A DNA stretch of 37,017 nt from Candidatus Brocadia sapporoensis (GTDB taxonomy: Bacteria > Planctomycetota > Brocadiia > Brocadiales > Brocadiaceae). Under the pieces are notes generated by a model. It saw only the letters and a list, made by a program, of their open reading frames with translations. It was not told the origin of the DNA and ran no database searches. Both the position numbers and the translations under genes were made by a program. This document shows positions 1 to 37,017 of the stretch, piece after piece (position 1 is the stretch's first letter; each line of letters begins with the position of its first letter). The stretch covers positions 1-37,017 of the forward strand of contig NZ_MJUW02000075.1 of the NCBI RefSeq assembly GCF_001753675.2, written 5' to 3'.

Positions 1-159
1 TCCCTTCGGGATTACAGAATCAATATTTTGTTCACTCATAGGGTTTGTGAGCGAAAGTACGCTGAATAGTTACCAGGAAACATCCATTGACGATAGAGTA
101 TAATATATATTGATGCAATGCTCCAGAAGGTAGGTAAGCTTCTTTCGGAGGAGAGAGGG

Positions 160-800
160 CTGTCGCCGGCGAAGGGTCCGGATGTTTCCCTTCTTTCAAA
201 TGGGTTTCTTTCTGAAATTCGGGGAATACCCAGAAAAAAATCTTGCTCCGGGGCTACTGAAGCGTTTGTTGCATGACGAGATAAAAGACGGGGAAAAGAC
301 GAATTTAGTTCCGGGGTAAAAACTCTCGGAACTTTTCGCTGAAGCGGTTAGGCGGTAATCAGGACGGCCCTTTGGTTTCTGCGCAGGTAATTGAAGAGTT
401 AATTAAACTGGCGCGGCAGATTCGTAAGGCAGACAGGCGTGGAGAGGATCTTCATCTCCGAACAAATGAATTGGCGCATTATGATGCCCTTACGGATAAC
501 CCTAAAGCCGAAGAAGTGCAGGGCAACCACACGCTTAAAATAACTGTGAATGAATTAATTGCTGGCGTAAGGTGAAATATAAGCATTGGCTGGCAGATGA
601 AAGAAAGTGCTCAGGCAAAATTACGCATGCTTGTAAAACAAATCTTACGAAAATATAAGTATCCGCCTGATGATCCGGCTACTGGTGAATATACTGTTTC
701 TGTTACCAAGGTTTTGGATCAGGCGGAACTGCTTGCCGAGTATCGGAATGAAGGCCAATTGGCAAAGGAATGCGAATTTTTGAAACGGCCATGGGACTAG
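160..800 (+). pseudogene. Decayed C-terminal part of type I restriction enzyme HsdR
   Basis: Remnant of the C-terminal (DUF3387-type) region of a type I restriction endonuclease R subunit, the ATP-driven translocase and nuclease. Pieces recognisable from family memory appear in three frames: PDVSLLSNGFLSEIRGIPR (about 178-234), LLKRLLHDEIK (about 254-286), then VSAQVIEELIKLA and the LRKYKYPPD motif near the end (372-797). The breaks are visible. A run of seven A at 234-240 shifts the frame by one. A TAA lies at 317-319. Another frame change falls near 350. A TGA at 573-575 interrupts otherwise collinear protein. No hsdM or hsdS is in view, and the N-terminal helicase region is absent or lies before the window. 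It cannot make a working enzyme. The family assignment is confident. Confidence 0.8.
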
Positions 801-841
801 CTGATAGAAAAGTTCTAGATGCAATTTCGGCAAATTATTCA

Positions 842-901
842 TATAATGTAAGATGGAGATTTTTAATAATATCTCCGTGTCAATTTATAAAGAAAGGAGG
901 G
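842..901 (+). promoter_or_regulatory. Possible -10 box, leader hairpin and strong RBS before the peroxidase gene
   Basis: A perfect TATAAT lies at 842-847, without a convincing -35 box upstream. It is followed by a hairpin whose arms are GGAGAT (855-860) and ATCTCC (871-876), extendable by about two pairs, and then by AGGAGG at about 896-901. This would give a short structured leader for the first gene of the redox block. The hairpin could instead end transcription coming from the decayed hsdR, but no U-run follows it. Confidence 0.35.
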
Positions 902-907
902 AAATAG

Positions 908-2062
908 ATGACACGAACCCATAGGGAAGAGAGGGGTAATTTGATGCAAAGGGTTATGGAAATGATGATCCATTGTTTCATGGTATATTGCATTTTTTGT
1001 TTTTTGCAACCTGCTGCTTTTCCACAGCCGGAGGGTGATTCTTATGTGTTAAGCTTACCGCCGGGCGTTCTGGAGCCTGTTATTCCCGAAAATAATCCTT
1101 TAACAAAAGAGAAAATAGCGCTGGGCAGAAATCTCTATTTCGATAAGCGTCTTTCGGCTGATGACACGATAAGTTGCGCCACCTGCCATGATCCGCAAAA
1201 AGGGTTTGCAGACGGCAGAACTGTCGCCGTCGGTATAAAAGGACAAAAAGGGCCAAGAAACAGTCCCACGGTGCTTAATGCAGCGTTTTTCGATACTCAA
1301 TTCTGGGATGGGAGAGCGCTTACCTTAGAAGATCAGGCAAAGCAACCTATTGTCAATCCGAAAGAAATGGGAATGCCATCTCATGATGCCCTTGTGGAAA
1401 AGATTTCAAATATTCCCGGGTATAGGACATCCTTTAAAACGGTCTTTGGCACTGACAAAATCACCATAGATCACATAGTCACGGCTATTGCATCATTTGA
1501 GCGGACGCTTATTTCTTTTAATGCGCCATTTGATAGATTTATCGCCGGCAAAAATGACGCCATAAGCGATTCCGCACAACGAGGATGGAAATTATTTCAG
1601 GGAAAGGCGCGGTGTATAACCTGCCATGAGTTTAATCGATCGTACCCCTTTTTTACGAATAATAAGTTCCACAATGTTGGTGTTGCAATGAAGGGTGAAG
1701 ATTTTGGATCTCTGGCGCGAAAGGCAGCCAGTTCCGGCGCAGACCCTTCCCTGCTTGCACAAGAAGAGGCTTCTGCTGAACTTGGACGTTATCTGGTGAC
1801 GAAGGAACCGAAGGATATTGGAGCTTTTAAAACATCGGGGCTGAGAAATATTGCCCTTACTGCCCCGTATATGCACGATGGGAGTGAGCTTACCCTGGAA
1901 AGCGTTATAGAATTTTATAATAAAGGTGGCGTTTCAAATCCGAATTTGGATGGCGGGATAAGGCCGCTCAATTTGACGGAAGATGAAAAGAAGGATTTAG
2001 TTGAGTTTATGAAATCGCTCACCAGTGATGATCTTCCGGAATCTGGCGCTACGGTGAAATGA
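908..2062 (+). CDS. Exported di-haem cytochrome c peroxidase (CcpA/MauG family)
   Basis: Predicted extracytoplasmic di-haem peroxidase that reduces H2O2 with electrons from small cytochromes. Two CxxCH haem sites are visible: CATCH at residue 90 and CITCH at residue 236. This spacing is normal for the family. Near the C-terminus come GLRNIALTAPYMHDG and then EFYNKGG, both typical. The length of 384 aa is slightly above the usual 320-350 because of the N-terminus. A hydrophobic signal segment follows Met13, ending near FPQPEG. The ATG at 908 has AGGAGG about 7 nt upstream. An ATG at 944 (Met13), behind GAGAGGGG, would place the signal peptide exactly at the N-terminus and is a real alternative. 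It opens a plus-strand series of redox genes, 65 nt before the next. CcpA and MauG activities cannot be separated by eye. Confidence 0.88.
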   Translation: MTRTHREERGNLMQRVMEMMIHCFMVYCIFCFLQPAAFPQPEGDSYVLSLPPGVLEPVIPENNPLTKEKIALGRNLYFDKRLSADDTISCATCHDPQKGFADGRTVAVGIKGQKGPRNSPTVLNAAFFDTQFWDGRALTLEDQAKQPIVNPKEMGMPSHDALVEKISNIPGYRTSFKTVFGTDKITIDHIVTAIASFERTLISFNAPFDRFIAGKNDAISDSAQRGWKLFQGKARCITCHEFNRSYPFFTNNKFHNVGVAMKGEDFGSLARKAASSGADPSLLAQEEASAELGRYLVTKEPKDIGAFKTSGLRNIALTAPYMHDGSELTLESVIEFYNKGGVSNPNLDGGIRPLNLTEDEKKDLVEFMKSLTSDDLPESGATVK

Positions 2063-2127
2063 ATCGTACAGAAAATTTTTCTTTAGCCGTTGGATTTTTA
2101 TAAACACCATTACGGAGAAAATGAATT

Positions 2128-3213
2128 ATGAGCACAGAAAGCAACGGAAAAAATGAACGTTTAAAACACATAAACTTCGGTGGTGTGAGTCGCAGGGAAT
2201 TTTTAAAAACCACCATGAAGGCCGGCGTGGTTGTTGCCAGTTCAGAGTATATGTTAAATCCCTCACAAAGCATGGTACAGCAAGTTGCGATGAAATCGGG
2301 GGCAGAAGAGTTCGTGTTTGCCTATATATCTGACTCCCATCTTCTTGCACGGGGGAAAGAACACAGATTTGCCCGGGCATTGACAAAGGCAGTGGAAGAT
2401 GTGAATGCCATGAAACCGCAGCCTGATTTTATACTTTACGGAGGCGACCTTGCACAGTTAGGGTTACGGGATGAGTTTTCGCTTGGGAAAGAGATTATAG
2501 CCCCATTAAAGCCTAAACTCTACATGATGGTCGGTGAACATGATTGGTATTATGATATGGGAGAAGCATGGAAGGAATTCTTCGGTAAACCGACGTGTTC
2601 CTTTGATCACAAAGGGGTTCATTTTGTCGTGCTGAATAGCATTCTTGTCGAGGATTATTGGTCAGAAAAAAAAATGACTCCCATGGAACGTATGCTATTT
2701 ATGGCCCAACTGGATAATCCCAGGGGCAGACCTTTTACGGTTGGAGAAGAACAACGAAAATGGCTGAAAGAAGACCTTGCTGGCGTCGGAAGAGGAACGC
2801 CGGTCGTTGTTTTTTCTCACTCACCGTTGTATAAATATTATAGGCCATGGAATTTCTGGACTGATGATGCGGAGGAAGTCCAGGCATTGCTGGCTCCATT
2901 CAAGTCGGTAACCGTTATTCACGGCCATACCCATCAGGTGCTTACCAACAAGATAAAGAATGTAGTATTTCATGGTATGTTGTCAACCGCATGGCCCTGG
3001 CCGTATGCACCAGAGGGCATTCCCAGGCTTACGGTTCAGATGGACAGGGCGGATCCATTCAATCAGTTTGACGGGACGGGATGGGGAACGGCAGCGGTAA
3101 CTGCCAGGGGGAAGATTGATAAAACATACAATCTCTGGGACAGAAACCCCATGGTTGTTTCCTATGAAAAACTTTTAACCGTTAAAGAGCAAGTGGCTGG
3201 TCCTTCGTATTAA
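2128..3213 (+). CDS. Tat-exported calcineurin-like metallophosphoesterase
   Basis: Binuclear-metal phosphoesterase of the calcineurin-like superfamily, predicted to act outside the cytoplasm. The N-terminus has a twin-arginine signal: SRREFLK, then a moderately hydrophobic stretch ending near MLNPSQS. Metal-site motifs occur in order: SDSH (the DxH box), YGGDLA (GGD box), GEHDWYYD, FSHSPLY and HGHTH. The usual GNHD box reads GEHD here, so the normal Asn ligand is Glu. I believe related Tat-type proteins carry GEHDWY too, but this is from memory. Length 361 aa. A GGAGA lies upstream of the ATG. It sits between a peroxidase and a c-type cytochrome, so a redox-related or envelope substrate is likelier than general phosphate scavenging. 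The substrate is unknown. Confidence 0.85.
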   Translation: MSTESNGKNERLKHINFGGVSRREFLKTTMKAGVVVASSEYMLNPSQSMVQQVAMKSGAEEFVFAYISDSHLLARGKEHRFARALTKAVEDVNAMKPQPDFILYGGDLAQLGLRDEFSLGKEIIAPLKPKLYMMVGEHDWYYDMGEAWKEFFGKPTCSFDHKGVHFVVLNSILVEDYWSEKKMTPMERMLFMAQLDNPRGRPFTVGEEQRKWLKEDLAGVGRGTPVVVFSHSPLYKYYRPWNFWTDDAEEVQALLAPFKSVTVIHGHTHQVLTNKIKNVVFHGMLSTAWPWPYAPEGIPRLTVQMDRADPFNQFDGTGWGTAAVTARGKIDKTYNLWDRNPMVVSYEKLLTVKEQVAGPSY

Positions 3214-3252
3214 TTATTTCAGGAGAACAAGCGTTACCTTAAGGAGATAAAA

Positions 3253-3969
3253 ATGGGGATACCATATAAAATCTTTCTATGTTTTTGTCTGTGTCTGGCA
3301 ACGTTGCCGTATGCTGCAAAGGCGGAAGATAGTTCTGTGGACAATGCATCGAATGACCTCCGGCAGTCACGGGAAAAGGCGGTACAGGTTGTTACTGCCT
3401 GTGATGGCAGGAAAAAGGTGATTGTGGAAGGCTGCCAGGAAGGAGAAGCCATGCCCGAACAGAAGGCAAGAAAGGTGGCGGAACTCCTGATGACGCTTAT
3501 GGAGTTCTGTGAGGATGAAATTATAGCGAAATTACCGAAAACCGGGATGTTTATCCAGCTCTCTGTAAACGGTATGCCGTATGTCACCGTCGGGGATACA
3601 GAGGAAATACCGCTTATTTTAGTGCATGGAGGAAAAGCTCATACAGAAAGGGAAAAAAAGATCTGGGCGGCTGAAATGAATCGTATGATTACGGAAGGAT
3701 ATGCGTTGTTTCATAGCCCAGGCCTTGGTAAAAACGGGATTTCCTGCGACATGTGTCATCCGGATGCCTCCAATACCCATCCTGAAACATATCCCAAATA
3801 CCAGACACAAATGAACAAGGCTGTTCTTCTGAGAGACATGATAAACTGGTGCATTGAAAACCCCATGGAAGGGGACAAGCTTGCGGAGGATGATCAGAAA
3901 ATGAAAGCAGTGGAAGCATACATCATTTCTGCCCGTGCCGGTAAGAAACTCGAGCCTGGCAAACACTAA
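3253..3969 (+). CDS. Exported mono-haem c-type cytochrome (SoxA/TsdA-like)
   Basis: Periplasmic-type cytochrome c with one haem site, CDMCH at residue 165. The signal peptide is clear: a short basic start, a hydrophobic IFLCFCLCLATLP core and an AKA cleavage site. The stretch around the haem, with GLGKNGISC before it and INWCIENP and EAYIISARAG after it, resembles the SoxA/TsdA cytochrome group. In that group the segment after the haem supplies the distal ligand. The first 90 residues of the mature protein have three further Cys and no haem motif. AAGGAG lies 7 nt before the ATG. It lies 39 nt after the phosphoesterase and before a ferritin-like gene. It could be the electron donor to the neighbouring di-haem peroxidases. 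There is no evidence for sulfur oxidation, as no other sox genes are present. Confidence 0.75.
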   Translation: MGIPYKIFLCFCLCLATLPYAAKAEDSSVDNASNDLRQSREKAVQVVTACDGRKKVIVEGCQEGEAMPEQKARKVAELLMTLMEFCEDEIIAKLPKTGMFIQLSVNGMPYVTVGDTEEIPLILVHGGKAHTEREKKIWAAEMNRMITEGYALFHSPGLGKNGISCDMCHPDASNTHPETYPKYQTQMNKAVLLRDMINWCIENPMEGDKLAEDDQKMKAVEAYIISARAGKKLEPGKH

Positions 3970-4094
3970 TTATTGTAACGGTATAAATATTTAGATGTTT
4001 CATATCCATGCTATAGCAGCCACAAACTTTAATTTGTATCGTTTTACTAAAATTTTTCTGTTCCGATTTGGCTAAAAGGGGAGAATAAAACGGA

Positions 4095-4589
4095 ATGAAA
4101 TATGAAAATTTTAATGATGCTGAGGCGCTGAAGATTGCCATGATCATCGAAGAAGAGGGACTGGAATTTTATTCTATTCTCATAAAGAATGCAAAAGACG
4201 CCAAGGTTAAGGATATCTTTTCAGAACTTGCCCTGGCAGAAAAGAAACATCTGGCGCTTTTCCAAAAAATGTATGCCGAAATAACCTCTCAGGCAAATCC
4301 GATGCAAGGATGTGAAGACTACACCGTGGATCTGTATCTCAAGGATTTGGTAGATACGGGCATATTTACAAAAAAAGGTGAAGCCAGAAGGGTTGCAATG
4401 GTAATAAAGACGGATATCGATGCACTGAAAATAGGCATTCAGGCGGAAAAGGACTCTATTCTCTATTATACCGAGGCTGCAAAAAATACGAGACATAAAG
4501 GAGGGAAAAAGGCATTTGAACAACTGATAGCCGAAGAGAAAAAACATTTAAAGATACTTGCAAAACAACTGGAGGCATTAAAGCACTAA
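4095..4589 (+). CDS. Ferritin-like di-iron protein (rubrerythrin family, no rubredoxin domain)
   Basis: Small four-helix di-iron protein of 164 aa. Two repeats carry the carboxylate and His ligands: EEEGLEFY then AEKKH in the first half, and QAEKDSILYY then EEKKH in the second. This is the erythrin-type pattern. There is no C-terminal CxxC rubredoxin domain and no signal peptide, so it is probably cytoplasmic. Such proteins reduce peroxide or handle iron. The flanking exported peroxidases and SOD support a role in oxidative stress. The 125-nt upstream gap is the largest in this part of the block, so a separate promoter is possible. A related, decayed ferritin-like gene lies at 27534-27767. 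Confidence 0.85.
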   Translation: MKYENFNDAEALKIAMIIEEEGLEFYSILIKNAKDAKVKDIFSELALAEKKHLALFQKMYAEITSQANPMQGCEDYTVDLYLKDLVDTGIFTKKGEARRVAMVIKTDIDALKIGIQAEKDSILYYTEAAKNTRHKGGKKAFEQLIAEEKKHLKILAKQLEALKH

Positions 4590-4662
4590 ATTTTTTTCTT
4601 TGTGACTTTATAGCATGGTGTTAGAAAACAAAAGTCATCCAAATGAAGAGAGGGGGAGAAAT

Positions 4663-6078
4663 ATGCAGCAAAGATTGCTAAAATATGGAGGGGTAATGGC
4701 AGTAATGTTTACTCAGGCGTTTGTTGTGAGTATAAGCCATGCCCAGGAAAAACAGCAGGAGAAAAAACTGGCAAAAACCAGCTATGCACCTGTGAGTATA
4801 ACCGAACCATTTGAAGCGATTATGTCACGGACAAAGGCAGCTAAGTCGGCGGTAATGAAGTCTCATATGAATATGCTTAAAGAACGTTACGACCTGAGCA
4901 AGCGCACAGCCAAAGATGTAACTATGTCACGGGGGAAACCTGTCCAGGAAGGTGTGCGGATTAAACTTCCTAAAGACATGACCTGGGAAAATCTGGCCGC
5001 TATAACTCCGGAAGATATTCGCGAAAAGGATCTTTTCCCGAAAGGGTTTATGCCGCTTCCCCATCCAAATCATGCAGAAGGCGGCATGCTCTTTCCAAAG
5101 TTTCACATCGAAGAGATTAAGAAGCAAGAGAAACGGGAACTTACCCGTTTTGATCTCGATTATGACTTGCCCGACCACTTTTTGCCAGAGTTTCCTCCAC
5201 CGATATATTTGACGACACGGCCTGATTTAGGTGACGTCTCTCAGGGTAATGTAGTAACCATAGGCAACTATTATGAATTGTTCAACGGGATACTGAATCC
5301 TAAACAGCTTGAGGGATTAAGACTGCTGGTAACGCCATTTCCACAGCAACAATTTAACCAGACGGAAGACCGCCGTTCTGAACAACCGAGTCGTGGGGTT
5401 ACGTGCTTTGATTGCCACGTGAACGGACACACCAATGCCACCACCCATCTGGTCGGCGATATCCGTCCCCAGGAGTTTCGGCATCGCCTCGATACACCTT
5501 CTTTGCGTGGAGTGAACATCCAGAGGTTGTTTGGCTCACAACGGGCGCTGAAAAGTATTGAGGACTTTACGGAGTTCGAACAACGCGCTGCCTACTTTGA
5601 TGGAGACCCAGTCATTGCGACAAAAAAAGGCGCCAACATCCTCGAACGGGGGAGCCAGGTGCACGCCATGGCTGAGATTCAGGAACTGCTTGATTTTCCA
5701 CCTGCTCCTAAACTGAATATCTATGGCATGTTGGACCCGAAAAAATCCACGGAGTCAGAACTTCGCGGGCAAGATGTGTTCTTTGGGAAAGCCAAGTGTT
5801 CCATCTGTCATCTTCCGCCTTATTATACCGACAACCTCATGCACAACCTGAAAGTGGAGCGCTTCTATAAGCCACAGATGATTAACGGACTCATGGCCAG
5901 CGCTGACGGCCCTATTAAGACCTTCCCATTGCGTGGCATCAAGGATTCACCACCTTACCTTCATGATGGAAGGTTGTTGACCCTAGAGGACACTGTTGAA
6001 TTCTTCAACTTAATTCTTGAGGTCAGGCTAACAAAACAAGAAAAGATGGATTTAGTGGCTTTCCTGAGGATTTTATAG
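4663..6078 (+). CDS. Exported MauG/CcpA-like di-haem protein
   Basis: A 471-aa exported protein with two c-type haem sites: CFDCH near residue 248 and CSICH near residue 379. After the second come FPLRGIKDSPPYLHDG and LTLEDTVEFFN, the C-terminal signature of the MauG/cytochrome c peroxidase family. About 240 residues precede the first haem, a long N-terminal extension not found in ordinary CcpA. I chose the ATG at 4663 (GAGGGGGAG just upstream), which puts the hydrophobic VMFTQAFVVSISHAQ signal peptide at the N-terminus. An in-frame ATG at 4615 has no ribosome-binding site. Lying beside a peroxidase and a SOD, it may be a peroxidase, but MauG-type protein oxidation cannot be excluded. Some genomes mislabel relatives cytochrome b6. 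Confidence 0.8.
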   Translation: MQQRLLKYGGVMAVMFTQAFVVSISHAQEKQQEKKLAKTSYAPVSITEPFEAIMSRTKAAKSAVMKSHMNMLKERYDLSKRTAKDVTMSRGKPVQEGVRIKLPKDMTWENLAAITPEDIREKDLFPKGFMPLPHPNHAEGGMLFPKFHIEEIKKQEKRELTRFDLDYDLPDHFLPEFPPPIYLTTRPDLGDVSQGNVVTIGNYYELFNGILNPKQLEGLRLLVTPFPQQQFNQTEDRRSEQPSRGVTCFDCHVNGHTNATTHLVGDIRPQEFRHRLDTPSLRGVNIQRLFGSQRALKSIEDFTEFEQRAAYFDGDPVIATKKGANILERGSQVHAMAEIQELLDFPPAPKLNIYGMLDPKKSTESELRGQDVFFGKAKCSICHLPPYYTDNLMHNLKVERFYKPQMINGLMASADGPIKTFPLRGIKDSPPYLHDGRLLTLEDTVEFFNLILEVRLTKQEKMDLVAFLRIL

Positions 6079-6131
6079 TTGTTAACTTCTGAGTAAAATT
6101 ATTTCAATTGTTTATGCAGGAGAATGTAACT

Positions 6132-6821
6132 ATGATTGATAGACGTGAATTTTTAACAATAACAGGCGCAGGAGGGGCTGCACTGTTATTTGGTATTCCG
6201 AACCCTTTATATGCATCAACAACAGAAAAGGAGGAAAAGATTATGCCGTACGCAGCAAAAGATTATTCGAAACTTATTGGTATGGAGGGATTCAGTGAGA
6301 CGCTCCTAAAAAATCACTTCACCCTCTATCAGGGATATGTGACGAATACCAACAAGGTGCTCGACATTCTTAGTCAGATGCTGAAAGATGGAAAAACAAC
6401 CACCCCGGAGTTTGCCGAATTAAAAAGGCGGCTTGGATGGGAGTTCAATGGGATGCGTCTCCATGAATATTATTTTGAAAATCTCGGGAAAAAGGGTGGC
6501 ATCAACAAAGAAGGGATGCTTGCCAAAAAAATGACAGAAGAATTCGGCAGTTACGAGATGTGGGAGAAAGATTTCAGGGCAGTGGGAGCTATGAGGGGAA
6601 TCGGCTGGGCTGTCCTCTATCAGGATAGCGCAAGTGGAAGGCTCATTAATTTCTGGATAAACGAGCACGATGTTTCTCATCCTGCGGGATGCAATCCGCT
6701 GTTAATTATGGACGTATTTGAGCATGCTTTCATGATCGATTACGGTCTTAAGCGGGCAGACTATATTGAGGCATTCTTTAAGAACATTGATTGGTCAGCA
6801 GCAGAAGCAAGACTGAGATAA
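6132..6821 (+). CDS. Tat-exported Fe/Mn superoxide dismutase
   Basis: Superoxide dismutase of the Fe/Mn family preceded by a twin-arginine signal (DRREFLTITGAGGAALLFG). It is therefore predicted to act outside the cytoplasm, which is uncommon. All four metal ligands are visible: His in LKNHFTLYQGY, His in RLHEYYFENL, and Asp and His in MDVFEHAF. The family's usual DVWEHAY reads DVFEHAF. The mature enzyme is about 195 aa, a normal length. The ATG at 6132 has AGGAGA about 10 nt upstream. A TTG at 6108 would only add residues before the Tat motif. Fe against Mn preference cannot be read with certainty. It ends the tight part of the redox block, 53 nt after the MauG-like gene. Confidence 0.9.
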   Translation: MIDRREFLTITGAGGAALLFGIPNPLYASTTEKEEKIMPYAAKDYSKLIGMEGFSETLLKNHFTLYQGYVTNTNKVLDILSQMLKDGKTTTPEFAELKRRLGWEFNGMRLHEYYFENLGKKGGINKEGMLAKKMTEEFGSYEMWEKDFRAVGAMRGIGWAVLYQDSASGRLINFWINEHDVSHPAGCNPLLIMDVFEHAFMIDYGLKRADYIEAFFKNIDWSAAEARLR

Positions 6822-6831
6822 GACTGGCTAA

Positions 6832-6880
6832 CCCTGTCAGGGTTTAAAACCCTGACAGGGCTAATTCACGGATTTCATGG
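6832..6880 (+). repeat. Dispersed repeat, copy R1, with a 29-bp perfect palindrome
   Basis: The arms 6832-6845 and 6847-6860 are exact reverse complements (14 bp, one central base), built from two tandem CCCTGWCAGGG palindromes. A tail follows (CTAATTCACGGATTTCATG) that matches copies R3 and R4. It lies directly after the SOD gene, so as RNA it could act as a terminator or processing hairpin, although no U-run follows. Confidence 0.75.
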
Positions 6881-7418
6881 TAATTGGGTGGGGTCCGAAT
6901 TAACCGGTGAAAGGAGGAGAAGATGAAGATTGGAGTATTGATAGTGGCTATTTTTATGTTTAGCCTTCTTCACATTCCGCAGTCACTTGCCCAGCAGGGA
7001 ATGCAGTGGAGAGGGGGCGGAGGCTGGGGTATAGGCGCTCCGTACAACAGGATGTATGACCCCAAGACCGTTGAGACCATCAGCGGGGAAGTGGTCAGTG
7101 TGGATATCATCACCCCAGTGAAGGGCATGTGCCACGGAGTGCATCTGATGGTAAAAACAGTCAAGGAAACCATCTCTGTCCATTTAGGGCCGGGATGGTA
7201 TATAGAAAACCAGGACACAAAAATCGAGCCGAAGGATAAGGTTGAGGTTACGGGATCAAGGATCACTTTTGAAGGCAAACCTGCCATCATTGCCGCTGAG
7301 GTGAAGAAAGACGATGAAATCCTGAAGCTGCGTGACGAAAAAGGTTTTCCCCTTTGGAGTGGCTGGAAAAGACGCTAGCTTCATGGTAATTTTAAAATTA
7401 TGATACCCACCCAATTAC
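6874..7418. repeat. Inverted and direct repeats bracketing the OB-fold gene
   Basis: GTAATTGGGTGGG at 6880-6892 recurs as its exact reverse complement at 7406-7418. TTCATGGTAATT at 6874-6885 recurs as a direct copy at 7380-7391. Only the 6923-7378 gene lies between them. The left copies overlap the end of repeat R1. Confidence 0.6.
6923..7378 (+). CDS. Exported OB-fold-like protein of unknown function
   Basis: A 151-aa protein with a clear signal peptide (IVAIFMFSLLHIPQSLAQ). A Gly/Trp-rich linker follows, then a beta-rich domain of about 95 residues starting ETISGEVVSVD. The pattern of SGEVVSV, a central VHLGPGWY and IEPKDKVEVTGSRI resembles small periplasmic OB-fold (BOF/YgiW-like) proteins. 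One Cys and one His occur together in GMCHGVH, perhaps a metal or haem contact (inference only). A strong GGAGGAG precedes the ATG. The gene is bracketed by an exact 13-bp inverted repeat (6880-6892 and 7406-7418), so it may have arrived as a unit. Function unknown. Confidence 0.65.
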   Translation: MKIGVLIVAIFMFSLLHIPQSLAQQGMQWRGGGGWGIGAPYNRMYDPKTVETISGEVVSVDIITPVKGMCHGVHLMVKTVKETISVHLGPGWYIENQDTKIEPKDKVEVTGSRITFEGKPAIIAAEVKKDDEILKLRDEKGFPLWSGWKRR

Positions 7419-7460
7419 AAAATAGATCTTTTTTTTAACCCCTTCAGAAGCAAGGATACG

Positions 7461-7871
7461 ATGTCGATGGACAAATCAAAAATCAATCTGGTAATCGATG
7501 CCCTGATGTTTCTCTGTGTGATGGCAATGACAGGAATTGGACTTCTGATGAAGTTCGTCTTGTTGCCCGGCAAGGATACCTGGGCTGTTTACGGCAGAAA
7601 AGTGGAGTTGTTCCTGTTTGGCATGGAACGTCATCAGTGGGGAACGATACATCTGATCATTGCCTTTATCTTCCTGGGTTTTCTGGCACTCCACATACTC
7701 CTCCACTGGAAGATGGTGCTATCACTCTACAGCAGGTTAATCGTAAGCAAAAAGGCAAGGCGTATCATTGCTATTGTGATAGTCATTGCGGGTTTATTTT
7801 TTGTGATCTTTCCATTTATTGTGAAACCTGAGGTGCAGGAACCGGAGCACAAAGGAAGGCGCTTTCAGTAA
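7461..7871 (+). CDS. DUF4405-type small membrane protein
   Basis: A 136-aa protein with three predicted membrane segments (about residues 9-32, 62-84 and 98-120) and a polar, Pro/Glu-rich tail. The second segment is preceded and filled by His (ERHQWGTIH, ALHILLHWK). This arrangement in DUF4405 proteins suggests b-type haem binding in the membrane, which is family-based inference. AAGGA lies 6 nt before the ATG. It follows the OB-fold gene by 82 nt and may be its membrane partner, passing electrons between the quinone pool and the periplasm. No experimental function is known to me. Confidence 0.65.
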   Translation: MSMDKSKINLVIDALMFLCVMAMTGIGLLMKFVLLPGKDTWAVYGRKVELFLFGMERHQWGTIHLIIAFIFLGFLALHILLHWKMVLSLYSRLIVSKKARRIIAIVIVIAGLFFVIFPFIVKPEVQEPEHKGRRFQ

Positions 7872-7952
7872 ATTCTCACAAATACTAGAGATGAAGAGGT
7901 TGTTAGAACGAAAAATAAAATTATCTATGTAAATATTCAAAGATATTGCAGA

Positions 7953-7991
7953 GTTGACTCATGAATTTTGTGTCTCGGATTCTGTCCTTTC
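7953..7991 (+). repeat. Dispersed repeat, copy R2 (tail only)
   Basis: This 39-nt stretch, beginning GTTGACTCATGAATTT, matches 9420-9458 at 35 of 39 positions, with only C/T differences. It lacks the palindromic head of the other copies. It overlaps the first codons of the M23 peptidase reading frame. Confidence 0.65.
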
Positions 7992-8607
7992 CCATTCATT
8001 TAAATTAAAATATGCCTTGAGAAAATCACGATTTAATGAGTTTTTGATAAAACATAATGGGCTTGATAAATCTGGATTTCTGGAATGGGTTTTTTGCCCT
8101 GGCATGTTATTTAATGATCAGAATAAATGGTGGGGAAGCGGAGGAATTCGCCAGAGACCCCACGAAGGTTTAGATCTCTGTTTTTACCGTGACAAGGCAG
8201 GACAAAATCATTGCCTGAGTGAGAAAACGGGGATTCCGGTTTTGTATGATGGAGAAATCGTGGGTATTCATGACGATTTCCTGGGAAAATCTCTCTTTGT
8301 GAGTCATGACATCTTTGATGATCATGGAAACAGGCTTCATACAATCTATGGACATACGAATCCATATCGTGGCGTTAAAGCCGGAAGAGTTTTCCGGGAA
8401 GGAGAAATAATTGCTGCAATTGCAGATGCCAAAAGGAAAAACGTACAGATTGCTTCTCATTTGCATATCTCCGTGGCATGGCTGCCGTCATCTTTCCCTT
8501 ACGAAAAACTTGACTGGAAAGCAATGAATAATGATCGCGTTGTGACTCTTTACGACCCACTGTACTTTATCGGTAGTAAATACAACGCACAGCGTATCGT
8601 TCTCTGA
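7954..8607 (+). CDS. M23 (LytM-type) metallopeptidase-like protein
   Basis: Peptidoglycan-peptidase-like domain of the M23 family. Zinc-site motifs are visible: HEGLD (HxxxD), YGHTN in the middle and SHLHISVAW (HxH). No signal peptide or membrane segment can be found in the present N-terminus, which is odd for a wall enzyme. The start is uncertain. The only early start in frame is a TTG at 7954 inside a copy of the dispersed repeat, with no ribosome-binding site. A TTG at 8017 is another possibility. The original 5' end, perhaps with an export signal, may have been replaced by the repeat. The catalytic part looks whole. It could be a decaying gene. Confidence 0.65.
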   Translation: MTHEFCVSDSVLSHSFKLKYALRKSRFNEFLIKHNGLDKSGFLEWVFCPGMLFNDQNKWWGSGGIRQRPHEGLDLCFYRDKAGQNHCLSEKTGIPVLYDGEIVGIHDDFLGKSLFVSHDIFDDHGNRLHTIYGHTNPYRGVKAGRVFREGEIIAAIADAKRKNVQIASHLHISVAWLPSSFPYEKLDWKAMNNDRVVTLYDPLYFIGSKYNAQRIVL

Positions 8608-8753
8608 AAAAAACCCTGCGGATAACATAGAAACTAAGCCTTTTTCAAAAGGTTACTTTATTACGAGAACAGAAATGTATTCTTTTTTATACGGGTAAAT
8701 GCTTCACTCGCATCATATTGGCACTAAATAATATAATTCACTGGAGGATGATT

Positions 8754-9329
8754 ATGAAAAAATCTTTGGGTGCAAAGACTATCGTATACCCAGCCCCTGT
8801 CCTTATTGTAGGAACGTATGACAAAGCTGGGAAACCAAATGCAATGAATGTCGCATGGGGAGGACTTTGTTGTTCCAATCCACCGTCTGTTGCAGTTTCT
8901 ATCAGGAAGGCCACCTATACCTATGGGAATGTTGTAGACCGAAAGGCATTTACGGTAAATATTCCGTCCGAATCTTACGTCAAAGAGGCTGATTATTTCG
9001 GAATTGTATCGGGTGGAAAGGAGGATAAGTTTTCTGCAACGGGACTCACTCCGGAACGGAGCACTCTTGTTGATGCGCCGTATATTAAGGAATTTCCCCT
9101 TGTTCTGGAGTGTAAACTCACACACACTGTTGAGATAGGATTACATACTCAGTTTATTGGCGAAATTGTAGATGTCAAGGCCGAGGAATCTGTGCTGGGA
9201 GAAACTGGTAGTGTTGATATGGAAAAACTCAACCCATTTTTGTATGCCCCGGAAATTCGTATGTATTATGGAATTGGAAAATTTCTCGGTAAAGCACACT
9301 CCATAGGAAAACCAACAAAGATCTCGTAA
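8754..9329 (+). CDS. Flavin reductase-like FMN-binding protein
   Basis: A 191-aa protein of the flavin reductase/FMN-binding split-barrel family. Visible features are the start [16 protein letters not shown], the NAMNVAWGG motif and [12 protein letters not shown], which contribute to FMN binding in the family. Members either reduce FMN with NAD(P)H or carry FMN as a redox cofactor. The ATG at 8754 follows GGAGG by about 8 nt. The in-frame ATGs at 8718 and 8748 are less well placed. It stands alone, 146 nt after the M23 gene, and is followed by a dispersed repeat. The substrate is unknown. Confidence 0.8.
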
Positions 9330-9392
9330 AACAGGCAGATTAGCATTTCACAAAAAGCATTTTTACGTTTTTAGCAAAAATCTGAAAATGAT

Positions 9393-9458
9393 CCGGTCGG
9401 GGTTTTAAACCCCGGCCGGGTTGACTCATGAATTTCGTGTTTCGGATTTTGTCTTTTC
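9393..9458 (+). repeat. Dispersed repeat, copy R3, with GC-rich palindrome
   Basis: The head has two 13-bp arms (9393-9405 and 9407-9419) with one G-T type mismatch; their core is CCGGYCGGGG. The tail at 9420-9458 matches R2 and, in reverse orientation, R4. The palindrome differs in sequence from that of R1 but sits in the same place relative to the tail. It lies between the flavin reductase and murI 3' ends and may serve as a bidirectional terminator. Confidence 0.7.
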
Positions 9459-9493
9459 TGGTCTGTTTTGATCAGGAAAACAATAAAAATATT

Positions 9494-10312
9494 TCATTCG
9501 CAAACAATCCCCTCCTTTTGAAGTAATTGTCTGCATTGTGTTATCCTCTTCTCCTTTTCAACTCCTGAGATGTAAAATGTTATCTGCGATTTTATAGGAA
9601 TATGAGACCTTTCTGCAACGTCAGTATTCAGCAGACACGCATTCTGAAGCATCGCCTGTAAGTGCCTGGCCGTTCCACAATTTCCATCGATAATCGCAAT
9701 ATTACCTCCAGCGGCATGTAAGATCTCTCTTTTTATCAAGACATAATGCGTGCAACCCAGAACGATAACTGAAATATCCCCTTTGTGTATCGATGAAAAC
9801 AGATGAGAGAGATACTCTTCAATTTCTCGCCTGCAGGAATGGTCCCGTTCAATAATCTCCACCAGCCCGACACAGGGAATCGGGACGATCTCAGCACGAT
9901 GTTTGTAATGAAGGACAAGATCGTTGAATTTCTTGCTTTTTAACGTAAGCGGGGTAGCCATGACAAGAATTTTACCGTTAAGACCAAGCTCCACGGCTGG
10001 TTTTAAGGCCGGTTCCATACCAACCACCGGAAACGGACAGATTTTCCGGATTTCATGAATAGCGGCGCTTGTGGCTGTATTGCAGGCAATAACCAGGGAT
10101 TTAATACCCATAAGGGCAAGAAATTCGGCAACTTTTATCGATAGAGTACGGACAACATCTTCGGACTTGGTCCCGTAAGGTGAATGAATGGTATCGGCAA
10201 AATACACAAACCTCTCACTCGGCAGCATCTTTATTATCTCGGCGAGTACCGAGATGCCACCAATACCGGAATCGAAGACTCCTATCGGCAATTTAGTTTT
10301 TGAATTTTCCAC
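9494..10312 (-). CDS. murI: Glutamate racemase
   Basis: Interconverts L- and D-glutamate for peptidoglycan. This is of note because anammox and other planctomycetes were long thought to lack a normal wall. The 272-aa protein starts with the family motif GVFDSGIGG. It has both catalytic Cys regions, ACNTATSAA and LGCTHY, and the YFADTIHSPYG stretch. The start is a GTG at 10312 without a clear ribosome-binding site. It lies 31 nt downstream of nadE on the same strand and is probably co-transcribed and translationally helped by it. Length and motifs are complete. Confidence 0.93.
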   Translation of the reverse strand: MENSKTKLPIGVFDSGIGGISVLAEIIKMLPSERFVYFADTIHSPYGTKSEDVVRTLSIKVAEFLALMGIKSLVIACNTATSAAIHEIRKICPFPVVGMEPALKPAVELGLNGKILVMATPLTLKSKKFNDLVLHYKHRAEIVPIPCVGLVEIIERDHSCRREIEEYLSHLFSSIHKGDISVIVLGCTHYVLIKREILHAAGGNIAIIDGNCGTARHLQAMLQNACLLNTDVAERSHIPIKSQITFYISGVEKEKRITQCRQLLQKEGIVCE

Positions 10313-10343
10313 GAAACACTGATACCCAATGAGAATCTATTTC

Positions 10344-11984
10344 TTACCACATAAAATTATGGGCAATGGGCATTCGCCTCCCCGATCCAAACGCCTTGGA
10401 AGTTACCTTGATACCCGGTGCTGCTTGTCGTCTCTTGTACTCATTTCTGCTTACCTTTCTTATAATTTCATGTACAATCTTTTTATCAAATCCCATACGA
10501 ACAATTTCTTCAACGCTCCTGGCTTCTTCTATATACGCCTTCAAGATGCCATCAAGCACATCATAAGGGGGTAAGCTGTCCTGATCAAACTGATTCGGTT
10601 TCAATTCAGCAGAAGGTGGTTTGATGATGGAATTCAGCGGGATAATCTCCTTTTCACGGTTTATAAATCCGGCAAGCTCATACACCATTGTTTTTGGGAC
10701 ATCGGAAATTAAGGCGAATCCACCGCTCATGTCCCCATACAATGTGCAATAGCCTACGGCCAGCTCTGACTTGTTTCCCGTCGTCAAAACAAGATACCCA
10801 TGCGTGTTGGAAAGCGCCATGAGGATATTGGCACGGATGCGTGCCTGCAAATTCTCTTCAGCGATATCACAGGGCATTCCCTTGAATTCCGTCTGTAAAA
10901 TTTTTTGATATATTTCAAACACATCCTTAATGGGAATAACCTTGTAAGAAATATCCAGATTTTGAGAAAGTTTTACAGCATCATCGACGCTGCCCTGCGA
11001 AGAAAATTGGGACGGCATGAGCACCCCGATAACATTTCTATTACCTAAGGCTTCTACGGCAAGTGCGGCCGTTACGGCTGAATCGATACCTCCACTGAGA
11101 CCAATGACCACCTTCTCAAAACTGCATTTCATTGCATAATCTCGAAGCCCGGTAATTAAGGCCATATGGACAGTTTCAATTGCGGAACGGATCCTGGGTT
11201 GCGTTTGTACTGCCGGGTTTTTTATATCAACTACCATCAGATCCTCTTCAAAAGCAGCGGCCTGAGCAACAAGTTTACCCTGACTATTTATTATGACACT
11301 ATTTCCATCGAAGACGAGATCATCATTGCCCCCCACCTGATTTACAAAAATAAAAGGAATTTGATATTTCCTGGCATCGTGGATGAGCATGCGTAACCGA
11401 ATCTTATCATGTTTTTCTACGGTAAATGGTGAAGAAGAGATGTTTATTATGACATTGGCCCCTTGAGAAATCAGGTTTTCGACGGGGTCTATTTCATATA
11501 ATGGCCGTGACCAAAACTCCTCATCGTTCCATATATCTTCGCAGATAGATATGCCCAATACGGAGTCCATAAATTTTACCGGAGAAATCGTATGCGCTGG
11601 TTCAAAGTAACGGCACTCATCAAAGACATCATACGTTGGCAGGAGTGATTTGTGATGAATAGAGACAATCTTGCGATCCTGAATAAATGCTGCCGCATTG
11701 TGAACAAGCTTCCCATGGCGACGTTTATTTCTATCAACGAAGCCTAAAATGGCAGAAATACCGGATACCTGATTTGTTATTGTGCTGAGGGCATTCAGAT
11801 TTCCATCGATAAATGCCGGAATATCAAGAAAATCCTTTGGAGGATAACCCGTAACGGCTAGTTCCGGGAAAATAACAAGATCGGCATTTTGATTCCTGGC
11901 GCATTCAAGGTACGAGCAGATTTTTTCAGTATTTTTTTGGAAGTCGCCTACGGTTTGATTAATCTGCGCCAGTGCAATTTTCAT
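10344..11984 (-). CDS. nadE: Glutamine-dependent NAD+ synthetase
   Basis: Final step of NAD synthesis: nicotinate adenine dinucleotide, ATP and glutamine give NAD. The 546-aa protein has two domains. The N-terminal nitrilase-type glutaminase (about residues 1-250) shows the Glu in FPELAVTGYPPKD, the Lys in HKSLLPTYDVFDE and the Cys in SICEDIW. The C-terminal ATP-pyrophosphatase domain (about 280-546) has SGGIDSA. The ATG at 11984 has no strong ribosome-binding site. It precedes murI in a two-gene unit. A nicotinate phosphoribosyltransferase gene of the same pathway lies 4 kb away on the same strand. Confidence 0.95.
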   Translation of the reverse strand: MKIALAQINQTVGDFQKNTEKICSYLECARNQNADLVIFPELAVTGYPPKDFLDIPAFIDGNLNALSTITNQVSGISAILGFVDRNKRRHGKLVHNAAAFIQDRKIVSIHHKSLLPTYDVFDECRYFEPAHTISPVKFMDSVLGISICEDIWNDEEFWSRPLYEIDPVENLISQGANVIINISSSPFTVEKHDKIRLRMLIHDARKYQIPFIFVNQVGGNDDLVFDGNSVIINSQGKLVAQAAAFEEDLMVVDIKNPAVQTQPRIRSAIETVHMALITGLRDYAMKCSFEKVVIGLSGGIDSAVTAALAVEALGNRNVIGVLMPSQFSSQGSVDDAVKLSQNLDISYKVIPIKDVFEIYQKILQTEFKGMPCDIAEENLQARIRANILMALSNTHGYLVLTTGNKSELAVGYCTLYGDMSGGFALISDVPKTMVYELAGFINREKEIIPLNSIIKPPSAELKPNQFDQDSLPPYDVLDGILKAYIEEARSVEEIVRMGFDKKIVHEIIRKVSRNEYKRRQAAPGIKVTSKAFGSGRRMPIAHNFMW

Positions 11985-12176
11985 GGTTTTAATTTAATAT
12001 GTAATTTTGTCTTTGGCAAACAAATTTTATTCTTTTGGGTTGAATTTTACACAAAATTAGCAAAAATATGACACAAAAATTTACTAAAGCACCCGTTCCC
12101 CAACAGCTTGTGTATATTGTGCATTTGGGCTTATTTTCATACAAAAGGTTAAAGATGAAACAAATTAAAAACATGC

Positions 12177-12205
12177 TTGACATAACCATTTAAGGAAGCT
12201 ACATT
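12177..12205 (+). promoter_or_regulatory. Sigma70-like promoter of the hpnJ operon
   Basis: TTGACA (12177-12182), a spacer of exactly 17 bp, and TACATT (12200-12205) make a good housekeeping-type promoter. It leaves a leader of about 45 nt that includes a T-rich tract before the start codon. It drives the five-gene lipid head-group operon. The 270 bases between nadE and hpnJ hold nothing else I can recognise. Confidence 0.65.
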
Positions 12206-12255
12206 AACAAAAGTGACATCATTAGATTTGTTTTTTTCTTTTTTTGGATATTTTT

Positions 12256-13722
12256 ATGCCACCAGGAATGAAAACATTGCTGCTGAATCCGCCAAGCTTT
12301 GAAAACTTTGACGGGGGCGCCGGCTCGCGCTGGCCAGCCACGCGTGAGATACTATCTTTCTGGTACCCGGTATGGCTTGCCTATCCGGCAGGAATGCTGC
12401 CGGGCAGCCGGCTTCTTGATGCACCGCCGAACAAGACCACTCCCGCAGAAACCATTGAGATTGCGCGAGACTATGATTTTATAGTGCTATTCACTTCGAC
12501 CATCGGCTTTTCAAGTGATCTATGCCTTGTACGCCGGATGAAAGAGGTCAACCCCGATTTAAAAATAGCCTTTGTTGGTCCTCACGTACAGGTGCAGCCC
12601 GTTGAAAGTCTCATGGCCAGCAGCGATGTTGATTTTGTTGTTTATGGTGAGTTCGACAATGCTGTGGTAGAGTTTGCGCGGGGGAAACCGCTTCGTGATA
12701 TCCCGGGGATCAGCTACCGTCAGGACGGACGGGTAATTAGTAACCCACCCCGTCCTCCCTTGGAGACGGAGGAACTGGATCGGCTGCCGTTTGTTACCGA
12801 AGTGTACAAGCGCGACCTTGTGGTTGAAAATTATAATATACCATTTCTGATGCACCCGTACATTTCTTTTTATACGAGCCGGGGCTGTCCGTCACAATGC
12901 AGCTTCTGTCTCTGGCCTCAGACGTTTTCGGGTCGCACCTGGCGTGTACGTTCCACGGAAAACGTGGTTCGTGAAGTCCGACAGGCGCTGGAAATGTTTC
13001 CACAGGTCAAAGAATTCTATTTCGACGACGATACCTTCAACATTCGCAAGGACCGTGTGTTAGATATTTGCTCAAAGTTTAAGCCTCTGAAATTTCGGTG
13101 GTCGTGCAATGCCAGGCCTCACAGCGATTATGAAACGCTGAAGGCGATGGCCGATGCCGGTGTCAGGCTCTTCGTTGTAGGGTTTGAGTCTGGCGACCCG
13201 CAGATATTGAAAAACATTAAGAAAGGCATTACAATAGAGACATCCCGTGCTTTTGTCAAAAACTGTAAAAAGGTGGGGATCAAGGTTCACGGCGATTTCA
13301 TTATCGGACTTCCGGGCGAGACCAGTCAGACCATTGAGCGTACCATCGACTTTGCTAAAGAACTCGACTGCGAAACTATCCAGGTTTCGGTTGCTCATGC
13401 TCTCCCGGGGACGGAATTCTATGATTACGTGGCGAAGAACAAGTTCCTCATCAGCGAGGCTGCTGCTGATGTCCAGGGCCATCAGTTGCCACATGTGGAA
13501 TATCCGGGACTTTCGAGCGAAAATATGATAGCCGCTGTTAACCGGTTCTATGATACTTATTATTTCAGGCCGCGAGTCATTTGGCGTATTGTACGCAATG
13601 CGTTATGGGATAGTCATGAACGCAAACGGCTTTACGGAGAGGCAGTCTCATTCCTTCGTTTACGTGCAGAACGATTAAAATGGGCACGAAAGGAGTTCGA
13701 AAAGGACCCGAAGGTCACGTGA
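12256..13722 (+). CDS. hpnJ: B12-binding radical SAM protein, hopanoid head-group enzyme HpnJ
   Basis: Member of the HpnJ family. In hopanoid producers HpnJ acts after HpnI and HpnK in converting the glucosamine head group to the cyclitol ether. Signature stretches are LLNPPSFENFDGGAGSR at the start, FWYPVWLA, and VEVYKRDL-type sequence before the SAM site. The [4Fe-4S] motif CPSQCSFC lies at residues 211-218, followed by LWPQTF and EFYFDDDTF. The N-terminal 170 residues form the cobalamin-binding-like domain. Length 488 aa, normal. The start could be ATG 12256 (GGAT 6 nt before) or ATG 12268, where the family usually begins. It heads an operon with two SMR-type proteins, a GT2 and a deacetylase. 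No squalene-hopene cyclase is in view. Confidence 0.85.
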   Translation: MPPGMKTLLLNPPSFENFDGGAGSRWPATREILSFWYPVWLAYPAGMLPGSRLLDAPPNKTTPAETIEIARDYDFIVLFTSTIGFSSDLCLVRRMKEVNPDLKIAFVGPHVQVQPVESLMASSDVDFVVYGEFDNAVVEFARGKPLRDIPGISYRQDGRVISNPPRPPLETEELDRLPFVTEVYKRDLVVENYNIPFLMHPYISFYTSRGCPSQCSFCLWPQTFSGRTWRVRSTENVVREVRQALEMFPQVKEFYFDDDTFNIRKDRVLDICSKFKPLKFRWSCNARPHSDYETLKAMADAGVRLFVVGFESGDPQILKNIKKGITIETSRAFVKNCKKVGIKVHGDFIIGLPGETSQTIERTIDFAKELDCETIQVSVAHALPGTEFYDYVAKNKFLISEAAADVQGHQLPHVEYPGLSSENMIAAVNRFYDTYYFRPRVIWRIVRNALWDSHERKRLYGEAVSFLRLRAERLKWARKEFEKDPKVT

Positions 13723-13773
13723 TTGCTATAAATTCTGATTCGATTCTGGCAGCAACAAAAAGGCGATAAACAA

Positions 13774-14208
13774 ATGAATACATCGAATATCTTTCATATA
13801 AAGACGTATCTCCTGCTTCTGCTGATGGTCCTCTTTGGTTCGCTGGGAGATATCTTGCTCAGCAAGGGGATGAAGCAGATTGGAGAAATTTCTAACTGGT
13901 CGATCATTTCTCTTTTGGAAACCTTTGGCCGGGTGTTTACGAGCAGCACTATGTGGCTGGGAATAGGCAGTCTGGTAATTTTCTTTGTTTCTTATGTTTT
14001 GACACTTTCATGGGCAGACTATAGTTACGTTTCCCCAGCTTCTGCGATGAGTTTCGCAGTTGTTCCGCTTTTGGGTTATACGGTGCTGGGTGAGGCGTTG
14101 AGCCCTATCCGATGGGCAGGCGTAGGGCTTATTTTTCTGGGTGTAGTATTGATAAGCCGTACACCTCATCGTACGACACGGGAGGATGCATCATGCGTAC
14201 AATATTGA
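13774..14208 (+). CDS. SMR/EamA-type small membrane protein, subunit 1 (ArnE/F-like)
   Basis: A 144-aa protein with four predicted membrane segments and the inside-positive tail usual for small drug/metabolite transporters. The first segment contains GSLGDILLSKGMKQIGE, reminiscent of EmrE and ArnE/F proteins; the last is GVGLIFLGVVLISR. A single four-helix SMR unit must pair. The next gene encodes a second one and overlaps by 16 nt, so a heterodimer is likely. Next to a GT2 and a NodB-type deacetylase, the closest parallel is the ArnE/ArnF flippase for aminoarabinose-lipid. I infer lipid-linked sugar flipping rather than drug efflux. It lies 51 nt after hpnJ. Confidence 0.7.
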   Translation: MNTSNIFHIKTYLLLLLMVLFGSLGDILLSKGMKQIGEISNWSIISLLETFGRVFTSSTMWLGIGSLVIFFVSYVLTLSWADYSYVSPASAMSFAVVPLLGYTVLGEALSPIRWAGVGLIFLGVVLISRTPHRTTREDASCVQY

Positions 14209-14561
14209 GTTTTGCGGTTGTGGTACTTGCCGGTGCAGCCGGAGAGATTGCAATCGCACACGCGATGAAACAAATCGGCGAGGTGCACAGCTTTTCACTG
14301 CGTGTCTTGGCTGGCGTTTTGCGTCGTGCTATACGAATGGTATGGTTGTGGATTGGCGTTGTCCTGATCGCACTAGGTTTTTTTTCTATGCTTGCATTGC
14401 TTTCATGGGAGAATGTAAGCTTTGTTGTTCCTTCTACCGCCCTTAGCTATGCGGTTGGTGCGCTTGGCGCAAAGTTCCTGCTCGGCGAAAAAATAAATGG
14501 TATGCGTTGGGCTGGTGTGCTGCTTGTTTGCATTGGAGTATGCCTTGTTTGGGCAGGATAG
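14193..14561 (+). CDS. SMR/EamA-type small membrane protein, subunit 2 (ArnE/F-like)
   Basis: A 122-aa, four-segment membrane protein related to its upstream neighbour. Both begin with a segment ending in MKQIGE, and both end with a segment starting RWAGV. The ATG at 14193 has GGGAGG about 8 nt upstream and lies inside the end of subunit 1, so translation is probably coupled and stoichiometric. Its tail is only a few residues, unlike subunit 1's longer polar tail. Such asymmetric pairs are typical of obligate SMR heterodimers. The proposed role is moving a lipid-linked aminosugar or hopanoid intermediate across the membrane. Confidence 0.7.
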   Translation: MRTILSFAVVVLAGAAGEIAIAHAMKQIGEVHSFSLRVLAGVLRRAIRMVWLWIGVVLIALGFFSMLALLSWENVSFVVPSTALSYAVGALGAKFLLGEKINGMRWAGVLLVCIGVCLVWAG

Positions 14562-14626
14562 ATGATCGTGTGCAGGCCTGATGGCTCCTGCTAGCAGAGG
14601 AAAATCTTTTTTCAAACGAGACGAAG

Positions 14627-15556
14627 ATGAAGGTTGATCGAATTACTCTTTTGGGTTCTCCACATAAAAATTCTTGTAATCCTTTGGTTTCAGTAGTGAT
14701 TCCCGCATATAATGAGGAGCAATATTTAAGTGGTACCCTTCAAAGTGTTATAAATCAGGATTTTCAGAATTTTGAATTAATCGTTGTCAACAATAACTCT
14801 ACGGACAAAACCGCAGAAATTGCTGAAAATTTTGGAGCTAAAATAATTTTTGAACCTCGGCAGGGGGTTGGTTTTGCCCGTCAAAGAGGATTCATGGAAG
14901 CGAAAGGAAGTATTATTGCCACAACTGATGCGGATACGATACTACCCTCAAATTGGCTTTCCAGGATTGTTGACAAATTTGAAAAAGACGAAAATCTTGT
15001 TGCCTTCGGAGGGCTTTATACCCTTTATTCTGGTCCTCTGAGTGCGAGGCTTACCTTTTCTTATTTTGCCCATCCTGCCTGGGCTCTTGACAAATTTTTT
15101 TCGGGTGGGTGGGGTTTACCCGGAGTAAATTTTGCAGTTAGAAAAGACGCATTTTTAAAAGTAGGAGGGTTTAAAACGGAACTCTCGATCGGTGAAGATG
15201 CGGAAATTTCGCGACGCCTCAGGAAAACTGGCAAGGTGTTATTGGATCCTTCTTTTCTCGTCAAAACTTCAGGACGAAGATACAGAAGCGGTTTAATTGT
15301 TGGCTTCATGACGTATTTACCAAACGGAATTACGAGAATTCTCTTTAACAAGCATAAGTTTCTTAAACTTCCCGCTATTCGATCTGAAAGACCCTTGCTT
15401 CCCAGACTTTTAGCCCGATTCATTTTTGTGTTAATAATTATGACGTTTTCGTTTTTTTATTTCTCTCATTATTGTCCTTTAAGGGCCGGTTTAAAAAGAC
15501 CGAACTTTATAATTAATAAAATAAAGGCGAAACAAACAAGAATGAAAAGTTCATGA
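14627..15556 (+). CDS. Family 2 glycosyltransferase (lipid-linked sugar transfer)
   Basis: Inverting GT-A glycosyltransferase of 309 aa. Motifs in order: VVIPAYNEEQYL (nucleotide site), NNNSTDKT, TTDADT (the metal-binding DxD region) and GEDAEISRRL near residue 185 (ED of the catalytic loop). A single hydrophobic segment at about 263-281 and a basic tail anchor it to the membrane. By position between the SMR pair and the deacetylase it is the likely counterpart of HpnI (adds N-acetylglucosamine to bacteriohopanetetrol) or ArnC. I cannot tell which, nor the donor sugar. Its stop codon overlaps the next start (ATGA), so the last two genes are tightly coupled. No obvious ribosome-binding site precedes the ATG. 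Confidence 0.8.
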   Translation: MKVDRITLLGSPHKNSCNPLVSVVIPAYNEEQYLSGTLQSVINQDFQNFELIVVNNNSTDKTAEIAENFGAKIIFEPRQGVGFARQRGFMEAKGSIIATTDADTILPSNWLSRIVDKFEKDENLVAFGGLYTLYSGPLSARLTFSYFAHPAWALDKFFSGGWGLPGVNFAVRKDAFLKVGGFKTELSIGEDAEISRRLRKTGKVLLDPSFLVKTSGRRYRSGLIVGFMTYLPNGITRILFNKHKFLKLPAIRSERPLLPRLLARFIFVLIIMTFSFFYFSHYCPLRAGLKRPNFIINKIKAKQTRMKSS

Positions 15557-16161
15557 AAGAAGAATCGAATCTTCAAAGGAAAAGAATTGACCCGGAAATA
15601 TTTTTAACTTTCGATGACGGTCCTAATGAACCATATACCTCTCAAATTCTGGATATTTTAAAGAATTTTGGGGCTAAAGCTTCCTTTTTTGTTTGTGGAA
15701 GGTGCGTTGAATATTCTCCCGATGTTGTGCAACGAATCTTGAACGAAGGTCATTCCATTGGCAATCATTCGTATTCACATTCAATGGTGTTAACGTTTAT
15801 GGGATTTTTAAAACGGGAAATTGAGAAAACCGACAACATTATCCAAAAGATAACCGGGGTAAGAACAAATCTTTTCCGTTCTCCATGGGGAATGACTACT
15901 CCCTGGATAAAAAGTTATCTAAAAAAAAATAAATATAAAATTGTTTCGTGGGATATAAACTCCTACGACTGGGCTGGAGTTTCAGCTCGGACTATCGAAG
16001 ATGGCATATTGAAAAAAATCAAATCAGGTTCTGTTGTTCTTCTTCACGATGGAAAGGAAGCAAAATTTCATCGAAATCGTTCACAGACAGTTCTTGCCCT
16101 GCCCCCCTTACTGGAAAACTTAATAAGCAGAGGCTTTATTTGTAAAAACATTTCTCTTTGA
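15553..16161 (+). CDS. NodB-type polysaccharide/lipid-sugar deacetylase
   Basis: A 202-aa carbohydrate esterase family 4 (NodB homology) protein. The catalytic and metal residues are visible: FDDGP (Asp21-Asp22), HSYSH (His72 and His76), RSPWG and LLHDG near the end. There is no signal peptide, so it acts on the cytoplasmic side. That fits deacetylation of a lipid-linked N-acetyl sugar made by the preceding glycosyltransferase, as ArnD does. In classical hopanoid operons this step belongs to HpnK, which is of the unrelated YdjC type, so this would be a non-homologous replacement (inference). The ATG overlaps the GT2 stop by 4 nt. Its last 42 nt overlap, convergently, the 3' end of the nicotinate phosphoribosyltransferase gene. 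Confidence 0.85.
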   Translation: MKEESNLQRKRIDPEIFLTFDDGPNEPYTSQILDILKNFGAKASFFVCGRCVEYSPDVVQRILNEGHSIGNHSYSHSMVLTFMGFLKREIEKTDNIIQKITGVRTNLFRSPWGMTTPWIKSYLKKNKYKIVSWDINSYDWAGVSARTIEDGILKKIKSGSVVLLHDGKEAKFHRNRSQTVLALPPLLENLISRGFICKNISL

Positions 16162-17553
16162 GACATTCACATCTTTAATGATATTCTCCGTTTCATGTCT
16201 CTTTGCCTCTAGTCCCTGGCTTTTTGTTACGGGGTAGATTTCGGCTTCCCTTAAACGCTTGAAGCGTTCTGGCAGATGTGCCAAATTATGTGTTGCGGTG
16301 ATTTGGATTTCGTGAATCGTTGGAATATTGTAACATGTCTTACCATTTTTTATAACTGGCATTAAAAGGGGTTTTCCCTGCAAATTTTCATCTTCAAGCC
16401 CGATCACATCATTTACAAAATTGCCGGTTTTATCCAGAGTTCGATATACCTGCTTCTTACAGGGATACGTAAGTTTATCTTCACTGAATTTCATTTTTGG
16501 GATAACTTTCCCATTATGTTCCTGTTCAACTAACTTATAGATACCACCCAATGCGGGAGCATCCTTTGATGTTACCATTTCAGTACCAACACCGAAAGAA
16601 TCAATGGGCGCACCATCTTTTAATAAATTATCAATATGGTCTTCATTCAAATCGCCACTAGCAACGATTTTGACATGTTGCAACCCTTCGTTGTCCAAAA
16701 TCCTTCGCACTTCCTTGCTGAGCTCCAGTAAGTCTCCGCTATCAATACGGACACCTTTCAGCTTCTTACCAATCGTAGCTGCATGCCTTGCCCCAATTAA
16801 GGTATCATACGTATCAATAAGAAGAGTAGTATTGTCCGGAAATATTTCATGGAATTTCCGAAAGGAATCTTGCTCGTTCTCAAATGCCATGACCCACGAA
16901 TGGGCGATAGTCCCTACTGCCGGTATGTCCAACTCATAAGCTGCAAATACGTTGGAAGTACCCTTGCATCCACCGATATAACACGACCTTGCCGCAAGTA
17001 TACCTGCCTGTGGACCATGGGCACGACGTGTGCCAAAATCAACAACCTCATGTCCTTGGGCTGCAGACACGACTCTCGACGCCTTTGTTGCTATAGATGT
17101 CTGAAAGTTGATTAACGAAAGAAGATAGGCCTCCGCGATCTGCGCCTCAATAAGCGGGGCCGTTACCCGAAGTATGGGTTCATTTGCAAAGGCAAGCGTT
17201 CCTTCGGGCATAGCATAGAGGTTACCGCTGAAAGTAAAATTTTTCAGATATTCAAAGAATTTTTGACTTACCTGGTTAAAGATGGGTAATTGTTGTAAAA
17301 ATTGAATAGCCTCCGGCGAAAATGCTATATGAGTAAGATAGTGCAGTACTTGCTCCAGCCCTGCTGTGACTAGATAAGAACGATTTTTCGGCAAATGACG
17401 AATGGATAATTCGAAGGTGGCAGTATCATCCATTCTCTGCTCAAAATATCCTGCAGCCATCGTGAGTTGATAAAGATCGGTAACAAGACCGAGTGAATTT
17501 TCAGGTAAGAAAAGAGACTTTGGTACAGCCATATGCAGATATTTAGCTAACAT
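16120..17553 (-). CDS. pncB: Nicotinate phosphoribosyltransferase
   Basis: Preiss-Handler salvage: nicotinate plus PRPP gives nicotinate mononucleotide. The 477-aa protein has LVTDLYQLTMAAGYFE at the start, DFGTRRAHG, the His in GTIAHSWVMAFENE that is phosphorylated in the family, and the phosphate-binding region IDTYDT through GVRIDSGDL and FGVGTEM. This matches the longer bacterial/eukaryotic NAPRT type. The start at 17553 has no ribosome-binding site, and Met8 (17532) is an alternative. The C-terminus runs 42 nt into the convergent deacetylase gene. The product can feed NadE, encoded nearby. Confidence 0.92.
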   Translation of the reverse strand: MLAKYLHMAVPKSLFLPENSLGLVTDLYQLTMAAGYFEQRMDDTATFELSIRHLPKNRSYLVTAGLEQVLHYLTHIAFSPEAIQFLQQLPIFNQVSQKFFEYLKNFTFSGNLYAMPEGTLAFANEPILRVTAPLIEAQIAEAYLLSLINFQTSIATKASRVVSAAQGHEVVDFGTRRAHGPQAGILAARSCYIGGCKGTSNVFAAYELDIPAVGTIAHSWVMAFENEQDSFRKFHEIFPDNTTLLIDTYDTLIGARHAATIGKKLKGVRIDSGDLLELSKEVRRILDNEGLQHVKIVASGDLNEDHIDNLLKDGAPIDSFGVGTEMVTSKDAPALGGIYKLVEQEHNGKVIPKMKFSEDKLTYPCKKQVYRTLDKTGNFVNDVIGLEDENLQGKPLLMPVIKNGKTCYNIPTIHEIQITATHNLAHLPERFKRLREAEIYPVTKSQGLEAKRHETENIIKDVNVSKRNVFTNKASAY

Positions 17554-17598
17554 TTTTTTACAAATAAAGCGTAATATTACTGCTGAATTCGTTTTGGA

Positions 17599-18351
17599 TC
17601 AAGAAAATGTTGTTGTTGTTTCGGAATAGGCATAAAGGAGCATCGACGAGATTGCAATGGCAGCCGTCTCAACCCTCAGAGTTGAGTTCCCGATAACAAC
17701 AGGCATACAATTCGCTTCCTTTGCCGCTCCAATTTCGTTCTCGGTAAAACCACCTTCCGGCCCTATCATACAAACAATCTTTTTTGCTGACGGATAGTCA
17801 TGCACGAGACTCTTCAATGTCTTTGCATAAGGTTCAATGCAAGCAATGAGAGGAAGATCGAAATGATGAGCATTCTTTACAAGATCAGCAAATGATATAA
17901 TATTTTCGATCCTGGTAATATAATTTCGCTTGCATTGTTTCGATGTCTCAATCACAATCTTCTTCCATCTTTCAATCTTTTCACCCGCAGTGTCACGAAT
18001 ATCTACGACACTTCGCTTGCAAAAGATGGGAATTAACGTCTGGACGCCTAACTCTGCGCATTTTTGAATTAAAAAAGGGGCATGCTTACCTTTCGGGATG
18101 GAAAATGCGATGGTAATATCAACCGGAGATTCTCTGTCAACTGCCCTGGATTGTTCAATAAATAGCTTTACTTTATCGCGTAGAATTTCAGTGACACGAG
18201 CCTGGTATTCAAACCCCTTTCCATCAAAAAGGGTTATTTTCGTCCCCGGTTTTGCTCGTTTTACATGCAGAATGTGATGTGCTTCGCCACCATCAAGCCA
18301 AATTTCCTGCGTTTCCGGAGTATCCGATAGGTAAAAACGATCTTGATGCAT
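17599..18351 (-). CDS. rsmE: 16S rRNA m3U1498 methyltransferase
   Basis: SPOUT-class methyltransferase that methylates U1498 of 16S rRNA. The 250-aa protein has an N-terminal PUA-like domain with GGEAHHILHVKRAKPG, and the C-terminal knot with IGPEGGFTENE and STLRVETAA, both family signatures. The usual LRTETA reads LRVETA. Its ATG follows directly on the stop codon of rnfB with no gap, so the two genes are one transcription unit with coupled translation, a pairing without obvious functional logic. Confidence 0.93.
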   Translation of the reverse strand: MHQDRFYLSDTPETQEIWLDGGEAHHILHVKRAKPGTKITLFDGKGFEYQARVTEILRDKVKLFIEQSRAVDRESPVDITIAFSIPKGKHAPFLIQKCAELGVQTLIPIFCKRSVVDIRDTAGEKIERWKKIVIETSKQCKRNYITRIENIISFADLVKNAHHFDLPLIACIEPYAKTLKSLVHDYPSAKKIVCMIGPEGGFTENEIGAAKEANCMPVVIGNSTLRVETAAIAISSMLLYAYSETTTTFS

Positions 18352-19176
18352 TTAGACGGTTAGGGTATGTTTTGCAAGACTTCGTTCTCTGGCAAAATTG
18401 ATTATGGTGTGATTGGGACAAACCTCAACACATTTTCCGCAGGAAGTACATTTAGGATAATCAATTACTGCAAGGTTGTTTTGTACGTGGATGGCATCGT
18501 ATGGGCATATCTTCTCACACTGTTTACAAGCGATGCAAGAATCCTGACAAATCTTTTTGGCGACGGCACCCTTATCAAGAGATTTGCAACGCACATGTAC
18601 CATTTTTGATGTTGGCACGATACTGATAAGCTTTCTTGGGCACACTGCTGCGCACTTCCCACATGCCGTACACCGTTCTTCAATTACCCGTGGGAGGTTA
18701 TCTTTTCCCATGTACATCGCCTCAAATTTACATGCCTCCACGCAGGTGCCTAAGCCCAGACATCCATAATCACAGCCAAAAAAACCACCGCCAACAATAT
18801 GTGCTGCACGGCAGTCTTTCACACCATGATAGACAAATTTATTTTTTATCCCTCGTGCATGGCACATAACAACGGCAACGGCCCGCTCCCTGCCTTCAAA
18901 CTTGACACCCATGATGCTTGCCGTAAGCTCGGCTACTTCATTTTGACCCACCGTACAACCAGTTACCAGCGCCTTGCCCTCTACTACGGCCTGGGCAAAA
19001 CCACTACAACCCGGTTGACCGCATGCGCCACAATTTGCGCCAGGAAGTATTTCGTTAATACTATCAATCCGCGGGTCGACTTTAACGGCAAATTTATCTG
19101 AGGCAATGGCCAGACCAACTCCAAAGATCATGCCTAAAATGACGAGTGTAATGGTTGCGCCAAGAACTAATTCCAT
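18352..19176 (-). CDS. rnfB: RnfB-type polyferredoxin, no other rnf genes nearby
   Basis: A 274-aa iron-sulfur protein of the RnfB family, the electron-input subunit of the Rnf ferredoxin:NAD oxidoreductase. One N-terminal membrane segment comes first, then the Fe-S domain CGACGQPGCSGFA. A Cys-rich middle follows (DCRAAHIVGGGFFGCDYGC), then ferredoxin-type sites ERCTACGKCAAVCP, SCIACKQCEKICP and KCTSCGKCVEVCP. The ATG at 19176 is preferred over a TTG at 19188. rnfA, C, D, E and G are all absent here. It may serve an Rnf complex encoded elsewhere or work alone as a membrane-bound electron hub. The 245 bases upstream hold only short open stretches with no recognisable gene. Confidence 0.88.
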   Translation of the reverse strand: MELVLGATITLVILGMIFGVGLAIASDKFAVKVDPRIDSINEILPGANCGACGQPGCSGFAQAVVEGKALVTGCTVGQNEVAELTASIMGVKFEGRERAVAVVMCHARGIKNKFVYHGVKDCRAAHIVGGGFFGCDYGCLGLGTCVEACKFEAMYMGKDNLPRVIEERCTACGKCAAVCPRKLISIVPTSKMVHVRCKSLDKGAVAKKICQDSCIACKQCEKICPYDAIHVQNNLAVIDYPKCTSCGKCVEVCPNHTIINFARERSLAKHTLTV

Positions 19177-19421
19177 GTGATTTTCCAAAAAATTATTTAT
19201 TAAAAAATATCAATCGAAAAGGCAACCTAATCAAATACATTTTTAGAATTTGTTTCCAATCCTTCTAATACTTTAAACTTTATGATTCCTTCTTTTTTCC
19301 ACCGTATCCTGAAGAGCAGGCGGGGGAGATGTTGTTTCCATCGTTATCCTTCTTCAGGCATAAAGGCGGTTGTCAATTATCCCGTATCTTTTTAACATAA
19401 AAAATCATGAAATTAGTTCCG

Positions 19422-21098
19422 TTATGCCATAGTTCCGATCATCATTCTATGAATCGCCTGTCCGGCCGGAACCATTGGGAAGACATTTTCGTTTGGATCA
19501 ATCCTGAAATCCATAATAACAGGACCTTGTATAGAAAACGCCTTTTCTATCGTTGGCCGCACATCTTTCTTTTCTTCTACTAAAAATCCAGCGGCACCAT
19601 ATGCCTCTGCCAGCTTGACAAAATCCGGATTGCCATTCAAATGGACACACGAATACCGTTTACTAAAAAAAAGTTCTTGCCACTGCCGCACCATACCCAG
19701 ATAACCGTTATTGAGTACGACTATTTTCACAGGGATATTCAAACGAACTGCGGTGCTCAACTCCTGGATGTTCATTTGAATACTGCCATCACCGGCTATG
19801 TCCACTACTATTTTATCTGGGCATCCTAATTGTGCACCAATCGCCGCCGGGAAACCGTAACCCATCGTACCCAATCCGCCGGAAGATAGAAAGGTGCGGG
19901 GTTTAGTGTAGGTAAAAAATTGGGCTGCCCACATCTGATTTTGTCCTACCTCGGTTGTGATAATTGCGTTCCCCTTTGCTATTTCACAAATTTGCTCAAT
20001 CACATACTGTGGTTTAATAACGCTATCCGCGTTATTGTAAGACAAGGGATTCTTTTCTTTCCAGGAATTAATTTTTTGAAACCATTCTTTTCTCTCAACA
20101 AAACGGATGTGTTTTATGAGTTCTTGCAAGATGTTATTTGCGTCACCCACAACGGGAATATCTACTTTAATACTCTTGCTGATAGATGCAGGGTCAATGT
20201 CTATATGAATAATTTTTGCATGTGGGGCAAATTCATCAATCTTCCCCGTAATACGGTCGTCAAATCTTGCTCCGATTGCCAGCAGTACATCAGATTCAGT
20301 TACAGCAAAATTCGCATACGCAGTGCCATGCATCCCCAACATCCCCAGAGATAAATGATGGTCTTCGGGGAATCCTCCGAGACCCATCAGGGTAGTAGTT
20401 ACGGGAAGATTTCCTTTTTCTGCAAGCTCAAGCAATGCCTTCGAGCATTCTGAGGCAATAATCCCCCCTCCCGTATAAACAACAGGCTGCTTTGCGCTAT
20501 TAACAACTTCAGCGGCAATATTAATTTGACGAATATTGCCCTCATATCGGGGTTTATACCCGGGCAGTTCCACTTCGGTTGGTATTACTTCTTCACACTT
20601 TTCCATGGTAACATCAACAGGCAGATCGATTAATACAGGCCCTCGTCTTCCGGTATTTGCTATATAAAACGCCTCTTTTACCGTTCTCGCAAGGTCTTTA
20701 ATATCCTTTACAAGATAGCTGTGTTTTGTTATGGAACGCGTGATACCGATCGTATCCGCTTCCTGAAAAGCATCGTTTCCGATAAGAAATGTTTTAACTT
20801 GACCGGTTATTGCCACCATAGGGATAGAATCCATATAGGCCGTTGCAATTGCGGTAACCAGATTCGTTGCGCCAGGACCTGACGTAACAAGACAAACACC
20901 AACCCTGCCCGTAGCTCTTGCATATCCGTCTGCTGCATGACCCGCACCCTGTTCGTGTCTGGTTAAGATGAACTTTATTGGAGAATCGAATAATGCATCA
21001 AATAAGGGTAAAACAGCACCGCCGGGAATTCCAAAAACAAACTCGACCCCTTCCCTTATTAACGCATCTACTAAAATTTGTGAACCAGTTTTAATCAT
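19422..21098 (-). CDS. ilvB: Acetolactate synthase large subunit
   Basis: ThDP-dependent enzyme making acetolactate or acetohydroxybutyrate, the first common step of branched-chain amino acid synthesis. The 558-aa length suits the biosynthetic type. Visible features: catalytic Glu in TRHEQGAGHAADGYAR, the FAD-region GMLGMHGTAYAN, and the ThDP/Mg motif GDGSIQMN ending in LNNGYLGMVRQWQ. The GMVRQWQ stretch is characteristic of anabolic enzymes. The regulatory subunit gene ilvN does not follow, which is unusual, and ilvC is not adjacent either. About 200 bases upstream, between it and spoVG, hold no gene. The start is ATG at 21098. Confidence 0.94.
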   Translation of the reverse strand: MIKTGSQILVDALIREGVEFVFGIPGGAVLPLFDALFDSPIKFILTRHEQGAGHAADGYARATGRVGVCLVTSGPGATNLVTAIATAYMDSIPMVAITGQVKTFLIGNDAFQEADTIGITRSITKHSYLVKDIKDLARTVKEAFYIANTGRRGPVLIDLPVDVTMEKCEEVIPTEVELPGYKPRYEGNIRQINIAAEVVNSAKQPVVYTGGGIIASECSKALLELAEKGNLPVTTTLMGLGGFPEDHHLSLGMLGMHGTAYANFAVTESDVLLAIGARFDDRITGKIDEFAPHAKIIHIDIDPASISKSIKVDIPVVGDANNILQELIKHIRFVERKEWFQKINSWKEKNPLSYNNADSVIKPQYVIEQICEIAKGNAIITTEVGQNQMWAAQFFTYTKPRTFLSSGGLGTMGYGFPAAIGAQLGCPDKIVVDIAGDGSIQMNIQELSTAVRLNIPVKIVVLNNGYLGMVRQWQELFFSKRYSCVHLNGNPDFVKLAEAYGAAGFLVEEKKDVRPTIEKAFSIQGPVIMDFRIDPNENVFPMVPAGQAIHRMMIGTMA

Positions 21099-21297
21099 GG
21101 ATTTACCCTACGAGAAACCTCATTGTTAAATAGAAAACATTGAACTTAGAGAAACAGCACTCTTGGATAAGCAGCGCTTTCTAAAAGGTATGCTTACGAG
21201 GGAAGAGCACAAATTTTGAAAAGCAACCAGTATCTTTGATTAAACAAACATCTGATATGAAAACCGGGAGAACAAATTATTTTAGGAATTATGTCCT

Positions 21298-21765
21298 TTA
21301 TGTATCACTTTTTTCCGATTCTAAGTCCTCACGGAAATCATCGTAATCGATGTCTTCCATATCCTCATATTTTGGAGGTTTATAACCTGGTTTCTTAGAT
21401 TTTTCTACCTCTTCACGAAAAGCAGTGATCACCTTTTCCTGTATCTGCTCCCTGCAGCTTGAATTTATTGGGTGGGCTGTGTCTGCGTGTAATTTCAACC
21501 TGCCTGCACCTCTGGAAGCACGTTTTTCATTCAATTTAGTACCGCAATCGTTACAGTACTGTGCCATTAAATGATTTTTACCCCCACATTTGGGGCATCT
21601 ATCTGTGAGTTTCCGGCTGGGCATAGCTACAAACACCCCTTTGTGTCCTTCGATAACCTTTAGATCTCTTACGACAAAATCATCGTCGATCGTAATGCTA
21701 CAAAATGCCTGCAGTCTGTTTTTTTTACCTTCTGTTAACTTTACCCTGACCTCGGTAATATTCAC
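21298..21765 (-). CDS. spoVG: SpoVG-family RNA/DNA-binding protein with zinc ribbon
   Basis: SpoVG is a small nucleic-acid-binding regulator. The N-terminal 55 residues match it closely: NITEVRVKLTE, FCSITIDDDFVVRDLKVIEG and FVAMPSRKL. A zinc ribbon follows directly (CPKCGGKNHLMAQYCNDCG), then a charged, acidic tail. Classical SpoVG ends at about 97 aa without a ribbon, so this 155-aa form is an extended version. I chose the GTG at 21765, preceded by AAGGGGG and where the family starts. The ATG at 21786 has no ribosome-binding site. It follows ispE by 60 nt, the ispE-spoVG association known from Firmicutes. It is not evidence of sporulation. Confidence 0.85.
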   Translation of the reverse strand: MNITEVRVKLTEGKKNRLQAFCSITIDDDFVVRDLKVIEGHKGVFVAMPSRKLTDRCPKCGGKNHLMAQYCNDCGTKLNEKRASRGAGRLKLHADTAHPINSSCREQIQEKVITAFREEVEKSKKPGYKPPKYEDMEDIDYDDFREDLESEKSDT

Positions 21766-21825
21766 CGTTTCCCCCTTCCTCTTCATTTAGCATTGTCATT
21801 GAAATCGCTGGTTACCACAAACACA

Positions 21826-22674
21826 TTACCAATTCCAAGCATTTTTATTTTTTTTTTCGATTTCCTTCGAATCTCTTTCTCCTCTGCATAAACCATATAA
21901 TGCCGACCCACTCCCTGATAAAAGTATGCCACAAAAACCAAGCTTTGCCAATGTTTTTTTTATTTTCTCAATCTCCGGATAGAGCCGAAAAACAACATCT
22001 TCCAACCGGTTATGCAAACTAGCCCCCAATTTCTCTGGACTTCCTGAATCTAACGATTGCAGAAAAACCCTAACATCTTTCAAATTTTTTGTCAAGACAA
22101 ATTTAAAATTTTTGTACACCGTTGCGGTGCTTACTTCAAACCTTGGATAAACTACAACATAATGATAGGGCGTCTGCAAATTATGTGGGATAATCACATC
22201 CCCTCTTCCTTTGCATATTGCAGTATTTCCCAAGACAAAAAAGGGGGTATCGGAACCTAATTTTTCAGCCAATGACAATAATTTTGCATCATCGTATCCC
22301 ACCCGCCATAGTTTATTTAATCCAAATAAGGTAGCAACCGCGTCACTACTTCCACCGCCAAGCCCTGCACCGACGGGAATTCTTTTATCTAAATAAATTT
22401 TTACGCCTCTGAAAATTCCCGATTCTCTCTGAAAGAGGCGGGCAGCTTTTAAAACAAGGTTATCTTCGCCAACGCTAAGTGTGGAATTCGAGCAGGTAAG
22501 CTCAATGTCTTCATTACGGTCTTCCATATGAATATAATCATAAAGACTAATTTCCTGCATAACCGTCTCAATTTCATGATAACCGTCCTGGCGTTTACCC
22601 AATATTTCAAGAAAAAGATTAATCTTTGCAGGCGCTGCTATTTTTATCTTCCCCTGTTCTTCCCAATATTTCAT
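21826..22674 (-). CDS. ispE: 4-diphosphocytidyl-2-C-methyl-D-erythritol kinase
   Basis: GHMP kinase of the MEP isoprenoid pathway. It supplies precursors for quinones and, in this organism, perhaps hopanoids. The 282-aa protein shows APAKINLFLEILGKRQDGYHEI-type start motifs, the ATP loop PVGAGLGGGSSDA and GILLSGSGSALYGLC near the end. It begins 11 nt after rsmD with AGGA upstream and is followed by spoVG. Complete and normal in length. Confidence 0.94.
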   Translation of the reverse strand: MKYWEEQGKIKIAAPAKINLFLEILGKRQDGYHEIETVMQEISLYDYIHMEDRNEDIELTCSNSTLSVGEDNLVLKAARLFQRESGIFRGVKIYLDKRIPVGAGLGGGSSDAVATLFGLNKLWRVGYDDAKLLSLAEKLGSDTPFFVLGNTAICKGRGDVIIPHNLQTPYHYVVVYPRFEVSTATVYKNFKFVLTKNLKDVRVFLQSLDSGSPEKLGASLHNRLEDVVFRLYPEIEKIKKTLAKLGFCGILLSGSGSALYGLCRGERDSKEIEKKNKNAWNW

Positions 22675-22685
22675 AACGAATGTTC

Positions 22686-23297
22686 CTATTGAATTGCATT
22701 TCTAAAAAAAGAAATTTGTGTATCACCGTACGTTCTGGTATCGAATACTTCTAAAACGGGCACTTTTGGCGTCTGTTCATAATCCGTTTTCCTATGTTGT
22801 AACATAATCAAACCGCCCGGGAGGAGTATGTGTTTCTGGTATAAAGAGGAAAATACGGTCAAGAGATTATCTCTATATGATTTTTTTTCAAGGAACGGAT
22901 ATGGCGGGCTGGCAAAAATTACATCAATGATGACATGATTTTTCTCAAGATATGGCGTGATTTCAAATACATCGTAAGGCAACACCCATGCCTTCGTTTG
23001 AAGCTTTGTCTGCTCAAGGTTTTTTTTAATGATCTGAAGAGCCTGTCTGTCGTTCTCTATAAAAATACAGGATTCTGCACCACGGCTCAATGCCTCTATT
23101 CCGATCGCACCTGTACCTGCATACATATCAAGAACCCGGCTGTCAGGAATAACACCGGCGAGGATATTGAACAAAGATTCTTTTACCCTGTCTGGTATAG
23201 GTCTTGTCTTGCTTCCTTTTACGGAGCTGAGATGTATCCCCTTTGCACTACCCGCAATTACCCGCACAATTGTATATGAGCTTATTTTCCCTGGCAC
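22686..23297 (-). CDS. rsmD: 16S rRNA guanine-966 N2-methyltransferase (RsmD family)
   Basis: Class I SAM methyltransferase of 203 aa. It has the RsmD start VRVIAGSAKG, TRPIPDRVKESLFNIL, and motif I LDMYAGTGAIGIEALSRGA. The catalytic motif IV, usually DPPY or DPPF, reads SPPY (FASPPYPF). Ser occurs at this place in some N6/N2 methyltransferases, so activity is likely but not certain. The start appears to be a GTG at 23297 without a good ribosome-binding site. It is first in the rsmD-ispE-spoVG unit. Confidence 0.88.
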   Translation of the reverse strand: MPGKISSYTIVRVIAGSAKGIHLSSVKGSKTRPIPDRVKESLFNILAGVIPDSRVLDMYAGTGAIGIEALSRGAESCIFIENDRQALQIIKKNLEQTKLQTKAWVLPYDVFEITPYLEKNHVIIDVIFASPPYPFLEKKSYRDNLLTVFSSLYQKHILLPGGLIMLQHRKTDYEQTPKVPVLEVFDTRTYGDTQISFFRNAIQ

Positions 23298-23943
23298 CCA
23301 TTTTCGATGATAAGCCGATTTACCGAGTAATCAAGATTGTTAAATTATGGTGCTAAATAACCGACTCGATAAAGGCTGTCGTGAACGCAAAAAGAAGGTT
23401 GCATTGCGAGCACATTCGCATTGCTCCGTGTAAACCCCGCGAAGTAATTCAGGCACAGGAGATTACTTCTGGCTGTCATCCCCGCAAGGACACTTGTATG
23501 CAAACGTTTCGTTACCTTTATTATAAGATTTCTTTTTGTTTGCATATAATTATGAAACATGATAAGACTATTTCCTACACAAGTCAATTCCAAATTCTAT
23601 GTTGACATAGTTATATTTTATACTTTATAATTCCACTTTTCTACAGCGCTGTACGGTTAGAAATTTGCTCGTACGGTTTTTGCTATACCCGAATGCTTTT
23701 CGTGGGTATCCAGTGAATCCTGAACTTCCTGGATTTCCGCTAAAAACATGCGGGAATAACATCTCGAGAGCAATAAAACAAGACATGCAAATTTTTAACC
23801 GGACAGCACTGACTTTTCTACGGCATTTTTTACTTGTCCCAATGTTTTGCGCAGTCATGTTCTCAATATGCTGATTGCAAACGGATCAAGGGAAGAATCA
23901 AAGGAAGAAATCGAAAAGGCATCAATATTAAGGTAGAGTAATT
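23298..23943. other. Long gene-free stretch between rsmD and prfB
   Basis: About 645 bases with no supportable gene, and with promoters for both divergent genes presumably inside. It holds the MITE-like element at 23644-23811. It also has a short inverted repeat, GAAGTAAT at about 23439 with ATTACTTC near 23461, beside CTGTCATCCCCGC; this looks like another worn dispersed repeat. The short open frames here are chance products of the repeats. Confidence 0.6.
23635..23820. mobile_element. 168-bp MITE-like element with 9-bp target duplication
   Basis: Terminal inverted repeats of 25 bp match at 22 positions: 23644-23668 and 23787-23811, tips CAG-GCTGT-CGGTTA. They are flanked by an exact 9-bp direct repeat, ACTTTTCTA, at 23635-23643 and 23812-23820. 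The interior (118 bp) codes for nothing. It contains a smaller hairpin, CCGC-TAAAAACAT-GCGG (about 23737-23753). The arrangement is what a non-autonomous transposon leaves. The parent IS family cannot be named from these ends. Confidence 0.75.
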
Positions 23944-25051
23944 ATGATTAGCAATAAAGAAAAGGAGTTAACGCCCTTACGAGAACGGTTACTTCACCTG
24001 AGGGACTCTCTTTGACCTGGAAAATAAAGAAAAAGAACGATCCGCCTTGGAGGAACAATTCTCTTCCCCAACCTTTTGGGAAAACAAGGAAAAGGCACAG
24101 CACACGATCAGGAAGTTAAAGTCACTCAAAGGAATTATACTACCTCTTCAGGAAATGCTAAAGACGCTTGATGATATCGAGTGTTTATCTCTGCTTGCAG
24201 AAGAAGCGCAGGATGAGCAGACTGAAACTGAAGTTATCAGAGATATAAAATCCTTTCAACAGAAACTAGAGAAGTTTGAATTGAGAACACTGCTTGGTGA
24301 ATCACACGACCATTGCAGTGCTTATTTAAGTATTTACGCAGGAGCCGGCGGGACAGAGTCATGTGATTGGGTATCAATATTGTTTCGCATGTATAGCCGT
24401 TGGATAGAAAAAAGTGGTTATACCCAATCACTTATTGACGTGTTACCAGGCGAAGAGGCCGGAATTAAAAGAATTACCGTCCTCGTAAAGGGTGACTATG
24501 TGTATGGTTACTTAAAATCTGAAATTGGCGTGCATCGGTTGGTACGAATTTCTCCCTTTGATGCAAATGCAAGAAGGCACACATCGTTTGCAGCGGTCGA
24601 TGTGCTTCCGGAGATTGAGGAGGAAGAAGAAATTGAGATTAGCGAAAATGAGTTACGGGTAGATACCTACCGTGCATCCGGGGCCGGCGGCCAGCATGTA
24701 AATAAAACTTCATCAGCCGTTCGGTTAACTCACATCCCTACGGGGATCGTCGTTCAATGCCAGAGCGAGCGCTCACAGCACCAGAATCGCCGAATGGCCT
24801 TAAGTATGTTAAAGGCAAAGATGTATCAGATAAAAGAAAAGGAAAAGGAGAAGGAACTTTCCGCTGCTTATGATGAGAAAGGAGAAATTGCCTGGGGACA
24901 TCAAATCCGCTCCTATGTATTACAGCCCTATTCGCTCGTGAAGGATTTGCGCACCGACAAAGAAACCGGCAACACCCAAGCCGTATTGGATGGTGAAATT
25001 GACGAGTTTATGGCAGCGTACCTGAAATGGAGAATAACGAAAGTTCATTAA
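23944..25051 (+). CDS. prfB: Peptide chain release factor 2, with programmed +1 frameshift
   Basis: Release factor for UGA and UAA. The gene is read as 23944-24012, then +1 from 24014 to 25051, giving 368 aa. The first 23 codons end in CTT TGA C, the classical RF2 slippery site, with AGGG six nt before CTT as the internal Shine-Dalgarno-like signal. Low RF2 lets ribosomes shift past the UGA, so the gene autoregulates. The SPF codon-recognition tripeptide lies in VRISPFDANARRHTS, and the catalytic GGQ in GAGGQHVNKTSSAVR. RBS AAGGTAGAG precedes the ATG. It is the only factor here that would compete with selenocysteine at UGA. Complete. Confidence 0.96.
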
Positions 25052-25109
25052 CGTTTATGACAATTTCAAGAGAAAGTTTGTAACGTAGGTATTTATTCCT
25101 TGCTCAATG

Positions 25110-25124
25110 CCGGCGAAGAGCCGG
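25110..25124 (+). other. Small hairpin in the glyA leader
   Basis: CCGGC-GAAGA-GCCGG, a perfect 5-bp stem 36 nt before the glyA start. No U-run follows, so it is not a usual terminator, and no riboswitch class is recognisable. Confidence 0.3.
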
Positions 25125-25160
25125 TAGGCTGGAAAACACATTTAAAAGGATAAGCAAATT

Positions 25161-26396
25161 ATGACCACATTAAAAAACGAAGACCCGGAAGTTTGGCAAG
25201 CCATACAAAAAGAATCGGAAAGACAACAAAACACCATAGATCTGATCGCATCGGAAAATATCTGTAGTCTTGCAGTACAGGAGGCGCAGGGATCTTCTAT
25301 GACCAATAAGTATGCAGAGGGTTACTCTGGAAGGCGATGGTATGCCGGTTGCGCAAATGTAGATGCGGTAGAAATTCTGGCAATTGAACGAGCGAAAAAA
25401 ATCTTCGGCGCCGAACATGTAAATGTACAGCCAAACGCAGGCTCTCAGGCAAATATGGCGGTATGTTTTTCAGTTCTAAAGCCGGGAGATCGTATTTTAG
25501 GTATGGATTTGTCCCACGGTGGGCACCTTACTCACGGTTTTAAAAAGAATTTCTCAGGAATGATGTATCAAATTACCCATTACGGGGTAAAAAAAGAAAC
25601 AGGATTTATTGATTATGATGAAGTACGTGCCATTGCCCTGAAAACAAAACCCCACTTGATCATCGCCGGCGCAAGTGCATACCCGCGGATACTCGACTTT
25701 CCGCAATTCAGAAAGATTGCTGATGAGGTTGGTGCATACTTTATGGCCGATATCGCCCATATAGCCGGTCTTGTTGCCGGTGGTGTACATCCCAGCCCTG
25801 TTCCCTATGCAGACTTTGTTACCACAACAACCCATAAGACATTGCGTGGACCAAGAGGAGGCATGATCTTATGCAAGCAAAAGTATGCAAAACAGATCGA
25901 CTCCATGGTTTTCCCTGGAATTCAGGGTGGTCCTTTTATGCATATCATTGCGGCAAAGGCTGTCGCATTTAAAGAAGCGATGACAAACGAATTCAAGCAA
26001 TGCCAGAAGCAAACGGTAGAGAATGCAAAGGTCATGGCTCAGGAATTTGTAAAACGGGGATACGCCGTTGTGTCCGGCGGGACGGATAACCACCTCTTCC
26101 TCATTGATTTGCGCAATAAGAATATTACCGGGAAAGAGGCGCAGGTATTGTTAGAAACTGTGGACATTATCCTGAACAGGAACACGATCCCGTTTGATGA
26201 AAAGGGTGCAAGTGCAAACGAACCAAATGGAATTCGTATCGGGACACCTACGGTTGCTTCGCGAGGCATGAAAGAAGCGGAGGTTGTTCGGATAGCAGAT
26301 TGTATTGACAAAGTCCTTTCGCAACCAAACGACAACCGGATCAAGGATGCAGTTCGTAAGACGGTAAGGGAACTCTGTTCCGCGCACCCGTTATGA
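25161..26396 (+). CDS. glyA: Serine hydroxymethyltransferase
   Basis: PLP enzyme that interconverts serine and glycine while charging tetrahydrofolate with a one-carbon unit. The 411-aa protein has [11 protein letters not shown] near the start, [15 protein letters not shown], the PLP-lysine motif [15 protein letters not shown] and, near the C-terminus, [17 protein letters not shown]. All are canonical. AAGGAT precedes the ATG by about 9 nt. It stands alone, followed by a strong terminator. Confidence 0.97.
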
Positions 26397-26459
26397 AGCA
26401 GAAACGTTTCTGTCTGTAAGAAAAGGATCCGTTCCTTTCGTTTTTTGTAGATCATTTCA

Positions 26460-26488
26460 AGGGCTGGAGTAATCCAGCCCTGTTTTTT
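26460..26488 (+). terminator. Intrinsic terminator after glyA
   Basis: An 8-bp perfect stem AGGGCTGG / CCAGCCCT with a 6-nt loop, then GTTTTTTCT. It lies between glyA and gpsA, only 17 nt before the gpsA start, so gpsA needs read-through or its own promoter. Confidence 0.85.
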
Positions 26489-26504
26489 CTCTCTTCGGGT
26501 ATGA

Positions 26505-27527
26505 ATGGATTTGAAATACGCTGTTAAGAAAATAGTAGTTCTGGGCAATGGCAGTTGGGGCACGACGCTTGCCATTCTTTTGTATAAAAAAGGTTATGAG
26601 GTTACGCTGTGGGGTGCCAATGCGTCGTATGTTGATTGTCTGAAAGAAAAAAGAGAAAATATCAAATTTTTAAAAGGCGTTCCTATCCCTTCCGGGATAT
26701 CCCTTACTTCCGATATTTCACCTGTGTTAAAAGACAATCATCTTGTGGTGTCTGCAACACCCACTCCTTACCTGCGCGCTGTGCTTACCAAATTTCTCAA
26801 CATCTTTTCCCATGAGATACCGATGGTCAGCGTCACCAAGGGGATTGAAAATGATACGCTCATGACGCCGAGCGAGATTATCACCGATGTGCTGGGCAAA
26901 CGGCCAGTTTCTTTGCTCCTCGGGCCAAGTCATGCCGAAGAGGTTGTACGCGGCTTACCCACTACCGTTGTTGCGTCATCAAAAGATGACACCTTGGCGC
27001 GGATAGTTCAGGGGGTTTTTACCACAGACCGGTTTCGGGTCTATACCAACCCGGATGTGATCGGTGTTGAGCTGGGTGCTGCCATGAAAAACGTGATTGC
27101 TATCGCCGCCGGCATATGTGACGGCCTGAAATTCGGTGATAATTCAAAGGCCGCCCTGATTTCACGGGGATTAGCAGAAATCAGTCGCCTTGGCATCGCC
27201 ATGGGGGCGCAGAAAAGCACCTTTTCCGGACTTACGGGTTTGGGCGATCTGATAACGACATGCATCAGCCCTTACGGGAGGAACCGCAGGGTAGGCGAGC
27301 AGATTGGAAAAGGGAAAAAATTGCAGGAAATCCTGGATGCTATGGAACAGATCGCAGAAGGGGTGTGGACTACAAAATCCGTTATGGCGCTTTCACGAAA
27401 ATTTTCTGTTGAAATGCCCATTACAAAAGAAATCTATGCGGTGCTCTTCCTGAACAAAAATCCTTTAGAGGCCGTGAGTCATCTCATGATGCGCGCCCCC
27501 AGGTCTGAAATGGAAGACCTCATCTGA
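26505..27527 (+). CDS. gpsA: NAD(P)-dependent glycerol-3-phosphate dehydrogenase
   Basis: Reduces dihydroxyacetone phosphate to sn-glycerol 3-phosphate for phospholipid synthesis. The 340-aa protein shows the Rossmann motif VVLGNGSWGTTLA at residues 11-23, then VSVTKGIEND, LLGPSHAEEV and the catalytic Lys in GAAMKNVIAIAAGI. The substrate-binding GDNSKAALISRG is also present. The start (ATG 26505) is poorly supported by a ribosome-binding site, and about eight residues precede the usual start. Complete. Confidence 0.95.
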   Translation: MDLKYAVKKIVVLGNGSWGTTLAILLYKKGYEVTLWGANASYVDCLKEKRENIKFLKGVPIPSGISLTSDISPVLKDNHLVVSATPTPYLRAVLTKFLNIFSHEIPMVSVTKGIENDTLMTPSEIITDVLGKRPVSLLLGPSHAEEVVRGLPTTVVASSKDDTLARIVQGVFTTDRFRVYTNPDVIGVELGAAMKNVIAIAAGICDGLKFGDNSKAALISRGLAEISRLGIAMGAQKSTFSGLTGLGDLITTCISPYGRNRRVGEQIGKGKKLQEILDAMEQIAEGVWTTKSVMALSRKFSVEMPITKEIYAVLFLNKNPLEAVSHLMMRAPRSEMEDLI

Positions 27528-27533
27528 AAATAG

Positions 27534-27767
27534 CCTGTTTCACAAAAAGACTTTTATAAAAAGGCCCAGGAAATTGAGAAAAAAAGCCGGCAATTTTATA
27601 CTGAAAAGGCTACTGAAACTGAGCAACAATCACAAAGAGAAACCTTTTTAACGATGGCAGATGAAGAGGAAAGGCACTATGTTGTCTTGGAAAATATCAT
27701 TAATTTCCTTTCACAACCCTCTACCTAGCTTGAAAATGCCGAGTGGTATCACCCGGATGAATATTAG
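27534..27767 (+). pseudogene. Decayed ferritin-like/rubrerythrin-family gene
   Basis: Directly after gpsA one frame reads KDFYKKAQEIEKKSRQFYTEKA, then FLTMADEEERHYVVLENIINFLSQPST, an amber TAG, and LENAEWYHPDEY followed by a stop. This is the C-terminal half of the ferritin-like family that ends in W-LENAEWYHxxEY, with metal ligands E and EEExH. The TAG stands where TGG (Trp) is expected. The N-terminal half and start codon are missing, lost at the gpsA junction. The last bases overlap the end of the convergent ycaC-type fragment. A healthy relative is at 4095-4589. Confidence 0.75.
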
Positions 27768-27946
27768 TCAGGTTTATTTGCCGTGTAGCCTAAAATATTA
27801 GCAATGTCCGCCAGCGTGAGGACATTATTCCTGAACTCGTCCGGCGAATAGCCCTGCACACGGTTGACGGGGCAGGATTGGTGATCCGTAAGAAGAACAG
27901 CCGTATTGCCCTCCGAGAGGTCGCGATAAGTGTATTTTATGTTCAT
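27764..27946 (-). pseudogene. N-terminal stub of a YcaC-type isochorismatase-family hydrolase
   Basis: It starts with a proper ATG and AGGAG 9 nt upstream and reads MNIKYTYRDLSEGNTAVLLTD, then GYSPDEFRNNVLTLADIA. It stops after 60 residues. Full YcaC-type proteins have about 200, with catalytic Lys and Cys further on. Only the first Asp (LLTDHQ) survives, so no activity is expected. The 3' end meets the decayed ferritin-like gene. A second broken copy lies at 36512-36986 and shares about 28 identical consecutive bases around the PDEFRNN region. It might still be translated as a short peptide. Confidence 0.75.
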
Positions 27947-27998
27947 AGATAACTCCTTTCCGTTGCATTTCCCTGCGCCCTGTAATTCTGTCATCATA

Positions 27999-28913
27999 TT
28001 AAACTTTCTTTTGCTTAATAAACGTACCATTGCGGTACTCTTCAAAAGCGATCCGTAATTCATCTTCCGTATTCATCACAACAGGACCGTACCAGGCGAC
28101 CGGTTCACCAATGGGCTTGCCCGATATAAGCAGGAACCTGACTGCTTCGTCTTCCGTTGAGACCATCATCTGATCGCCATCTTCAAACAGGACGAGTGTC
28201 TCGTTACTTACAAAGGGCTCTCTTTGAATATCGAAATAGTTGACTCCTTCGATCTCATAGGAAATCTGCGGCTTTTCTTTGCAAAAGCATCCCTTGCCTT
28301 CGATAACGTATGCAAAAACAGTATGTCCGCGCTTTGTCGGGTGTACGAATTCTGATCGGACAGGAACGGTTATATCAAGGTATTCAGGGTCGGTAATGAT
28401 ATCCTGAACAGGACCCTTTTTGCCACCGGCTTTACCACATATGACCCTCACCTTTGTGCCGTTCGGCTGGATTATCTCAGGGATCCGTTCGCTTTTCACA
28501 TCCTGATAACGCGGCTCCATCATTTTATAGGCTTTGGGGAGGTTTGCCCAAAGCTGAAATCCCAGCATTACACCATTTGGGTCGCCTTTGGGCATTTCCT
28601 GGTGTATGATTCCGCTTCCTGCGGTCATCCATTGTATGTCACCGGACGATATGATGCCCTTATTTCCCATGCTGTCACCGTGCTCTACGTCTCCGCGGAG
28701 AACATAGGTGATTGTCTCGATTCCACGATGTGGATGCCATGGGAAACCCTTGACATAGTCCTCTGGATTTTTTGAGCGGAAATCGTCCAGAAGTAAAAAA
28801 GGGTCAAACAGAGGAACCTGACTATATCCAAACGCACGTTTAAGATGAACACCTGCTCCTTCAACCGTAGGCTTACTTTTCAAGACATTGCGTATCTTTC
28901 TCCTTTCCGTCAT
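27999..28913 (-). CDS. Pirin-family cupin protein
   Basis: A 304-aa bicupin of the pirin family. The iron-binding His are visible in FPWHPHRGIETITYV and in GSGIIHQEMP (His and Glu). FDPFLLLDDF precedes them, as is usual. Bacterial pirins are reported as quercetinase-like dioxygenases or regulators of pyruvate dehydrogenase; the role here is unknown. The ATG at 28913 follows AAAGGAGGG and is preferred over 28949. Its 5' flank is dispersed repeat R4, so the repeat may carry or disturb its promoter. It lies 52 nt upstream of the ycaC-type stub on the same strand. Confidence 0.88.
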   Translation of the reverse strand: MTERRKIRNVLKSKPTVEGAGVHLKRAFGYSQVPLFDPFLLLDDFRSKNPEDYVKGFPWHPHRGIETITYVLRGDVEHGDSMGNKGIISSGDIQWMTAGSGIIHQEMPKGDPNGVMLGFQLWANLPKAYKMMEPRYQDVKSERIPEIIQPNGTKVRVICGKAGGKKGPVQDIITDPEYLDITVPVRSEFVHPTKRGHTVFAYVIEGKGCFCKEKPQISYEIEGVNYFDIQREPFVSNETLVLFEDGDQMMVSTEDEAVRFLLISGKPIGEPVAWYGPVVMNTEDELRIAFEEYRNGTFIKQKKV

Positions 28914-28939
28914 GGTGTCCCTCCTTTGTTTTTTTACCG

Positions 28940-28990
28940 GAAATGGCAAAATCTAAAGCATGAAATTTGTGAGTCAACCCTGACAGGGTT
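28940..28990 (-). repeat. Dispersed repeat, copy R4 (reverse orientation)
   Basis: The tail at 28940-28978 is the reverse complement of the R2/R3 tail with a handful of differences. It is followed by one palindrome, AACCCTGACAGGGTT (28976-28990), the half-unit of R1. It ends about 13 bases upstream of the pirin ribosome-binding site. Confidence 0.7.
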
Positions 28991-29081
28991 AATTATTCAT
29001 AATTTTTGTTAAATCAGAAAGCAAAAACATCACAACCAAGATTCCATAATTCCGCTATCCCAACTATCACAGAGCGCACCG

Positions 29082-29651
29082 CTATAAAAGCCGATAGGGA
29101 TATGCCCGCTTTGTCCATTCGTTCTCTGGATACTTAGCTTGAAGTTGTTCGTATGCCTCCTTAAGTCCTTTTGGATTTTTTGTATCCTTGTATTGGCATA
29201 CACCTTTCAGGTAAATTGCCTCTGGCGCCATACTACTCTTAGGGAAATCAGACAAAATCTTCTCCATGTATGAAAGTGCCTCTTTAAATGCATTGAGATC
29301 AAAATGCACTTTTGCAATACCCAGCAATAATGAAGGAATTAATTCTTCGGGTGAAAGAAAACCGACTGTCCTGTGATGCTCTTTGCCCTCTGTATCAAGT
29401 ATTATCAGGGTTGGAGTCCACTTCAGATTAAAATCGGTAGCCAGGGGTTGGGCATCAGAACGGGCGCGCAAGGGAATGAGAGAACTATTGATAAATTCTA
29501 TAACTTCTTTATGCGGATACGAAACTGTATCCATTTGTTGACACCCGATTCAGCCAGGGTTAAAGAAATCAAGTAAGACCGGCTTTTTCTCAGATCGAGC
29601 CCTTGACAGAGCCGCATTCATTACCGTTTCCCATGAAATTTTGTTTTCCAT
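29082..29651 (-). CDS. Thioredoxin-like selenoprotein (UxxC) with TPR-like tail
   Basis: Read through one TGA at 29550-29552, the frame gives 189 aa. It starts with an ATG at 29651 behind AAAGGAG, begins MENKISWETVMNAALS, and continues KPVLLDFFNPG-U-IGCQQMD. The thioredoxin fold follows: YPHKEVIEFINSS, then the cis-Pro region WTPTLIILD and GFLSPEEL. The C-terminal 70 residues look like a short TPR region (AKVHFDLNAFKEALSYME, then PKSSMAPEAIYLKGVCQYK). U-I-G-C occupies the active-site CxxC. Downstream of the TGA, GGAUAC-AGUUUC-GUAUCC folds as a stem whose loop begins 24 nt after UGA with G as second base, fitting the bacterial SECIS rules. There is no signal peptide. Without Sec decoding the product would end at 33 residues. 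The alternative is a nonsense mutation. Confidence 0.75.
29515..29552 (-). promoter_or_regulatory. Putative bacterial SECIS element with the Sec UGA codon
   Basis: In the mRNA the UGA is followed by 17 nt, then stem GGAUAC, loop AGUUUC and stem GUAUCC. UGA-to-loop distance is 23 nt (the known range is about 16-37), the loop is 6 nt, and a G is among its first two bases. All match the published bacterial SECIS consensus as I know it. The codons inside it still fit the thioredoxin family (QQMDTVSYP). Confidence 0.65.
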
Positions 29652-29740
29652 AGTCTTATCTCCTTTATAGTAAAGTTAAGGTTCATATAGAATATCCATC
29701 CTTTTTTTCACCGGAAGCAAAAGACAAAAAGAGACAAAAG

Positions 29741-30044
29741 GGGTCAAATCTTTACAGGCTGTCCGAGAATACAAATTCATGGAACGGCTTAAATTTAGCC
29801 ATATGATTGATCCTCCTCGGTTGGGTATCTTCTGGTAAGGGAAATAATGATACGGTCGGTTTACTCGACAAAATGAGTGACCTAAAAAAAGTTTTACCTG
29901 CTTGGTATCGTTTTGCCGGGAAGACTTCATTTCGCTTTATTATATCATTCAATTTTACCATCGCAACCAATTTGCCCTCATTTTCTGGCTAAATTGATGA
30001 AAACAGAAATGCCGCATTCTCGGACAACCTGAAAAGTTTGACCC
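29741..30044 (-). mobile_element. Internally deleted IS (MITE-like) with 29-30-bp terminal repeats
   Basis: The ends 29741-29770 and 30016-30044 are inverted repeats matching at about 27 of 30 positions (outer GGGTCAAA, inner TGTCCGAGAAT). Reading the minus strand there is a promoter-like TTGCGA-N16-TATAAT, then GAGGAGG and ATG (29802) starting MAKFKPFHEF, which resembles a transposase N-terminus. The frame runs into the far terminal repeat after 16 codons. Thus nearly all of the transposase is deleted while both ends remain. It adjoins a broken HtrA-type gene. The IS family is not certain. Confidence 0.65.
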
Positions 30045-30221
30045 ATCGCTTCGCTTTAATATTCACTACAGCAGGGACAACCTTCTCTGATGCACTCACG
30101 ACAGCCTTCGAATATGTATCGGGAAGCTCTTCATCCCCGGCAAAAAGGCCTCAGATATCCGTGAACCGTCAGGCTTGACTCCATATGCTGATATCGCTTG
30201 AAAAAGAGTCTCCATAATCAT
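30045..30221 (-). pseudogene. N-terminal fragment of an HtrA/DegP-type serine protease
   Basis: From an ATG at 30221 (or 30215) one frame reads METLFQAISAYGVKPDG, then changes frame near 30140 into EELPDTYSKAVVSASEKVVPAVVNIK. The last part is the characteristic start of S1C (HtrA-like) proteases, just before the GSGSGF segment. The gene then stops abruptly at the end of the IS-derived element (30044). Nothing HtrA-like continues on its other side. The protease domain with its His-Asp-Ser triad is therefore missing. Recognition rests on a short segment. Confidence 0.6.
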
Positions 30222-30564
30222 CTTTCTTCTTAAAATTTCATTTTTTAATTAGCATTTTCAAACTATTTTGATTATAGGTAAAAAGTATTGATTGTCAAAT
30301 TTTCCTTCTTTCTGATTGAATTGCAAGATATAAGGAATTAATTAAAACAGCGAAGATAGACAGGTATCTCTTTCTCTTGATAATATAGAAATGTGCAAAA
30401 ACTTGTATTCGGGTATCATTAACACATGGTCCCTTCCTCTTTGAATAAGTCCTTTTGGTATTTTTTTACTTGAATTGTTCTCCGTTTTGAATCTATGATA
30501 AAATGGCTCGGAAAGGAAATTATCTCTTTAAAAATCGTACATCAGTTTATGGTGGAGAAAAAGT
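30222..30564 (+). promoter_or_regulatory. Upstream region of the molybdoenzyme operon with a likely promoter
   Basis: An AT-rich, gene-free stretch of about 340 bases. The best promoter match is TTGAAT (30470-30475), an 18-bp spacer and TATGAT (30494-30499), giving a leader of about 60 nt with GGTGGAGA before the ATG. No FNR-, NarL- or Fur-type palindrome stands out. Confidence 0.4.
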
Positions 30565-33282
30565 ATGATGGAGAATAAATCAATAGAGAATGATCTCTCG
30601 GATAAAAATACCTTAACACTGGATCTCTTAGAACATGTAACCGAACCTATTGGAAAGTATCCTTACCGAGGGTGGGAAACAGCATACCGTGAACAATGGA
30701 AATATGACTACACCGGCAGAACTACTCATTCTGTGAACTGTGCAGGTTCCTGTACCTGGAAGGTCTACGTCAAGAATAATATTGCCTTTAAAGAGGAGCA
30801 GTATGCAGACTATCCTGATATTAATCCAATTCTGCCTACGTATAATCCACGAGGTTGCCAGAAGGGTGCTAATTACAAGGAATATGTGTATGGTCCGCAA
30901 CGTTTGAAATACCCATTAATGCGGGTCGGTGCCCGGGGTGAAGGGAAATGGAAAAGAATTTCCTGGGAAGAGGCAATGAGGCATATCGCCAATAAAATTG
31001 TCAATACCATAGCCACTCACGGTCCCGATACGATAACATTTTATTCAGCAAATCCTGCAAAGTTTGCAATTACATATGCGGGAGGTTTGCGTTTGGCAAA
31101 CCTGATCGGTGGCGTTGTGTGTTCCTATTATGATTGGGTTTCTGATCTTCCTCCCGGTGAACCTATGACATGGGGTGTGCAAACCGATTCATGCGAGGCC
31201 GCCGACTGGTTTCATTCAAAATATATCATCGTATGGGGTTCAAATCTGCTAGAAACCCGCATTCCCGATGCCCATTTCTTGACGGAAACACGAATGCGGG
31301 GGACTAAAATAGTGGCTATCTTCCCGGAATACAATCCAACCTCAATCCACGCAGATATCTTTATTCCTGTAAAACCCGGAACCGACAGCGCCCTGGCCTT
31401 AGGTATGGCAAATTTTATTATAAATAAGGGACTCTACGATGAGGCATATATAAAACAGTATACCGATATGCCAATGCTTATCCGGATGGATAATGGAAAG
31501 TTCCTCAGAGAAAGCGATATGACCTCGAACAGCAGTCAAGAAAAATTCTATCTCTGGGACCAGAATACCGGGAAACCGGTCCTTGCGCCCGGCGCTCAGG
31601 GATTTCTTGGCTCTCAGGACTGGACGCTGAATCTTGATTCAATAAAACCCGCCCTTGAGGGTATCTTTACCGTACATACAAACACTGGTCCGGTTAAGGT
31701 AACCCCGGTCTTTTCGTTGTTGAAGCAAAAAGTTGCTGCTTATGATCTCGTAACGGTATCGGGTATTACCGGTGTGGAAGATTGTCTTATCGCGCGGATT
31801 GCGCGTGAGTTTGCAAGCACTAAGCCGGCCAGGATTATTGGGGGCGCAGGAACAAATCATTATTATCATAACGACCTTACGAACAGGAGCCATATATTAC
31901 TTGCAGCTTTGACGGGCAATGTGGGAATACCAGGCGGGGGATTTGATCATTATGTGGGTCAGGAAAAAATCTGGTGTAAAGAAGGCACCTTTGACCTTGC
32001 TTATCCCCTTGGTAGCACAAAGCAGCGGTTTCAGCCAACAACACTTTGGACATTTATACACTCCCATATTATGTCAGACGTTGACAATCTTTGGCCGCAT
32101 CCTATGATAGATTATATACGCGAAAGCGTTCACAATGGCTGGATGCCGCTGTTCCCTGAAGGGACGCTTGACAGTGGTAAATCGCCTAAGATTCTTTTTG
32201 TTTGGGGTTCAAATTTTCTAAATCAGGCAAAGGGGTTCGAATCAATATTGGCAAACCTTTGGCCAAAGCTTGATCTTGTCGTCGATATTGACTACCGCAT
32301 GAATACAACAGGTCTTTATGCGGATATAATCCTGCCCGCGGCAAGTATGTTTGAGAAGTGGGATATCAGCACTACCGATCTTCACTCATATGTAAGTCCA
32401 TTTACCCCTATCATAGAACCTCAGATGGAAAGTAAAACAGATTGGCAAATCTGGCAAACATTGGCCAGGGCACTTCAGGAAACAAAATTCTCATATCATG
32501 ATACCTTGCCTGATGGAACTCCCGTTTACCGCGATTTTTCGACTTTGGTAAATGATTTTACCGCGCAGGGTACTTTAACATCTGATAAGGCTGCAGGGCA
32601 GTTTATTCTCGATAATTCGGTGGGGACACGAGGAATGACAATGGACGGAATCAATGAAAAGCCCCGGCGGTTTGTAGCCACGGGTAAGGAATTTACCAGT
32701 GATATCAAAGACGGAATTGCGTATTACGGCCTCCAGAGGATGTATGAATTAAAGCAGCCACTTTCTACACTAACAGGCCGTCAGCAATTCTATATTGATC
32801 ATCCCTGGTTCCTCGAGTTTGGAGAAGAATTGCCGGCGTATAAACCTCCTGTTCAGGAAGATAAGTACCCGCTCCGATGGATTACTCCCCATAGCCGCTG
32901 GAGTATTCATTCAACATGGCGGGATGCAAAGTATCAATTGCGGTTGCAAAGGGGACAGCCTGTTGTGTACTTAAATCCGTCTGAAGCTACCGCCCGTAAT
33001 TTGATTGATAATGATGCCCTTGAGATTTACAATAATTACGGAAAGATATTAGCCCATCTCTGCATTTCACCAAGAATCCCTCCGGGTATGGCACTGATGT
33101 ACCATGGATGGGAATATTATAGCTTTCGTAAAGGCGGTTTTCAGAGCCCGACAACGATTCGCATAAAACCAACACAGCTTGTCGGTGGATATGGGCAACT
33201 CAAGTTTAAGGCCAATTATTGGGGTCCAACGGGGAATCAGAAGGATACGCGGGTAGAGGTTCGTAAGTATAAGAGCGGATAG
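30565..33282 (+). CDS. Molybdopterin catalytic (alpha) subunit, type II DMSO reductase family
   Basis: A 905-aa Mo-bisMGD enzyme of the type II DMSO reductase family (NarG, NxrA, EbdA, SerA, ClrA). The N-terminal Fe-S site has the type II pattern, His55-x3-Cys59-x3-Cys63-x34-Cys98 (THSVNCAGSC, PRGCQKGA). The Mo-ligand Asp is probably Asp190 in SYYDWVSDLPPGEP, aligned with Asp222 of NarG. The length equals EbdA/SerA (about 900-980) and is far below NarG (about 1,240) or anammox NxrA (about 1,150). No twin-arginine motif appears in the first 60 residues, unlike periplasmic EbdA/SerA/ClrA/DdhA. The substrate is unknown: nitrite/nitrate, another oxyanion or a hydroxylation reaction are all open. 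The RBS is GGTGGAGA. Confidence 0.88.
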   Translation: MMENKSIENDLSDKNTLTLDLLEHVTEPIGKYPYRGWETAYREQWKYDYTGRTTHSVNCAGSCTWKVYVKNNIAFKEEQYADYPDINPILPTYNPRGCQKGANYKEYVYGPQRLKYPLMRVGARGEGKWKRISWEEAMRHIANKIVNTIATHGPDTITFYSANPAKFAITYAGGLRLANLIGGVVCSYYDWVSDLPPGEPMTWGVQTDSCEAADWFHSKYIIVWGSNLLETRIPDAHFLTETRMRGTKIVAIFPEYNPTSIHADIFIPVKPGTDSALALGMANFIINKGLYDEAYIKQYTDMPMLIRMDNGKFLRESDMTSNSSQEKFYLWDQNTGKPVLAPGAQGFLGSQDWTLNLDSIKPALEGIFTVHTNTGPVKVTPVFSLLKQKVAAYDLVTVSGITGVEDCLIARIAREFASTKPARIIGGAGTNHYYHNDLTNRSHILLAALTGNVGIPGGGFDHYVGQEKIWCKEGTFDLAYPLGSTKQRFQPTTLWTFIHSHIMSDVDNLWPHPMIDYIRESVHNGWMPLFPEGTLDSGKSPKILFVWGSNFLNQAKGFESILANLWPKLDLVVDIDYRMNTTGLYADIILPAASMFEKWDISTTDLHSYVSPFTPIIEPQMESKTDWQIWQTLARALQETKFSYHDTLPDGTPVYRDFSTLVNDFTAQGTLTSDKAAGQFILDNSVGTRGMTMDGINEKPRRFVATGKEFTSDIKDGIAYYGLQRMYELKQPLSTLTGRQQFYIDHPWFLEFGEELPAYKPPVQEDKYPLRWITPHSRWSIHSTWRDAKYQLRLQRGQPVVYLNPSEATARNLIDNDALEIYNNYGKILAHLCISPRIPPGMALMYHGWEYYSFRKGGFQSPTTIRIKPTQLVGGYGQLKFKANYWGPTGNQKDTRVEVRKYKSG

Positions 33283-33327
33283 AGGTGTATTTTCACCATT
33301 CTCAGGAAACTGACAAACTGGAGAGTA

Positions 33328-33417
33328 ATGCGCTATTTGCGGGAAAAGACAAAAGAAGATGTCTCTGTAGCGCCGTTAGGAGGGTGGTCTTCGATAATGC
33401 TCACATCATTTAAGTAA
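33328..33417 (+). CDS. Possible 29-codon ORF between alpha and beta genes
   Basis: The 205-nt gap between alpha and beta contains an ATG behind GGAGAG that opens 29 codons (MRYLREKTKEDVSVAPLGG and on). No homologue comes to mind. It may be chance. It is listed because the gap is unusually long for subunits of one enzyme. Confidence 0.15.
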   Translation: MRYLREKTKEDVSVAPLGGWSSIMLTSFK

Positions 33418-33488
33418 CTCCACTCAAACCTTCAGGTCTGATCCTTTATCGTTTTATTTAAGTGACTATGTGAAGAGTAATAATTATT

Positions 33489-34520
33489 ATGGCAATCATG
33501 AGACAGATTCAAATGGTTTTTGATCTTAACAAATGCATTGGATGTCATACATGCGCCATGGCATGCAAGACGATGTGGACGGATAGAGATGCAGGACAGA
33601 TGCACATGTATTGGATGAATGTAGAAACACGGCCTGGCACAGGGTACCCAAAAGATTGGGAAAATCTGGGCGGTTGGTTTAATGCCGATAGAAATACTAT
33701 ACCGCTTCCTCATATTCACGAAGGTTATGGCACACCCTGGGAATATAACTATAAGGAGGTACTGAAAACAGAGGGAGGAGATACTCCTGCTCCAAAACTA
33801 ATTCCATCGCCGGACCCTTCAGAGTATCCTTATGCCAGCAACTGGGATGAAGATGTGGGTAAGGGAACTTTTCCGAACTCCTACTATTTTTATCTGCCAC
33901 GCATCTGTAATCACTGCACTGACCCTGCATGCCTGGAAGCTTGTCCCCGGCAGGCCGTTTATAAACGGAGTGAAGACGGCATTGTTCTGATCGATCCAAA
34001 GAGATGCAGAGGCTATCGTTACTGTGTTAAGGGGTGCCCTTATAAAAAAGTTTACTACAATCCAGAAGAAAAGATATCCCAAAAATGTGTTTTTTGTTAT
34101 CCAAGAATTGAGGAGCGTAAAGGGAACTTCTGCTCAACACAGTGTGCCGGCCGCATAAGCTGGATTGGTTACGCTGATGATACAAAGAGTAATATCTATA
34201 AATTGATAAACACATGGAAGGTTGCTTTGCGGTTACACCCTGAATATAAAACCGAACCTAATGTGTTCTATATTCCACCTCTCAGCCCACCTACCTATTC
34301 ATTTACCAGCAAGTTAACGGATAGTCCGCGTATCCCTATTGATATGCTGGCAAAGATGTTTGGTGATACCCACGATCAGAATTATGACCAACGAGTAACT
34401 CGTATTAAACAAATCTTTGATATTCTTCAAAACGAACGAAATAAAGTTGCATCTGGTGGAAATTCTGAACTGATTGATATTTTAATCTCGCGTTCAGAGG
34501 CAGACCGCTTTCAGATATAA
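33489..34520 (+). CDS. Iron-sulfur electron-transfer (beta) subunit
   Basis: A 343-aa polyferredoxin of the NarH/NxrB/EbdB type. Four Cys groups are visible: CIGCHTCAMACK near the start, CNHCTDPACLEACP, CRGYRYCVKGCPYKK, and KCVFCYPRIEE with CSTQCAGR. In the third group the second position is Tyr (CRGYRYC), where NarH has Trp. This is the substitution that makes that centre a [3Fe-4S] cluster, so three [4Fe-4S] and one [3Fe-4S] are expected. It connects the alpha subunit's Fe-S cluster to the haem of the gamma subunit. Complete; no signal peptide. Confidence 0.9.
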   Translation: MAIMRQIQMVFDLNKCIGCHTCAMACKTMWTDRDAGQMHMYWMNVETRPGTGYPKDWENLGGWFNADRNTIPLPHIHEGYGTPWEYNYKEVLKTEGGDTPAPKLIPSPDPSEYPYASNWDEDVGKGTFPNSYYFYLPRICNHCTDPACLEACPRQAVYKRSEDGIVLIDPKRCRGYRYCVKGCPYKKVYYNPEEKISQKCVFCYPRIEERKGNFCSTQCAGRISWIGYADDTKSNIYKLINTWKVALRLHPEYKTEPNVFYIPPLSPPTYSFTSKLTDSPRIPIDMLAKMFGDTHDQNYDQRVTRIKQIFDILQNERNKVASGGNSELIDILISRSEADRFQI

Positions 34521-34569
34521 ATAAGAAAATTTCAAATTCAAAAACATTTATAGAAGTAATATCTTAACC

Positions 34570-35229
34570 ATGCCCGATCATGATCTCAGCGGCTCGTCGA
34601 GGGCCATTACAGCAGTATATATACAGGGGCCTGTAACCCTTGCCCCATTAGACCCTGCTTGGATCCAGACCCCGGAAACTGTAATAACCCTCAGTAGGCG
34701 GATTCATGAGACGGGGGCCAAAATGGTTGACATGGGTAATGAAAACAGGCGTATCAAGGTGAAAGTAGTGCACAATGGAACTGATATCTTTTTCTTCTAC
34801 CAGTGGGATGAGAGTACCCCAAATGTTACGGTAAATGATTACTCGCTTTTTGCCGATGCCTTTGCTATGGAAATCCCCCTTATAACAGAGGTAAGTCCTA
34901 TCTGGATGGGCGCCAAGGACAAACCTGTAAATATCATTTACTGGAGAGCAGACCTTGCCAGACCTGAAAACATCGTTGGTGGAGGCATTGGTACCACTCA
35001 AATAAGTTCAGATACGGAATCTCAAAATATCAGACATTATCAGAATTGGGCTAATGGAGTATGGACAGTAATTATAACTCGACCTATGACTACCGCCTCG
35101 CACAATCAGGTCTCTTTTGTTCGTAGCGCCACTTATAGGCTAGCCCTTGCCAATTGGAAAGGTGGAAGTGATGCTGAAAGGGGAGGGAACAAAATAATCT
35201 CTGATTGGCTGTATCTTTTTATTAAATAG
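34570..35229 (+). CDS. Haem b (gamma) subunit, EbdC/NxrC-like
   Basis: A 219-aa protein of the ethylbenzene-dehydrogenase haem-binding family. Typical stretches are IFFFYQWDES, PIWMGAKDKPVNIIYWRAD and LANWKGGSDAERGGNKIISDW. In EbdC the haem b is held by Met and Lys. By position these would be Met113 and Lys208 here (inference). No signal peptide or membrane segment is present, whereas free-standing periplasmic homologues carry one. Together with the alpha subunit this leaves the complex without a visible export signal. The start is at ATG 34570 with a weak ribosome-binding site, 49 nt after the beta gene. Confidence 0.85.
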   Translation: MPDHDLSGSSRAITAVYIQGPVTLAPLDPAWIQTPETVITLSRRIHETGAKMVDMGNENRRIKVKVVHNGTDIFFFYQWDESTPNVTVNDYSLFADAFAMEIPLITEVSPIWMGAKDKPVNIIYWRADLARPENIVGGGIGTTQISSDTESQNIRHYQNWANGVWTVIITRPMTTASHNQVSFVRSATYRLALANWKGGSDAERGGNKIISDWLYLFIK

Positions 35230-35247
35230 TACCCGGAATAGGGACTG

Positions 35248-35967
35248 ATGAATAACGTATTCCTGACGCCATTATCTGCAAACCATACAGAATCAATTAA
35301 TAGAAGTTATCTATACAAATTGCTTTCTTTCGGATTCCGTTATCCTACTTCAGAAACTTTTAAAACATTTCAAAATGGGGAATTTTTTGTTAGGTTATGG
35401 GATACCATATCATTACTTCCGCATGTAAAGTTCATGAAGACCGAACAAGCGGAACAGGGCAAAAATGTTCAAAATGACTTGGGAAAAAGCACCTATGAAG
35501 ATTTTGTAGTAAAATTAATCCAAACCTTCGATATCGGTATTCCAGAACCACCATGCCCGCCGTATGAAGGATTTTATCGGAGCAAATCAAGAACTGCCGT
35601 CATGCTGGAGGTAACTGAGTTTTACAGGCATTTTGGTCTTGCAATGAGCAAGAGGGATGGTAAACGCGAACTTCCTGATCATCTTTGTGTTGAGCTGGAG
35701 TTTCTTCATTTCCTCGCTTTTAAAGAATCACAAACTAGAATTGATAAAGATTCAAAATCTCTGGAAGGATATCTTCTTGCACAAAAAGACTTTCTCAATC
35801 GCCATCCGGCACAATGGGTTCCAAAGTTCTGCGACTCACTTTGCAACCGGGTTGATATCCCGTTCTATAATTTACTTGCCCGGGTTACCGCAATGTTTAT
35901 CACTCATGAACTTGAATTGATAACTTCCCATATAAAACCCTTTTTAAAGAAAAATGAGGGGCCATAA
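35248..35967 (+). CDS. TorD/NarJ-family molybdoenzyme assembly chaperone
   Basis: A 239-aa all-helical chaperone that would hold the alpha subunit during cofactor insertion. The family signature is PDHLCVELEFLHFLAFKE near residues 143-160. LYKLLSFGFRYPTSETF at the start and LNRHPAQWVPKFCDSL later are also typical. It comes last, in the ebdABCD order, whereas ser, clr and ddh operons place the chaperone before gamma. It starts 18 nt after gamma. Its stop codon lies exactly at the point where the broken dinB gene begins on the other strand. Confidence 0.85.
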   Translation: MNNVFLTPLSANHTESINRSYLYKLLSFGFRYPTSETFKTFQNGEFFVRLWDTISLLPHVKFMKTEQAEQGKNVQNDLGKSTYEDFVVKLIQTFDIGIPEPPCPPYEGFYRSKSRTAVMLEVTEFYRHFGLAMSKRDGKRELPDHLCVELEFLHFLAFKESQTRIDKDSKSLEGYLLAQKDFLNRHPAQWVPKFCDSLCNRVDIPFYNLLARVTAMFITHELELITSHIKPFLKKNEGP

Positions 35968-36374
35968 GTACTGTAAATTTCGTGTCCCAACATACGTAGC
36001 ATCGCCGTCAATTGACCGCGATGATGCGCTGTGTGGGTTATCCTCCTCGTCATAATCCATGCCCGCGAGCGCTTAACGTAAAAGAATGGGACAACCTTTT
36101 CCCACCAGAACCTGCCCGTCTTTTGCAAGGCTGCAAATCGTTTTCCGGAATCATCTGCATAGCGCTTTATAAATTCCAAACGGGTTTCCTGTTTCGGTAA
36201 AGGTGGAGCACCAACACCGATTTCCGGCATGTTGCGAAACCATAGATTTTCGCTCACACATTGATGTATCATATGCTCAAGGGCATTTCTCCCACACCTA
36301 TCGTGCGGGCGTGGACGTACACGCATATCTTCGTCCTTGTTCTGTTTTGGGTAAAGGAACGTTTCTACGAGCAT
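35958..36374 (-). pseudogene. Truncated DinB-family protein gene
   Basis: The middle and late part of a DinB-like four-helix metal-binding protein is readable: NALEHMIHQCVSENLWFRNM, PPLPKQETRLEFIKRYADDSG, RAWIMTRRITHTAHHRGQLTAMLRMLG, EIYSTYGP. Family members continue with a TADTGG-type stretch, but here the sequence passes into the chaperone gene's end after TYGP. The N-terminal helix is also missing, and the frame upstream of about 36320 does not read as DinB. Both ends are lost. The His set (HTAHHRGQ) is intact, but folding is unlikely. Confidence 0.7.
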
Positions 36375-36511
36375 GTGCTATTGCCATTACTTTCGATTGT
36401 GATAGAGTTCTGCTTATTTGATTTTATCTTTCTATGTCTACAGCATAGCAAACATGGATTCAAAAGTTCGGCACTATTCGTGGGTATAGGGCAGGGCATT
36501 GCCCACCAAAA

Positions 36512-36986
36512 CTATCCTACAGGTTTCTTTGTCGTGTAGCTCGTAATCAAGTTTCTGCAAGACGGCAGATGGCCTGATAACAGTTTGCCCAATCCCTCGA
36601 TGTCGTTGCGCCAGTCACGATGCAGTTCGCTGGCAACGGCCATCCAGTTCATCAATTGCACACATGCCTGCTGCCATGCGCGTCCACGCTGCGTAGCGAG
36701 TAACCTCATTAAAGGTGCCGGAAGCGTCGGTAACGACGAAAACATCGAAACCTTCCTCCTGCGCGGAAAGCACTGGGAAGGCTACGCATACTTCTGTCAG
36801 GGCGCCGGCAATGAGCAACTGTTTGCGGCCGGCCAGCGCGAGGACGTTGTTCCTGAACTCGTCCGGCGAATAGCCCTGCTCAAGATTGACGAGGCCGGAT
36901 TGATGGTCAGCGAGAAGGACTGCAGCATTATCCCAGGAAAGACGGCGGTAAGTATATTTAGTATTCCTAGCGCAGCTACGCCGCAA
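36512..36986 (-). pseudogene. Broken YcaC-type isochorismatase-family gene
   Basis: Reads NTKYTYRRLSWDNAAVLLAD, GYSPDEFRNNVLALA, then jumps directly to GRKQLLIAGALTEVCVAFPV and DVFVVTDASGTFNE. About 60 residues (with the catalytic Lys region) are deleted in frame. Near 36672 a one-base shift moves the rest to another frame: QLMNWMAVASELHRDWRND, ending TSYTTKKPVG. The start codon has become AGG where the copy at 27946 has ATG. The catalytic Cys (TEVCVAF) remains. It is the second decayed copy of this gene in the window. Confidence 0.8.
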
Positions 36987-37017
36987 CCAAAGCTTTAAAA
37001 CCGTCCTCCCATAGTGT

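Follow-up and report, generated by a model that had tools for sequence, protein, structure and literature searches.

A probable thioredoxin-fold selenoprotein with a TPR tail in Candidatus Brocadia sapporoensis, from a family in which selenocysteine predominates over cysteine

The window, i.e. the whole stretch of 37,017 nucleotides of Candidatus Brocadia sapporoensis that was analysed, carries on its minus strand a putative selenoprotein gene of 189 residues (29651..29082), delimited by its frame and by family alignments, which starts with ATG at 29651 and ends with the stop codon TAG at 29084..29082. A Shine-Dalgarno-like AAGGAG (29665..29660, minus strand) lies 8 nt 5' of the ATG, and a GGAGG resembling it also precedes the start codons of homologues. 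The sole in-frame TGA of the 189 codons is codon 34 (29552..29550, minus strand), which occupies the first position of the U-I-G-C motif in the local sequence FFNPG-U-I-G-C-QQMD and, on the evidence of the frame and the homologues, is read as selenocysteine (Sec), while Cys37 (29541..29543, minus strand), invariant in both family alignments (A1 and A2), is the predicted resolving cysteine of this UxxC motif. A previous sequence-only reading had placed a frame in the interval 29082-29651, with a lone TGA at the first position of a CxxC-type active site and 156 codons behind it; the interval, the position of the TGA and the open frame all hold, the strand, which had not been given, is the minus strand, and the count is corrected to 155 sense codons. 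Read on the plus strand, the interval is non-coding, and that option was rejected. Conventional gene calling gives an ORF at 29082..29534, of 150 amino acids, which lacks the active site.

The remaining genes of the window translate normally with table 11, and none of its other TGA-interrupted frames, inspected by eye, has a redox motif or a selenoprotein-like layout. The selenoprotein gene is adjoined by a pirin gene; the recurrent neighbours, found in Brocadiaceae relatives only, are genes for pirin, an isochorismatase-like hydrolase, an NADPH-dependent FMN reductase (WrbA-like), NmrA and an HtrA protease. Upstream of the selenoprotein gene lies a pair of 24-nt inverted repeats (29747-30039; 88% complementary, 245 nt spacing), which resembles a MITE or the remains of an insertion sequence. 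A plasmid search returned no match. Genes for molybdopterin oxidoreductase, FeS, ethylbenzene-dehydrogenase-like heme and delta subunits stand in a row at 30565-35967 and, as judged from their sequences, form a DMSO-reductase-family operon (nitrate reductase/EBDH type) of an anammox genome.

The predicted product comprises a DsbD-gamma-like thioredoxin (Trx) domain (residues 1-110; 29322..29651, minus strand), with a W-T-P-T loop whose Pro80 takes the cis-Pro position, and a helical TPR tail (residues 111-182; 29106..29321, minus strand). Pfam assigns Thioredoxin_2 (PF13098) to residues 18-105 (42.2 bits against a cut-off of 27) and TPR_6 to residues 144-176, while PF00085 scores 22.0, below its cut-off of 23.5, and no NCBIfam model exceeds its cut-off for this protein. 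In the AlphaFold2 model (mean pLDDT 96.7, pTM 0.92), U34 immediately precedes the helix 35-44, and the active-site motif is located where helix 1 begins. The Trx domain (residues 1-110) can be superposed on DsbD-gamma with Z 12-13, an rmsd of about 2-3 and about 25% identity, and the tail on the TPRs of BamD (Z 14.0, rmsd 1.7, 83 residues); the TPR-like tail suspected earlier is thus borne out by both TPR_6 and the confident model. A full-length Foldseek search puts YbbN at the top (3qdn and 3qou; TM 0.43, rmsd above 10) and, because this superposition is poor, the resemblance to YbbN is, on the model, more probably one of common layout than of membership.

Downstream of the TGA lies a predicted bacterial SECIS hairpin, GGAUAC-AGUUUC-GUAUCC (29532..29515, minus strand), identified by sequence, folding, conservation and compensatory change, in which the stem halves GGAUAC (29532..29527) and GUAUCC (29520..29515) enclose the loop AGUUUC (29526..29521). 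The hairpin begins 17 nt past the UGA, its 6-nt loop starts with the 24th nt after the UGA (23 nt between) and its second loop base is G, exactly as the sequence-only reading had described it. The model of bacterial SECIS elements specifies a loop of 3-9 nt, a stem of 4-16 bp, a G in the first two loop positions, a distance of 16-37 nt from the UGA and an MFE of at most -7.5 kcal/mol (PMC13188914 Fig. 2A). The SECIS check that had been proposed comes out in favour, as the Brocadia hairpin lies within all of these published limits, with a loop of 6 nt, a stem of 6 bp, G in second position, 23 nt from the UGA and folding energies of -8.2 kcal/mol (48 nt) and -7.9 kcal/mol (hairpin alone). A Rfam search with E up to 5 gave chance matches only, so no Rfam family describes this hairpin. 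As the 48-nt fold is unremarkable in stability against shuffles (z = -0.76), the single-sequence fold proves little, and it is conservation that carries the case for a SECIS element.

All six pairs occur in exact register at 44 of 46 TGA loci, while the other in-frame positions in these genes show them in 26 of 5407 cases, and in 29/30 loci of a second set, which has one locus in common with the first. Among 29 distinct sequences, 100% of the cells are paired and two pairs are changed on both sides (A-U to G-C and U-A to A-U), and none of 500 shuffles attains the covariation score. The third pair is the clearest, as Asp GAT is accompanied by Tyr TAT in all 54 of 54 cases and Gly GGT by Tyr TAC in 11/13 (the other 2 retaining Tyr TAT through a G-U pair), while Glu GAA goes with Phe TTT at three loci. 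The association of these codons has a Fisher p of 6e-11, uncorrected for shared ancestry, and the change recurs in several separate branches (L026, L028, L059, L050, L064 and L101); since the change of the Tyr codon is synonymous, RNA pairing is its natural explanation. At loci above 60% GC, the Tyr of the motif is encoded by TAT in 16/19 cases, while elsewhere in those genes TAC is used 53 times out of 71 and TAT 18 times. The hairpin is broken in the CxxC forms L105, L106 and L110.

Eight loci in named genomes, sharing 60-90% identity with the window gene (Ca. Brocadia, Ca. Jettenia ecosi and MAGs labelled Bacillota and Deltaproteobacteria), share the TGA at the aligned active-site codon without exception and are otherwise uninterrupted; frameshifts in related strains, regarded beforehand as evidence against a selenoprotein, were found in none, and Ca. 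Brocadia pituitae, Ca. Jettenia ecosi and others keep the TGA. Within the same phylum (Planctomycetota), 30 of 294 genomes gave a total of 41 matches to a profile, all 41 with an in-frame TGA and one of them (G168) ending at a contig end. In the phylum of genome G296, 71 of the 80 near-full-length matches have one TGA and 9 have none, and in that of G294 one TGA is present in 37/37; the matches listed for the phylum of G295 are almost all the ones already counted in the phylum of G296. In total, an in-frame TGA is present in 149 of 158 near-full-length homologues from samples of three phyla that were drawn evenly and non-exhaustively, these counts being of sequences and not of independent events, so that the question of Cys or UGA at this position, posed by the earlier reading, is settled for UGA, with Cys rare. 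The ratio of Sec to Cys is valid for full-length Trx-TPR matches, while matches to the Trx part only include many Cys proteins. In every TGA locus whose residues were inspected one by one, a U-x-x-C motif is present (UIGC, UTGC, UAGC, UASC, UGGC, UPAC, ULGC and others), and across 22 divergent members C37, W78 and P80 do not vary. Among the nine homologues without TGA, three are C-x-x-C, while six no longer have the resolving Cys or lack the motif altogether. These six full-length degenerate forms (L107, L108, L109, L111, L112 and L113; e.g. CAGS, EEGS) may have a non-redox role, and some of their genomes retain SelB. One of the 41 Planctomycetota loci, L038 (G122:C1:23913-24455), has a later TAA besides the Sec TGA and represents a decayed copy or an assembly error.

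The 2.93-Mb genome of the window (99% complete) encodes SelA (559 bits), SelB (359 bits over the frame), SelD (360 bits) and a tRNA-Sec (69 bits) with the anticodon TCA (UCA); a search for selA, selB, selC and selD had been suggested, and all four are present. The selD gene (L017, G000:C75:1232-2158) itself contains one in-frame TGA in the motif CGG-U-AGK, which we take to be the known selenoprotein form of SelD, and its product is thus probably also a selenoprotein. In the phylum of G296, SelB is above the cut-off in 21/21 tested genomes with Sec forms and in 4/7 genomes with only non-Sec forms, being absent from the other 3/7, while in Planctomycetota it is found in 25 of 28 family-positive genomes versus 19 of 32 negatives. 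The three gene-positive Planctomycetota genomes without a SelB match (G138, G146 and G149) likely have an assembly gap, as SelA is present in all three. The four Brocadiaceae genomes that lack the Trx-TPR gene also lack SelA and SelB.

In a tree of 83 sequences, which has no established root and so does not prove that the entire group descends from a Sec form, Sec forms occupy both halves. Two CxxC forms, L105 and L110, both long-branched, nest in well supported Sec clades, a placement that fits a loss of Sec to Cys, and the other seven non-Sec forms constitute a separate clade. The window copy groups with a mostly Deltaproteobacterial UIGC clade, while a second Trx-TPR selenoprotein gene of the same genome (L059, G000:C39:33003-33542, plus strand), with the motif U-T-G-C, groups with a Planctomycetota clade; as the two copies fall in different clades, the tree suggests that the window copy, whose product is predicted to be cytoplasmic, was gained by transfer. 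L059 has a hairpin of the same form (GGGUAC/GUACCC) and a signal-peptide-like N-terminus, and its product is predicted to be exported. A third Brocadiaceae subgroup has the motif M-I-G/A-U-A-S-C (L062, L069, the second copy of L040, and L042), and in G088 such a copy adjoins a U-A-G-C copy, giving tandem selenoprotein paralogues.

The gene is best explained, with a probability of roughly 0.93, as encoding a genuine selenoprotein, a predicted Trx-fold oxidoreductase. Selenocysteine coding, the SECIS element and the domain layout are taken as established at the level of sequence, while the catalytic role is predicted from fold and motif, and the reductase direction and the docking role of the tail are put forward as reasonably probable. 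SelB and tRNA-Sec would decode the UGA of codon 34 as selenocysteine, guided by the hairpin 17 nt downstream, and yield a DsbD-gamma-like thioredoxin fold with a short TPR tail attached. The selenolate of Sec34 would attack a disulfide or an oxidised thiol of a protein client, Cys37 would resolve the selenenyl-sulfide and a reductant would then recycle the enzyme, while the TPR tail probably serves to bind the client or a partner.

A TGA that is a real stop, a sequencing error or a nonsense mutation, leaving a 150-residue protein initiated at Met40 or a 33-residue peptide, would agree with the conventional gene call and with the internal ATG at the equivalent place in many relatives, but is very improbable, as the complete genome of Brocadia pituitae and about 150 relatives have the TGA too, in frames that stay open before and after it, the 33 N-terminal residues before it are conserved as protein in the family alignments, hairpin covariation and the Sec machinery exist, and the Met40-initiated protein would be without the catalytic motif. 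The same sharing of the TGA upholds the earlier view that a random nonsense mutation is unlikely, and a pseudogene or sequencing error was dropped, as it is contradicted by the conservation across relatives. Nothing beyond the open frame speaks for the UGA being read as another amino acid (Trp, near-cognate read-through) or in a reassigned code, and the probability of this is close to negligible: the other window genes are normal under table 11, the TGA aligns with the catalytic Cys of the Cys forms and not with Trp, a tRNA-Sec with anticodon UCA exists, and the conserved hairpin would be needless.

The function allows two further readings. The protein is unlikely to be a selenium-dependent chaperedoxin, i.e. 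a Trx-TPR holdase protecting and reducing clients in the way of YbbN/CnoX, as the full-length superposition is poor, the Trx domain is by sequence nearest to DsbD-gamma-like domains and not to YbbN, and the tail is shorter than that of YbbN, even though the domain order is identical and YbbN is the top full-length match. Also doubtful is a role as a cytoplasmic peroxidase or as a reductase of electrophiles, with a small molecule and not a protein disulfide as the target of Sec34. It would suit the pirin, isochorismatase-like, FMN reductase and NmrA genes often near the gene in Brocadiaceae, a set often tied to quinone or electrophile stress; this neighbourhood, however, is not retained outside Brocadiaceae (L026 and L028), and the resolving Cys and the W-x-P loop of thiol-disulfide oxidoreductases are invariant. 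That the preferred thiol-disulfide oxidoreductase serves in oxidative or electrophile stress is a guess drawn only from the neighbours in Brocadiaceae.

More broadly, and with somewhat less than even odds, the Trx-TPR proteins may constitute an uncatalogued family that spans three or more phyla; Sec would be its usual and probably its ancestral state, Cys forms would be rare secondary losses, and the union of a Sec-Trx domain with TPRs may define a selenium-dependent client-docking reductase or chaperedoxin. If so, the scarcity of Cys homologues would explain why the family was missed by searches for Cys/Sec pairs; families that have no Cys forms may, according to its authors, escape the tool deep-Sep (PMC12013277). 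The unusual selenoprotein foreseen by the sequence-only reading stands as regards the joining of Trx and TPR with Sec, but not as a lone oddity, as it belongs to a widespread family with Sec as the normal state. As gene callers stop at the UGA and keep a fragment without the active site, many genomes likely carry a wrong annotation of this redox enzyme, which is common in anammox bacteria and related anaerobes.

A literature search found no anammox selenoprotein and no Trx-TPR selenoprotein, and none of the latter is named in the portions at hand of the selenoprotein inventories of 2026 (PMC13188914) and 2022 (PMC9312934). Sec-containing UxxC proteins of the thioredoxin fold are already known, and a PF13098 UxxC protein listed in the 2026 inventory may overlap with the Trx-TPR group. 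This is the Sec 'thiol:disulfide interchange protein' or Trx-like 2 (PF13098, cd02953, UxxC, WP_011366075.1), as given in the portions at hand of its sources (PMC13188914, PMC9312934, PMC2398784) and reported from Syntrophus and Geobacter (PMC1794560); it shares the DsbD-gamma-type Trx fold, a UxxC with Sec first and an occurrence in Deltaproteobacteria, but no TPR tail is mentioned in those portions, the comparison being one of descriptions and an overlap with WP_011366075.1 being possible. The Sec thioredoxin (PF00085, UxxC), a kind experimentally verified (PMC13188914), has the same UxxC selenothioredoxin chemistry but differs in that PF00085 scores below its cut-off here and the Trx-TPR protein has an added tail. 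The selenoproteins TsoB (NF045694) and VPGUxxT (NF041383) match the Trx region weakly, at 49.6 of 805 and 26.8 of 275, far below the curated cut-offs, and have other architecture and motifs. Outside the selenoproteins, the C-terminal domain of E. coli DsbD has the fold of residues 1-110, but contains Cys in place of Sec, belongs to a membrane protein whose action is periplasmic and has no TPR tail, while YbbN/CnoX likewise has a Trx domain followed by TPR repeats, but with little sequence relation and a longer TPR region. The Trx-TPR family is unusual, as judged from its sequences, in that its members as a rule carry Sec and only few carry Cys. For nearly all selenoproteins, the homologues with Cys are by far the more numerous (PMC13188914), and the GOS data contain 22 Sec versus 2,098 Cys forms of the thiol:disulfide interchange family (PMC2398784), a ratio opposite to the one found here. 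Because Cys homologues usually predominate, a Trx-fold family consisting almost wholly of Sec forms is a useful test of Sec retention, and one that ties selenium supply to anammox bacteria.
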